Below are positions 1 through 64,000 of a DNA stretch of 64,000 bases, piece after piece. Made by a program: the position numbers and the translations under genes. Numbering within the stretch: position 1 is the first letter of the stretch; the number at the start of each line of letters is the position of its first letter. Below the pieces are notes generated by a model, which saw nothing but the letters and a program-made list of their open reading frames with translations, made no database searches and was not told the origin of the DNA. Source of the DNA: Blepharisma japonicum (Eukaryota; Ciliophora; Heterotrichea; Heterotrichida; Blepharismidae); NCBI GenBank assembly GCA_949751835.1, contig CATKHK010000070.1, positions 124,001-188,000 of the forward strand, in the 5' to 3' direction.

Positions 1-458
1 CTCTCGAAGGCCTCCAGGAATTTTCCCAAGCCTTCCCAGTCCAGCCTTTTCGCTATGAACTCAATTCTGCATCAGTGTCAGTAAAATGTGAACTTGATGA
101 CATCGCATCTCTCGAACCAGCTTATATGGACGATTCTACTGCAAGTACTTCGCCATGCGAAAGTTCAACTCAGCAATTTATCCCAAAACCGATCCCAAGC
201 ACTCTCTTCATTGTTGATGAACATAAAGAAAAATTAATCGGAGCATTAACAGTGGAAGAAAGAAGAGAAAAAATTAAAAAATATCAAGAAAAGAAGAAAA
301 GAAGGACGTGGGATAAAAAAATCAGCTATGTTTGTAGAAAAAAAGTAGCTGATAAAAGAGTCAGAGTTAAAGGAAGATTTGTTACTCAAGCCCAAGCTGA
401 GGAAATTATAAAGCATCAGAAAGGGGAAGTGAAAAGCGATAAAACAATTCTGGAATAA
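1..458 (+). CDS. CCT-motif protein, 5'-truncated
   Basis: The frame is open from position 3 at the window edge to TAA at 456-458, so the N-terminus lies outside the window. The encoded C-terminus carries a basic CCT motif (CONSTANS/CO-like/TOC1 type) at about 258-395: it begins REKIKKYQEKKKRR, continues through TWDKKISYVCRKK, and ends in the family's characteristic RVRVKGRFV. CCT motifs are best known in plant transcription regulators, where they act in nuclear localisation and in DNA or NF-Y binding; CCT-only proteins are also found in ciliates and other protists. The upstream part is Ser/Thr/Pro-rich without a recognisable domain. A nuclear regulatory role is inferred from the motif only. 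Start unknown. Confidence 0.8.
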   Translation, partial: LEGLQEFSQAFPVQPFRYELNSASVSVKCELDDIASLEPAYMDDSTASTSPCESSTQQFIPKPIPSTLFIVDEHKEKLIGALTVEERREKIKKYQEKKKRRTWDKKISYVCRKKVADKRVRVKGRFVTQAQAEEIIKHQKGEVKSDKTILE

Positions 459-1718
459 AATTTAAATTAAATAAATATAATTAAATCAGCAAAAGTCTAG
501 AATTTATTATAAAGATTTTTTAATTCGATTTTATTATTACTAAGCCTCTTATTATAATTTTTTTTGCTATATTTTTAAAAATAAATTCAAATCGAATGAA
601 GAATCAGAATTCAATGCATCAAAATATGCCGATAATTGAATGATTACCTCTCTGTAATTTAACTAGATGCTCAATTCATTTATGAACGGGTAATTTTTAA
701 AACAATTCATTCCAATTTTGGAAAATTTAAATTTGTAATAATATGGCTAAATTAGTACTGTTTTTAAGATAGCAAGTCTACGCATGCCAACTTTTTAATA
801 TATATTGGGTGGGGAAGGGAGTTTTACCATTTTCCCAAAGGGATTTATTTTTACCAAACAAATTTTTAGATATATCTAATTTGCAGATAAAATTGTCAGA
901 GGTTAGTAAAAATGCAATGCGTATTATTTATAATTGCATTTTTATCATTAAAAGTGATTTTATAGAAATAAAATTAAAGATTTTGCGTTTATAATTTTCC
1001 ATTCTTTTTAAACAAAGAATGAACTGTGCTTGATTTTAACTCTAAAATTAAAAATGCACATTTCAAACTAGAATCAAAGTTTTTTGCTTATCTCTTTATT
1101 TGCTGTAGTGATTGATTCATCTCTAGTACTTATGCATATCAAATTAAAGTTATTGCCATTATTAGAAAGTGATATTAATTTTGATAAATGGATTAGTAAG
1201 TACTTAATTTGTGATAATAATTTTAAAATTTATTGAAAAATTTGGGCAAATGATGTCAATTCCGCCATTTAAAATTAAATTTCTAATTTTTGTTTAATAG
1301 ATTGATATATTGCATAATTATCAACCTCAATGAGTGGCATTTTCAAAAAAATACTTAATAATTTATGTTTCACAATCACGTGTTATGTAGAAGCCTAAAT
1401 ATTTACTATATGAAAAATTTTAAATGATAAATGCATAATGAATATTTAATTTTTTTCATAAGAGTAAGCATAATACTTTATAAAACACAATGATAGATAA
1501 GCAAATGATGCATAAAACCTAAAGAATTACCTTATAATCCTAGTGAGCAAAGACTAATCGAGCTATCTGATTCCCAAGCAAAGGTTTTTATTTACTCTTA
1601 AATGGTAATCTATCTATAATCAAAATTAATATTAAAGATATAGAATATTCATTATCTGAACTTAAAACAATGACATAGCCTTTGAAAATTTTATGATCAC
1701 TGTTAAACTTATACAAAA
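459..1718. other. AT-rich intergenic region, no gene recognised
   Basis: About 1.26 kb of very AT-rich DNA between the CCT gene and the kinase. A 61-codon frame at 809-994 lacks an ATG start, has no recognisable motif and is broken on both sides, so I do not call it. No structured RNA or long repeat is evident. The last few hundred bases should hold the kinase promoter, but I see no motif I can defend. Confidence 0.6.
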
Positions 1719-2777
1719 ATGGTTGACAGGAGTGTGTCAATGGAAAATTTTACTCTTTTAAGTGTGATTGGCAAAGGCTCATACGGTAAAGTGCTCCTTG
1801 TAAGGAAAAAAGATACCGGTGAGCTTCTTGCCATGAAAATGTTGAAAAAAGACTACATAGCTAGTCGAAATCAAATAGAACATACCAAAACTGAAAGAAA
1901 TGTTCTTGAAAAAGTCAATCATCCATATATCGTTAAACTGAAATACGCTTTCCAAAACCCCAAAAAATTATATTTTGTTCTTGAATATTGCCCAGGAGGC
2001 GAACTTTTCTTCCATCTTTCAAGAGCACAAAGATTTGATGAAGCAAGAGCTCGGTTCTATGCTTCTTGTATGGTTTTAGCCCTTGAGCATCTTCATCAGC
2101 TTAATATTGTCTATAGAGAGTAATTTTTACTTAGCCTTAAACCTGAAAATATTTTAATTGATGCTGACGGATATGCAAAGATAACAGATTTTGGCTTGTC
2201 CAAAGAAAATATCACAGGGAATACTGGGGCAAATTCTTTTTGCGGGACCCCTGAGTACTTAGCACCTGAAGTTCTACGAAAAATTGGACATGGGAAAGCT
2301 GTAGACTGATGGAGCCTCGGAGCTTTGATATATGAAATGCTAACAGGTCTACCTCCATTTTACACAAGAGACAGAGAAAAACTGTTTCATAGCATTTTAA
2401 ATAGTGAATTAAATTTCCCAAGCTATATTTCACCTCTGGCAAAAGACCTCTTGCAAGGATTATTTATAAAAGACCCATCTCAAAGATTAGGATCTGGCTC
2501 AACAGATAGTGAAGAAATCAAAAGTCATCCATGGTTTGCAGGAATTGACTGGGTAAAGCTTCTAAACAAAGAATGTCAGCCTTCATTTGTACCAAATGTC
2601 ATAAGAGACCATGGACTAAATAACTTTGAAGAAGAATTCAAAAGACTACCACCTGTTGATTCTGCTGGAGCTGAGTCGAAATTGCCAGCCCAAAGTCCAA
2701 CCTATCAAGGATTTAGCTATACTGAGTCAACTGACTTACAGTCAAATGATTTAGAGACCATGGACCTTGAAAGTTAA
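1719..2777 (+). CDS. AGC-family serine/threonine kinase (S6K/SGK/Akt-like)
   Basis: Two exons (1719-2119 and 2135-2777) give 347 residues. All kinase landmarks are present: Gly loop GKGSYGKV (about 18-25), AMK lysine (40), YRDLKPEN (Asp134, created across the intron), DFG (152), [11 protein letters not shown], and WWSLG, whose first Trp (192) is encoded by TGA at 2307. After the catalytic domain comes an AGC extension with PSFVPNV and a hydrophobic motif-like YQGFSY (consensus F-x-x-F-S/T-Y), the site that docks to and activates AGC kinases after phosphorylation. There is no PH or C2 domain, so it is a short S6K/SGK-type kinase; the exact subfamily is not decided. It converges on the kinesin gene, with 33 bp between the stop codons. 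Confidence 0.93.
2120..2134 (+). other. 15-nt intron in the AGC kinase
   Basis: GTAATTTTTACTTAG. Without removal the frame meets TAA. With removal the codon GA|C gives Asp in the invariant catalytic-loop motif RDLKPEN. The A at the sixth base from the 3' end is shared by most introns in this window. Confidence 0.95.
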
Positions 2778-2810
2778 TTTTTAACTATTTTATGATTTTA
2801 TATGACAAAA

Positions 2811-5800
2811 TTATTTATGAGAATGACGATGTCTATGCTCAAGACTTGTAGCTGAATGCTCTCCAGATCGAATAGAGGCGTGAAGCAAAGAGTGATATTG
2901 AGCGACTGATGTTTTGTGGGAGGAGCTTGCTTCTGATGTATTTCGTTCTGCTCCGTCGGTATGTGATCGGTAAGTCCCACGAATGAAATGATCTCTGTCT
3001 TCTTTGCGATTATGCTCTTGATGCTTTTCGTAAAGTCACGAGATTGCTTTGATTGTACTATCAATTATATTTGTTTCTTCAGGGTTTGAGTTTACTATTG
3101 GTAGCGAAAACACGTAATCTGTAATTCTTGCAAGACCTTCAGAAAGGTTTTGTATTTCTTCATCTTTTCTTTTAAGCCTTTTTCCTAAGTCTTCATCAAT
3201 ATCTTTTCTTTTTGCTAATTCTATAAATCTCTTTTGCAGCAGCTCATTTTCTTGAGTTTTTGTATCAAGATCATCAGATATTTTGGCGTTAAGAGTTTTC
3301 AATAAAGTATTTTCCTCTTTTAATTTTTCATGAATTTTTACTTTTTGGCTCATATTATCATATCCTGAAAGCCTATCATTTTCCTTGTTTAAAACTTCCA
3401 TATCTTTTAATATTCTTGCTTTTTCTTCTCTTATTTGAGAAAGCATTTTTTTGATTTCTTCATTTTCTTTGACACTTCTGTATTCTTCACTTCTTAGTCT
3501 TTTTATTTCTTCTAGCATGGTTTCTCTATCTTGCAAGCTTATTTTGAGCTCTTCTTTAAGCCTTTTTACTTCACCTTGAGCAGAACTGAAGCGTTTAGTA
3601 ATAATTTCTATTTCTCTTCGCTGACTTTCAAGTGCTTCATCAGCTTGAGAATAATATTCTTGGCCCTTTTCTTTTAGTTCTTTAAGCTCTTTTTCTCGTA
3701 GCTGCACAATTTGTTTGAGGTATTTTATTTCAGATTCCTCATTTTGAGTATTAGGTATTTCATTTTTTTTGATTTCGGAGTTTAATTGAAAAATGGTTTC
3801 TTCATTTTTTCTTAGTTTGTCTCTGAGGTCTTGAATAGTATTGTTTTTTTCGTCAATACACTTTTTCCACATATTAATTTCATTTCTTGTAGCCAAAATA
3901 TTTTTATTTGTAGTTTTCAATATTTCCATTTTCGTTTCATTTTCCTCTTTAAGCTTGATATTTTCTTCTTTAAGAAGGTCAATCTCAGATTTAAGCTCAT
4001 TTATGTCATCTTGTGGAATTTCTCTTAATTTTGCGAGCTCAAGCGTGATCTCTGCGTTTTTCTGAGAGACAAGAATGCTGAGCTCTTGATAATGCTCTGC
4101 GTTCTTTTGAGAATCTTCCAAATCTTGAGACAATTTTTTAACTTTTGTTTCGAGATTGTCATGGTTTTCGGCTTCTTTGAATAATTCTGATTCTAAGTGT
4201 TTGATTTCATTAGTCAACTCATTTGACCTTTTTTCTTTTTCTTCTTTCAATTTTTCTATTTGAATTTTATGCTCTTCCAGAGTTCTTCCTAAAATTTCAT
4301 TTCCAGCCTTTTGTTTTGTTTTTAAATCTTCATTTTCTTTCAGCAGCTCAATTTTGGTATTTGTAAGGGCTTCATTTTCTAATAAAACTTTTTGATGTTC
4401 AGCTTTTAGTTCAATATATCTTTCATTTAGAACTTCTTCATTTTGCTCTTTTTCACTAAGTTCATCAATTAAATTATTATTAATTTTTTCTTGTTTTTCA
4501 TTTTCCAGCAATAGAGATTGATATTGATCTTTGTAGGCTTTTGTTTTTTCTATTAAGGATCCTTCTTTTTCTTGATATGAAAAAATTTCTTTGGTCAAAT
4601 TCGTAATTCGGTTTTGTAGCTCATTAATTGTATTTTTTGAATTTTCTTCAAAATCAATTAGCTCTGATTGAGAACTTTGTAAATTTTCTATTTCTTTTTC
4701 TAAGTTATCATTAATTCTGAAACTATTTTCTATTTCTTTTTTCAGTTCATCATTAAGTTTCAGATTATTTTCTATTTCTTTTTTTAGTTCATCATTAATT
4801 TTCAAATTATTTTCTTTTTCTTGAAGCATAATAGAAATTTGGGTTTTAAGAGCCTTATTTTCCTCAATTGCTGTCGCATAAGGGCCTAATGGATCTTTTA
4901 TTGATAAAATTATTTGATTCAGCTCATTATTTTTGTTTTCCATGGATAAAAGCTCATTTTGTGAATTAGCTATATCAAGAACACTTTCCTCTAAAGATGA
5001 GTTTAGGGTTGAAATTTCTTTTGATTTAAGCTCAAGTAATAAAGCATTTTCATCTAAAGATGCTTTGAGAGCTGAAATTTCTTTTGATTTAAGTTCAAGC
5101 GATAAGATATTTTCATTTAAAGATGATTTGAGAGCTGAAATTTCTTTTGATTTAAGTTCAAGCGATAAGATATTTTCATCTAAAGATGTTTTGAGAGCTG
5201 AAATTTCTTTTGATTTAAGTTCAAGCGATAAGATATTTTCATCTAAAGATGCTTTGAGAGCTGAAATTTCATTTGATTTAAGTTCGAGCAATAAGATATT
5301 TTCATCCAAAGATACTTTGAGAGTTGAAATTTCTTTTGATTTTAGTTCGAGCAATAAAACGCTTTCATCCAAAGATGCTTTCAAGGCCGAAATTTCTTCT
5401 GATTTTAGCTCAGCTGAAGATTCTAAGTTTAAAATCAATTTAGATTTCTCTGAAATTGCATTTTCCAAAGAAAATACTTTACTTTCAAGTTCAATAAATT
5501 TTTGCGATTTGCTATCTGACAATGACTTGAGGTTTGTGATTTCACCTTTTTTCACTGAGAGTGAATTTTCTAAACCTTCTATCGTCTGCGATAATTCTGA
5601 AATTTTATTTTGCAAGTTTTCTATCATTTGAGCATTTTTTATATTAATATCATTATTTTCATTTGTCTCATTATCTTTCTCAGTCATTAAATTTTGCAAA
5701 TCTTCTATTTTCTGAGTCTGCTCAATATATGAATTCTTAAAATCATCCAATTGATTTGACCTTTCTGTAAATAAATTTTGTAAGTCTGATAATTCATGCG

Positions 5801-8366
5801 ATTTCTCTTCAAAAATACCTTGAAGATCTACAAACTGTTTATTTTTTTCATCAAGAGAACTCTGTAGGTTTTCTATTATTTGTGATTTTTCTTCTACCAT
5901 GCTTATAAGATCAGTAATTTTTTCAAATTTCTCTTCAAGTGAATTTTGCAGATCAATTATTTGCTGTTTTAACTGTGAAATAAATCCTTGAGATTCAGCA
6001 ATTTCTAAAAGTTTATCTGATAAGCTTATATTTAAATCTTCAATTTGCTGTGATTTTTCAGAAAGAGACATTTGCAAATCACTAATATTTGACTTAAGGT
6101 ACTCTGATGATTCTGATAAATTTTCAATTTCTTCATTAGCTCTTTTTAGCTCTGCTTCTTTTTGTTCGATTTTTGTTTTTTCAAATGCAAGCTCTTCTTC
6201 TAGAATGGCTATCTTTGATATAGCATTATGCGCTTCAATATGCTTTTCTATTTCTTCTTTTAATAGTCCAAGCTTATTTTCCAATTCTTTTTTGTCATTT
6301 TCCAATTTTTCAATTTCTATTATTTTTTCTTCTTCTAGCTCAATTTGCTTTCTTAAACTTTCCTCATCATTTTTTAATTCTTGTTTAATTTTTTCTAGCT
6401 CTACTATTTCATTTTCCATTTCAGATATTTTTACCCTTAAAGAATCATGCTCCGTATTAGCTTCATTTATTGAAACTTCTATGCCTAAATCTTCACTTTG
6501 TGTTTCTTCACTAATAAATTCTTTATTTTTTAAAAAATCGATTTCAGCTGTAAGCTTATTATTCATAGCTTCAATTTTTTCAATATAATCACTATACTGT
6601 TTACCTTGATCTTCAAGTTGTTTATTAAGGTCAAGGATTTTTTCTTCATAATCTATTCTTTCATCAATTAATGTAGAAGATTTTGGTTCTTTTGTTTCAA
6701 AGAATAAATTTTTAATGGTCTCTCTGTCTTCTGCAGAATTTTTTAATGTGACGCTTAATTGCTGAGTAAATTGTTCAAGTTCTTCAATTCTTGCAGCTGA
6801 AGAACTAGGATCGCGCTTAAGCTCTCTTCGAAGTTCTTGGTTTTCAAGCTTTAGCCTTTCGTTTTCCACAAAAAGTCTAGCAGCTGATGGATTAGATTCA
6901 ATATGCTCTTTTAAAATTTCTATTTCTTTTTTCAGATTATTTACTTCTGTATCTTCATTTGGAGGATTTTGTCCAGCTAATCTTGCAATAGTAGCATCTC
7001 TGAATTTAATGACCATTTTATCATTTGTCATTTTCTTTTCATACTTTGCAATTAATATATTTAAATTTTGAATATGCTGGTCTTTTTCAAGAATTTGTGT
7101 TTTTAGATAGTTTTCAGTCTCTTGGTTAATTTTGATTTTTTTTTCTAATAATTCTTCTAATTCAATTTTTACATCATTTGATTCAATTGGATCTAGCCTT
7201 TCTACTATTTTCCCAGAACATCTTGGACATTCCATAGGTTTCACATTAGCTAAAGCTTCTTTAAGTCTTTTTATTTCTTCCTTTAATAAAAATACAGTTC
7301 CAGTTGTATCTTCATTAACAACTGCCATATTTTTTATCTGTTTCGCCCTTTGAGCAAACTTCAACGTTGACAAAGTCTCCGAAAAAGCTGAAGATGCAGG
7401 ACTGACATTGGCAATTATAAAAGTCTTTGAGTTACCTCCTAAAGAATCTTTAAGCAAAAATGTCAGTTTTGAGTCACGATAATGAACATGGCGCGATTTT
7501 CCTTCAGAAATGTCTACAAGTGAATTAATTACGTTTCCTAAGGCAGAAAGAGATTTATTGATTTTTCCAGCTTCTTTGAGTCTTTCTCCAGCTGCATCTG
7601 TAGCCTTTTGACGCTCGCTTCCTGCAAGATCAATTAAATGAAATCGACTGGATCTGAAGTTCATAAGACCATTGTTGTTGTGCTTGCTTTCTATAAGCAT
7701 TGTAAATACAGAATGAGACCTTGAGGATTCTTTATTCATCGACGTAGAGCCTACATGTCTGTTTTGTGCGCCAATTCTTAATAATTCATAGGTCTCAAAT
7801 GCATTATTAACAGTCTCTTCAATTAGCCCGTCCACATAAATTCCTCTTTTTATATCTTCTCTTATTTGTAAATTTTGCATGCTTGTATCTAAAAGATCAT
7901 GTATCTGTTCTTGATAAATTTCTAAATATGAGCATTTTATTAAGAAATCCGAATTATTCATCTGGATTTCTCGAGTAATTTCATTGAAAATATAGTCAAA
8001 ACACCTAGGGAGGACACCTCTTAAATGATGCTTATCTAAGCTCATACTTAACTCGTCAATACCTAAACCTTGAATTGTAAAAGTTTTACCTGCTCCTGTT
8101 TGTCCATATGCAAAAATCGTACCATTATACCCAGCTAAGCAGGAGCATGCAATTGGCTTGCCAATTATTTCAAAGATTTGGTCTTGGGTTACGTTTTCGT
8201 CAGCTACATAGTCATATGTGAAGACTTTTGGATCAGGACGAGCATCAATTGAAATCGTGCTTGACTCATGAATTGCTAGACATCTTCTGCCAGTTTCTGA
8301 TGATTCTTTTGCGTTCAAGGGCCTTACTCGAATTGCCACTTTTACATTGTCCTTTGAATCTGCCAT
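2811..8366 (-). CDS. Kinesin-12 (KIF15-like) with long coiled coil
   Basis: A single exon of 1851 residues. The N-terminal motor (about 7-350) has the P-loop GQTGAGKT (88-95), SSRSH (switch I) and DLAGSE (switch II). The block YDYVADENVTQ, and AVVNEDT just after the motor, are typical of the kinesin-12/KIF15 group. A CPRC pair follows near residue 385, then over 1300 residues of heptad coiled coil with a tandem 21-residue repeat (separate entry). Reading TGA at 3036-3038 as Trp adds a His/Arg/Ser-rich tail of 74 residues to the true stop (TAA, 2811-2813). Kinesin-12 motors are plus-end directed and act in spindles and microtubule arrays; that role here is inferred. It begins 256 bp from the SF-assemblin gene on the same strand. 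Confidence 0.92.
4990..5410 (-). repeat. 63-bp tandem repeat within the kinesin coiled coil
   Basis: About six to seven tandem copies of a 63-bp unit encode a 21-residue (three-heptad) unit of the form LELKSKEISALKASLDEN plus three residues. Central copies are nearly identical in DNA, outer copies more diverged, which suggests recent expansion by unequal recombination or replication slippage. The unit length keeps the heptad register, so copy number can change without breaking the coiled coil. Confidence 0.85.
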
Positions 8367-8622
8367 TTAAATTATGAAAGAGAAGAGATGTTTAATCCTG
8401 AAAATTAAAAATAATTAATCAAAATAACATGGAGATAAGGGAGATATACAAATTTGAGATATAATTATATGAGAATTAATAATTTTTGATAATTCAGACT
8501 GATCGTGCTGGAAATAATTAAATCTGATAAATTTATAGATATTCCTAGTGTAATAAATTTATATAGATCTCCAAAAGAAATTAAATAAATAATCACAATT
8601 AAAGACTAAAATTTTGATTAAA

Positions 8623-9417
8623 TTAATATTTCCCATTAATCCCAATTTCTATTCTATTGCACGTTTCTTCTAAAAGTCTGATTAAATTTGCTTCCATGCT
8701 TTCTCTTTCTCGTTTTTCTTGCTCAATTTCTCTTCTTACCCTTTCTTTCATTTCATCAAGATATTTCCCATACAATTTGTGAGTTTCTTCTCTATTTTTC
8801 CTTTCACTTTCTAAATGATTAAAGCAGCTATGCATTTCTTCTCCGATTATTTTAATAAGCTCTTCATAGGAATCTTCTCTCGCCTCCCCTTCGTGATCTA
8901 CAGCTTCTTGTAAGGTTTCAATTTGTTCAGAAAAATCAGTGATTTGTGCTTCTTCAGTCTCTTCTCTAATTTTCTTCTCTTTCGCGACGTCAATTTTAAT
9001 AGAAAATAATTTTTCTTCCATTAACTTGCTATTTTTGCTTTCACTTTCTTTCCTCCATTGCTCTTCCTTACTTATTTCAATCAAAAATTTACTTTCCGAA
9101 TTTTTAATTTCTTTTGAAGTTTTTTCATCGAAAACTTCTTCACTTAGCCTCTCATTCCCTAAATTTTCTTGAATTTGTATAATTTGGTCTTTGATTATAT
9201 TAAATTTCGAATTATTTGCCAACTCAATTTTGGAAATTTTATCTTCCAACTGTCTAAGTCTATAATGAAATGCATCACTTCTAGCTTGAGTCTCAAATTC
9301 AGCAGATTGCTGAAAAGAGTTAAGTTTGTCTGTGAGTTGTTTTATTTTAAATCTAGTGGGGGATTCAGATCGATAAAAAGTGTCAGTATTGATCATGTCT
9401 TCGCTATGAAGTGCCAT
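8623..9417 (-). CDS. SF-assemblin / beta-giardin family protein
   Basis: 264 residues, ATG at 9415-9417, TAA at 8623-8625. A short Ser/Thr-containing head (residues about 1-30, with SPTRFKIKQL) is followed by an almost uninterrupted alpha-helical rod rich in Glu, Lys and Arg, ending in the RRLLEET-like segment IRLLEETCNRIE. Head, size and tail fit SF-assemblins, which form striated microtubule-associated fibres at basal bodies (rootlets) in algae and protists and beta-giardin in Giardia. A role in basal-body-associated fibres is inferred. The carboxypeptidase-like gene diverges from it, with 99 bp between start codons. Confidence 0.85.
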   Translation of the reverse strand: MALHSEDMINTDTFYRSESPTRFKIKQLTDKLNSFQQSAEFETQARSDAFHYRLRQLEDKISKIELANNSKFNIIKDQIIQIQENLGNERLSEEVFDEKTSKEIKNSESKFLIEISKEEQWRKESESKNSKLMEEKLFSIKIDVAKEKKIREETEEAQITDFSEQIETLQEAVDHEGEAREDSYEELIKIIGEEMHSCFNHLESERKNREETHKLYGKYLDEMKERVRREIEQEKRERESMEANLIRLLEETCNRIEIGINGKY

Positions 9418-9516
9418 ACTTAAGAAATATGAAGAAAGTTGTTGAGAGATTTATAAAATTGTTTAAAGGGTAAATATTCTATAAAAATATCGCATTTTTA
9501 GTATAATAAAACTGAA

Positions 9517-11271
9517 ATGACGAGGCTTAATTGGGTCTTTATTGTAGTAGGCTATCTGTGTTGCATTAAGAATGTTCACTCTGAAGGATCTTTAGGCGGT
9601 TTCTATTCATTATCTGATGTTTATGACATTACCACAAGTATAACACAAAACTCAACAGGCTATTTGACCTCTAAAACCATAGACATTCCTACAGCAATAG
9701 CTAACGATAATCCTATCGTCGCTATCAGATGATTATTTAATAAGAATATAGATAGTCAATATCATAGAGTAATCGTAATTTCAGCTGAGCAATATACATC
9801 GCAGCCATTATCAACTTCTATGGTTTTTTATTTATTAGATTTATTACGTGGAAGCAATGATTCCAAAGCTAATTATTTATCTGAGACCAAAGAAATTTGG
9901 TTTTTACCTGCATTAAATCCAGACGCACTTGCATACGTAGGCTCACTTTATAAAGCTGGCAGTAATATTCTCAGCCGATATAAAAATGTAGAGGTAAATA
10001 CCTGTGAAAATACTACAGAGCAAGGGACAAATTTAAATAGAAATTATGATGCTGCTTGGGAAATTATTAATGCTGGATCATCGACAGATCCTTGCAGTGA
10101 TAATTATAGAGGAGAAAAAGTGTTCTCTACTAGAGAGACACAAGCAGTTAAAAGTTTCTTAGAAACAATAGCAGATAGATTGGATTTGTGGATTCATTTT
10201 GATGATTATGGAGATAAATATTATTGTCCTTATACTCAGAAATATGGGACTTCAGCCCAATTTTTTCAAAATACAAGCTGGGTGTATGTACTTGATCAGA
10301 TAAAAAATCAAACATCATTAATACCTGCATCAGTCGGTAGTTATTATGAAATAAATAACAGGACTCAAAATGGTGCACTTATTGATTATATATATAAATT
10401 CACAAATAGCAGCGCGCTTGCTTTGGAAGTTGCTATTGGTCCAAAAAATCCTTCAAAAAATGCTATAGATGAAACTTTAGATGCGCATGCACCAGCAATT
10501 ATAGACTTGATGATAAATTCAGGTTATTATTTAGAGTAAATTTTATATAGTTTTATGCTCGAAAGAGTTAGCCCTAAAGATTGTACAGACGATTTAACCG
10601 TATGCAAGAATGGAATTGCTAATAAAACATGAATATTTGAGCTATCAATAATAAATCCTGGTATACGTTGGGCGCCTACTTCACAAATAATTTTATCTTA
10701 TAGCATTTCTGAGACGAATTCTTCTATTGTTGTAGAGCCTGGGCTATATTCAGTCATAAACTCAGAGCTTTTTTCTGATGGCAGCAATTCTTCTTACTCT
10801 ATCAACCAAACATCTACGAACTCTTCAATGATTTTGGACTTAGAAACTTTTCCTCCTTATCATTCAGCATATTTAAAACTTTACCTCGATCAAATAAACC
10901 CTCCATACTCAGACTCTAACTCAAATGCAACTATTTCCTATTCGATCAAACTATCAATAAATTATGGAGGATATTATTATTCATTAGCAAGTCCTTTTTC
11001 TGGAAGCCTATATCTTAACTCAGAAATAAATCCAAAAAGCGATACTGATTCAAGTAGCAGCAGCGGTACACTATCAGGAGGAGCAATTGCTGGAATTGTC
11101 ATAGGAATTATTGCTTTCTTCTTTCTTATTATTGGAGGGATTTTCATTTATAAGAAATTTAGAAAGCCAACCTTGTCTACTCAATTAACCTTAGATGGAA
11201 ACGCTACAGCTTTAGAAGGAGTTAGCAAGGATCCTGACATGAAAGGTGGCTTCACCCCAGTCCAAATTTAG
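9517..11271 (+). CDS. M14 carboxypeptidase-like type I membrane protein, zinc motif absent
   Basis: Exons 9517-10535 and 10551-11271 give 579 residues. An N-terminal signal peptide (about 1-22) precedes an M14 peptidase fold: FLPALNPDA, GTNLNRNYD (the N-R substrate-binding pair), PCSDNYRGE..FSTRETQAV, and LALEV with the equivalent of catalytic Glu (Glu304). The first zinc motif H-x-x-E is not present: the aligned stretch reads VISAEQYTS (89-92). The third ligand is also unclear, either His227 shifted or Asp in FDDY. A Ser-rich stalk, a single transmembrane helix (GIVIGIIAFFFLIIGG) and a basic tail end the protein. It is probably a surface or endomembrane protein that may be inactive as a peptidase. 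One Trp is TGA at 9730. Confidence 0.85.
10536..10550 (+). other. 15-nt intron in the M14-like gene
   Basis: GTAAATTTTATATAG. Removal bypasses the TAA that it contains and restores an open frame of 240 further codons ending in the transmembrane anchor. It has the A at the sixth base from the 3' end. Confidence 0.9.
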
Positions 11272-11290
11272 TTTAGATAATTTAATAAAT

Positions 11291-11494
11291 ATGAGTGAGT
11301 ATAATGAAGCCAAAGAAACTTTAGAAATCTTACATGAGATTTCGCAAATATTAAATACAGGTTTAGACAAGTCAACTCTTTCGATTTTAGTAAGCCTGTG
11401 TGAAAATGGAGTCAATCCTGAAGCTCTTGCAGCTGTTGTTAAAGAACTTAAAAGAGAAGCCGCGGCATTAAAAGCAGGGAGTGGGAAGAGTTAA
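11291..11494 (+). CDS. MZT1: MZT1 / MOZART1, gamma-tubulin complex adaptor
   Basis: 67 residues from ATG at 11291. It is a clear match to the small conserved MOZART1 fold along its whole length: ISQILNTGLDKSTLSILV, then LCENGVNPEALAAVVKELK. MZT1 binds the N-termini of gamma-tubulin complex proteins and is needed to recruit and activate gamma-TuRC at microtubule-organising centres. An upstream in-frame extension lacks ATG and overlaps the preceding gene, so the short start is preferred. It begins only 19 bp after the stop of the M14-like gene and converges on the phosphotransferase gene with 56 bp between them. Confidence 0.95.
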   Translation: MSEYNEAKETLEILHEISQILNTGLDKSTLSILVSLCENGVNPEALAAVVKELKREAAALKAGSGKS

Positions 11495-11550
11495 TAATAA
11501 AGTTAATTTGTTATAAATCAGTCTGTTTGTGACGAAATCTAGTTATCTAT

Positions 11551-12636
11551 TTATTGCTTGAGTTTTACTCGAAACACGGAAATTCCTAAGTAATTTGAAA
11601 TTTGGTTTACAACCCCAATTACAAAAATTGAATAGTTTGCAAGAACAAATGCGCTGAATGTAAAAACCGATGTATCTACTGGTAAAACTTTAATGTAATG
11701 ATTTTCAATAAGCAATAAAAGCTCTAAAAATGCACAAAGATCAAACCAGTCAAAAGTCATTCTTGCCACACTGCATATAATGACTCTTGAACAAATCGCT
11801 GAAAAAATCACACTGTGGGTCAAAAACACAAGCCAACCATAACTCGGGGTCATTGGGTGAGTTTGCCACAAAATTAAACTTATAGTCATCTCTATAAGCG
11901 GAAGAAGTCTTAAAAAGGCTCCTAATTTGTCTTTCGTAGTCGTGAAAACGCTATACATCATAATCGTTGACATAAGTACTGCAACTGATAAATTTCCATA
12001 AATCAAAACGAACTCTAAGGTAAATCCATAAATGATTTGTGTATGCCAGATGCTGTTTCCAAAAATTGCCTGGACAATAAAAATCGTAATTACGGTGAAT
12101 TGGCACTCTGAAACTCCCCAACTTCCTATTTGGGTTCTGCAGTAATGAGTGTGATATTCTTCCCATGTTGCCATATAAAAGACTCCTAATACTCCACAGA
12201 ACATCAGTATAGTGTCTGTTTTAATGCCTAAGCTTAGTCCTTGTAATATATCTAACGCTAAGAGGCCTGATGATAAAGAATCGCAGCCATGGTCTAGTAA
12301 CATTCCGAGAGGGGAACTGTGACCAATTTTTCGGGCTTGTTTTCCATCACATGCATCAAGTGTTTGATACATAAACTGAAGAAAAGCTGACAGCAATACA
12401 ATTCAGGATGGTATCGGCTTGGTAAAGGTGGTATCATATGGCACCATGATAAGATATGACCCTGCCATACAGATTAGCCCAATTACAGTGATTAGGTTAG
12501 GAGCAAGCCAATTTGGAAAGAGAGAAACAACCCATAACCAAAAATGATTAAGAATGTTATCTAATTTCGAGTAGCCAGTGGTTTGGTATTTGTGTTGAGC
12601 TAAGTACTGCAGATTGGCTTCTGTAATGAATGCCAT
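11551..12636 (-). CDS. CDP-alcohol phosphotransferase (choline/ethanolamine phosphotransferase)
   Basis: 361 residues, single exon, with one TGA Trp at 12403-12405 just before the active site. The CDP-alcohol phosphatidyltransferase signature D-G-x2-A-R-x8-G-x3-D-x3-D is complete: DGKQARKIG, then PLGMLLDHGCDSLSSG. Several hydrophobic membrane helices follow. N-terminal LPNLITV-like WLAPNLITVIGL is typical of eukaryotic CPT1/EPT1 enzymes, which transfer phosphocholine or phosphoethanolamine from the CDP form to diacylglycerol in ER/Golgi membranes, the last step of the Kennedy pathway. Choline versus ethanolamine preference cannot be read from the sequence. Confidence 0.92.
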
Positions 12637-13175
12637 TATTCCAGAATGTGAATAATTGCATAGTTATTATTAAAACTTGAATTAAAAAATCATGAGGCTG
12701 TAACAGTTACTAGATTATAAACACTGTGGGTGATCTTATATCGGATTATAATATCGTATATGAATATTAGAAACAAAATATTTTTGATTATTTTTTGGGG
12801 CTATATGGATTGCTTGTGTAATTTATTTTCTTAAAGACATTTTTAGGAGAAAGTGCACAGGCTTGAAAAAATATGCAATAGGTTTTATATTGATGAATAA
12901 AAGAAATACGATTTATTAACTAAATTTGAATTATTTTTACGCTATAAGTAAATATGTAAGATCTTATGATAAAAAATAATAACAAATAACATAATTTAAA
13001 TGATATAATAAGCTTAATTTAATTTTATAACAGAGTATCTGCATTATTTATTGATTCATATTTTGAACTCCAGCCTCAAATATCAATACTGCTTAAGCAG
13101 TATAATTTAGCAGTAAACAAATATAAATTTATAAAGTTTATTAAGAAAAATAACTTATTAGAGAAATAAAAATAT
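12637..13175. other. AT-rich intergenic region with one palindrome
   Basis: About 540 bp of AT-rich DNA upstream of the phosphotransferase start and downstream of the hydrolase stop. Apart from the 18-bp palindrome listed separately I see no gene, RNA or repeat. Confidence 0.6.
13086..13103. repeat. 18-bp perfect palindrome
   Basis: ATACTGCTTAAGCAGTAT is identical to its reverse complement. It could be a dimeric protein-binding site or a small hairpin. Chance is possible in AT-rich DNA, but 18 bp without mismatch is long. Confidence 0.5.
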
Positions 13176-14237
13176 CTATTGAGATGCAGAATTGATTTCT
13201 AGATTCTCGAGGAAAATGCTTAAAAATTCAGCTTCTTTTTCAAGTTGAGGGGAGTGCCCACAGTTTTGGATAGAAAATTCTCGATACCTCCCTCCATTTT
13301 CTTGATATCTCTCAAGTACACTTCTTGTCTGTCTCACCATTGGCTGCTTAGGATAAACTTCTTCTCCGGGGTAATTCGATATTTTCCCACTTGCCCCCAA
13401 ATTTGCAGGATCAAAAAGACAATTATCAGAAATAATCATATCATCCTCACCTCTAATCCATACAATTGGAGGCTTTTCCTCAATATTAATGATAGATTCA
13501 ACACAATAATATTTCGATGAAATTGCATTATAAAGACCTCTATCTCCAGGACACCATCCTGGCCAGTTTTCACAAGCCTGGTACTTTCCAGGTATAAAAT
13601 CGTCTCCAATTTTTGTCAAATAAATTTCCTCTATATATTCTCTTTCAAGCTCTTCTGGAACTCTATTCCCCGGCTTGCAAAATGCATTTCTAAACAAGCT
13701 CACCATAGATTTTGGGTCATTTTCATCAATGTTTTTATTTTCAAACAAACTTTTTAAATTTAGAGCAGAAGGTCCAACACCAGACCCAGCAGCATCAGGA
13801 AAAATTAAAGTGCCGTTTTCATCTTTGGTACCATAATATCCATATGGACCTACAGGGGCTTCTAAAGTAATTGATAAAATTCGATCACTATACTCTGTTG
13901 CGAACTGCATAACTACTCCTCCACCAAGAGACCATCCAAGTAGGTGAGCTTTTCTAATGTTAAGAGTTTCCATTAGATATAAAAGATCGTCAGAAAAATC
14001 TTTTAGGCCTTTAGTAGCATCAATAGGAACTCCTGGAGATCTGCCATAACATCGCTGATCATACGCATAACAGTGATATTTGGAGGGCATTTGGAGCATA
14101 ATTTGCTTGAAGTAGGCTGAAGTGATCACATTTCCATGGACAAAAATTACTGGGATCCCTGTTTCCAAGCCGCTTTCAAGGACGTAGTGAGTTAGTCTCG
14201 GAGTAGTTATATAGTGAGATTTTATCTCGATGCTCAT
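13176..14237 (-). CDS. Alpha/beta hydrolase fold protein
   Basis: 353 residues, ATG at 14235-14237, TAG at 13176-13178. It has the oxyanion-hole HGN of PVIFVHGNVITS (about 30-40), YDQRCYGRS, the nucleophile elbow GWSLGGG (Ser at about 103), an acid in RGEDDMI, and the catalytic His in NCGHSPQLE near the C-terminus. The complete triad predicts an active serine hydrolase, in the broad epoxide hydrolase / proline iminopeptidase-like group. A lid region of roughly 130 residues lies between nucleophile and acid. Without targeting sequence or transmembrane segment it is probably cytosolic. Substrate unknown. Confidence 0.88.
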   Translation of the reverse strand: MSIEIKSHYITTPRLTHYVLESGLETGIPVIFVHGNVITSAYFKQIMLQMPSKYHCYAYDQRCYGRSPGVPIDATKGLKDFSDDLLYLMETLNIRKAHLLGWSLGGGVVMQFATEYSDRILSITLEAPVGPYGYYGTKDENGTLIFPDAAGSGVGPSALNLKSLFENKNIDENDPKSMVSLFRNAFCKPGNRVPEELEREYIEEIYLTKIGDDFIPGKYQACENWPGWCPGDRGLYNAISSKYYCVESIINIEEKPPIVWIRGEDDMIISDNCLFDPANLGASGKISNYPGEEVYPKQPMVRQTRSVLERYQENGGRYREFSIQNCGHSPQLEKEAEFLSIFLENLEINSASQ

Positions 14238-14283
14238 ATTTATGCACCAATAATAAATTAATCATAAGATTACATTTATTTCA

Positions 14284-15070
14284 TTAATTACTACAATAAA
14301 TATTGCTTACGATTTTTTCTTTAATTCTTCTCCTAAAATTTAAAGAAAATTCATTTTCAGGAGCTTCATTAGATAATACAGGTGCATTACTTGGCGGCGA
14401 GCCAAACACAATTGCTTTATTTTTATTAGAACTAAGCGTCCTAACTATTTTTGGAAAATTAAATAAATCAGGTTCAGGAAGTTGAAGTTTTTGTGCAAAT
14501 TGTTGTGCTCTGTAGCTTTCTAATTCTAGCTTATTCATATTAGCAATCGGCGAAAAATTTCCTCTTAGCTCTCTTGAAGCCGTGCTTCTATCAAACGTTG
14601 ATGAAGATCTGCCAGTTTTAGGGTTCGATTCTGACCTTCTTTTTAACACTGAGTTTGAGTAATCTATGGAGCTTTCTAAATATCGCATAGACCCAGGCGG
14701 TATTTCTTTTTTTATTTTTGGGAGATGAGATTTCTCGTTTTTAAGAAAATCTGGGCTCTTTTTACGATTTCGTTTAGGACTGGGTTCGAAATTCTTGGGC
14801 AAAAGTTTTTTGTTTAGATAGTTTAAAGGAGTAAGGTGCTGATTTTGATAGATTCTTGTCAGGTGAGTCTTGATTTTTCTTGATGACTTTTTTCGGATTT
14901 TTAGATGAGACTACCTTAGTTTTACTTACTCTTTCATTTTCATCTAAGGGTAGTTTGCTTGAATCATTAGGTATATTAGGGATATCTTTGTTGGATGTCT
15001 AAATATAAGCTACTATGGCATTTTCTGGACTAGCAGAAAATCTAGCAGTTGATATATTGGCTTCTTCCAT
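14284..15070 (-). CDS. Low-complexity Ser/Lys-rich hypothetical protein, frame conflict
   Basis: On the minus strand an ATG at 15068-15070 opens a short exon (MEEANISTARF...), then a 15-nt intron at 14999-15013. The second exon stays open to TAA at 14774-14776. A different frame, entered downstream of TAG at 14911-14913, is open to TAA at 14284-14286 and encodes a basic Ser/Pro-rich sequence (NFEPSPKRNRKK; TGRSSSTFDRS). The two frames overlap for about 135 bp and both read like protein. A 19-nt GT..AG segment (14911-14929) would join them, but no 16-nt one does. Alternatives are two overlapping genes, a frameshift or a sequence error. No domain is recognised; the protein is probably disordered. 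Coordinates cover both frames. Confidence 0.5.
14999..15013 (-). other. 15-nt intron near the start of the Ser/Lys-rich gene
   Basis: On the coding strand GTAGCTTATATTTAG, starting exactly after codon 19 and removing an in-frame TAG. It has the A at the sixth base from the 3' end. Confidence 0.75.
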
Positions 15071-15477
15071 TTACAATTGCCAAGATAATAATATTTGACT
15101 GTTTCATTTGAATTGTTTATAAGAAACAAACAGCTTTAGAGTTATATAAATTCTAATTTTTTACATTTTCACTTTATTTAAATAATTATTTCTGTAAAAA
15201 TTTTATTATATGATCCCATATTTTTATCAAAACTTTGATATTTGATAGAAATGGAGAAGCTATCGAAATTGGGACACTCGACCTTATTACTCTAAAATTA
15301 ATTTATAAAATTACCGAAACTCTTATAAAACTGCTCTTAAACTCAATAAATCAATTAATTCTGTATTCCATATTTTTCTGATATAAAAATGATTCTGACA
15401 CCTCCATGTTATTCTTTTTCAGTTTCCATATTGATCTGACAAACAGAAATAAATCACCTAATCATCTCATTATAAAA
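15071..15477. other. Divergent intergenic region
   Basis: About 400 bp of AT-rich DNA between the start of a minus-strand gene and the peroxidase start. The peroxidase frame could be extended to an upstream ATG at 15406, but those 24 residues are not peroxidase-like and the class I domain begins right after 15478. A 15-nt GT..AG string at 15408 joins no useful frame. Probable promoters for both genes; no motif identified. Confidence 0.5.
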
Positions 15478-16224
15478 ATGCTTAAAGAATCTCTAAAAAA
15501 AGTAAGGCGGCTTCAAAGTAATTCTGATGTTTATGCACAAATAGCAAATTCTTTCCAAACAGCATTTGCCACAACTCCTTTACCTTTGTATCTCCGTGTA
15601 GCTTTTCATGATGCTGGGACCTATGATAAATTCACAAACACAGGTGGACCTAATGGAAGTATATTAAATGCAACTGAGTTGGCACGTGATGAAAACAAAG
15701 GAATCAGTACCATAAAAGATATATATCTTAATATTAAAAACGCCTTCCCATCTGTATCGTTGGCTGATATTATTCAAATAGGAGGATATGTGTCTGTAAG
15801 TGCTTCAGGCGGCCCAGTAATGCCATTTAGATTTGGAAGAACAGACTGTACAGCTTCTACAGCTGATACTGATGGAAGAATTCCAGATCCATCTAGTAAA
15901 AATATTAGAGCAATTTTCAGAGCTATGGGATTTAACGATACAGAAACTGTTGCATTAAGTGGCGCACATACTCTAGGAGGTCTTAGATTTGCAGGCCCAC
16001 AACTGATTCCATTTACAAATCAGCCACTTGTATTCAGCAATAAATATTATCAGCTTTTACTTCAAGCGCAGCAGCAAGGGTTAGCTAGGCTGATTTCTGA
16101 TTCATTTCTTGTAATGGATCCTACGTTGCTAGCAATAACGCAGTCTTTTGCGAATGATAACGATTTGTTTTTCAGTGAATATTCTAAAGCTCATGTGAAG
16201 TTATCAGAGCTAGGGTACCATTAA
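15478..16224 (+). CDS. Class I heme peroxidase, ascorbate-peroxidase type
   Basis: 248 residues, the usual length of cytosolic ascorbate peroxidase. Distal site: RVAFHDAGT with Arg40 and His44. Proximal heme ligand: VALSGAHTLGG with His164. FRFGRTD and the C-terminal block DNDLFFSEYSKAHVKLSELG are characteristic of APX / cytochrome c peroxidase-like class I enzymes. The residue before the distal His is Phe43, where plant APX and yeast CcP have Trp; that substitution is the normal state in class II/III peroxidases and can change reaction with peroxide and reducing substrate. There is no targeting peptide from the chosen start, so a cytosolic H2O2-removing role is inferred. Electron donor not decided. 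Confidence 0.9.
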   Translation: MLKESLKKVRRLQSNSDVYAQIANSFQTAFATTPLPLYLRVAFHDAGTYDKFTNTGGPNGSILNATELARDENKGISTIKDIYLNIKNAFPSVSLADIIQIGGYVSVSASGGPVMPFRFGRTDCTASTADTDGRIPDPSSKNIRAIFRAMGFNDTETVALSGAHTLGGLRFAGPQLIPFTNQPLVFSNKYYQLLLQAQQQGLARLISDSFLVMDPTLLAITQSFANDNDLFFSEYSKAHVKLSELGYH

Positions 16225-16538
16225 TAAATAATACAATTATAAAAATTAGGATTGATAAGTAACAAATGTTAGAACGCAAAATCTGATGTAAATGGCAAAA
16301 CCTATAAAATATGGAATAGTCAAGGGTATTTGTATCAATTGTAATTTTTGTCTTTTCAAAGGTAGATTTTATCATGCAAGAATTTTTGAAATTTAAAATC
16401 TCTTATAAATATTATGAATAATTCTAACAGCTTTGCTTAACTAAACATTATTCCAGCCAGAAAGAATAAAATCTCAATTAATCGAACTTCCCGCATTAAG
16501 ATTGAAAAGATAGAATTAAAATACAAATATTTTATTAC
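16225..16538. other. Intergenic region between convergent genes
   Basis: About 310 bp AT-rich DNA between the peroxidase stop and the zinc-finger gene stop. A 63-codon minus-strand frame overlaps the peroxidase 3' end, lacks any recognisable motif and is treated as a shadow. Confidence 0.5.
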
Positions 16539-17063
16539 TTATGGCATTTCACCTTCAGTATGTTTAGCCATATGCTGGGAAAGTATATATTTATTATAAA
16601 CCGATTTCCCACATATAGGGCAGCTTACCCTAGTAACTTTGTCATGAACTTGGTTTATATGAAATTTAACCGCATATTTATGCTTAAATTTTTTGCCACA
16701 GATATCACAGGAAACGGTTTCCTTACTTTTAGTGTGCTGCTTTCCTAAATGTTGTTGGAGTCCTTTGTGGGTTTTGAACGTTTTATGGCATAAATGGCAC
16801 AGAAAATCGTCATTGTCAAAACTTGGACTAGCTGAGGGACAAGGACTTGATGAAGAATCATCAGAAATTATCCCTAAATCCAAATCTAAGAAGTCGATTA
16901 TGTCTTTGTCCAGGTCAAAATCCTCAATAAGACAATTACGAATTTTGGCCTTTGACAAAGTATTCATGGAAGAATTTTTGTTTTCTTGAGTGAATTGGCT
17001 GCAATATAATAAGAAGTATTTGCTACTTTGCAAAACTGTATCGCTCCTCATATATTCCATCAT
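16539..17063 (-). CDS. C2H2 zinc-finger protein (three fingers)
   Basis: 174 residues, TAA at 16539-16541. After an acidic/Ser-rich N-terminal half (DLDKDIIDFLDLDLG; SSSSPCPSASPS) come three C2H2 fingers at about residues 87-167: CHLCHKTFKTHKGLQQHLGKQH, of which the linker is short, then CDICGKKF..HINQVH and CPICGKSV..HMAKH. All Cys and His ligands are present. The pairing of an acidic segment with tandem fingers suggests a DNA-binding regulator in the nucleus, but the target cannot be guessed. Two adjacent ATGs (17061 and 17058) are possible starts. Confidence 0.85.
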   Translation of the reverse strand: MMEYMRSDTVLQSSKYFLLYCSQFTQENKNSSMNTLSKAKIRNCLIEDFDLDKDIIDFLDLDLGIISDDSSSSPCPSASPSFDNDDFLCHLCHKTFKTHKGLQQHLGKQHTKSKETVSCDICGKKFKHKYAVKFHINQVHDKVTRVSCPICGKSVYNKYILSQHMAKHTEGEMP

Positions 17064-17944
17064 CTTTTATTAATTATTAAGTATTTCGTTCAGTAAATGC
17101 AATTAATTTGAAAACAGGTATAGAAGTTGCTTAATATATTCCCAAATCTCACCTAAAGCTTGCATATTTAGCTAAATTTAATTCAAATTTCGTTGTGAGA
17201 AATTTGGAAGCCAGCAAAACATTCTGCCAAAAATTAAATTGCTTAGTCTTAGCCAACAAATAATAATTTTAACCTTAGTTATCCCAATAATTGAATTTTT
17301 GTTTTTCACCTTAGATTAATATAATACATAAGGAGTAGCATTTTTATAATTCCTAATAGTAAAAGTGTTGCATTTAAAAAGAAATTCTTGTGTTTCGCTC
17401 TATTCTCAACGGAAATTATATAAAATTTTATATAGTTAATTCGCATATTTTATTTAGATCTAGAATAGAAATTTTTCTATTCATATATAAAAGCTTTATA
17501 TTTTAATTAATCAATTTTAAAAGAACCACACAGAATCAAATTGGTTGAAAAATTGTTTCTTACTAGTTCAATTTTTTATCCCTTTTAACATGTAACTGCT
17601 GGTTTTTTATTTAAACCTCAGTTTTCTTTTAACTATTTGATATGTGATTATCGGAATTTCAATATATTAAATGCTTTATTATAGCATTATTATTACTCCA
17701 CAAAGTAGTTTAACAAATATTCCATCAATGAGCATTGAAAGTCTTGGGCTAATGCAATGGGATATAAGAATCAAAATTTGTTTCTAAAAGTATAGAGTTT
17801 AAATTCTTATTAGCATAGATAGCCTTAAAGATGCTAAAGTTAGCAACTAATGAAGCTTCTTTTTTCGTATACCAATTTATACCATTTAAATTATCATCAA
17901 CGCAAATATGATAAATTTATATTTAAATCATTAACAATTTTAAG
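17064..17944. other. AT-rich intergenic region, nothing recognised
   Basis: About 880 bp upstream of the zinc-finger gene and downstream of the ankyrin gene's TAA. Base composition is very AT-rich throughout; I see no sustained frame in the TGA=Trp code, no tRNA-like cloverleaf and no repeat. Confidence 0.55.
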
Positions 17945-18946
17945 TTAGAGATCATTTTGGCGATCTTTTAAAGACATTTTTTCTATTTGTTTAGCATCGG
18001 TAAATCTTCGAATTTTCCTGATTGTTTTCCTAATGCTCATTGCTTGAGTAAGCAAAAACGCAGTTTCTTGATTTTTTGCTACATGAAGTGGCAATTTTTT
18101 TGAGTTACTCCTAATATGTGGGCTTGCATTATTGGCTAGTAGAATTTTTATACAACTTAAATGTCCATTTCTACACGCTAGATATAAAGCTGTTCTGTGT
18201 GTCTAACTATATTTTACCATATCAACTTCATCAACAAATGCATTTTTTGACAGCAAAATTTTGATTATTTCTGGTTGGTCTCTCACAGCAGCCCAATGTA
18301 AAGCAGTCATTTTCATTGAATCAAAAACATGCACAAGTCACTTATCTTTTTCGATTAAATCGATAACAATCTCAGCTTTCCCATTTTTGCAAGCATTGAA
18401 AAAATTCATTGAATTTTTTCTACCAAAGGCTTTAGTCCCAATTAATTTGGGTAGAATGGAAAGCTCTTTTAAAGTGATATTGATAGCTTTTAAATGTTTT
18501 AGGCTGAATTTTAAGCATTCTCAATAGTTCTTCTTCGGTTTTTCCATTTGCTTTAGTATTGTTTTCATTGAAGTTATTGTATTTGAAATATCATATATTT
18601 TCAAAGGCACATTTTCCATTGTATTTAACTTTTTAGTAATCTCTTGATTCCTTGGCGTTATAAGTCTGTAAGCTTCTCTATGCAAAGTAATTTTAAATAC
18701 TTTCGGTTTATACTCTGGCTCTTTATGATTTAATAAATCGCTTGTCTTTAACTCAATCCTAACTGATTCTTGATTAGCAAGGGAAGTAGGAGATGGAGTT
18801 CTATTTCTGCTGTTTCTCAAGGTCGAATAATTAGGCATCGATCTTATTCTTACATGATTTCTCCTAGGCTCTGGTGTTTGAAATCGCAATGTTTTAATTG
18901 GAGTCCCTTGCAAAGAATTTTTGCTTCTTATTCTAACAAGACTCAT
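17945..18946 (-). CDS. Ankyrin-repeat protein
   Basis: Exons 18218-18946 and 17945-18202 give 328 residues, with Trp from TGA at 18521 and in DKWLVHVFD. The N-terminal 140 residues are basic and Ser/Pro/Arg-rich (NSRNRTPSPTSL). From about residue 180, ankyrin repeats follow: FNACKNGKAEIVIDLI, then MTALHWAAVRDQPEIIKILL, THRTALYLACRNGHLSCIKILL and KLPLHVAKNQETAFLL. A basic tail (RKTIRKIRRF) ends at TAA 17945-17947. The repeats serve protein-protein binding; the partner is unknown. It ends before the next minus-strand gene's stop: the two genes are head-to-tail, 28 bp apart. Confidence 0.85.
18203..18217 (-). other. 15-nt intron in the ankyrin gene
   Basis: Coding strand GTAAAATATAGTTAG, phase 0, between Asp-Met and Thr-His-Arg-Thr-Ala-Leu-Tyr. 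Removal eliminates TAG and restores the ankyrin repeat. Confidence 0.92.
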
Positions 18947-18974
18947 ATTTTATGAAATCATGGAATTATTATTT

Positions 18975-20288
18975 TTATAAGATTTCGTCAGGAAAACATT
19001 CAAAATCTAATATCTCTTCAGATGAATTATCTTCTGAAGATTTATGGATTATTTCCTGCTTTTGTGTTATGTTTGTACATGCTGAAAAAATGACGCATCG
19101 GAAATCTTCGTCTAATGTTGGTCTTTTTCTAAAAGTTTCGATGAATTCTTGGATTTCGCTAGAAATATTAATGTCTTCAAAATTTGCAGATGCTGAAATT
19201 ATAGAAATTGATAGCAAAATAGGATAAATTGATCCTATTTGCAGCTCTGGGTCTTTAAGTATTGTAAGTAAGTATCGTAATAAAGTATTTATATCTGGGT
19301 AATTTAAGACAAAATCTCTTCCTGATTGATAATTAAGCAGATTTGCGAGAAGTGCGCTCCCAAAAATTTGAATAAAAGGATGGGAGTTTGATTTCCTTAT
19401 AATTTGCGGATATAATAAATTTTTAATCAACCACTCAATAAAATCTGTTTTTGAAATAATCAAGCAGACTTCATCCTCTGAATATGTCAATTTCTGTAAT
19501 ATAGAAATGGAAAATCTTTGAGAAACACTTCCAGATGGTGCACTTTTTGTGAAATTTATAAAAAAATTTATTAGTCATTCTGCGTTGCTTGCTAATATAT
19601 ATTGTCTTCCTTGCTGGTTTGAGCACAATATTGAAACTATTCCTAAAATATTTTTCTTTGTGTTTCTATTATCAATTTCTAAAAATTTTCTTAAATTACT
19701 TGAAAATATATTTCTTGCTATCAGTGAGTTTAAATAGTTTTGTCTTTCTTCCTTAGAAATTAATAATGATTCATTTCTCAGCTCTACAAGATTTTTGTTT
19801 AAAGAGTTAAAATCTTTGCCATTAAAATTTTCCAAAATCCTTTCTTTATAATTTTGAACTTTTATAGAAGATATTTCAAAATTTTGCTCAACTTCACCCA
19901 TTTTTAAGCCAAACTGACTACACAGTATTGAAAGTTGTAGCCGATAGCCTCCGATTATTTCTTGATCTACATGAAGCCGCAGATTTTCTATTTTTTTAAT
20001 TAAGTCTGTTGCTATTATCAATGCTTTTTGCCCAGCTTCAATTAATTTTTCCTTTTCATTTTCTCATTCTTTGACTTTCTCTGAGTCTTTTCTAAGCTTA
20101 TAGAATCTTCATTCAGATTCAGTTATTCCCACAGATATTTCATTTTGAGCCTTCATTTTAAACTCTTGCGATACCTTTTTCGCTCTAATTTCTGCTTTAA
20201 AACATTCAAAAGTGCTTTCAAAATTATTTTCAGTCAAAAACTCCTTTATAAATTCATATAGAACTTCTGTGTCTGCTTGAGTTGACAT
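18975..20288 (-). CDS. LisH-domain armadillo-like protein (ARMC9-like)
   Basis: 437 residues from ATG at 20286-20288, intron-free, with several TGA Trps (for example 20067 and 19575). An N-terminal LisH motif (about 5-38: VLYEFIKEFLTENNFEST, then FECFKAEI) is followed by a charged helical segment and an alpha-solenoid region of hydrophobic helices with ILGIVSILCSNQQGRQYIL and FGSALLANLLNYQSGRDFVL, armadillo-like. LisH plus coiled coil plus ARM is the layout of ARMC9, a basal-body/ciliary protein linked to ciliary stability; this protein is shorter than the human one. The assignment rests on layout and LisH position. It diverges from the next gene with only 30 bp between start codons. Confidence 0.72.
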
Positions 20289-20318
20289 ATATATTTATTC
20301 AATTATGAACATTAAATC
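20289..20318. promoter_or_regulatory. 30-bp spacer between two divergent start codons
   Basis: Only 30 bp separate the ATG of the ARMC9-like gene (minus) from the ATG of the next gene (plus). Any promoter and 5' UTR for both must lie in this AT-rich spacer or inside the neighbouring coding sequence. No specific motif assigned. Confidence 0.5.
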
Positions 20319-21095
20319 ATGAATACGAAAGATTTAGAAGCAAAGTGTCTTATAGACTTAACACTAGAAAGTGAAAAAGCTGGAGAATGAGATCAAACAA
20401 ACCTTGCTGCTGAGGAAAATTTGCAATCGAAAATATCATCTTGGAATGGCCAAAGTCCAAGAACACCAAAGATCTCTCAAATAAAAGATAGAGAATCATC
20501 TCCTCAGCTTAACGGTTTTTCAATGAATATAGAGAATTTTAAAGAATTAACTCCAAAAGCGCGAACTCCTACTATTAGTCTTACTAAGAAAATAGTATAT
20601 GAAAAAGCACCTATATTCCCTTTTAAAATCCCATATAAATCTCAAACTCCAAAGCCGAAAATTGAATTCATTAAGTTCAAAATTAGCAATAAAGACAAAC
20701 AAGCATTTTATTTCCGATCTCCTTTAAAATGATCAGAAAAAATTAAGACAGATAAAACAATGAAAAGACCAAAATCGACATTTCGAGGAGTAAAACTAAT
20801 ATAGATTGATCAATTATTGGAAATAATAAATAGTCCCAAATCAAGCACATTGCCATTTTATAAGCCTAAAAAATCAACCTTTATGAAGCCAAGCACTTCA
20901 ACAATGAAAAAAAGCATTTCACCAAGAATAAAATTAACAGCTTCGCATTTTCAGTCACGAAAAACTCAGAGCAATGACCCTTCTTCAAGGTTCTCTCATC
21001 AAAATACCTCTGATATTTCAAGAATTTCAAAGAAAAAGCGTTGATTTTCTAATTTGAATAGCTTGAATATGAAAGTATCAGAAAGTTTAAAATAA
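20319..21095 (+). CDS. Basic Ser/Pro-rich hypothetical protein
   Basis: Exons 20319-20789 and 20805-21095 give 253 residues with TGA Trps at 20388, 20730 and 21042. The sequence is Lys/Ser/Pro-rich with several S/T-P sites (SWNGQSPRTPKISQ, KELTPKARTPT, STMKKSISPR), suggesting a phosphorylated, largely disordered, perhaps cytoskeleton-associated protein. No domain is recognised. The chosen ATG is the first in frame after the divergent neighbour. The acyltransferase gene follows 44 bp downstream on the same strand. Confidence 0.78.
20790..20804 (+). other. 15-nt intron in the basic Ser/Pro-rich gene
   Basis: GTAAAACTAATATAG, phase 0, carrying an in-frame TAA-free path but ending in TAG that would stop the frame; removal joins two frames of the same composition. 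It has the A at the sixth base from the 3' end. Confidence 0.85.
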
Positions 21096-21139
21096 GGTTT
21101 ACTCAATATAATTTCTTATGCATTTATTAATAATTAGTA

Positions 21140-22339
21140 ATGTCTGATAAAGACACCAAAGATTCAGGCTATACGATGGTTCGGCCTTCATTTTTTGACC
21201 TCGCTGATCCAAATGCAGGAATTTATAAGTATGAGCTTAAAGGGCTTTATATTCTGCTTGTTCTTATCAGCACTTTTTATATCGGAATATCTGCAGTACA
21301 GCGATTTTTATCTGCAGGATATTTCTGAGAAGATGCCCTCTTTTGGGTTATGGCAAAAGATTGGCTCATAGTAGCTCTAGCGTATCCATTGCTTTTTGCA
21401 TACTCTTTTATGGCTTATTTTCTTCAAATTCTTATAATAAAAGGCATATCTTACAATTTATCAGTGATATTTCAGCATTTATCACAAGGATTTATGTTTT
21501 TGGTTGTATCATGTATTATTCTTGCATGAGACTGCGGGTTCAGCCAGACCATGTATATGACTATTCTTTGTTTCTGCTTTTTCATGAAAATGCACTCTTA
21601 TACAATGGTGAACAGAGATTTAAGGGAAAATAAGGATAAATCTGAAAATAAATATCCTCAAAATATTACAATTGCTAATTATGTCAATTATTTATTGACC
21701 CCTGTTGTGATTTATCAATTAAGCTATCCTAGAATACCAAAATTCAGGACAGCTTATTTTTTCAAAAAATTGGTATTACTATTTTTTCAATTATTTTCAA
21801 TATATGTGATTACATCGGATCATATTATGCCAGCACTTGCTATAGGGAAGAATATACCATTTTTAGATTTATATTGCAGATTGATTTTGCCAACTCTTAT
21901 TGTATATTTACTTATATTTTTTGTGGCTTTCGAGCAAATATTAAATCTTCTTGCTGAAATATCCAGATTTGGAGATCGAGAATTTTACCAAGATTGATGG
22001 AATTCATTAAGCCAATCTGATTTTGCTAGAAAGTGGAATAGGCCAATTCATTTATTTCTTTATAAGCATGTTTACTTAGAACTAAGAACTCGGTATGGAT
22101 TCAAAAATATGACCTCTTCTCTATTTACCTTATTGTTTTCATCACTGTGCCATGAAATGATTGCAGCTTTAATCTGTAAAAAGATACGCTTCTATTTATT
22201 GGGCTTAATGTGGTTCCAATTTCCTCTGATTTTTATCGTAAAAACAGTTAAAAGTGATTTATTTGGGCTTTATTTGTTTTTAATAGGCATAATCACAGGC
22301 CCTCCTTTAATATTAACTCTCTATGCAATTTCTATTTAA
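21140..22339 (+). CDS. MBOAT O-acyltransferase, DGAT1/SOAT family
   Basis: 399 residues in one exon with TGA Trps at 21326, 21524 and 21995. Multiple membrane helices surround family motifs: HSYTMVNRDL, YPRIPKFRTAYF, then FYQDWWNSLSQSDFARKWNRP, the FYxDWWN acyl-CoA-binding motif plus NRP (the first W of WW is TGA), and the catalytic-His segment SSLCHEMI (His338). These define the ACAT/SOAT/DGAT1 branch of MBOAT enzymes, which acylate diacylglycerol or sterol with acyl-CoA in the ER to make storage lipid. The size, below 500 residues, fits DGAT1 better than animal SOAT, but the acceptor is not decided. Confidence 0.92.
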
Positions 22340-22360
22340 TTCCCGCTTTTAATAATTAAA

Positions 22361-22870
22361 ATGGAAATTCAAATAGAAAACTCACGATTACTAAAATTTT
22401 ACCAAATATTTTTCCTTCAGCTCAACAAGCTTGTATCTCTTATTGATCCAAAAACAATTTTAAGCCTTTTATCAAATGTTTCGCCTGATATTGTTTCAGA
22501 AATTGAGTCTTCAGCTACAGAAAATATCCGAGCTTTTATGAAAATTTCCAAACAAAATTTTGAAGCCTTTTTACTAAAATATGATATCTCGCAAATGCTG
22601 GAAAAATTAGAATTTAAAGAAATCGAAAATAGTCTAATTGAGGAATGTAATGTGACTTCAGAAGCAGCAGAAATTCTGAGAAGTGTGTTCAGTGGAAAAG
22701 AAGCAAGTTTTCCTCAAGCAAGAATTGGGCTTGAAAGATTTGTAGAGCAAGCTAAATTAGAACTGAAAAGAATAAGGGAAGAAAATTATTTACTGGAAAG
22801 AAAAAGAGAAAATTTATATGACGAAATTAATGAATTGAGGCAAATCGTTTTAGAAAAATGCAATAATTAA
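22361..22870 (+). CDS. Hypothetical helical/coiled-coil protein
   Basis: 169 residues, starting 21 bp after the acyltransferase stop on the same strand. The sequence is predicted mainly helical, with a hydrophobic N-terminal helix pair (LKFYQIFFLQLNKLVSLI) and a C-terminal coiled coil (ERFVEQAKLELKRIREENY). I do not recognise a family. The size and helix pattern would be compatible with a small coiled-coil subunit of a larger complex, but nothing in the sequence names one. Confidence 0.7.
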   Translation: MEIQIENSRLLKFYQIFFLQLNKLVSLIDPKTILSLLSNVSPDIVSEIESSATENIRAFMKISKQNFEAFLLKYDISQMLEKLEFKEIENSLIEECNVTSEAAEILRSVFSGKEASFPQARIGLERFVEQAKLELKRIREENYLLERKRENLYDEINELRQIVLEKCNN

Positions 22871-22963
22871 TTTTTCTTAAAAATTATTTTCACGTTTTGC
22901 GGCTAATAATAATTTGCTTACTTATAATGCCATTAGAAATCTCATTCTAATATGAAATTGTAA

Positions 22964-23860
22964 ATGTCAAAACAAGCTGAGTTATGTGACCAAACTCCAT
23001 TTGAGCTCATTTCCTTGCTTAATGAATGTATTGACTCAGAAAATTTCGATGACATGGTTTTGATGCTACAAGAACTCCAAGAAGCTGGCTACGACAAATT
23101 TTATCAAGTACTCCTTATGGCTTTTCAAAGACTCATCAATAGGAACTTTCTCATGACAGCCTTAGATTTATTTACACTTTTTCCAATTTTATGCTATTGT
23201 GAAAAAAAGCTTGAAGGAATTTTAGCTGATTGTCTGTTTGATTCTATATGCAGTGACAATAAAAATAAGGTAAAAACTTTAATTGATTGTTTTGGGAATT
23301 ATACAGCAGTAACTAACGCATCAAATTATAATTTATTTGAATATGCTGTATTTTTAGGGAAATTTGAAATGGCCAAAATGATTAGAGAGACGCTGGGGGT
23401 TACAAGTAATGAAGGATTTTTATTGATTAGAGCAGCAAGATTGGGGAAAGTTGAAATTTTAGAATATTTGTGAAAAGAGATAGGGATTTATACAGCACAA
23501 ACCGATTTATTACTGAAATACGCTATTAAATCAGGGTCATTAGACACCTTAAAATTTATTCGCTTTGAAATTGGAATAGTGGATTATAGAGAATCTGAAA
23601 TTCTTGAAATTGCCATCTATCAAGCTATAGAAACTTCAGATTTCAATAACTTAGAATTTTTATTGACTTATTTCAAGATGAATTTTAATCCCAAAAAAAT
23701 TTTACCTATGGGAGAAACAGAGCCCCCACCTAAACATTGTTTATATGAATCAATGTGTAAATTAGCTGAAATGAATGACACTGATTTCATTAGGTACTGC
23801 TATTATGTTTTATGCTGTTTTTATTGATTTTTATCTCAATATATCATATTTGCTATTTAA
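22964..23860 (+). CDS. Helical-repeat (ankyrin-like) protein, interrupted 3' end
   Basis: 298 residues to TAA at 23858-23860, with TGA Trps at 23471 and 23825. It consists of degenerate helix-turn-helix repeats resembling divergent ankyrin units, for example GFLLIRAARLGKVEILEYL and LLLKYAIKSGSLDTLKFIR. The last 15 codons run into AT-rich sequence and look unlike the rest. A second fragment of the same style begins about 60 bp downstream in another frame (23923-24348). I read this as one gene whose 3' part is separated by an AT-rich insertion, or as a decaying gene; two separate genes are possible. No function assigned. Confidence 0.65.
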
Positions 23861-23922
23861 GTTTGAAAAATAATTATTTTTAATATATTTGACTTATTTT
23901 TTAAAAATTAAAGATTTTTTAA

Positions 23923-24348
23923 TCGATTATTTTCATAAATTATATAAAAATACTTTCAGAGAGATATTTTATCAAAAATAGTATAAAAATTGATTTTGCT
24001 ACCTGCAACTCTAAAAGTGAATGAGCAAATTATTTAGATCTCCTTAAAATTTCAGTGAAAAATTGGAACTTAAAGCTTCTTAAAATTTTGATAGAAGAGC
24101 TCGGACTAATAACTCGTATAATCCCAGATGTCCTAGGAGAATGCTTGATTTTTTATATTTTACAAACTCCTGGTGAAGCCAAAGATAAAAGAAAATTTTT
24201 GGACTATTATTTGAAATATGAAACCAAAGAAAATTTAAGAAGCATCAAGGATTTTCTCACTCCAGAAATGATTGCTATGCTTCAAAATGCAAAAATGAAA
24301 AGCCCTGACAATTATTCTAAAAAGACCAAATATTATACACAAGATTAA
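23923..24348 (+). pseudogene. 3' fragment of the interrupted helical-repeat gene
   Basis: An open frame without a usable ATG at its start, ending in TAA 24346-24348, with a TGA Trp at 24022. It encodes NYLDLLKISVKNWNLKLL, then ILIEELGLITRII, the same repeat style as the gene just upstream, and ends in a charged tail (SPDNYSKKTKYYTQD). Frame and AT-rich junction do not allow joining by a 15- or 16-nt intron. It is best seen as the displaced end of the preceding gene, or as exon sequence behind a retained insertion. Confidence 0.55.
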
Positions 24349-24430
24349 TTATAGTGCTAATTATTTCAGTTTATTTTTTGTTATAAAGCAGGCTATATTG
24401 TTTTTCAATAAGCATGGCTTAATTTTAAAA

Positions 24431-25456
24431 TTAATTAAGCTCTGAATGAGTGACTACTTCTAAAATCACATCAGCTATTATTTTTCCCAAGCTTAAAGAC
24501 ACAATTTTATATGAAGCTTGCTTAAGTGGGATTGTATTTGTAATAATCAGCTCAGTTAAGCTACTTTTTTCGATTTTCCTTATAGCCTCATTCGTAAAAT
24601 TCCCATGTGTCGCATACATGAAAATTCTTTCCGCATCTCTTTTTCTTAAATTTTCTAAAGCGTTCATAAGTCTGCTGCCAGTAATAATCATATCGTCTAC
24701 AATAATAATATCTCTTCCTGTCAAAATATCGCCCACATACTCATTTCTCCTATTTTTATTTATATAAGACATGCTAGTTCCGCCATGATTCATGAGTGCT
24801 ATATCACAATTAATACCTTCACCATTCATAATGTCATAAAATTCATATGCCCTTTTAAATCCTCTGATATCAGGACTTATAATGACTGGCTTCTTTAAGT
24901 GTTTTGACTTTAAATACTCCACAGCTACAGAATATGGCTTAATTTCTGTCACAGGGACGTTAAAAAACCCTTTGGCCTGCTCTCCGTGATAATCAACACA
25001 AACAACAGCATCTACCCCAACTGCTTCTAATAGCATCGAAATTTCAGCTGATGGGATTCCTGGCTTGATTTTTTCAGGGTTATCTTGTCGGGCATAAGCC
25101 ATATAAGGGATTATTGCGATTATTTTTCTGCAATTTGAAGATTTTAAGGTTTCCAGCATCAGAATAAGCTCCATTATGTTATCTTGTATTGGTTCGCATA
25201 AAGATTGTATTACAAAGACGTCTCTTCCAGCAACGTTGTCGATTATTTTTATTGATGATTCGCCATCTGCAAAATTTGAGAGCCCAACCCTTGCTAGTTG
25301 AATTCCCAGATACCCTGAGACTTCATTGGCAAGTTCTTTTGATCCGGAGCCACTGATTAGTTTTACTGGGACTTCGCTTGAAGGAGGAATATAGTAATCT
25401 GACAATGACGGCATTTGGGTTAAAAGAAAGCCACCTGCTAAGACTCTTGCCCACAT
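24431..25456 (-). CDS. PRPS: Ribose-phosphate pyrophosphokinase (PRPP synthase)
   Basis: 341 residues, TAA at 24431-24433. It makes PRPP from ribose-5-phosphate and ATP for purine, pyrimidine and pyridine nucleotide synthesis. Landmarks: FADGESSIKI, AIIPYMAYARQD (ATP-binding RQD), CVDYHGEQAKGFF, and the PRPP-binding loop DIIIVDDMIITGS. The length is typical of class I enzymes plus a short hydrophobic N-terminal extension (MWARVLAGGFLLTQ) that could be an organelle-targeting peptide; a shorter start at Met15 would remove it. A minus-strand run of three genes begins here (spacers 11 and 21 bp). Confidence 0.95.
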   Translation of the reverse strand: MWARVLAGGFLLTQMPSLSDYYIPPSSEVPVKLISGSGSKELANEVSGYLGIQLARVGLSNFADGESSIKIIDNVAGRDVFVIQSLCEPIQDNIMELILMLETLKSSNCRKIIAIIPYMAYARQDNPEKIKPGIPSAEISMLLEAVGVDAVVCVDYHGEQAKGFFNVPVTEIKPYSVAVEYLKSKHLKKPVIISPDIRGFKRAYEFYDIMNGEGINCDIALMNHGGTSMSYINKNRRNEYVGDILTGRDIIIVDDMIITGSRLMNALENLRKRDAERIFMYATHGNFTNEAIRKIEKSSLTELIITNTIPLKQASYKIVSLSLGKIIADVILEVVTHSELN

Positions 25457-25467
25457 TTAGATATTAT

Positions 25468-25767
25468 TTATTTTTTAAGCTTGATATTATATCTAGTGCA
25501 TATTTGTTGGATGTTATATCTAGCTAGCTCATCTCTTGTTTTTTGTAATGGAATTTGTTTCATTGTTCTTCTATAGTCACCGAAAATCACATTCATTAGT
25601 TGTCTTTTTGCCACTAATGGAAGTTTATCACTATTGAGCTTCAAAATGACCTTTTTGGATTCTTGGACTTGTTCAGGATTAGAGGTCCCGGTTGCTAGAC
25701 CAAGAAGCAGCTGATTTGTGCATCATTCGAGCTCTTCTTCAAAGGTCATCTCTTTAGCTTCTTCCAT
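25468..25767 (-). CDS. UPF0488 (C8orf33-like) small protein
   Basis: 99 residues, ATG 25765-25767, TAA 25468-25470. The central part has the pattern of the UPF0488 family: FEEELEWCTNQLLLGL (W encoded by TGA), then KLPLVAKRQLMNVIFGDYRR, the most conserved block. The function of the family is not established; the human member is reported as a nuclear/chromatin-associated protein, which I cannot test here. The gene sits 11 bp upstream of the PRPP synthase start on the same strand and is short enough to be missed when TGA is taken as stop. Confidence 0.8.
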
Positions 25768-25788
25768 ATTGATAAAATTAGCAATTAT

Positions 25789-27021
25789 TTAAAAAATGTA
25801 TAAACTATGTCCTTTTGATCTTGAATTTCTGTAGCCAGATTTTGGTAGTTTAAAATCTATTGAGCATGTCTTGTCAAAAACTTGCATGCTGGGCTTGGTA
25901 GCTATTGAAGAAACTTCATTGGAGTCCATAGATTTATTTAGCTTATGGGATATCTTATCATAGCTACACCCAGATGCTCTTATTCCCAGTCTTTTTTCTA
26001 AATCTCTTGAAGAATTTACGGATTGGCTTGGCTTTTCTACTTCTTTAACATATAATCTTAAGCTACTTTGTAGCTTGTTTCTTAGCCTTGGGCTTTGTAA
26101 AACCGTTTTTGCGCATTTTAATTCTTCTTGAGCAATGTCAGCCGACTCTTTTAATTTTTTACACAAAACTTCTCTAATTTCTAGCTCTTTTGTGGTTTCA
26201 GCCTTGTATTGATGGAATTTATCCTCAATCCTTTTTTTGTCATTTAACAATTGTTCTTCTAATTGTATTTTTTCTGTTCTTAATGATTGGATTTCAGCTT
26301 CATAAGTCTCTTTTAATCTTTCAAGATCAGATTGAGCAGATTTTCACTTTTCTAAATACTCAGCTGCCTCTTCTGAGCAATTTTTACAGATTTCTTTTAT
26401 TGATTCATACTTTTGTTTTAAAATTTGGATTTCTACCTTTAATTCCTCATTTTGCTTATTATTTTTGGCTGCCTTTTGTTGATCTTCTTGCATAGGAAGT
26501 ATAGAAATTTCTTGGTTTTCATTGAAATATGAATCAAATGGAGAATTTCTTTGTGAATTTTCTGAGCAGACTTCGCTCACCCTTCTGCTTAAGCAGTATT
26601 GAATTCTCATTTCAGCTATAATCTCTTCTTGCTCTATTACTATACTAGTCAATCTTTTTATTTCATCATTCTTTTTAATAATTATCAGTTCTAACGCATC
26701 TTTTTCTTTTAAAATTTTAGTTTGGGCTTCTAACAGTTCTTCTTGCATTTCTTTAAGAGTTATCAAATGTTCCTGCCGAATCTGATTTCTTACAAAAATC
26801 GATGCTGAGGAAATTTGCTCTTTTGATGCCAGTCTGACTCTTTCTATAAGTTGCTCATATCTTTGAGCTTTTAATTTTGGAATTTCTTGATTTTCTATTG
26901 GAGTGTCTTCTTGCGTTTTTAAGATTTTTTTGGCCTTGGAGATATTTTTAAGGTCTGGCTTTTTTTCGAAATCGTTTCAGAATTCTTCATCGGAGTTTGT
27001 TTGGTCATTTAATATATTCAT
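25789..27021 (-). CDS. Coiled-coil hypothetical protein
   Basis: 410 residues from ATG 27019-27021 to TAA 25789-25791, with TGA Trps at 26980 and 26344. An acidic N-terminus is followed by about 250 residues of Glu/Lys/Leu-rich coiled coil (KEMQEELLEAQTKILKEKDA) and a Ser-rich basic C-terminal tail (SGYRNSRSKGHSLYIF). A CKNC pair interrupts the coil. No family recognised. Such proteins are abundant in ciliates at basal bodies and the cortex, but that location is only a guess. 21 bp separate it from the UPF0488 gene. Confidence 0.75.
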
Positions 27022-27162
27022 TTTATGTAGAGATAAATTACCACTGAATTAAAAGATAATAATCAAAATATTTACTATTTTTGCTATTTAATTTTATATG
27101 AATTTTGATTAAAATGAAGATTGATAAATCTATCGCATTTATAATAAATTTTCTTATTTTAT

Positions 27163-28629
27163 CTATGCTGCATAATGGCTGCTGTATCTTAAATTCTCAT
27201 AGATTCTATTCAAGGCATTTACATAAGCTGCATCTTTATAGCTTATTGAATAAAGCTTTGATGTCTTCTTAGCTGTTTTTACAGAGTTTTGGATTATGTC
27301 TTCAAGTGCATTATTCACAATTTCCAAATCAGAAGCCACCTGCATGTCTGAATCTTGTACTTCAGTGCCTAAAATTCTAGCTAAAAATTGCAATATTTTT
27401 TCATTTGATTTCAGCTCCCATCTCTTGGTAAGTTTTTCAGGGCTTATGTGTCCAATATTTTTCACGTATTCAAAATATGAAGAAATTACTCCTCCAGAAT
27501 TCATGATAATATCTGGCAATATTGCTACCCCATTCTTAATTAAGTTTTCCTCAGCTTTAATACTAAGTGGCAAGTTTGCAGCTTCTGCGACAATTTTGCA
27601 TTTCAAAAGATGTGAATTATTGACAGTAATTGTATTTTCTGAGGCAGCTGGGATAAAAATATCACAGGTTTTGGATAGAACGTCTTCAGGGTTATCAAAG
27701 CTTTTGCCTTCTGTGAATCCTTTAAGGGTCTTTTTCTCATCATAATAAGTTTTGAGAGCCTTGATGTCTAAGCCTGTTGCTTTATAAACTCCTCCATGCT
27801 CATCTAAAACCCCAATGATTTTTGCTTTGCCTTTTTCACTTAAAAATTTAGAAACATGGTAGCCTACATTCCCAAATCCTTGTATAATGATTTTCTTCCC
27901 TTTCAATTCTTTTGTAAGCTCAAGTGGCTCCACAAGTTCCTCATCTTCCAAAAAGTTTTTCAATGCAAAATAAAACCCTAAGCCAGCTGCTTCTTTTCTC
28001 CCTGCAATCCCACCTGCCGCCTCTGGCTTCCCAGTAACAGCTGCTAATCCTTCTGTAACATCTGGTGCTATTTTTAAAAATTCATCCATAATCCAAGCCA
28101 TGGTTCTTCCATCAGTTCCAATATCAGGACCTGGAACATCAATAGAAGGTCCCATGAATCCAGATTTAATGAGTTCTTTAGCATAAGCTCTTGCTAGCCT
28201 TTCTTGTTCTAGAACGCTTAAGGATGATGGGTCAACAGAAATCCCTCCATGTGCGCCTCCATAGGGTATATCAGCACAGGCCATTTTAAGAGTCATTAAA
28301 GCTGCAACTCCTTCAATGTCTTCTAGTCTCATATTAGGAGCAAAACGAATACCTCCTTTAAGTGGAAGTGCATGAATTGAATGATGAGCTCTATAAGCTT
28401 CAAACACTGCAAGCTGGCCATTGTCTTTTTTTAAAGGAATTGATAACTCAAGCACATGTGAGCATTTTTTGAGACCGTCTATAAATGAGCCTGGAATTCT
28501 TGTGTACATTGAAGCTCTATCTATTAGACGATGAATTGAGTCGCGCACAGAGATATCTGATATTTCATTGGTAGTAGAAAAGGAAAATTTTGAAATCAGG
28601 GATGTCCTGCCCACCAATCTTTTTAACAT
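27163..28629 (-). CDS. GDH: Glutamate dehydrogenase, mitochondrial
   Basis: 488 residues, TAG at 27163-27165. The N-terminus (MLKRLVGRTSLISKFSFSTT) is Arg/Ser/Lys-rich without acidic residues, a good mitochondrial presequence. Landmarks: PLKGGIRF with the glutamate-binding Lys and the active-site block KMACADIPYGGAHGGI, PGPDIGTDGRTMAW, and the Rossmann dinucleotide site IIIQGFGNVGYHVS. It is a hexameric short GDH (about 45-50 kDa class), which lacks a recognisable antenna insertion. Reaction: glutamate + NAD(P)+ to 2-oxoglutarate + ammonium. Cofactor preference is not decided by eye. Confidence 0.96.
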   Translation of the reverse strand: MLKRLVGRTSLISKFSFSTTNEISDISVRDSIHRLIDRASMYTRIPGSFIDGLKKCSHVLELSIPLKKDNGQLAVFEAYRAHHSIHALPLKGGIRFAPNMRLEDIEGVAALMTLKMACADIPYGGAHGGISVDPSSLSVLEQERLARAYAKELIKSGFMGPSIDVPGPDIGTDGRTMAWIMDEFLKIAPDVTEGLAAVTGKPEAAGGIAGRKEAAGLGFYFALKNFLEDEELVEPLELTKELKGKKIIIQGFGNVGYHVSKFLSEKGKAKIIGVLDEHGGVYKATGLDIKALKTYYDEKKTLKGFTEGKSFDNPEDVLSKTCDIFIPAASENTITVNNSHLLKCKIVAEAANLPLSIKAEENLIKNGVAILPDIIMNSGGVISSYFEYVKNIGHISPEKLTKRWELKSNEKILQFLARILGTEVQDSDMQVASDLEIVNNALEDIIQNSVKTAKKTSKLYSISYKDAAYVNALNRIYENLRYSSHYAA

Positions 28630-28984
28630 TTTAATTTAGCCACAACAAATGTGAGCGAGCTTTATGGGAAACTGAAAATGGTTTGATTTAAAAGATAAGG
28701 GCTCATTATAGCATGAAATTTATTTTTTGAAAAATTAAATAGAAATTCTTAACTTTTTCTTTCAATTAATGCTCGCTGATAAATACACTCCAAATTTTCT
28801 TAAATAACTCATTTCTTTAACATCATTTAATTATCAATAACAAAATCAAATAGCAAAAATTCAAAAAAATTAAATGGTTGTTATGGCCATTAGACTCTCA
28901 CTGCAACTTCGGTAAATTTATTAAAACTTCAAAAAACAGTAAATTATTTCGTTTCATTTCTATCTAACAAGTTTAAATAATTTA
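28630..28984. other. Divergent intergenic region
   Basis: About 355 bp of AT-rich DNA between the divergent starts of GDH and the WD40-channel gene. It presumably holds both promoters. No motif or RNA gene recognised. Confidence 0.5.
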
Positions 28985-31900
28985 ATGAAAGACATTACTG
29001 CTGGCGACACATACTCAACATTAAACTTCAAAGAAGACACATTGGATTACAAAATCAGCCAGCTAAAAGCCACTGATCCAGTCCCCGACAGCCAAACAAT
29101 ATACTTTAACGATGAAGTTAAGTGTGTCTTAATATCTTCTGACGAAAGATTCCTCTTTGCAGGATTGTCAAACGGTGATATATCAATGTTTTATATGTAT
29201 TCTATCGACGAGTTAGAAGACATTGACGAAGAAAAATGCGAAGCAATAAGGATAAATTTCTCAGGGCACACAGATGAACTTAAATGTCTGTGCATCACTT
29301 CAGACTCGAATTCATTGATATCAGGGAGTTATGATAAAACAATCAAAATTTGGGATATTGAGACCCAAGCTGAGGTGGCTTCGCTTGAAGGGCACGAGGA
29401 TAAAATTTTAGCATTGGCTCTTTCTGCTGATGATAAATTTATAATATCTTCAAGTATAGATCATATGGTTAGAATTTGGAATTTTCAGACAAAAACTCAA
29501 GAGAAGCTTATAGAGGATATTGAAGCAAATATTTATTCTATAGCCATTTCTTATGATTCTAGAATAGCTGTCTTTGGGTGCAGTGACCAGAAGTTAAGGG
29601 TTTGGAATATTAAAGAAAACAAGAAAGGAGGTGTCTTAAGTGGCCATCAATGGCCTATTTATTCGGTGGCAATTTCTCATGATAATAAATGGGCTGTGTC
29701 CTGTGGGATGGATCATACAGTGAGGAAATGAAATTTATTAGAAATGAAAGAAGAAAGGATTTTAGCAGACTGGCCAGATACAATTTATTCAGTCTATATT
29801 TCTCAAGACGACGATTATGTGGTATACGGGAGATATGATGGCTTTATTGGAATAATTCATATGGGATCTAACCAAGAAATTGAAATCCCAGGCCACGATT
29901 CTTGTGTATACTCAGTATATATAAGCAGCTCATCTAAATATATTATTTCAGGAGGCCGTGACAAAGCGTTAAGATTATGAAAATTCTCTGAGTGGCCAAA
30001 AGAGCATATTCTTTCAGGCCATGAAGGAAGAATTTATGATATAGCTATATCACAAAACAGCAAACTTATGGCCACAGCAGGCGATGACTATAAAATTCTC
30101 TTATGAAATCTTACCAATAATGAGCTTGAAGGAAAACTAGAAGGTCACGATGGTCCAGTTCACTCTATTCTACTTACATCTGATGGTACGAGAGCTATCT
30201 CAGGTAGCCAAGACCAAACAATTAGAGTGTGGGACCTTTTATCCCAATCTGAAGAATTCGTTCTAAAAGGCCATGACGAGTGTATATTATCTATGTGCAT
30301 CACATCTGATGACAGATATGTTATATCCGGCTCCATTGATAAAACTGTCAGAGTTTGGGACCTTGAAGAAAAATCTTTACTACAAACTTTAAGAGGTCAT
30401 GAGCATAAAGTAAATTCAGTCTGTATTGCAGCAACTGATGACACCAGAGTATTTTCAGCTAGCAAAGACAAAACTATCAGGTGCTGAAATTTGGTCGACT
30501 TCCAGCCTCTTTGTATATTAGAAGGCCATGAAGATGAAATTTCATCAATCTGCATCACATCTGATGGAAAATTTTTAATATCAGCTGGCCAAGATGCCAC
30601 TATAAGGGTTTGGAATCTTGACTATAACTACCAGGAAACTGTACTGAATAACAAGGAAAAAGGAATTTACAAGCTTTGCTTAAGCTCAGATGATAAATAT
30701 TTATTTGCGCAGACTGATAAAAGGTATGTAAAAATGTGGTTGTTCCCAGACAGACAAGCATTATCTACTCTTTATGATTATAAAGACATTTTATCTGTGT
30801 CTTTATCCCCTGATAACCAATATCTTGCTATAAGTACAGATAAATATGTAAGAACCTTTAAGAGCCCTATATCTAAAGACATGGTTGTAGTCCCTTATAC
30901 TTATAGTTACTTTTTTAAATGCTTGCTCTATAAGCTGCTTAATAATTTCGAGGTGAAATTCACCGATTATTTCAATCACCATATTATATGTCCTTGGAAT
31001 ATCTCAATTTTACATATTTTGAGTTATATGAATTTAACGAAATTTCTCCAAGATTCTATCAGAACAGGTGGACTATTTATCAGCTGCATTACAGGCGAGA
31101 CTCCACTAAAAATTGCATTAAACCGAAAAAGCAAGCTATGTGCAGAAATCATAATACAGCTATTTCCTTTGATTTACAGCAACAATCCTACTGCTTTCAA
31201 CTATCTAAGAGATGATTTGCCACTTCTCAACAAAAGCAGCTTGCCATCACTAAATCTTGTATATGAAATGGCATTTCCAGCGATAGAAGATCATAGTGTA
31301 CCTACCTTTGGAAACCTTTTGCATAACCCTCCTATTATAATTGCTGCCAACCTACCACTAATTGATCCTTCTCAGTTTATAGCCCAGCAAGAAAATGTTA
31401 ACGAGCTATCAGCAGACACAGAGCTTGTGTTCCGTCGCAGCCTTTTTGCACTAGATTTAGAGCCAGGATCAATACACTCTATAAAATTTATTCGTTCTCT
31501 ACTAAAATGCAATCAAATTGAAATTTTTCGAACCGAATTCATAAAAGCAGTATTAAAATATAAATGAAGACAGATTATGTGGGTAATGTGACTGCAAGCT
31601 TTTATATATTTCAGCCTTGTCTTGGTTTTATTTTTGCATACAGTTGTAGACAGAGACAATATCGGCCCATTAATCATTATATTTGTGATAAACACCTTTT
31701 TCTTATGCTACGAACTTGTGCAGTCTCGAGCTAGTATTGGTTCTTATATAACTGATTTCTGGAACACAATTGATTTATCAAGAATAATAATGAGCTATAT
31801 TTACCCCATTTCTTGCTGGTCAGATGCAGATCGTATCACGAAAGATGTGATGCTCGCAATTTTAACGATTTTAGTGTGAATTCGACTGGTAGGCTATATA

Positions 31901-32623
31901 AGAATGTTTGATAGATCTCGGTATTTAATCAAACTTATAATAGAAGTCATCAAAGATATGGGGCCATTTTTCGTGATTTTTGTAGTTTCAACCTTTGGGA
32001 TGACGATAGCTTTTTATTGTGATAGAAGTGACGATACCTCTTTCTATTTTCAATGGCTAAACACTTATACTTTGGCCTATGGTGCTTTTGATTATAGTGG
32101 CTACTCAAACTTGCAAATCTGCATATTTATTGCTGCAAGTCTTATGAATACTTTGATTTTGTTAAATCTTATTATCGCTATCATGGGACATACTTTAGAA
32201 AAAGTCACTGATATGTATGATATAGCAGATCTCCAAGAAATGGCTGACATCATAATGGAAATTGATAGTGTCTCTTTTTGGGGACGTAAAAAAGGTCAGT
32301 TGAAATACCTTCAGCAATGCTCAGCTGCATCATCTAGTGAAAAAGATGATGACGATGATGAAAATGACATCATTGAGTTAATAGGCAATTTAAACAATAA
32401 ATCCATTGAAATGGATAAAAATTTAGAATCCATTGCTAATAGAATAGAACATATGGATACAAGGCATGATGAAGAAAAAAGCATTGATGATTATATAAAT
32501 GACATTAAAAGTGAGTTTAGCAGCTTAAGAAAAGAAATGAAAAGCCAAGTTAGTGTCTTGAAAGATGAGCTGGAGCTTATAAGACAAGAAGTAGGAAACA
32601 GTAACTCGTCAGTAGTTAGTTAA
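28985..32623 (+). CDS. WD40 propeller fused to a TRP-like ion channel
   Basis: One uninterrupted frame of 1212 residues once TGA is Trp (29729, 29978, 30104, 30485, 31565, 31586, 31877). Residues about 40-640 hold 12-13 WD40 repeats (SGSYDKTIKIWDI, SGHEGRIYDIAIS, SGSIDKTVRVWDL), nearly two seven-bladed propellers; four repeat-ending Trps are TGA. A linker at about 685-730 is ankyrin-like (GETPLKIALNRKSKLCAEII). Residues about 865-1065 have six hydrophobic segments ending in LILLNLIIAIMGHTLEKV, the S6 region of TRP channels, preceded by a pore-like TLAYGAFDYSG. The tail is an acidic stretch plus coiled coil. Predicted: a cation channel subunit with a large cytosolic WD40 sensor/scaffold. Ion and ligand unknown. 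Confidence 0.9.
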
Positions 32624-32918
32624 TTTAGTTTAAAATTAATTTATATTTAAGAAATGTCTCAGAAACTTATAAATAATAAGAAATAATAATTATATTAGAT
32701 AAAATCTCAAGATTAAGTCAGTTAATAATAGCATAGGAAGAAACAATTTTAGTATAAAATAAAACATGATACTTGAATATTGTTGCAATTTTATAAAAAT
32801 TCTCTGAAGAACTCAACAATTTTTTGTATTATGCTTTGCACTCTTCAGAGATTTTCCCAATTTTCCCCACTTTTCTTATGAAAGTCTAAATTAAATCCCA
32901 ATCATTAATTATAAAAAT

Positions 32919-35900
32919 ATGCTTAGGGCCGCAAGCCAACCTCTTAGAAAAATAGGCCTCTATTCAAAAGAGTCAATAGCTGCTCAATGCAATACAAGGG
33001 ATCTCAATGTTGTTCAGAATGGCTCGATTACCGAGCTTCACCTCAAGCGAGACTGAAATGGAAACACATTAACTCAAAAAACCATAAAAGATCTCCGAAT
33101 ATCACTTCAGTTGATGGAAGAAGACATTCACTCAAGAGCAATCATGATTAGAAGTAAAGGGGATTATTTTTCACGTGGCGCGGATTATCTTTATCTTGGC
33201 CATCTAGGTGCCAACAAACAATCAGGGACTGAAGAGTACTTCGCTGCTCTTTATGACCTTATTTACTACATAGGAAGAATGGAAACTCCTCTGATCCCTT
33301 TGATCAATGGGAAAGCTTTTGGCTCAGCTGCGTGCTTATCAAACTTGGCTACATTTTCCGTCGCAACTCCAAGTACAAGGATGGCTTTTCCAGAGACTTC
33401 TTTTGGGTTTATTCCGACAGGAGGAGCTTCATATCATCTGTCAAGACTTCCAGGAGAAGTTGGGGTGTATTTAGCATTAACAGGACGTGTTATTAATGGC
33501 TCTGACGCAGTTCACTTAAAATTCGCTTATAATTTCGCAAACTTGACTGATGAGTTTTTGTGTGACCTTCATTCCACAGCAGCTCAAATATCGAATCCAA
33601 TTCCGTCTCACAAGCTATTTGGGGAATATTATGAGGCGTTTAAAAAGGATAAAAATCACCTTGATCACCAAAATCAATATGAGAACTGGCTTGAACTACA
33701 AAATAGAATTGGCTGGAGTGATTTTTATGTGGATAGACGAGAAAATGTAAAAATGGTGTACGCTGATTTGTTGCATAGGGAAAGCATGAGGAATGATTCA
33801 TGGTCAGAATTACCGGGGCATGACTGGAGGAGTCATATTTCTCCTGGAGCCCAGAATCACATAAGGAATTTTGAGAATATGGTTATGAAAAAACACATAT
33901 GGAGCAATCAATCTTATTATTCTCTTATTCATGACTTAAAAGCTATTTATAGATGTTTTACAGCTAGCACCCTAAGTGAAGCTATTGAAAGAATTAATAG
34001 AGAGCTTGAGCATGGTGACAAAGAATGGGCTAGAGATACCTTTAGCAGACTTTCTAATAAATCCCCTCTAGCCTTAGAAGCTACTTACAGACTAATAAAA
34101 GAAGCCAAAAATTTAGAATGGGCTGAATGTTTAGACCGTGAATTTAACGTCGCATTAAAGCTTGCTCAGCAGCCAGACTTCCATGAAGGCTCTATCAAAA
34201 TCCTCAGCAGACATCCAGGAGTCCCTCAGTGGAAGGTAAATTTTCCGGTCCCACAAAACCTCATCGATGAACTTTTTACTGTAGAAAAAACCCTTGATCT
34301 TGAAGGAGTTAAGCCAAATCAATTTTTGCCAGTCAAAGAATGGTACAAAACCTTTGCTAGTGGCCCAAGACATTATTTAAACGAGACCACCACTGACCAT
34401 TATTACGCCAGAATGAGCTTTAATGAAGATGTCCGATCTTTCCTCAACGACCATGACATAGACGTTAGAGATCCTTGTGTAGAAGCTTCTGAGGTTAGAA
34501 AAGGGTTTTGGAACGCAGAAATGTACAAGCGAAAAGTCGATGAAGAGCTCGACCATGTCCAAAGAATGGCTGAAGACCCACTGCTAAAAGAGTTCTATAT
34601 AAACGACAGGAAAAAAGCTATAAATGATCTATTTACTAATGAAGCTGAGATTACCCAAAAAATTAACGATTTAATCACAAAAAGGTTCGAAAGAAAATTT
34701 GAAGATAGGATTAACACCATTTTTGACAGATCAAGAAATGCTAGATCGTTAGAAAAGCAAGAATTTTTCAGAGAAGTCAAAGATTTTATCCATAGAAAAC
34801 ACTTTTTGGAGAATGAAGGGAACTTAGAGAAGCTGGATAAGTATGACCTGGATGGAATGAAAGCAGATGATATTCCAATGAAAATTCCTTATGACAGTAA
34901 AAAGTCTTTCATTGATGATTTGCAAAGAGATATCATAGCAAAAGGCGAAACAAACCCAAATATTGTGAAATATGCTGATTTATTGTCAATTGAAGACTAC
35001 AAGTCATATTTCTCCTTATATCACCCTGCATTTTTAGAGAAAAACATTTCTTCAGAGGTAAATGAAGTTGGGAAAAATATATGGGACAAATTTAGAAAAT
35101 CCACAGATGCCCTGTTTTTCGGAAACACCAGGGATATGCACAAAAGAGCAGAGCTGGATACAAAAGTTAAAACAGTTAACATGATGGATAAAGAAATTCG
35201 TGAGGACTTGGGGACATTAGTGCCTGATGAAGTATTAGACAATGTATGGCTATATGGTTCTGATAGAAAAAATCCTGGGTATTCTTCAGTTGAATCAGAC
35301 GGTGAATATGCTTATGAAGGGGAAAAACTAATAAAAGAGCTAAACGACTCCCTAAATCCTAATAAAACAGCTGAAGAGTTATCAGAGATAGAAAAATATA
35401 AGGAAGATCAAGAAAATGTGGAAGAAAAGATGTCTTCAGAAGAAAATCCTCAAGAAGAAGTCAAACTGAGCCAAAAATCTAAGGAAGGTGAACCTATAGA
35501 TAGTCAAGAAGCTGAACTCCAAGAGGAATACAATAAGTATTTAGCCAACAGGGAGTATGGTATCGAATTCAATAAAAATGAAGCTGATAAATTGTTTGAT
35601 GAAATAATAGGCGAAGAACTCACAAGTGAAGGGGCATTGAGAAAAGATGCTTTCAAAGAGCTCAGCGAAGTTCGTAAAGAAGTCGCGATAAATGAAGAAA
35701 ATAATGAAGAGGAAGCAAACAATGAGTTAGAAAGCGACTCAGAGTGGGGAATTCCTGAAGAATTGCCACCAAAAACTGCAAAAAAATTCAGAGATGCAAT
35801 TGATAAGTTTGAAAAGGATAATAATAAAAAATTGCCAACTGCTGAAAAAATAGTTGATTATGTAGAAGCCGTTATGGAAGGTAAAAAAAATATTAAACTT

Positions 35901-38771
35901 GAATTGGAGAAAGTAGAGCAAAAAGCTGAAAAGACAGAAAAAATAATAAAGGAACCAGAATATCACTTAGAAGATAAAGGAAAGCCCAGAGAAACCCAAA
36001 AATCAAATGAAGAAGCAGCACAAAGTGAAGAAGAAGTGGAAGCTAAAGCTGATAAAAGAGAAAATTCTGAAGAAGAAATGGATTTCAGATCTGATAGGAG
36101 TTTATTTTATGGAGAAAAAAGAGAAGGAGAAGAATCGAATGGCGATATACCTGAAATTGAAAAAATGTTTTCGCAAAAAGATTATGATTCTATACCAGAG
36201 CGCTACAAAGGCATGGAAAACTGGACAAAGGAAGATTGGAATCTTCATTTTGCTCTTTTTACAACTAAACGAAAAAATCTGTACCATTACGGGAAACTAA
36301 AAGATTTTCAATTCCAGAGCAAAGAGGATCTCGATAATTTCATCAATGAAATGGTTGAAAGTTTAGGAAATAAAGAAGAAAATGACATAGAATCAGAAGA
36401 AACAGTCACAAAAGCATTAGAAAATGTCACCAAAATAGAAGAAGGCTTAAAAGCAGAAGAAGAGCAGACCGAAAAGAAAGAAAGCACCAAAAATGACTTG
36501 AAATTGATAGGGAAGGTTAGAATCGCATTACAAAAAGTATTGAAATTAAAGTTAGAAGAAACTTCAGGCAAAGAAGAAATTGAAAAAACTGAAGAAGATG
36601 GGCTTATTAATGACAATATCTTGAAAGAAAAATATAATGCAACAAAAGAAGCTCTCACAAGTAAAGCAAATGAAGATTCTTTGAAAGCTCAAGATGGGAG
36701 CAATGAATTATCATGGCAAGAAGATCATGATGAAGATTTGCAAGGATTCACCTTATCCAATGAAGAAAATAATTTAGGATCAAGCCAATCATCATCTGGA
36801 AGCAGCAATAGTGAAGCGAGCCAATCATCTGGCAGCAGTAGCGAAGATTTGTATCCAAAAGAAAGTCCTGAAGAAATGGAATCCGATGCAAATTATGCAC
36901 AAGAATCAAGTAAGGCTGAAGAAGCAGGAGAAACTAATGAAGACAATGGAATCAGCAAACCTAAAGAAGCAGCTGAAGTTGATAAAACCAGTGAACTAAA
37001 TGCAGCTACTGAAGCAAGCATAGCCCATGAACCTAGTGAAGCCAGTGAGCCTAATGAAGCTTATGAAGCAGAAGAAGCCAACAAAGCCCATGAAGCCTAT
37101 GAAAGTGGAGAAGCCGAAGAAATTGATGAGATGTATGCCTCTCGAAATAGAATGCACAGAAATGATGTAGACTTCAGAAATCAGTCAGACTCAGAGAGGT
37201 ATATCTCTGACTCAGACCATAGACAAGAATCCGAGGTAGAAGGAAATCGCTCAGACCCAGAACAATCATATGAAGAATCCGTGGCAGAAGAAAAGGACAT
37301 AAGCCCTGATGGAATAGGAGAAGACCAGCACGATATCGATATTGCAAGCGACAAACGCTATATTCCTCGAAAGCCAGATGAAGCTGACAGGTTACAACTT
37401 GAAATTGCCCGGCCAGATGAGGAGGAGCGAGAAGAAATTGATAATGAATTTGAAAAAATCGATCCCCTTGTCGTTCAAGAGCTTCAAAAAGAAATTTACA
37501 TCAAAACTGGTATAAATGACATAAATGAAGGCATAAAATTGCTCCACAGTCCAGATTTCAACCTAAACCTTTATGAAATGAAGATGAGACGAATTGAAGT
37601 CATCAGGTCAGAACTTAAAACTGATGACAATATTTACCATATGGACCCAAACAAAAAACGACTAAAAAAACTCTTCGGTGACCTTCTAATCAAGCCACAA
37701 TTAGATGACCTTGACGAAAACGTCTTAGGAATCCTGGAGCTAGAAAGCCTAGAAGAAGTCTTAAGTGAGGTGGAAAGATGTAGAAAAGAAAAAACTAACC
37801 CAATCCTTATCGAAGAAGAGTTAAATGAAGAATTGAAAGATGCAAAACAAGATGCAGAAGAAAATGAAGGACTTGTAGAAGATATGGAAGACGAAAAGAA
37901 TAACTTGGTGCTAAATGATTTTGCGAATAGAATTATGCTTGATAGGGTATATCTAAATGCTGTGCTAGGCAATAAATCGTATTTGCCAATGCATTTAACA
38001 TTCAATGAAGGGCATGTCAAAGGCTTAGAAGACCTGATGGGCCTGTGCAATTTTTCACAGTCACCCAAAGAATGGGCTGAAATATCGCTGCAGAGGGCGA
38101 TTGATGATATTTTTGATGTTAGAGCTGAGCTAGAGCTTAAGATGACAAGAGCCGAGTTAATTGCTTATGATAGGTCTATTGAAGAAAGATTTAAGCCTCA
38201 AAACATCAAAAAGGATATGCTAAAGCAATTGTCTCTTGAAAGCATTGCCGCCTACAAAACATTTGATCTGATCACAGACGAAGAACGTGAAAAGAATAAA
38301 GAAGCCAAACCAGCAGAGTTCTTGCAAGAGCTACAAAAGAAGCTAAATAAGAACATGGACACGAGAAGAATAGAAGCTGCAAAACAACTTTACAGATCTT
38401 GGTTTGGAAAGACACAAGTTGGCAAGCCAAAAGACCACAGCCGCGATTATTTAGTTGAAGACGATTTATATGAAAAATTCAGAAACTATGACACGAGACA
38501 CGAGAAGTACTCGAAATTGCCTACAACTAAAGAAGGGTTCGAAAAATTCTGGGAAAGCAAGAAGTACGTTAAAATAAGGCAAAGGGGCGAAGACCATGCT
38601 AAAGAGAGAGAGGAAGTTAGAGAGCTCGAGCATAAAATGAACAGGGCAGCTGAAATTGCCTGCACAATTGAAAATCTATTGAAGAGCAAAAAAGTTAGGG
38701 AGAAGGTGGGACCTGAAAATGTGGAGTTTGTCAAGAAGATCATTGCAGATAGAGATAATCTTATTTTCTAA
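32919..38771 (+). CDS. Giant mitochondrial crotonase/HIBCH-like protein (mS47-like)
   Basis: 1950 residues from ATG 32919, no intron, one TGA Trp at 33054. The start MLRAASQPLRKIGLYSK is a typical mitochondrial presequence. Residues about 35-420 are a crotonase-superfamily domain of the 3-hydroxyisobutyryl-CoA hydrolase type: PLINGKAFGSAACLS, AFPETSFGFIPTGGASYHLS and LALTGRVINGSDAVHL. In HIBCH a catalytic Asp follows in F-P-D-x-G-G; here it is Thr, so hydrolase activity is doubtful. The remaining 1500 residues are highly charged: an acidic Glu/Ser/Ala-rich low-complexity region (about 790-1510), then helical Lys/Glu-rich sequence. Mitoribosomes of ciliates, plants and kinetoplastids contain mS47, a catalytically divergent HIBCH homologue; I infer a greatly enlarged mS47-like subunit. 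Confidence 0.82.
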
Positions 38772-38781
38772 ACAAGAGCTT

Positions 38782-39786
38782 TTAATATTTATGCAGAGCT
38801 TTTTTTGTGGAAAGAAGCCTGGAAAGAGCTTCTTTGTGCTCTTTTAAGGCATCCTCGAGGGTTATTGCGAGTTTTTGAGATCTATTGAAACATTCTTCTT
38901 TGAGTTCGACAGAACTTTTGGCGGTTTTTAACAGTTTGGATGCTTCTCGAGAGTCGTGATCGTATTCTCTTTTCATATTTATATACTTTTTCTTTTCTAA
39001 TTTCTGTGATTCTTCAAATGTGATTTTTAATTTGTGGCTTTCTTTCTACATATTTTTTACATTTCTTTCTAATTCATCTCGCAATATCACACTATCCTTC
39101 ATCTTCAAAATTCTTTTTACATCTAAAATAGCTTTGAATTCTTCATCTTTTATTTTTCTTTCTTCTGCTTTTTTATTTTTTTCGATTTCCTCTAATACCC
39201 TTTTAAACTCGTTATTTTGGTTTTTCTGGTAATTTATTTCTTTTAATTCCTCGTTTTTTTTTCTAATTTCTTGCCTGCTTTTTTCTTTTCTTATGTAATC
39301 CCATTTGCATTTAATTTCTTCTCTTTTGAATTCTAACGCTTCTTTGTACAGTCTTTCAGTTGCTATTTGATTTTCAATGATTTCTTGATCTGTTGGTGTA
39401 AGGTCTCGGCTGAATCTAAGCGGTTTCATTAGTTTTCTAGACTCTCGCAGGCTTAAGATAGGAGATATTGAACGGCTTGTGATGGGTTTTTTGATGGAAA
39501 TTTCTTCTAACGAATCTTCAAATTCTGCACTTTCCTTGCTTTTTGGAGAAATAGATGGAGCTGTTGTTTGTGTTAAAATATTTTGTGTATCAATTGTTGT
39601 AGATTTCGGGAGTGAGCATATGCTTCTTAATAGCAATCTTTCTTTAGCTTTTAATTTCAATTCAAGGCTATTAACTGAATTTTTATTTTGGCTTCATTTG
39701 GCTTTAAATTCATCGCTTTGCATTTCTTTTAGGCATTCTCCACTAAGATGCTTTAGAAATCCTTTGATATTTACTTGATTTTCCAT
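38782..39786 (-). CDS. Coiled-coil hypothetical protein
   Basis: Exons 39061-39786 and 38782-39045 give 329 residues; ATG 39784-39786, TAA 38782-38784, one TGA Trp at about 39694. Composition is Lys/Glu/Arg-rich with long helices (FKREEIKCKWDYIRKEKSR; EFKRVLEEIEKNKKAEER) and a Ser-rich segment with SRSISPILSLRESR. No known domain. It converges with the giant mS47-like gene, only 10 bp between stops. A cytoskeletal or basal-body role is plausible from composition alone, nothing more. Confidence 0.8.
39046..39060 (-). other. 15-nt intron in the coiled-coil gene
   Basis: Coding strand GTAAAAAATATGTAG. It begins right after an Asn codon and ends in TAG that would otherwise stop the frame; removal adds 87 codons of the same composition. 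Confidence 0.9.
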
Positions 39787-39834
39787 ATAATTAATTGTTA
39801 AAATTTAAAATAAATAAGTTACCCATAAATATTA

Positions 39835-40819
39835 TTAAACATTTCCTTGAGGAGTATTCCATATAAAAAAAGCTCCTTTTGTACACACAGTCACTAAAGT
39901 TCTTTGATCAGGACTGAAAGCTATTTTTGTGGCAATTCCAGAGTGTCCAATTCCTTCATACAGTACAACTCCTTCATCATAACTCCAGTATTTAACTTTT
40001 TGATCTTTCCCACCTGAGGCAAACGAATTTCCATCTTTTGAAATTGCTAAAGCATTAACTTTGCCTTATTCTGAGCCATCAAGCATTCGGATACTTTGGC
40101 CATCAAAAGTGTCCCAATAAGTAATTTTTCTGTTGCTTCCTGTAGTTAATAGTAGCATAATTATGCGTACCTAGTTTCTATATAAATATTCATAAATGCT
40201 TTTATTGTAAAATTTATGTCATCTTACCTAGAATATTCCTAAAACCTAATTTTTATCTACATAATCTTCCTCCCAAATTTTGACTAATAAATTTTGTATT
40301 GTAATTAGCGACCTATTTGAGTTATTATAAAACTTAACCTCAAAGCCTGGTTCATAGCCAATTTTACTTCCTCATAGACCTTTTTCCAGTTGCCACCTCT
40401 CAAATAACGAGCATATTATTATCTTACCCTCCTAAAGATGCTAAATATTGTTCATTAGCAGAAAAGTGTAAAGACTGTACTAACTCTCCTTTAAATAGCC
40501 AAAAATTAATTCTATATATTATTTTTGAAAAACTGATTTAAAATAGTAAATATAAAGAAGCAAAACTTTATGAAGGTTTATTACTTGAAGCTACTGCTTG
40601 GTATTGAAATCCAAATTATTGCTTGTATTGAAAACCCATATAGGTTTGCTGACCACTGGCTATAAGATTTCCAGACCTTGATATTTTAATGCATAATACT
40701 TTTTGATCATGCCCATGCAAAAGTGTTTGACTGCGATTTATGATATGCCGAATGGCAATTGTCGAGCCTAAAGGATAGATTATATACTCATTGCCAGAGG
40801 ATAACTGCAATTCTTGCAT
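39835..40819 (-). pseudogene. CFAP52: Decayed CFAP52 (WDR16) pseudogene
   Basis: Three separated blocks on the minus strand match CFAP52, an axonemal WD40 protein of cilia. (1) 40819-40616: IIYPLGSTIAIRHIINRSQT, then LHGHDQKVLCIKISRSGNL and IASGQQTYMGF, ending in TAA; a one-base shift resumes AIIWIS. (2) about 40505-40385: VQSLHFSANEQYLASLGG, in-frame TAA at 40424, then MLVIWEVATGK. (3) about 40160-39835: TTGSNRKITYWDTFDGQSI, in-frame TAA at 40066, SYDEGVVLYEGIGHSGI and a final WD blade. The middle of the propeller is missing and cannot fit in the space. Stops, frameshift and a large deletion make this a pseudogene; a functional copy should exist elsewhere. Confidence 0.85.
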
Positions 40820-41432
40820 AACACGCCTGAAAATCAAATAAATGCTGAAAGTTCAAGTTCCATTTAAATTTATTTCATAGTGATCAATAGAGATGAATTA
40901 TAATATTTTTATGAAATAGAGAAAATTTCGATAAAAGTGGAAAATGATTTTATAAATAACTCTTCGATAAAGCTATTACAAAATAGAAATAGACTTTTGC
41001 TAATACATTAATAATTATGCATGCACTGAAAATAGATGATGGTATTATTCTTAGTGAGTAAAATAATCATGCTTGCTAAACAGTGGGAATTAGATTACAA
41101 AAAATTCTTTATGAAGAAAATGAAATATTTGTATCCATTCAATATAGCACTCAAATCTGATCAAATTTATATGTTATTTTAAACTATTATAAATTTTTAG
41201 TATGCTCCTTTATTTTAAAATATGCCATCCTTCAATCAAGCAAGCTAACTAATACTTTATAAGATTACCAAACTTCTAGTATAATCAAACTGCATTTTAA
41301 GTATATATTCATGGTATCGAATTCATAAACTGAAGGAAAGCTATCAATAGTCCTCCATTTTTTCATTTTAAGCTTCAACTGGTGAAGAAAATACAGTCAA
41401 AATGGAAAGATATTTTCTTCAATAAACCAAAC
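40820..41432. other. AT-rich intergenic region
   Basis: About 610 bp between the CFAP52 remnant and the protease-like gene. The protease frame is open back to 41382 but without ATG. No other coding, RNA or repeat signal was found. Confidence 0.5.
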
Positions 41433-42494
41433 ATGGAAGACTTTTTTGTCACTCCTAAAACGTCTCAACCTTCTAAAAGGCGCTTAATCACTATTTTTGG
41501 TATTCTTGGTGCATTTGGAGTAATTGCTACAATCTTAGTGATTTCTAATTCTTCTGCGTCACTTTCATCTCCTATTTTGGCTCAGCTCACACTTGAAGAG
41601 ACAGAATTTCAGAATTTTATGACTGCTCATTCAAAGATTTATTCATCAGAAGAAGAATATCAAGCAAGATTCCAAATTTTCCGGGATAACTTAGCTTATA
41701 TTCGTATTTTTAACTCACAAGGAAACAACTGGGCTTTGGGTGTTAATAAATATGCTGACTTGACATTTTCAGAGTTTAAGGCAAAATTCTCTTCATACCC
41801 AGTCCAAAGAGCAGAGAAAAATGTTGTCGTTCTTGATCCTTTAACAGCTCCGTCCGCAATAGACTGGACTACAAAGGGTGCAGTTACTCCTGTAAAAAAC
41901 CAAGGATCATGTGGTAGTGGCTGGGCTTTTTCAGCTTCAGGTGCTGTAGAAGGGGCTTGGTATCTATCAGGCCACACCATCCTTTCTCTGTCAACTCAAG
42001 AAATTCTTGACTGCTCGACTACATTTGGTAATAATGGCTGCAATGGCGGAACTGTGGATAATGCTTTCAAATATATTATAAGCAAAGGCCTTACTTCTGA
42101 TCAAAATTATCCTTATAGAGGGGTAGATGAAGCTTGTAACAAAACAAAAGTAGCAGTTGTTAACGCAACTATAAGCAATTATACAGACGTAACTCCAGAT
42201 AATGTAAATCAACTTTATGCAGCTGTTGCTAAAGGACCTGTATCAGTCTCTGTTGATTCTAGCCAAGAAGTTTGGCAATTTTATAAAGGAGGGATAGTTG
42301 ATAAGAACTGTGGGACATCTTTAGACCATGGCGTTCTTATTGTAGGGTATAATCAAACAAATACTCCTGCATATTGGAAAGTCAAAAATTCTTGGGGAAC
42401 TGATTGGGGTGAACAAGGCTATATAAGAATTGGAGTTAAAAACGGAGCTGGTGTTTGTGGCATTCAAATGCAACCTTCTTATCCTAAAGTTTAA
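41433..42494 (+). CDS. Cathepsin L-like protein with catalytic Cys replaced by Gly
   Basis: 353 residues from ATG 41433. A signal-anchor helix (IFGILGAFGVIATILVISN, about 20-38) is followed by an I29 prodomain with ERFNIN-type spacing (YQARFQIFRDNLAYI; WALGVNKYADLTFSEF) and a papain fold. Oxyanion Gln157 (NQGSCGSGWAFSA), His299 (LDHGVLIVGY) and Asn319 (KNSWGTDWG) are present, as are structural Cys such as NNGCNGG. The nucleophile, normally the second Cys of C-G-S-C-W, is Gly163 (GGC at 41919-41921). The protein should therefore fold, and perhaps bind, but not cleave by the normal mechanism. Location is inferred as lysosome/food vacuole or secretory, from the anchor. A longer start has only GTG. 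Confidence 0.9.
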   Translation: MEDFFVTPKTSQPSKRRLITIFGILGAFGVIATILVISNSSASLSSPILAQLTLEETEFQNFMTAHSKIYSSEEEYQARFQIFRDNLAYIRIFNSQGNNWALGVNKYADLTFSEFKAKFSSYPVQRAEKNVVVLDPLTAPSAIDWTTKGAVTPVKNQGSCGSGWAFSASGAVEGAWYLSGHTILSLSTQEILDCSTTFGNNGCNGGTVDNAFKYIISKGLTSDQNYPYRGVDEACNKTKVAVVNATISNYTDVTPDNVNQLYAAVAKGPVSVSVDSSQEVWQFYKGGIVDKNCGTSLDHGVLIVGYNQTNTPAYWKVKNSWGTDWGEQGYIRIGVKNGAGVCGIQMQPSYPKV

Positions 42495-42694
42495 TAAAAA
42501 CTCAAATTATTAAAAATAGAGATTGCAAGCAAGTCATGGAAATTAATAAAAATCCCAGCAGAGGTCGGGGATGACATTCTTAAAGATATAGAAGCTGTTT
42601 GCTTGAAAAGAATAAATAATAATACTCAATATTAAAGAAAAGCAGGTTGAGGAAGATAATATTATATGAATTTCTTTATTTTATATAGAAATTA

Positions 42695-43210
42695 CTATGG
42701 ATTTTCTTCTGCGAAATGAGGGTTAATGGCTGAAGGGTCACCACTTTTTATGAAATTTTCTATTCTAGGAGCATATTTATCTTCTAAGTAAAGGTGAATC
42801 CTATCATAAGTTTGATCAAATTGTTGAATATAAACATATGCAGGAGGCCCTACAAATATTGATGTTCTTATTGTGGCTCTAAGAAATAATGGAAGATCGA
42901 ATATTTTGCCTCTTGTCAATCTTCCTAAGCCAATGTTGACAGCAACTGATCCAACAACACTTAATAATCCGTATTTGATGTAGCGCATAAAAGTTTTATA
43001 TAATAAGTTCTTATCTTGTTTCTCAAGCATATTGTAATTTTCGAAAAGAAATTGAGTTGTAAGTGATCCTCTGGCTTGATACATGTAGTCAACATCATAA
43101 GGATTTTTGCCAGAATTGATGAGTTTTTGTCTATTTTCAATGCGTTTTCTTAATTGTTCATCTACTGTGGGCAGATCATCAAGTTTAAGAGTATCAGCCT
43201 TTCCAGCCAT
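42695..43210 (-). CDS. Hypothetical protein with two hydrophobic segments
   Basis: 171 residues, ATG 43208-43210, TAG 42695-42697. A charged N-terminal third precedes two hydrophobic stretches (YGLLSVVGSVAVNIGLG and TSIFVGPPAYVYI), then a polar C-terminus (KYAPRIENFIKSGDPS). It could be a small membrane protein, for example of the mitochondrial inner membrane, where ciliates have many lineage-specific subunits, but I do not recognise it. Its start codon lies only 16 bp from the start of the divergent zinc-knuckle gene. Confidence 0.72.
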   Translation of the reverse strand: MAGKADTLKLDDLPTVDEQLRKRIENRQKLINSGKNPYDVDYMYQARGSLTTQFLFENYNMLEKQDKNLLYKTFMRYIKYGLLSVVGSVAVNIGLGRLTRGKIFDLPLFLRATIRTSIFVGPPAYVYIQQFDQTYDRIHLYLEDKYAPRIENFIKSGDPSAINPHFAEENP

Positions 43211-43226
43211 ATGTTAAAATTATTAA
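43211..43226. promoter_or_regulatory. 16-bp spacer between two divergent start codons
   Basis: If both annotated starts are right, just 16 bp separate the two ATGs. The promoters and leaders must then be minimal or lie inside the coding regions. The plus-strand start is uncertain, so this rests on the minus-strand gene mainly. Confidence 0.35.
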
Positions 43227-44261
43227 ATGGTAGTCTAATAGAAGGTAAGAAATTTTTGCAATAACAGCTCTACAGAAGATCAAGCAACAACTGTAAATGC
43301 ACTTAATACCGTAGTAGCCCAAAACGTTTCTCTTCAAGATGCCTTAAGTAGAATTAAAAACTGGTTTAATGATTTCATCCCAAGGCCAAAGGAAGATCTC
43401 ATTTCTCAGCCATTATGCAATTCATCACATAAGATTGAAACTCCTAAAGAAATCCCACTAAAAGATCCAAGTTCTCTCCAAAGCATCATTCAAAAAATAA
43501 ATCTTTTATATGACAACATTGAAAAGCAAGAACAAAAAATAAACTGCTTAATAGAGCACATAGAAAACCATGAAAAATTCCAATTTCATACAATAGAAAA
43601 ACTATCCCAGCTCCTCAATAAACACAAATCCACAGAGCTTAAAAAAATTCCTAACCCAAATCAGAGCGTAGAGATCTCAAAAGAAGTTGACAAAAATCCC
43701 ATTGTCTGGCCAAAAACTAAAACAGAAATAAATTCCAAAGGCATAAAAACCAGCCAAGTCTCAGCAAAAATAGTGATAAAATGTGTCCATCAAATACATA
43801 ATGAATTATTCAAAAATCTCAACAGCTTTTTCAGATCAAGATGCAATAGGTACAGCGAAATCAGAGAATTAAGCAATTTTAGGGCACCTTATTATAACCT
43901 GATAGTTGACCGGACCTTAAGATGGCTTGAAATTCCACAAGAAAATTGGTTTGATATATGCAAGAGAAAAGAATTTATCCAGAAATGCATTAATAACCCA
44001 GTGCTGTTGGAGGTTGGTGATTACCTGCTCAAATTCAATAAAGATGTAGAAATTTGCAAGCAAAAACTTGGAAGCTATATGAAGAAAATGAAGAAATTGG
44101 AAAATGTTTATATGGAACAGAGTGATAAAATATGCACTTTCTGCGGATTCCATGGGCATTATAAAAGGAATTGTAAAGAAATGGAGAAAGTCTTCTGCAA
44201 GAAATGTTTAGACTATAACAGTCACACTACCAAATATCATAGCTTTTTATATGGATCTTAA
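43227..44261 (+). CDS. CCHC zinc-knuckle protein
   Basis: 339 residues if ATG 43227 is joined by a 15-nt intron (43230-43244) to the long frame 43245-44261. The frame from 43245 is certain; the start is not, as the frame contains no other Met before residue 240. The C-terminus has a canonical zinc knuckle C-x2-C-x4-H-x4-C (CTFCGFHGHYKRNC) followed by a CKKC..H..H cluster, typical of RNA- or single-strand-binding proteins. The middle has a coiled-coil segment (LLYDNIEKQEQKINCLIEHI). Nucleic-acid binding is inferred. It could descend from a Gag-like element, but no protease or polymerase neighbours it. Confidence 0.72.
43230..43244 (+). other. Possible 15-nt intron directly after the start codon
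   Basis: GTAGTCTAATAGAAG would sit immediately behind ATG and is the only GT..AG segment of 15 or 16 nt that links an ATG to the frame. Unlike the other introns it lacks the A at the sixth base from the 3' end. Confidence 0.4.
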
Positions 44262-45046
44262 ATTTTTAATTATTAAAATGTTATTATATTTTGGCTTAGA
44301 TAACTTTAAAATTTATTGTTCTAATGAGATTATGTTGATCATAGTTGAAATTGATTATAGCTAAAATTCATAAAAGTAGTTAATTTTAATATCATCTGCA
44401 TAGTGATAGAGTTTAACGCTAAGGAAAAACATAATTTATTTAGAATAAATTACACTTAGGATCAAAAATTGTAATATTTAAAGAAAAATAATCAAAACTT
44501 TTTTTTTCGCGAGGCACATAAAAATAAAGCAAATATGTATGAAATTAAAATATCAGCAATAATTCTGGCACATCAATAACCCTAAATCAACAAGAATATT
44601 GAGTCTTTATATTAGGACATTCCATATTTTCTGTGCAAGTTAATTAAATATCAAAAACCCATTATAACTCATAAAGGATAGCAGTTTCCAGAGTATTCTA
44701 TCAAAAGAGGTTAAAAATGCTTTTTTAATACTTTAACAAGCTAGATATTTATTTAAAATACATTATTATTTTCTTACCTTTCAAATATTTTAATCTATTC
44801 AAACAACTCATATCTAATTCCAAACCTCAATTTTTCAATAGTTTTATTCAATCTTTTTAATTAAAAAAAATCATTCACCATATTCTTTACAGCTCTTTGA
44901 CACATTTATCTCGACATAAATTTTTTTACCCCAGCCGTTTCGTCTTAGCGTTTTACTAACTACTTAATCTTTGATAAACATCATAAAGAGATCTATATAA
45001 ACAAAATTTTTTATTAATTTCTGAAATCTAATATTAATAAAATTAA
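44262..45046. other. AT-rich intergenic region, nothing recognised
   Basis: About 785 bp upstream of the CK1-like kinase. No sustained frame in the TGA=Trp code, no tRNA-like or other structured RNA signal, no repeats noticed. Confidence 0.55.
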
Positions 45047-46144
45047 ATGATTATTGCAGGAAGGTTTAAAATAGAAGAAAAGCTCGGAAGCGGCTCATAT
45101 GCTGATGTCTATTGTGCGATAGACATGAAAACAAATGAAAAAGTGGCTGTAAAATTAGACCACTCTACGAATGATCCAGCAAGAATTAACTCTGAGGCTA
45201 TGTTTTTATCATTGCTGGAAAATAGTCAGTACTTCCCTAAATTAATATGGCATGGGAAGTTCAATTCTTCGAAGGCCATGGTTACTAATCTACTAGGACC
45301 TTCTATCTTTGCTGAGTATTTAAAAAGGAACCGCTTTACAAATATAGAGCTTGCCTCAATAGGGACACAAATGGTGTATGCTTTAGAAGTTATTCATGAC
45401 CAAGGAATTATACATAAAGATATAAAGCCAGATAATATACTTACCGACCCTATTGTAGGAATTGAGAAGGTATATCTTATAGATTTTGGAATTGCAAAAC
45501 GCTATGCAGACCCAATATCCAAGCAGCAAGTCCCTTTCAGGGATGATAATGAATTTAATGGAAATTTGATGTTCGCGTCCAAAAACGTCGTAATGGGATG
45601 CACACCAAACAGAAGGGATGACTTGGAGTCTCTAGCCTATACACTTATCTTTTTACTAACTGGCACTCTTCCATGGTCAAAAAAGCGAAAAGCCTCCGAA
45701 TCATTAAGACGTCAACGGCAATTAGGCCTTTTTACTTCTGATTTCGCGAGGATTCCTGAAGAATTAACAAATATTGTTAATTATTCGCAAAAACTAAAGT
45801 ACCATGAGCGGCCAAACTATGAGTATATTATTTCATTATTAAAAGAATTGTCCAAAAGAGACGATTTTTACGTGAGATCTCCTAATAGAAGGCCTGTTGT
45901 AATTCCTCTTGAAACAGAATTCAGGTCAAGGATTTTCTCAAAAAGAAGCAAAAGTGTGAACCAGAGAGAAGGCTTAATGGAAAATCAGGTAATAAGAGGA
46001 GTATCAAATATCGATATCGACAATAATCCGACTCTTGATGGAGCATCACCTAGTATTTCACAAGAAACCAGAAAACTAATAATGGGGTTAAGAAAAGATT
46101 CTGAAGATAATCTGTCATGGAAATATGTATCTACGCAATGCTAA
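45047..46144 (+). CDS. CK1 (casein kinase 1)-like protein kinase
   Basis: 365 residues, single exon. Gly loop GSGSYADVY (about 14-22), VAVKL lysine (about 36), catalytic loop HKDIKPDN (the CK1-group form with Lys for Arg of HRD), and DFGIAKRY. The CK1 signature NRRDDLESLAYTLIFLL and TGTLPW follow, in place of the usual APE motif. The kinase domain ends at about residue 280; the C-terminal 85 residues are basic and Ser-rich (RIFSKRSKSVNQRE), a possible autoinhibitory phospho-tail. CK1 kinases are constitutively active; the cellular target is unknown. Ciliate genomes carry many CK1-like kinases. Confidence 0.93.
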   Translation: MIIAGRFKIEEKLGSGSYADVYCAIDMKTNEKVAVKLDHSTNDPARINSEAMFLSLLENSQYFPKLIWHGKFNSSKAMVTNLLGPSIFAEYLKRNRFTNIELASIGTQMVYALEVIHDQGIIHKDIKPDNILTDPIVGIEKVYLIDFGIAKRYADPISKQQVPFRDDNEFNGNLMFASKNVVMGCTPNRRDDLESLAYTLIFLLTGTLPWSKKRKASESLRRQRQLGLFTSDFARIPEELTNIVNYSQKLKYHERPNYEYIISLLKELSKRDDFYVRSPNRRPVVIPLETEFRSRIFSKRSKSVNQREGLMENQVIRGVSNIDIDNNPTLDGASPSISQETRKLIMGLRKDSEDNLSWKYVSTQC

Positions 46145-46293
46145 TATAATTAAGGCATTTTTGATTATTAATTGATTTTTAAGAGAGCTTTTAATATGAA
46201 TAGACTAAAATAAATAATATTGGCTTTAAGTTTCTAAAACCACATGAATCACTAATATTTACTATGTTTTTGGGGTTCTATAATTATTTTGAT

Positions 46294-46689
46294 ATGGCAA
46301 GAAATATAAAGCAAGAACCTCAAGAAAATTTAACTGCTCAAGGAATTGCTGATATTTACGATCAAATTAGTACAGAAATGCAGAAAAATAAAAATCTCCA
46401 AGAAAGCAATTTAAGGCTAAGAAAAGATCTTGAAGAAATTAATCAAAAAATTGCTGAATTGAAATCAATATCTAAAACCCAAGAATCATTTTCTCAATTA
46501 GAGAATCACATAAATCCGCACCAGGATGGCGAGCCAAGCATTTCAGAAAATATGGATGTTGAAAATTCAAGCTATCTTTATAATTTGCCTGAAAATGAAG
46601 AGATCAGGATGCTTGAAAATCAGTATATTGAAGATGTCAAAAAATTCAAGCTTCAAATGAGAGAGTTGTTTTCTAATTTTAGTGGATAG
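46294..46689 (+). CDS. Short coiled-coil hypothetical protein
   Basis: 131 residues from ATG 46294 (MARNIKQEPQ); an upstream in-frame ATG at 46264 would add ten mostly hydrophobic residues and is less likely. One coiled coil at about residues 20-60 (LQESNLRLRKDLEEINQKIAEL) and an acidic, Asn/Ser-rich C-terminal half. No family recognised. It is flanked by AT-rich DNA and follows the kinase by 149 bp. Confidence 0.65.
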   Translation: MARNIKQEPQENLTAQGIADIYDQISTEMQKNKNLQESNLRLRKDLEEINQKIAELKSISKTQESFSQLENHINPHQDGEPSISENMDVENSSYLYNLPENEEIRMLENQYIEDVKKFKLQMRELFSNFSG

Positions 46690-47358
46690 TTAAGGAATAA
46701 TTAAAGGAATTTAAACTAAGTAAAAGAATTTTTTGATATAAAATGTGTTTGTATAAACCAGATTTTAATATGTAATTAATGATTTGAGATCTAATATAAA
46801 CTCTATAAATTTAGACAACCCCTTCTAATACTTAAATTTCTAAATTAAATTAGATTTTTAATTTCAAATATTACTAATTTAGATTTTTTTAAATTTGCAA
46901 AAAATAATAATTTTAAAAATGAGCCTTGGTTGGTGGGCAAGATATTTTTGGTCACTAATTAAGCGTAATAGTTAAACACTTATTCAAACAAATTAGGACT
47001 CAAATTGTACTTATTTAGTTACACCAGTTAAAAGATTGAAGTTAAAACTTATAGAGAACCAATAAAGAAAAGAAAACTGTCCTCGCTTCATTCAAGGGTA
47101 TTGTTTTAAATTTATGAATAGCACGCACTCTGTTTTCTCAAACAGCTTACTACTCCTCTAGCTTTCTTATATTTTTACACTGGTAATAGTTGTGAAGTAG
47201 CTTTTTGGGTAATATATATTTTAGTTTTTCTTAAAAAAAAATTATCTTTTAGCACAAAGACGAAATAACTTTAATTAAGCAAATTGCAACAAGCTATAAT
47301 TACAACTAAAATCAAAATGAAACAAATATCTATCTAAATATATCGGCCATTACTATTA
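46690..47358. other. AT-rich intergenic region
   Basis: About 670 bp between a plus-strand stop and the UBA-like gene's stop. A very short frame at 46919-46975 (MSLGWWARYFWSLIKRNS) reads oddly like protein, but has only 18 codons and no continuation through an intron, so it is not called. Nothing else seen. Confidence 0.5.
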
Positions 47359-48273
47359 CTAGTTGTTCAATAAAATCTCTACTGACATCATAACATCATA
47401 ATTTGTTTTCGCAAGTGCTGAAATGGCTTTAACTGGACTCTTAAACCCTAACTCTCTCAATTGCAGCACTTTTTTCTGGATTTCTTTGCCTGTAGGTCTT
47501 TTATATTTAGCCCCAGAGCAGTCAGCTTGAATAATAGGCTGTGGGTTTCTCTTTTCATGCTGTAGCTGTATAATAGGCTTTTTTAAAGGTTCAGCAATAA
47601 AAGTTATTTTATTTTGGGAATTTTTTTCTAAATTTGAGGCTTTTTGAAGTTCTTCTTTCAAAATATCTCTGATGCTTTGCATTAAAACGCTTGGAATATT
47701 TGATATCTCAATTTGATCAGGATCAGTTTGGATTCCTTGAGAAATTGACTCTCTTATGATATCAAGAAAGCTTTCTTTATAATTTTCGTGAGAATCTTGA
47801 TTGATCTGGACTTCTTTGGTGTTACCAACGGAAAAATTAAGCGGTATTTCAGAAATGGAATGGAAATTTTCGGAATTCTTTTGGCTAAGATCAAAAAATT
47901 CTTTTACTGACTGCTTAGGAGTGCTTACTTTATCCTCATCTGATTCGATATGAAATTCAAATTCTTCATATTCAAGCGGCTCTGGGTCATTATGAATGAA
48001 TTCAAAAGAGCTTTTAAAATCTGGAGAGTGAAATACTGGAGAGCAAGGAGATTTTGAAATATCTTGTAAGCCATCTATAGAATCTTCAGAAAGATTCTGG
48101 TAATTTTCATGGTTTTCAAGCTCCTCTTGCCTGTAACTTTTCATTTCATCACTTTGAGGGGAATTTTCAATCCCGATAGAGACTTCTAAGTTTATATCTA
48201 ATTTTTCAAGCAGCTCATTGCCAGTACTTCTCAGCTTTTCTTTATCTTTGGAATTTGGCTCTATTGAAACCAT
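47359..48273 (-). CDS. Acidic protein with C-terminal UBA-like domain
   Basis: 304 residues, ATG 48271-48273, TAG 47359-47361. The first 200 residues are acidic and Ser-rich, probably disordered, with several short motifs such as EYEEFEFHIESDED. The C-terminal 40 residues look like a UBA domain: VLQLRELGFKSPVKAISALA, with the L-x-x-L/M-G-F turn, then TNYDVMMSVEILL. A disordered acidic chain ending in UBA is seen in ubiquitin shuttle and autophagy-receptor proteins of the NBR1/p62 kind, but there is no PB1 or ZZ domain here. Ubiquitin binding is inferred. It diverges from the next gene, with 86 bp between start codons. Confidence 0.72.
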   Translation of the reverse strand: MVSIEPNSKDKEKLRSTGNELLEKLDINLEVSIGIENSPQSDEMKSYRQEELENHENYQNLSEDSIDGLQDISKSPCSPVFHSPDFKSSFEFIHNDPEPLEYEEFEFHIESDEDKVSTPKQSVKEFFDLSQKNSENFHSISEIPLNFSVGNTKEVQINQDSHENYKESFLDIIRESISQGIQTDPDQIEISNIPSVLMQSIRDILKEELQKASNLEKNSQNKITFIAEPLKKPIIQLQHEKRNPQPIIQADCSGAKYKRPTGKEIQKKVLQLRELGFKSPVKAISALAKTNYDVMMSVEILLNN

Positions 48274-48359
48274 TTTTTAAATATTTTTGAATAGATAATA
48301 ATTTAATTTATACCTTTTTAGATAGCATATATATAAAAATGCCCAATAGTTAATTTTTT

Positions 48360-49193
48360 ATGGAAATTCCGGAAATAAAGACTTTATCCACTACTTTGTC
48401 TACGAGTTTTGGGACAGTAATAAAATCTCCTAGAACTCCTCGTGCTGAAACAACCTTTTTGAATAACAGGAATAAGCTGCATCACAAAATAACAAAATTA
48501 TATAAAACGCAATTCGATTATATTGATCCCACTTCAATAAAATTCCTAGAGCTTGAAGCCAGAAGAGGGAGAACATTAGTTTCAAGCGGCTCTTCATACA
48601 CCCCGAAAGCAGCTAAAGCCAAAGATCCACTATTTCTCAATATTAAGCGAGAACACAAAAATAAGCATGAGGGGACACAGATTGTTATGTTGCCGAAATC
48701 ACCCTTCGGAATCCATAAGAAATATGATGAAAAAGGCTTCATAAACAATCATTTTGTAGCACCTGAAAGCAATGATCCAAAGCTATTCGAATTTGCGAAG
48801 AAAATGAGGATTTGGCAGAAACGACTAAGAAAGTCTCAAGAGATCCGCGATAAAAGAACTATTTCACCAAAGAGATTATGTTTAAGAGCAAAAGTTGACA
48901 TTTATAAAACAAAGGCAGGAGATTTAATATGCGAAAGACATTCTTCAGTTGTCAATGCTTATGAAGAGGAAAACGAAAAATTTAAGAAATTCAATCGAGG
49001 AGTATCAGAAGATGCTGTTAAAAGAAGACTGATGCTCAATGATGACAAAAAGAAAAAGAAAGAGCTTAAGATTGGGATAAGTAAAACAATAGAAAGACTG
49101 TACACTGCTCCAAGAAATGAAACACATTCAACCTTTTATTCCTCAGTTTGCGAAAAATACCCTGCATTATTTACAGAAGAAGATCAATATTAA
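48360..49193 (+). CDS. Basic hypothetical protein
   Basis: 277 residues from ATG 48360, single exon, Lys/Arg-rich throughout (KKMRIWQKRLRKSQEIRDKR; DDKKKKKELKIG). An N-terminal SPRTPR motif is a likely proline-directed phosphosite. No domain is recognised. Its mix of basic helices and conserved-looking aromatic positions (FGIHKKYDEKGFINNHFV) suggests a folded or filament-bound protein, not random sequence. Confidence 0.75.
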   Translation: MEIPEIKTLSTTLSTSFGTVIKSPRTPRAETTFLNNRNKLHHKITKLYKTQFDYIDPTSIKFLELEARRGRTLVSSGSSYTPKAAKAKDPLFLNIKREHKNKHEGTQIVMLPKSPFGIHKKYDEKGFINNHFVAPESNDPKLFEFAKKMRIWQKRLRKSQEIRDKRTISPKRLCLRAKVDIYKTKAGDLICERHSSVVNAYEEENEKFKKFNRGVSEDAVKRRLMLNDDKKKKKELKIGISKTIERLYTAPRNETHSTFYSSVCEKYPALFTEEDQY

Positions 49194-49432
49194 AACCAAT
49201 GAAATTATAGTTATTGATTTAATTTAATTTTTGCTCATACCATCTTAAAATATTTTTTATTTTGATATATGCATTTATACTCTTATTTATTATGTCTTTA
49301 ATACTAAAATACTTAAAATAGTGATAATTGGTCAATTTATATATAAAATTAATAGTGCCTCTCTTTCAATTTAATTTTAATTTACTGGTCTGAATTTTAT
49401 CGATGACGATCATTATTCTGTGTAATTTAAAT

Positions 49433-50263
49433 ATGGAACTTAATGCTATTGTTTTTCCTGCACCTCCTTCATCATATAATGATATTTCAGTTAACCAAGA
49501 ACTTGTATGAATACCTCAGCTTAAAAATAAAAAATTCCCTTCAATCCCTTGTGGATTTTTTCAATGTCCGACAGGTTCAAGCAAAATAATGATTTATTTT
49601 CATGGAAACGCTGAAGACATTGGAACATCTTATCAAATCATAACCCATCTACGTAAAACCCTTCAAATTCATATATTAGCTGTTGAATATCCAGGCTATG
49701 GAATTTATAAAGGAAAAGCCTCTTCAAAGAGAATTGAAGCTGATGCCAAAAATATTTTAGACTACCTTATATATAGCGAAAAAATCAACCCAAATAATAT
49801 ATTGATATTCGGAAGGTCGATAGGATCAGGGCCCGCTGTTTATTTAGCATCAAATTACAATATCGGAGCTTTATTTTTAATGAGTGCTTATATATCTATA
49901 AAAACTGTTGCAAGGCATTTAACATGTTGAGCTTTCTTTCTAAAAGACAGGTTTAAAAATGTAAATCTCATGAAAAAAATAAGGTGCCCAATATTGCTTT
50001 TGCATGGCAAAAAAGATCCTTTGATAATATACCATAATTCAGAAGTTTTAAGGGATCAATGCCAACCTGGTCAGTGTGAACTAGTTTTGAATGAAAACAT
50101 GACTCATAATGATTTTGACTTAACTGATATTTCTGATCCATTTTTAGCATTTTTGAATCAGCGTGAAATAACAACCGGAGTAAATGAAATTGAAATAAAT
50201 CTTACTTTGAATGAGACTTTATATAAATTTCGAAATACTCAAATAAGTATGAGTATATCATAA
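49433..50263 (+). CDS. ABHD17-like alpha/beta hydrolase
   Basis: 276 residues from ATG 49433; an in-frame ATG at 49403 would add ten residues. TGA Trps lie at 49508 and 49928. Motifs: MIYFHGNAEDIG (oxyanion region), VEYPGYGIYKG, nucleophile elbow ILIFGRSIGSGPAVYLA, acid in LHGKKDPLI, and catalytic His in MTHNDF. Order and spacing match the ABHD17/ABHD13-type hydrolases; ABHD17 enzymes remove palmitate from membrane-bound proteins such as Ras, but use an N-terminal Cys cluster for membrane attachment that I do not see here. Serine hydrolase activity is well supported, depalmitoylation is inferred. Confidence 0.85.
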
Positions 50264-50399
50264 ACTTCATGATTTGAAGTTTTATGAACAGACACAGTCA
50301 GAATTATTTTATTAATCAATAATATTTACACATTAAAGGAATTTTTTGATTTCTTCTTATAAAAGAAAGTTAAATAACTCACATGTGTATCATATTAAA

Positions 50400-52529
50400 A
50401 TGGAAACTTCCACCGATCATATAAAAGTTGCTGTTAGAGTCCGCCCACTTCTTCCAATTGATAGAAGCCAAGATATCATTGTTTATACTGGAAATGTAAA
50501 TTTTATTTAGAACTCAGAAATTCGTATAAGTGATGGAGACCATTATTTATCATCATCCTATGATAAAGTTTTTACAGCTGAATCTTCGCAGGATGAAATT
50601 TTTGAATTTGTATCACCGACGCTAGAACGCACAATTAAAGGTTTCAATTGTACAATTTTTGCATATGGACAAACAGGCTCAGGAAAAACTTTTACTATGT
50701 TTGGAGCTGATTGGGAAATCAATAATCCTGCAGCTCAAGATTATTTTGAAAGAAACTCTATTTCACGCAGACGACCTTCAACTAGTTTGGAGCATCCGCT
50801 TGAGAGTCCAGCAAAACAAGGTATAATTCCTAAATCAATCTCAATGCTTTTTAATAAATCTGAAGGAAAACAATTAACATATTATTCGAGTTTTTTACAA
50901 ATTTACAACGAAAAAATATATGATTTATTGCAAGATCCGAACAGAAGCAAAGCTCTTAACATAAGAGAAAGCAAAATATATGGAATTTTTGTAGAAGGTC
51001 TGGCAGAGTTTGTAGTGGAAAACACTGAAGACTGTTTCATGCTGTTATCCAAAGGTGATAGAAACAGAGCTGTGAGACAAACAAGATTTAATCATCACAG
51101 TAGTAGATCTCACACAATTTTTCAATTATTATTGGAAAGTGATAAAGCTAATAAACGCGGAGTTTTGAAACGAGGAAAATTAAATTTTTGTGATTTAGCT
51201 GGATCTGAAAAGTATGATAAAGAAAATGCTATGGTCCAAGACCATATAAAAGAACTTACACAGATTAATAAATCTTTATCCACATTGGGAAAAGTCATTT
51301 ATGCTCTTGGCACTGGCAAAACTTCTCATATTCCTTATAGAGACTCAAAATTAACAAGGCTATTACAAGATTCGCTAGGAGTAAGCACACAAACAATTCT
51401 AATCGCTACAGTTTCTCCATCAGCTGGATATGCAGAAGAAACAATAAGTACCTTAAAATTTGCAGATAGAGCTCGAAAAATTACAATAAAAATCAAAAAA
51501 AATGAAATTTCAGCTACAAATGATGAGCTAGTTTTAAGGCTCCAAAGAGAAATCCAGCATTTGAAAAGTATTTTGAACTTAAAAAGAAAAGGAGGAATTC
51601 AAGAGCTTCAGCAAGAAATTTGGGAGCTTAAAGAAGAAAACGAAAAATTGAAAAAATTATCATCAAATGCCACTATAGAAGAGGTTGAAAGACTGAAACA
51701 AGAAAATAAAAGGCTTAAACTATCACTTCAAAATAATGGTTTTCCAAGTGACTTAGAAGGATTTTATGTAGAAAAGAATAACTTTGAAAACCAAGATAAA
51801 AGCAATTTAGAAAACCAAGAAAAAACAGAAGATAGACCACCATCGTCATCAACAAGATCTCGAAAAGAAAACAATAATATTTCTGAATATGGATTTACAA
51901 ATAGGAGTTTTTCTCCTTCGGAAAATCGTAGGCGATTGTGTCCAAGATGCAACCAGCCTCCTCCTTGCATTCATGTTTCTTCTTTATCAATTGAGCACTC
52001 AGCTTCAACTTACCGTTCCACAAATTCTACGGATTCAAGGTATAATAAAAACATAAAAATCCCAAAAAACTTGCAGGTTAGATATAGAATGACTAACTGT
52101 GTAATTGAAAATGGAGGAATTTCTCAAGAAATCAAAGAACAAGAAGCAAGACAAAAGGAAATGAGGAAAATAAAAGAAAGATTGGGAAAATTAGCTGAGT
52201 TGGAATCATATAGAAAGACTCAGTTTAAAATGGAGCTTGAAAGACTGGAGGCAGAAAAAAGAAGAAATGACGAAGAAATGAGGAGAAAACAAAGTGAAGA
52301 TGCAAAAAGAAGGAAAATTGTAAAAGAACTCAAAGAAAAGGTTAGTAATTACAAAGAATCCAAAAAGGCAGAAAAAGAAGAGGAAGATAAAAAATTAGAT
52401 GACCTAAAGAGAATGGCAGAAAGAAAAAGAAAAAAGCGAAATGAAGAACAAAAGAGAAAGCTCCAAGAATTTTACGAGAGAAAAAAAGAAGCGATGTTAG
52501 AAGAGTTAGCTGACTACGAAAAAATGTAA
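50400..52529 (+). CDS. Kinesin with N-terminal motor
   Basis: Exons 50400-50495 and 50511-52529 give 704 residues. Motor at about 8-360: KVAVRVRPLL, P-loop AYGQTGSGKTFT, FLQIYNEKIYDLL, HHSSRSHTIF (switch I), FCDLAGSEKYDKE (switch II) and YRDSKLTRLLQDSLG. Neck and stalk follow with coiled coil. A cysteine cluster (RRLCPRCNQPPPCIHV, near residue 510) and a very charged C-terminal coiled coil complete it. The motif set shows a functional ATPase; I cannot place it in a numbered family, and the Cys cluster is unusual. It converges on the C2 gene with 45 bp between stops. Confidence 0.92.
50496..50510 (+). other. 15-nt intron in the second kinesin
   Basis: GTAAATTTTATTTAG, phase 0, ending in TAG that would stop the frame just after the first beta strands of the motor. 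Removal restores a complete kinesin N-terminus. It has the A at the sixth base from the 3' end. Confidence 0.95.
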
Positions 52530-52574
52530 TTTTAATACAAAAAAATTGGAAAGAAATATTTTAAATTTTCTAAA

Positions 52575-53492
52575 TTAGCGTCTAGGAGGATAGCCTGCTT
52601 GATAAGGAGGATAACCGCCTTGAGGAGCTTGTCCTGGCTGAGGTGGATATCCTGGCTGAGGTGGATATCCTGGTTGAGGATAGCCTTGCTGAGGTGGATA
52701 GCCTTGCTGAGGTGGATAGCCTTGTTGAGGTGGATAGCCTTGTTGAGGTGGATAGCCAGCTTGAGGTGGATAGCCAGCTTGAGGTGGATATCCAGGCTGA
52801 GGAGGATAGCCGGGCTGAGGAGGATATCCAGGTTGGGTTTGAGGATATCCAGGCTGAGTTGGAGGATATCCAGGTTGAGTTGGAGGATAACCTGATTGAG
52901 GAGGATACCCAGGCTGAGGAGGATATCCAGGCTGAGGTGGATACCCAGGCTGAGGTGGATATCCAGACTGAGGTGGATATCCATATGGAGGACATCCAGG
53001 CTGAGGCTGAACTCCAGGGTATCCAGCCTGCGGATAAGGGTATGGGCATCCTTGTGGTAGGTAGCCTGGCATTGGCTGAGCTCCATGCTGTCCAGTTGCT
53101 CCTGTTGTAGCATCTTCATTATACCTAATCTCAAATCTAACATCTCCTGCTTTTCTTCCATGGTGCTTAAGCTCAACCCAATCTTCAAATTGCCTACTTT
53201 TACGAACTGGATCTAATGAAAACACGCCTTCTCCTACCAAATCGTCTGCTGAAGCAGAATCGTGATCCCACACTGCAAATTCTAGTAAAGTTTCCGAGCC
53301 AAGCCTGAAGACAAAAGAGTCTGACCAATTTGGGAACTTTCCAGCATCCTCAGCAACAGCAGTTCTGAATTTCTGAGTTCCAATTGAGCAGACACAATAA
53401 GGATCCATCTTCCCAAAGGTTTCAGTGTCTCTTGTAAGTTTTGCACAGATAGGTTTTACGATTAAAGTACCACTACGCTTTTGGGTATCCAT
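52575..53492 (-). CDS. C2-domain protein with Pro/Gln/Gly/Tyr repeat tail
   Basis: 305 residues, TAA 52575-52577. The N-terminal half (about 8-128) is a C2 domain: [56 protein letters not shown], with the Asp residues of the calcium-binding loops largely present. The C-terminal half is a low-complexity tail of about 25 copies of Tyr-Pro-Pro-Gln-(Pro/Ala/Gln)-Gly. Tails of this kind (annexin A7/A11, synexin, rhodopsin-like) self-associate or form condensates. Calcium-dependent membrane binding plus multivalent clustering is the inferred function. Confidence 0.9.
52590..53060 (-). repeat. 18-24 bp tandem repeats encoding the PQPGYP tail
   Basis: Imperfect tandem units of mostly 18 or 21 bp, CCxCAGxxxGGxTATCCx on the coding strand, expanded from a Tyr-Pro-Pro-Gln-Pro-Gly unit. 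The same DNA gives long open but biologically meaningless frames on the other strand. Confidence 0.88.
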
Positions 53493-53871
53493 TTATTTAT
53501 ATAAATCTTCGACACGTTCTGCTTAGCTTTATATGAATTATCTCAAAGAAAATCTTTGATTTTGATATTCTTATTAGGTAAAATTATAAATAAATAGATC
53601 AAAATTAATTTTTTTGAATTTTGTATATATAGATAGCAGGCAGTTTCAAAAGTTTGAATTTTTATTGTTATGAAAAATTGTTATTATAAGTGGTTTTAAT
53701 AAATATTCATATTCTGACTAGATTTGATTAGAGATTAATTATTATAGACAGAAAATATTTGACTTAAGTCAATCTTAAAATTTAAATTATAAGATCACTT
53801 ATGCTTTGTGGTTTATACAAAGTCTCTATATTCTATATATATACACAGTTACCTAACACAAAGTTAAGGTA
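53493..53871. other. AT-rich intergenic region
   Basis: About 380 bp between the C2 gene start and a small minus-strand gene. It contains a TATATATATA run near 53836 and one 8-nt match to the heterotrich telomere C-strand, which I regard as chance. No gene. Confidence 0.5.
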
Positions 53872-54048
53872 TTAGTGACTTTCTTTTCCCTGCCTTAAAT
53901 TAGCAAAGCTCGGTAGAGGAAGTGTGGCCGGGTCAGGCGCTATCATGGTTTTCGATATAAAATAGAAGCTGTGCCTTTGCTCTTCGCTTTCTGTTGTGGA
54001 GCCTGACCAATAGCCACTGCTTCGCCTCTTGCTGGTTCTCTTGTACAT
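53872..54048 (-). CDS. 58-residue protein with LPxP motif (PNRC/EDC1-like?)
   Basis: ATG 54046-54048, TAA 53872-53874. This is a GC-richer island in AT-rich DNA. The product starts basic and Ser-rich (MYKRTSKRRSSGYWSGSTTE) and has the short block MIAPDPATLPLPSFANLRQG. Proline blocks of the type P-x-P-x-x-L-P-x-P are the DCP1-binding motif of PNRC/EDC1 mRNA-decapping enhancers, which are likewise very short and basic. The similarity is only a short motif, so the link to mRNA decay is a suggestion. The coding frame, composition and clean start and stop support a real gene. Confidence 0.6.
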   Translation of the reverse strand: MYKRTSKRRSSGYWSGSTTESEEQRHSFYFISKTMIAPDPATLPLPSFANLRQGKESH

Positions 54049-54176
54049 TTCTTGGTGAGTTATATTCTTTGTTGTAATATTTATTAACCTATTGATTCCA
54101 TTAAAGCTGAAGAAAATTTAATTAAGTCAAAAAGGTGGTGAGCAGAAATATTTTTTTTTTAATTTTTTAAAAATTA

Positions 54177-54402
54177 TTAGACAAAATGATAATTTGGGCC
54201 TCATTCACACTCATACTCAAGCTCAATAGAAAGCATTCTAGCATTTTTAACTTGTAAAGGCATCTTAGTGGCATAGGAAAATCTATTAGTCTAGAAAAAA
54301 CTTATTCCTGACTTTTCGTTAGATGCAAACCTCAGAGGCTTCATTAGGTGGTGCTAGAGGGTTTTTCAAGTCTTCTGCTATATTAAAAACATGTAAAGCC
54401 AT
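54177..54402 (-). pseudogene. Degenerate coding remnant
   Basis: On the minus strand, ATG at 54400-54402 opens ALHVFNIAEDLKNPLAPPNE; a neighbouring frame then continues RFASNEKSGISFF, TAG, TNRFSYATKMPLQVKNARML and ELEYECEWGPNYHFV to TAA at 54177-54179. The pieces read like one protein broken by a one-base shift and an internal TAG, and no 15/16-nt intron repairs either break. I do not recognise the protein. Confidence 0.4.
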
Positions 54403-55325
54403 ATTGATGATAATAAAACTTATTTACAAAATTTAGCTGCATGTTAATTCACCGGAAGTTTTTGATAGAGTGGCAGTTTTGGGTAAAATAGCCAAATATT
54501 TTGATAGTGTGGATATCCGTCCAGAATAAACTCGTAAAATTTAAGATAAAATATCGCACTATTAAAATTATCGGATAAATTTTTCTAATAACTACTCCAC
54601 CAGCAAAACACCTCGATCAAAAACTTGCACCGCAAAATTTAGCAGCTATTAAATAAGCAAGCCATACAAACTTTTGATATAGAAAGACTTATCTATAATG
54701 CAATATTAATATTGTGATATTTTTAGAGCTTCTAATTTAGTAACTTATTGATAAAAGATCACTCCAACAATAAGATAAAATAAGGTAAATGATAAATAAA
54801 GCAAAGGAAAAAAATTTTTTTTTCATAGCTCTCAATAATTATGATAAATTTAATTTTAAAAATTTAAGTATCATCAAAAGTTTGAATAATAAGTCATAAA
54901 AGTATAGCAATTGATATTATTTGAATGATTTAATAATAAATTTTCCTACAGCTTTTCATTTTTTAGCTAATTATAGTTAATTTAGCTAAACAAAAATTGT
55001 TTTATTGCATGTAATATTTTATTTATAATTAATAATTATAATAATAAAACTCAAAAAATGTTATTTTAAATTTTTTGCAAAAATGTTACCCTCTAACCAC
55101 GGACATAAATATTGCTCTCTAATGTGGCAGTTAGAATGCAATTCAAAAACTTTTCAGACTAGAATGTTCTACTAAAAGAATCAGCCAATGTAACAGCCTT
55201 TAAACAAACTTTATGATGAATTAAAAAGAGTAATTGATATAAAAAGTATAACTAAATTAAAAATGGTTTTCTTTTTGCAATTTTATTTAATTAAAATAAT
55301 CTAAATAAATCTTAAAGGCCATTGG
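54403..55325. other. Intergenic region with possible coding traces
   Basis: About 920 bp. Two short plus-strand stretches read like protein (near 54450-54530: SPEVFDRVAVLGKIAKYFDS; near 54590-54655: TPPAKHLDQKLAPQNLAA) but lack starts and end at stops, so they may be remnants of decayed genes. The rest is AT-rich and featureless. Confidence 0.35.
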
Positions 55326-56711
55326 TTAGTATATAAGAGAACTTATATCAATTTTTGAAGTTTTTGAGTTAGATTCACTTGATATATCTTCGATAATTTT
55401 CTTATATCTTTCACTAAATCTTGCGTCTAAAATTTTTGATCACTCATATTCTTCAGGTTTATTATTTTCTGGTCTTGAAGCTTCAGGTGGTGCATACTTA
55501 TAAAATTCCCCATAATGAACTCTTTCATCCCTATTTCTATCTTCATAATAACTCACTAGAGAAAAATACTCAAAACCCCAATCATCCCAAGGAATAGGCA
55601 AATTATTTTTATTTTCATCTCTTTTGCCTAAAGTCCATTCAACCTGATAAGCCTGCCCATAAACAAAATCTATATCGTATTCATCTCCAGTTACTCTGCT
55701 TCTTGTAATCTTATAATGAATAATATTATCTGTAATTTCTACTGTAGAAATTATATCATTTGTCCCTCCTAAATCTATATCATTTGAATGTTTTGGTCCA
55801 TCTGTTTTACTGTATCCATCAATTAAAATTCCAGCAGGTAGTTCAGCATAATAGCTGTCTCTATAATATTCGTCTTGTGGTAAATAAGAAGGCATAAATT
55901 GAAAAATTATATACTGATATTCTTCCACAGTTGTTTTTGGCACAAAAATATCTAAAGCAATTTCTCTTTTTTTAGATAAATCCCAAGACACAGACATGCC
56001 TCTTGCTAGGAATTCAGATGAAGATCCTAATTTGAATTGAATATCTTCAGTTTCCTCTATAAGATATTTTAATGCTTTTAGTCCTGAACCCAAAGTGCGC
56101 TCTTCTTTTGCAGCTTCTGAATTATAATCAGGTATTCCAGTCAAATCTTTTTCAAATCAAGGGCCAAATCTTCGTCTTTCATCATCATTTTTATCGAAAT
56201 ATTCATCAGCCATTAAGAAGTACTCATAGCCCATATATCTTAAACTATGCTGCTCAATGGCTCCATCAATTATCGGCCCAAGCGCCCATTTTATTTGATA
56301 AGGTTTTCTCCATTTAAGCTGTACATCATATTCATCGCCAGTTATCAGTTTTCTCTTCAAACTTTGCACCAGATAATTTGCTTCATATCTTCTGCTAGAA
56401 TTTATATCATTTGTGCCCCCTAAATCTTCATCAATTAGTGGAAGCTCATTAGTAGTTGAAAACCTGTCAGTGAAAACTCCTCCATCCATAACTGCAATAT
56501 AATAGTCACAGCGAAACGTTTCTTGAGAATCTGCAGCGTCTTGTATTGCTATGCCAACCCAATCGAAAATTTTTTCATATTCTTTAGGAATTCATAATTC
56601 CATTGAAACTGTATCTATATCGGGAAAAAAGTATTTCAGTATTAATCCATAAGGCAAGTACTCGATACTTAAACTGGATGTTACGCAGATTAATGATAAA
56701 AAATATATCAT
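55326..56711 (-). CDS. Secreted protein with two DOMON domains
   Basis: 461 residues, ATG 56709-56711, TAA 55326-55328, with TGA Trps at about 56595, 56157 and 55440. A signal peptide (MIYFLSLICVTSSLS) precedes two tandem domains of about 190 residues, each with the DOMON pattern: an Asp-x-Tyr strand, GGVFTDRFST or the diverged AGILIDGYSK, DLGGTNDI, ITGDEYD or VTGDEYD, and (K/A)-x-Y-Q-(I/V)-x-W-x-L-G. DOMON modules bind heme or sugars in secreted redox proteins such as dopamine beta-monooxygenase and cellobiose dehydrogenase. There is no monooxygenase or cytochrome b561 partner and no membrane anchor, so the substrate is unknown. Confidence 0.78.
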
Positions 56712-57608
56712 TTTGTTTAATATTTAAATAGTTCGTTAATAATTATGGATATAAGATAAAATTGAGTAAATTGATATGATAATTATGAATTTCGTTTTAG
56801 CTCAAAATGAAAGAAATAAATTACAATTTAAAACTAAAATTACTTTGGCTTGAAAGCAGATAGTTATTCTTTAGTAGTCAAATTTTTCAGAAATATTAGT
56901 TTTAGATCTAATAATTACCAAATGTTTTAATTTCTATTCTTTGCATTGTTATCATTAAATCGCTAGATGTTTCTTATATTTTCAGTGTTTCTTTTTACAC
57001 TGCCCTCTCCAAAAGAGTTCATTTAGCTGTTCTAGCTTTAAAGTGGGAAAACCTTAATCTTATCAAACATATATAAGTTTTTAGATAGATTGCTATATAC
57101 TTCTGAAAATTATAAATTATGTCTTGATCGTATAGCTCTAAACAGATTTTTAACATTAACTCTATTTTAAGTTAAATTCTGTCAAATTTAATACAGCAAA
57201 GGCTAAAGTTATGCTAAATTAATTTTTAACAGCATATCTATAGAACTTAATATAAAATTATATCAGATCACATATGTGCTTAGCCAATGCCATGTGTTTC
57301 TGTTTAAATGGAATTTAAAATAAAAAGAAATTCCTAATTTGAAGTTAATCGATCTTATTTTTAAAGTTTCAGAAGCACATTTCTCTATTACTCTTATTAT
57401 TATAATTACTTAGAGAATGTCTCTTTTTTTAGCTTCAATTCTTTAATAAAAAATTTTATATATTTTTGAGCAATTTTACCTATTTAGCCAGATTTCTAAT
57501 TTCTGCAGAAATTTTTCAGCTTTTTGAGGCTACCTTCAATAAAAATTTTACCGGCCTCACCTAAACTATAATAAATCAATGGATTTCTAATAACATATTT
57601 TATTCAGA
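56712..57608. other. AT-rich divergent intergenic region
   Basis: About 900 bp between the divergent starts of the DOMON gene and SIN3. No frame, RNA or repeat recognised. Presumably it carries both promoters. Confidence 0.55.
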
Positions 57609-60600
57609 ATGCAAAATAGGGTCGAGAGTGCACGCAAATACCTAACTTTGGTTAGGAATAAATTCAAAGAGCATGGAGATAAATATGAGGAGTTCCTTCA
57701 GGTTATGAAAGCTTTTAAAGAACAAAGGTATCATTTATACAGGATGGATACTGAAGCCGTATGCAAGCGCGTTCAAGAGCTTTTTAAAGGCCATCGAGTT
57801 CTTCTATTAGAATTCAATAAATTAATCCCTCAAAATTATCGAATTTCTATTGAATCTCGTCCTCATTATAATGAAGCTATTGACTACATGCGCCGTGTTA
57901 AAGAGGAAACCAAGCATGATCCTGCAATTTATGAGGAGTTTATAAGAATCCTAAAATTATACCAAGGAAAAGAAATGTCTCTTGATGATGTCAATAATTC
58001 AGTAAAAAAACTCATGGTAGACTTTCCTTCTCTTATAGACTCTTTCAAAGCGTTTTTGCCTAACTATTATGACGACTCTTCTTCTGAAGAAAAAGATGAG
58101 CCTGCTTATTCTAAACCAATAAAAAAAAAAAAAGAAATTGCCCCAGTCACGACATTATCAATTGAAAAATTAGTCATTGAAGAAATTGGAGAACCAATAG
58201 GGAAAAATGAAGTCGTTTTTTTTGGCAAACTCAAAAAAGTCCTGGATTTGAATTCTCAGCCTAATACTGACTATTTTTTAGAGTTCAGCCAAATCTTTCA
58301 GTTGTATACAGATTGCATCATTACTAAAGTGGAGTTACTGGGGGTTGTTGAGCCACTTTTTCAGTTGACTGATTTCCATAAGTTTTTAAATTTGAGGTCA
58401 CCGGGGGTAAGAAGGTACCAGAAAGAAGAAAATCCTGAGCTAACCCAATTCGTACAACATCAGCTTAATGATTTTTATGAAACTTTAAAAGTAATTGCAA
58501 CTAGCAGAGAAAGTAATAGAAGGAAACATGGGTGGTTTTTCAGGCCACTTTCAGACTTTGATACGGGTAAAACTAAAAGAAATGGTCACAGCTATCTTCA
58601 AGTCCAAAGACCATCGATAAAAAGACATAGAGTTTTTCCTTATGAAAGTAAATGGATTTCTGTCCCATATGGCTCAGAAGATTTTTCATTCAGAAATTTC
58701 AGAAAAAATGCTTTTGAGGATGCACTCTTTAAATGTGAAGACGAAAGATATGAGCTTGACATGACCATTGAATGCGCTTTAGCTACCCTTAAAATGCTTG
58801 AGGCAGCAGAAAATAAAATGAAAAGTTTACCAATTGATCAGCAAAAAACTTTTCAATTGGATGATAAGTTCATGGCAAAATTAAGATTAAGGTCAATACA
58901 AAGTATTTATTCAGAGCATGCTTCAAAAATAGTAGAAACCTTAAAAAACAATCCATCAAGAGCTTTATCGGTGGTAATTTCGAGAATTAGAAGTAAAATA
59001 GATGCCTGAAAAAATATAAGTAAGCCTGAGAGCGATAGAACTTGGGATGAGACTGTAGAAAAAAATTTCTATAAGTCACTTGACCATAGATCATTTTATT
59101 TCAAACAAAATGAGAAAAAAATGACTAATGCCAAAAATTATTTAACTGAAGCAAAAAATCGATCCTTAAATTTAGCAGCAAAAAAAAATCAATTAAGAAA
59201 ATATATAGAAGACAAAACAATAGATCAAAATTATGATATCATTGGAGGATCAAGAAACCAAATATTTTTTAACTCATTCGCAGGGCTTTCAGGAGCTGTT
59301 TATCATAAAGTTTTAGGGAATTTTGTTGATGATATTTTAGAAGAGTTTAAAGAGCTAGATCAGCCAGAACGTGCGCTGACGTTTAATAATGGTATTGAGT
59401 ATGCAACTTTGCCTCAATTTCGGCTCCTTTTAAATCATCAACCAGCTATAAATGATGCTCTAAGGATATTACTTTATGCTGCTGATAAGACCAGCTTATC
59501 AGGAAAGGAAAAACTAAATAAATGAATCATAGTGATTTTCCAAGAATTTTTCGAACTAAAATTACCCTATGATATCACTAATCATTTAGTAGAAGAATTT
59601 TTTGAAAGCATCCCAGAGGAAGAAATCATTGATATAGAAACAACAAAAAATATTATAAATAAATGGAACACTGAAGAAAATTCTGAAATGATTGTCGAAA
59701 AAGACGAGAATTCTATAGAAGAAGTGGGCCAAAATCCTATCTCCTTAAAAAAAGACCAGTCTTTTGCAGCGTTTATCCCATTAATGAAGAAGCATAACGT
59801 TATGTATTGTCCTAGCACAGTTTACTGCTTTTTAAGGTTTTTCTTCGTTATGTATGAAAGACTACTGAAGGTAAAAATGGTACTAAGCCAAGAAGGCAAA
59901 GAAAATCCTCCAATTGAAGTCGGAGAATATAAGTTTCCAGATGAAGCCCAAGCTGAGTACTTAGGTTTCTTAAAATCTGTCTCTCTAATACTGAAAAACA
60001 CCTATGATAACGCTAAATTTGAAGATAAATGCAGAATTCTGCTAGGAAATGACGCATATATCCTTTTTACATTTGATAAATTGGCAATTTATACAGCAAA
60101 AGCACTACATACCCTAGCTCATGATGAGGTCACAATAAAATCCTTGCCTTTCTTCCAAAGATTCAACCGAAATAAGCTGAATGAAGAAGTGTATATGTCG
60201 GATTTCTTGAGAAGCGTGCCTAGCCATCAACTGTTTAGGCTTCATTGGAATGTAGATTTTAGGATTTTATGCATGACTTATATAGAAAGCCCTTGTGACA
60301 AGCTCCAAGAGCCTGCTGTAAAGCACATGCTAAAATATGCAAAAGATTTTACTAATGAAGCATGCGAAACTGATTTAGAAGAAGAAATAAAGATCATGCA
60401 TGAAAGACTCGATATGTTTTATCAAAATTATGTGATAACTAAGAATGACCTTGCAAATCAATTAATTTTGATGAATGGGATTAAGATTGGGTTACATGAA
60501 AACTCATTGAAGATGCATTTTATACCGGAGCATGAAGATTATTTATTTAATGCTAAGTATTATAAGAATCATATACTCTTAGCAACAGAAGAAGAAACTT

Positions 60601-60692
60601 ATATTTGCCAAGACAAAAATTCATATGTTCAAAAAATAACAGAAATTGGACTGAAAAAATTCCAGAAGTGGAGGGAAAATAATCAGGAATAA
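57609..60692 (+). CDS. SIN3: SIN3 transcriptional corepressor scaffold
   Basis: 1027 residues in one exon with TGA Trps at 59007 and 59523. Three paired amphipathic helix (PAH) domains: about 8-77 (ARKYLTLVRNKFKEHGDKYE), 85-155 (YNEAIDYMRRVKEETKHDPA) and 205-285 (KLKKVLDLNSQPNTDYFLEF). The HDAC-interaction domain follows at about 310-420, with the highly conserved PSIKRHRVFPYESKWISVPYG, and a long C-terminal region with the SIN3 C-terminal fold. SIN3 bridges DNA-bound repressors to histone deacetylases in the nucleus. It is shorter than animal SIN3 because inter-domain linkers are compact. Confidence 0.95.
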
Positions 60693-60749
60693 TTTATTTG
60701 TTTTGGTAATTAGAGTTATTATATTAATTCTTATAAATATATAAAAATC

Positions 60750-60959
60750 ATGGAGTTTCAAGTCGCATCAGAGCTTCGAGGAAGAAGCCAAGAAAACCAT
60801 ATTTTTAATGTATCATTTGATAAGCCAATCTTAGAAGCAATAGAAATCGCTCAAAATGACATCAATGACTATCTCACCTCAATAATTGAACCATCCATTG
60901 AGCCAGATCCTCACAAAAAGCAAAAACATTCAGAAGAATCTGAAGAAGGTGACCAATAG
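60750..60959 (+). CDS. Small acidic protein, possibly GON7-like
   Basis: 69 residues, ATG 60750, TAG 60957-60959, lying between SIN3 and the next plus-strand gene with short spacers (57 and 29 bp). A predicted beta segment (HIFNVSFDKP) is followed by one helix (ILEAIEIAQNDINDYLTSII), then an acidic Lys/Glu tail. This strand-helix-acidic-tail order and size resemble GON7, the small subunit of the KEOPS tRNA t6A complex, but the family is hard to recognise by eye and the match is weak. Call it a small conserved-looking protein. Confidence 0.55.
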   Translation: MEFQVASELRGRSQENHIFNVSFDKPILEAIEIAQNDINDYLTSIIEPSIEPDPHKKQKHSEESEEGDQ

Positions 60960-60988
60960 CTTAAATTCTTAAATTTTATTAAAATTAA

Positions 60989-62483
60989 ATGTCATTTTCT
61001 TTACGAGTACGAAAACTCACCCATGAAATTTCGAGACATCACAAACTTATGTTTCAGCTACTTAACTCACAAGAAAATATAAATGTAATTAATAAACAAG
61101 GAAGATGACTCAAAAATACTGATTGATAAGAAAACTTATGAAGAAATCCTGAAAATTTCGACAAAATTGTTTGAAAAAGACTGCTTAATTAGCAACATGT
61201 ACAGACAAAAAAGCAGATCAAAAATAAATATAATCACTATCTCACAGCTGAAAAGTGAACTATTTGAGATTAAAAAAATTGTTCAAAGTAGCTCAGTTAG
61301 CATGATGAAAGATTTAAAAAGATTAGGATTAATTTTGAGGGATTATAAAGATAGATGTAAAGACAGCTTTATACAATTTTTGAAAAATTTAGACGTAGAT
61401 TTAAGAAAATCTTTAAAACCTTTAGTTCCCAGCGAAATTTTAGAGGAGCAAATTTCTTATAAGCCTATAGCTGATATTGCTAGCTATACAGCCACATCGA
61501 AATCTATTAGTAATTTAGGTGACCCATCTTCAGATAGAAAAGACAGAGAGATCACTGATACAAAAACAGAGATGCTAACTAAGCACATCCAATTACTAGT
61601 AAACACCTTAGAAGATGTCGCTAAAAAACTTATAGAAATGACCAAAAAAACCGAAAAATCCTACTATGAAATCGTTAACCCTAAAGTGCTGGATACAGAG
61701 CCACCATCTCCATTAGCAGCACCATTTCCTGACTATTTTTCCTTTGATGTCACAAATTTATCAGAAGAAAACAGAGAAAATTCGAAATGAGATAACTTGT
61801 CTATTATTGACGAATTAAGCAGGAAAAATATTTTAATGAAGTTTGTAAGTAATGAAAGCTTGGATTCTATAAATCCTAAAAAAACAAAAGAAATTAAAGA
61901 TAAAATTGAAAGACTGCTCAATGAAAACGCAAAAGAAAACGAGATTTTGGAACTGTTTAAAGAAGAAGAAATTCCTGTAACAAAAAGAGAACAGCTGGTG
62001 TTTGATATTATAAATTCTGGGAGGAAAGGAGACAACACAGTTACTTTGACTGATTTAATTGAAGCTTCAAATGTAAATACAAAGCGAAACTTAGAATCAA
62101 ATAGAAATAAAAGTAATTTTGAGGTTTCTGGAAGCAATTATTCACAGATAGTTAAGCAAATTCAGGGCAAAGAGTTAACTGATAAATTAGACGAATCAGT
62201 TGCAGATTTCAAATCACTAGATAGCTCGATTGACGAAAAAATGGTAAGACCAATAGAAAGAAATAGAGAAAGGATAAAATCAGAAATAAGTTTAAAATAT
62301 TCTGAGCCAAGCATGAAAGTCTTACCGCCTGTAAGTATTAAATCAAAAGGGAAAGAACTACAGACCAAAAAATCTTTAAAATCTATAAGAATCAGATCCG
62401 TCACACCAGGAAAGAAAATGAACGAAGAATCAAAAAAATCAATAAAACGATCTAAAACGCCATTTAGTAAGAAGAGAAAGTAA
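60989..62483 (+). CDS. Hypothetical helical protein with basic tail
   Basis: Exons 60989-61084 and 61101-62483 give 492 residues, with a TGA Trp at 61788. The first half is helical (LKKIVQSSS-type segments, ETEMLTKHIQLLVNTLEDVA), the middle has a Pro-rich break (PPSPLAAPFPDYFSF), and the C-terminus is strongly basic with S/T-P sites (SIRIRSVTPGKKMNEESKKS). No domain recognised. The composition suits a nuclear or microtubule-associated protein, not more. Confidence 0.78.
61085..61100 (+). other. 16-nt intron in the helical protein gene
   Basis: GTAATTAATAAACAAG. Only a 16-nt removal brings the ATG exon into frame with the long downstream frame. The A at the sixth base from the 3' end is kept, so the extra base lies between the 5' splice site and this A. 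Confidence 0.88.
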
Positions 62484-62629
62484 CTCTTTAAACTAATAAA
62501 TTTTAATTTATCTTTTTATAACAAAAATTCGCTATTAGCTCAAATTCTTAAGAAAAACGTTGGAGTATTGTAAAACAGTAATTTATATTTTTCTTGAAAA
62601 TTAAAAGCAGCTAAATATAAATAATTAAA

Positions 62630-63986
62630 ATGAGTCATAATATTAGAAGCTCAAGGTCTCGGTCTCGTAGTCCACTCAGAAGTATCCCACTCTTTCCACT
62701 TATCTTAGCAATCCCAAAATCAATTATAAACGCTGACTTCATAAAACTTCAAGAAAAATTGGCATCAAAATGCGAGGTGGATCGCCTCCACTTAGCATCA
62801 GAAACAAACTTGCCAAACTTCGATGAAGGCTTCCTCTACATCTATGGCTCGTCTCTTAAAGGAAAAATCGAAATCCTTAAATCAATTCTTTCAGAAATTC
62901 AAAGAATTATTGACAGGCCCACTCTGGAAATAAAAATTCTGATCCCTGACAATTTAATTGAAGCTCTTACAGGAAAAGGAGGAAAATTATTAAATAAAAT
63001 CCAAACAAATTCACATGCAACTATCACGATTGTTGAAGAAATCAAAAACCTCAGAGAGCGCCTTATAAAAATTGAAGGAAGATCAGCTGATGTAGAATTG
63101 GCCATTAAAGAAGTTTACAGGCTTATTGTAGAAAGAAAATCAAACTCTGAGCCAAAATCAGTTCTTGACAAAACTTCAGCGAAATTTGTAATTCCTGGAG
63201 AATGCGTAGGATACTTGATAGGGAAAAATGGATTATTTACCAAGAGACTTAAGGCAGATTATGACGTAGAAATAAAAATTGTGAAAAATGAAGGACTGCC
63301 TTGCAAAGACAATGAACACATTGCGGTAAGAAATTATTCAGATGTTGTTAGGGAAATATCGCTATGTAAAAACTGCAATTGAAATTGTTGTTGACAAAAT
63401 TTTAGAAGCAATAGAAACTACATGCAGCCCAATTTCTGATTTGTTGGTAAGAATGCTTATACCTACTCAAATGGTAAAAGAACTAATTGGTCCACAAGGA
63501 TCGATAATTAAAGAAATTTCCAAAAAATCAGGAGGAGCGAAAATTAAGGTCATGTGTGATACTGAGACTGAAAAAATGCAAGATTTCACAATAGTTACAA
63601 TTGATGGCTCTAGAGATTTAAAGCAAGAGGCAGCAATAAGAATTTATGAAGTTATCAGCAGAGGCCATAAACCTTCTAGCCCTTCCTCAAGAAGAAGTCG
63701 TGGATACTCGCCATCTCCACCAAGTGATAATGTCAGCATTTTCGTCACAGTTCCTGATATTCTTGTGTCAAGACTCATAGGAAGGAATGGAGATAATGTG
63801 AAAGGAATGATGAGTCGATCACGAAGCCAAATGTCATTCCAAAAACAGCCTTCAACTGAATTAAAAACCCCAGAAAATGATAAAGCGAGACTGTGCACTT
63901 TTACAGGAAGCAGCTCTAGTATTGCTAGAGGAATTAAGACTTTATTAGACCAAATTATAAAACTAGAAAGCGGAAGATATGATTAA
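62630..63986 (+). CDS. Four-KH-domain RNA-binding protein
   Basis: Exons 62630-63325 and 63342-63986 give 446 residues. The N-terminus is a short SR stretch (RSSRSRSRSPLRS). Four KH domains follow, each with its G-x-x-G loop: LIPDNLIEALTGKGGKLLNK, FVIPGECVGYLIGKNGLFTK, LIPTQMVKELIGPQGSIIKE and VTVPDILVSRLIGRNGDNVK. Between KH3 and KH4 lies a basic SP-rich linker (PSSRRSRGYSPSPP). The layout resembles poly(C)-binding/Nova-type proteins acting in splicing, mRNA stability or translation. RNA target unknown. The stop TAA (63984-63986) lies 14 bp from the window edge. Confidence 0.93.
63326..63341 (+). other. 16-nt intron in the KH-protein gene
   Basis: GTAAGAAATTATTCAG, phase 0. It joins two KH-containing frames that differ by one base; both flanks are clearly parts of the same KH protein. 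It has the A at the sixth base from the 3' end. Confidence 0.95.
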
Positions 63987-64000
63987 CTAACACTAAATTA

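Follow-up and report, generated by a model that had tools for sequence, protein, structure and literature searches.

The window analysed here is a stretch of 64,000 nucleotides of the Blepharisma japonicum genome (GenBank assembly GCA_949751835.1, contig CATKHK010000070.1, positions 124,001 to 188,000 of the forward strand), and positions are counted from its first letter unless a contig is named. A single frame from ATG to stop, which encodes a protein of 1212 amino acids when TGA is read as tryptophan (NCBI table 4), lies near its middle. As shown in Table 1, the protein begins with WD40 repeats, continues through an ankyrin-like linker into a TRP-like channel core, and ends in a probable coiled coil. 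Stentor uses the standard genetic code. Under that code the frame, which contains seven in-frame TGA codons, falls into pieces. The probability that 1212 codons are free of TAA and TAG by chance was about 2e-32, assuming independent bases at the composition of the window. Five GTA...AG strings of 15-16 bases were found in the gene by pattern, and the frame requires none of them as an intron. For Blepharisma stoltei, both the reading of TGA as tryptophan and introns of 15-16 bases have been published, according to the part of PMC9942806 used here. Given TGA as tryptophan, the continuous frame joining WD40 and channel parts that an earlier note on this DNA had described was borne out. The note did not mention the breaks under the standard code.

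Table 1. Features of the WD40-channel gene, with positions in the window
Feature	Position	Strand	Residues	Remarks
Whole coding frame	28985..32623	+		1212 aa (TGA=Trp); no intron required
WD40 repeats 1-7, probable first propeller	29108..30016	+	42-344	
WD40 repeats 8-14, probable second propeller	30017..30862	+	345-626	last two repeats weak
Two degenerate ankyrin-like stretches	30998..31171	+	672-729	conserved family junction; weak by Pfam
S1	31592..31648	+	870-888	hydropathy
S2	31661..31717	+	893-911	hydropathy
S3	31766..31819	+	928-945	weakly hydrophobic, below cut-off; placed by eye
S4	31844..31900	+	954-972	R967 invariant in 30/30 aligned members
S5	31958..32014	+	992-1010	hydropathy
Pore helix and filter YGAFD	32048..32104	+	1022-1040	
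S6	32117..32173	+	1045-1063	Asn1055 in 28/30 aligned members
Post-S6 stretch at the place of the TRP domain	32189..32284	+	1069-1100	
Probable coiled-coil tail	32378..32599	+	1132-1205	behind an acidic stretch

Three further frames were noted in the window. A frame of 1950 residues at 32919-38771 (+) had an N-terminal match to enoyl-CoA hydratase/3-hydroxyisobutyryl-CoA hydrolase (ECH_2, 9e-56; best stretch residues 40-254, with a second stretch that was not placed); it continues for well over 1000 residues that are E/K/S-rich by eye and gave no other Pfam match at E<=0.001. Kinesin genes were found at 2811-8366 (-; Pfam 2.1e-110) and at 50697-52529 (+; Pfam 1.2e-74). In the frame of the latter, the match does not set in until profile position 97 of 327, so that an intron may separate the gene's beginning from the rest.

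Tandem repeats that fold into seven-bladed propellers mark the WD40 family, and the window protein combined 14 such repeats, three of them weak, with an all-beta model. Pfam detected WD40 at 2.4e-98, and 11 stretches passed individually. When a model built from 11 of the protein's own repeats was searched back against it, 14 repeats were obtained, most of them spaced 42 residues apart in the N-terminal half; the first (9.1 bits) and the last two (10.1 and 1.8 bits) were weak. The array of 12-13 repeats read earlier was therefore present, with the number raised to 14. These repeats probably form two seven-bladed propellers, the split into seven and seven being suggested by the repeat count. A single-sequence AlphaFold model of residues 25-632 was almost all beta (mean pLDDT 83.2, pTM 0.56); it was the best of five, the other four reaching 35-43. 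Foldseek matched this model to propeller proteins, for example 2ymu, SSU-processome proteins, CFAP52, and Apaf-1. Because the query TM-score over the full model was only 0.42-0.48 among the best 50 matches listed, how the two propellers sit relative to each other is uncertain; the predicted propellers themselves are credible.

The linker between the propellers and S1 is ankyrin-like in the family consensus, where the junction resembles two degenerate ankyrin repeats, but weak by Pfam. Among 30 family members scanned at E<=0.01, Ank_2 matched two and Ank_5 one; the window protein was absent among the Ank_2 and Ank_5 matches listed, and Pfam gave no ankyrin match at E<=10 in its C-terminal 592 residues. 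The linker read earlier as ankyrin-like is thus weakly so. The six hydrophobic segments claimed alongside it were recovered in part, since five of the six expected segments exceeded a Kyte-Doolittle mean of 1.4, whereas S3 fell below. The S6 text LNLIIAIMG was present as described. In the filter, YGAFD, the window protein has Ala (as in 4/30 aligned members) where 21/30 have Asp or Glu. The TRP domain is a helix after S6 with a conserved Trp, as in the TRPV-type TRP box; at this place the family has a conserved IADxKEL...MIxExE without Trp at the TRPV position, and the window protein likewise has no Trp there. A C-terminal coiled coil, which had also been claimed, is probable from reading the sequence and appears as helices in a low-confidence model. 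Single-sequence AlphaFold gave the channel half a pLDDT of 39.5. The structure prediction that had been proposed as a check, run on the two halves apart, was therefore confident for the propellers and uninformative for the channel.

The channel type was assessed by Pfam, phmmer, and a profile of the family channel parts. Ion_trans (1.7e-6) and PKD_channel (5e-6) both exceeded the Pfam cut-off in the window protein, and the best phmmer match of its channel part in the PDB was TRPV2 (1.2e-5). The family profile matched TRPM8 (3e-14) and the TRPV protein Inactive (1e-12), followed by TRPM2, TRPM5, TRPA1, PKD2L1, and TRPV3/5/6, down to 4e-9 among the best 60 of 182 matches (E<=0.01), all of which were TRP, TRP-like, or polycystin chains. 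Together with an Ion_trans-type core of six segments, of which S3 is weak by hydropathy, these results support membership in the TRP superfamily, as the term TRP-like had implied. Assignment to one subfamily was rejected because the scores spread over TRPM, TRPV, TRPA, and PKD. TRPV channels carry six ankyrin repeats before S1; this arrangement was not found in the C-terminal 592 residues of the window protein.

We searched the channel part against the genome that holds the window (45.2 Mb, 224 contigs). The 87 matches were merged to 79 places, including the window gene, and 67 of the 73 best-scoring rows were full length (at least 1230 bases) without stops other than TGA. Upstream regions were examined at 75 of the 79 places (30 with flank, 45 fetched separately), the other four being short fragments or lying at a contig start. 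WD40 repeats preceded the channel in frame at 72 of the 75, window gene counted, with Pfam WD40-type domains at 29/30 places with flank and 43/45 fetched separately. The three misses, L036, L046, and L084, all lie at contig ends. Only 61 codons (L036) and 8 codons (L046) precede the match in two of them. In L084 the match is preceded by 119 codons, which include a stop in frame and gave no WD40 match, and this copy is mildly contrary to the shared architecture. At the 72 places the WD40 part and the channel start share a frame, some copies being broken further on, and the upstream open frame is only 286 (L037) and 280 (L078) residues long at two of them. By the repeat model, each of the 72 upstream fragments, the interrupted L065, L067, and L083 included, has between 4 and 12 repeats, compared with 14 for the complete window protein. 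Ion_trans was detected at E<=0.01 in 30/30 channel parts scanned. WD40 and channel distances covaried among 28 members (Pearson 0.82, Spearman 0.36; Mantel test, 0 of 2000 permutations), and covarying distances with a shared domain order are the pattern that an old fusion would give. The WD40-TRP architecture is real, and the window gene is one of about 75 genes that make up a family, which strongly supports the fusion put forward in the earlier note.

Relatives outside this genome were sought in two collections. No relative was present among 236 pattern matches in viral_contigs or among 14 matches in genome_contigs, for which one paralog served as query; by their descriptions these collections cover viral, bacterial, and archaeal DNA, so both are uninformative on other ciliates. 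Within the genome, the window gene and its closest paralog (L010/L039) are identical at 303/577 residues in WD40, 246/476 in channel and linker, and 19/104 in the tail. The filter of the paralog contains Asn and its S6 differs, and by their sequences the two form a branch with an altered pore. Because the window protein's filter has no acidic residue and the paralog's S6 is altered, this branch may conduct differently.

Some other copies and Ion_trans matches in the assembly (G000) were noted. In two close paralogs of the family, L087 (G000:C31:446008-448320) and L088 (G000:C196:11207-13148), the channel part carries inserts of about 1.0 and 0.6 kb, respectively, which occupy a shared site and contain stops; they could be eliminated sequence that was retained, or mobile inserts. 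In L086 (G000:C115:12802-14054) the channel frame shifts near the middle, next to an open copy at C115:20564, and it may be a pseudogene, contain a tiny intron, or reflect an assembly error. On contigs C16, C71, C95, C26, C51, C6, and C159, Ion_trans matches occur in runs of neighbours, several of them sharing a single open frame, and E values go down to 1e-53 versus 1e-14 for the best of the WD40 family. Such runs might represent voltage-gated channel genes of the multi-domain type arranged in arrays.

Selection on the two halves was compared by dN/dS from pairwise alignments in which E/K/D-rich stretches were masked. The set comprised 35 proteins, 28 with flank and 7 whose channel parts were fetched on their own; it excluded L036 and L037, then L065, L067, and L083 because of their interrupted channel parts, and members without a fetched channel part. 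In 19 close pairs, which come from six subfamilies and are mutually non-independent, dN/dS was 0.09-0.36 in the channel and 0.12-1.13 in WD40, being higher in WD40 in 18/19 (Fisher p<0.05 in 14/19). The extreme was L021/L038, with 1.13 in WD40 versus 0.21 in the channel, and L075/L076 had equal rates in both halves. Synonymous divergence was alike in the two halves for most pairs; it was clearly higher in WD40 in the four pairs with L040, and a smaller excess was seen in L068/L070 and L018/L038. These ratios indicate that the channels are under purifying selection and that the propellers evolve faster in nearly all of these pairs.

Positions R1-2, R1, and D-1 of each WD40 repeat are top-face hotspots of protein binding (Wu et al. 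2012, PMC3419727, in the part used here), and they correspond to positions 1, 3, and 19 of our repeat model. In 7 close pairs, taken as non-overlapping from their distances, these positions ranked 1, 3, and 2 of 30 for nonsynonymous changes per codon (0.85, 0.53, and 0.79, respectively). The hotspots exceeded the other repeat positions in 7/7 pairs, and their mean was reached by only 2 of 4060 position triples, the hotspot triple included. Five of the seven pairs are those in which the pattern was first seen; the two new ones gave 1.18 versus 0.47 and 0.71 versus 0.65 at hotspots and other positions. Pooled dN/dS was 0.61 at hotspots, compared with 0.38 for the remaining repeat positions and 0.53 for stretches that the repeat model does not cover, and synonymous change was also greater at hotspots (dS 0.62 versus 0.39). 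The higher dS and the rate outside the model weaken the seven-pair result, which points to relaxed or changed constraint and does not prove positive selection. Family-wide positive selection was rejected as an explanation, given the pooled hotspot ratio; one pair, L021/L038, exceeded 1 in its WD40 part.

The hotspots were also compared over 71 pairs with WD40 identity above 38%, in which 37 of 67 proteins enter (the set excludes L036, L037, L046, L065, L067, L078, L083, and L084). The hotspot triple was the most polarised of all 4060, with an identity-difference sd of 0.239 versus 0.099 for the median triple. At p<0.01, hotspots were more conserved than the rest in 8 pairs, less conserved in 11, and no different in 52. 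The 8 pairs belong to a single related group (L012, L025, L031, L035, L043, and L077), and the 11 to the groups L018/L021/L038/L040, L025/L045, L026/L044/L055, and L030/L042. At the two extremes, the hotspots of L043/L077 are frozen (26/26 identical versus 150/248 elsewhere, p=6e-6) and those of L038/L040 are scrambled (1/12 versus 104/148, p=3e-5). A looser count that included L065, L067, and L083 found hotspots less conserved in 55/95 pairs. Such a surface, held constant in one subfamily and reshuffled in others, would be expected of a face that binds a partner, suggesting that the binding choice of each channel is made by its propellers. In the pair formed by the window gene this pattern was not seen: against its closest paralog, the hotspots were not enriched in changes (22/35 versus 161/289 identical, p=0.47; in a second count 27/42 versus 192/352, p=0.25). 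The earlier idea of the propellers as a cytosolic sensor or scaffold is therefore plausible, with hotspot evolution in the family, though not in the window gene's own pair, lending it indirect support.

We consider the window protein most probably (at about 0.6) a cation channel with propellers on the cytosolic side, to which a partner inside the cell binds and thereby localises or gates the channel. It would be one member of a large modular cation-channel family in a heterotrich-like ciliate. Through the TRP core of six helices and the coiled coil of the tail, four subunits would come together, each with its double WD40 propeller tied to S1 by the short ankyrin-like linker. Both ends of TRP-type channels are cytosolic, so the propellers would face inward. 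Their top faces might bind a protein of the cortical cytoskeleton, the cilium base, or a signalling pathway, and the bound partner would place the channel and probably bias the linker to gate it. Paralogs would differ partly in top-face recognition while keeping the channel output, namely depolarisation or calcium entry. The tetramer, ion conduction, the cytosolic side, the partner, and gating are each what we infer from the architecture. A bolder form of this reading, which we offer only tentatively, is that the roughly 75 proteins are channel-receptors whose WD40 top faces make up an intracellular recognition code, one subfamily's partner being kept under strict constraint and others switching rapidly, with the conserved TRP core converting binding or tension to current. 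If true, a single cell would have at its disposal numerous channels, gated mechanically or by signals, that can be addressed individually.

The same substitutions could also arise if the propellers were a constitutive scaffold for folding, assembly, and trafficking, and the top-face differences were drift on an exposed surface. Exposed WD40 positions are expected to vary, the pooled hotspot dN/dS lies below 1 and near that outside the repeat model, most of the 71 pairs show no difference, and the rates of L075/L076 are equal in both halves. We regard this account as rather unlikely, however, since drift alone leaves unexplained a subfamily in which the hotspots are invariant while the rest has diverged, and the scrambling of the same positions elsewhere. 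For the window protein in particular, a regulatory role was also considered, in which it would conduct weakly or not at all and form heteromers with other members of the family. The Ala that replaces Asp/Glu in its filter, like the Asn and changed S6 of its closest paralog, would fit this role. Filter residues are variable among known TRP channels, however, and the protein retains the S4 Arg and the S6 Asn, which makes such a regulatory role unlikely in our judgement. Two adjacent genes read as one through a missed stop or intron would be a more trivial origin of the fusion; genes are closely spaced in this region. With a continuous frame, a conserved junction motif, and the same in-frame order at nearly all places examined, such an artefact is very improbable.

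To our knowledge, the channels behind the touch and light responses of heterotrich ciliates are mostly unidentified, and about 75 channel places with a replaceable cytosolic head provide named candidates for such single-cell responses. Animal TRP channels carry N-terminal ankyrin or MHR domains. The family shares with the TRP superfamily the six-segment Ion_trans core, an S4 with few charges, and an S6 ending in an NLLIxIMG-type motif; it differs in its N-terminal double WD40 propeller, in having no clear subfamily, and in the TRP-box Trp, which was not found at the expected place. Double-propeller proteins such as 2ymu, CFAP52, Apaf-1, and Pwp2, which are among the best Foldseek or sequence matches, likewise have consecutive propellers, but as solved they are presumably not channels. 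In the titles and abstract beginnings listed by literature searches, no description of WD40 repeats fused to a TRP channel was found, so the family adds a cytosolic domain type not described there on a TRP channel; ciliate domain databases may list such proteins. Deflagellation in Chlamydomonas involves both the TRP channel ADF1 and FAP16, a WD40 protein encoded separately from it, according to the part of PMC5068960 used here. Lineage-expanded sensory receptor families of animals, as described in part of PMC11526382, resemble the WD40-TRP family in having many paralogs in one lineage. The WD40-TRP family combines a conserved effector part with a faster-evolving recognition part, and in contrast to the animal receptors its variable part is predicted to be cytosolic, so that it would read intracellular partners rather than outside ligands.
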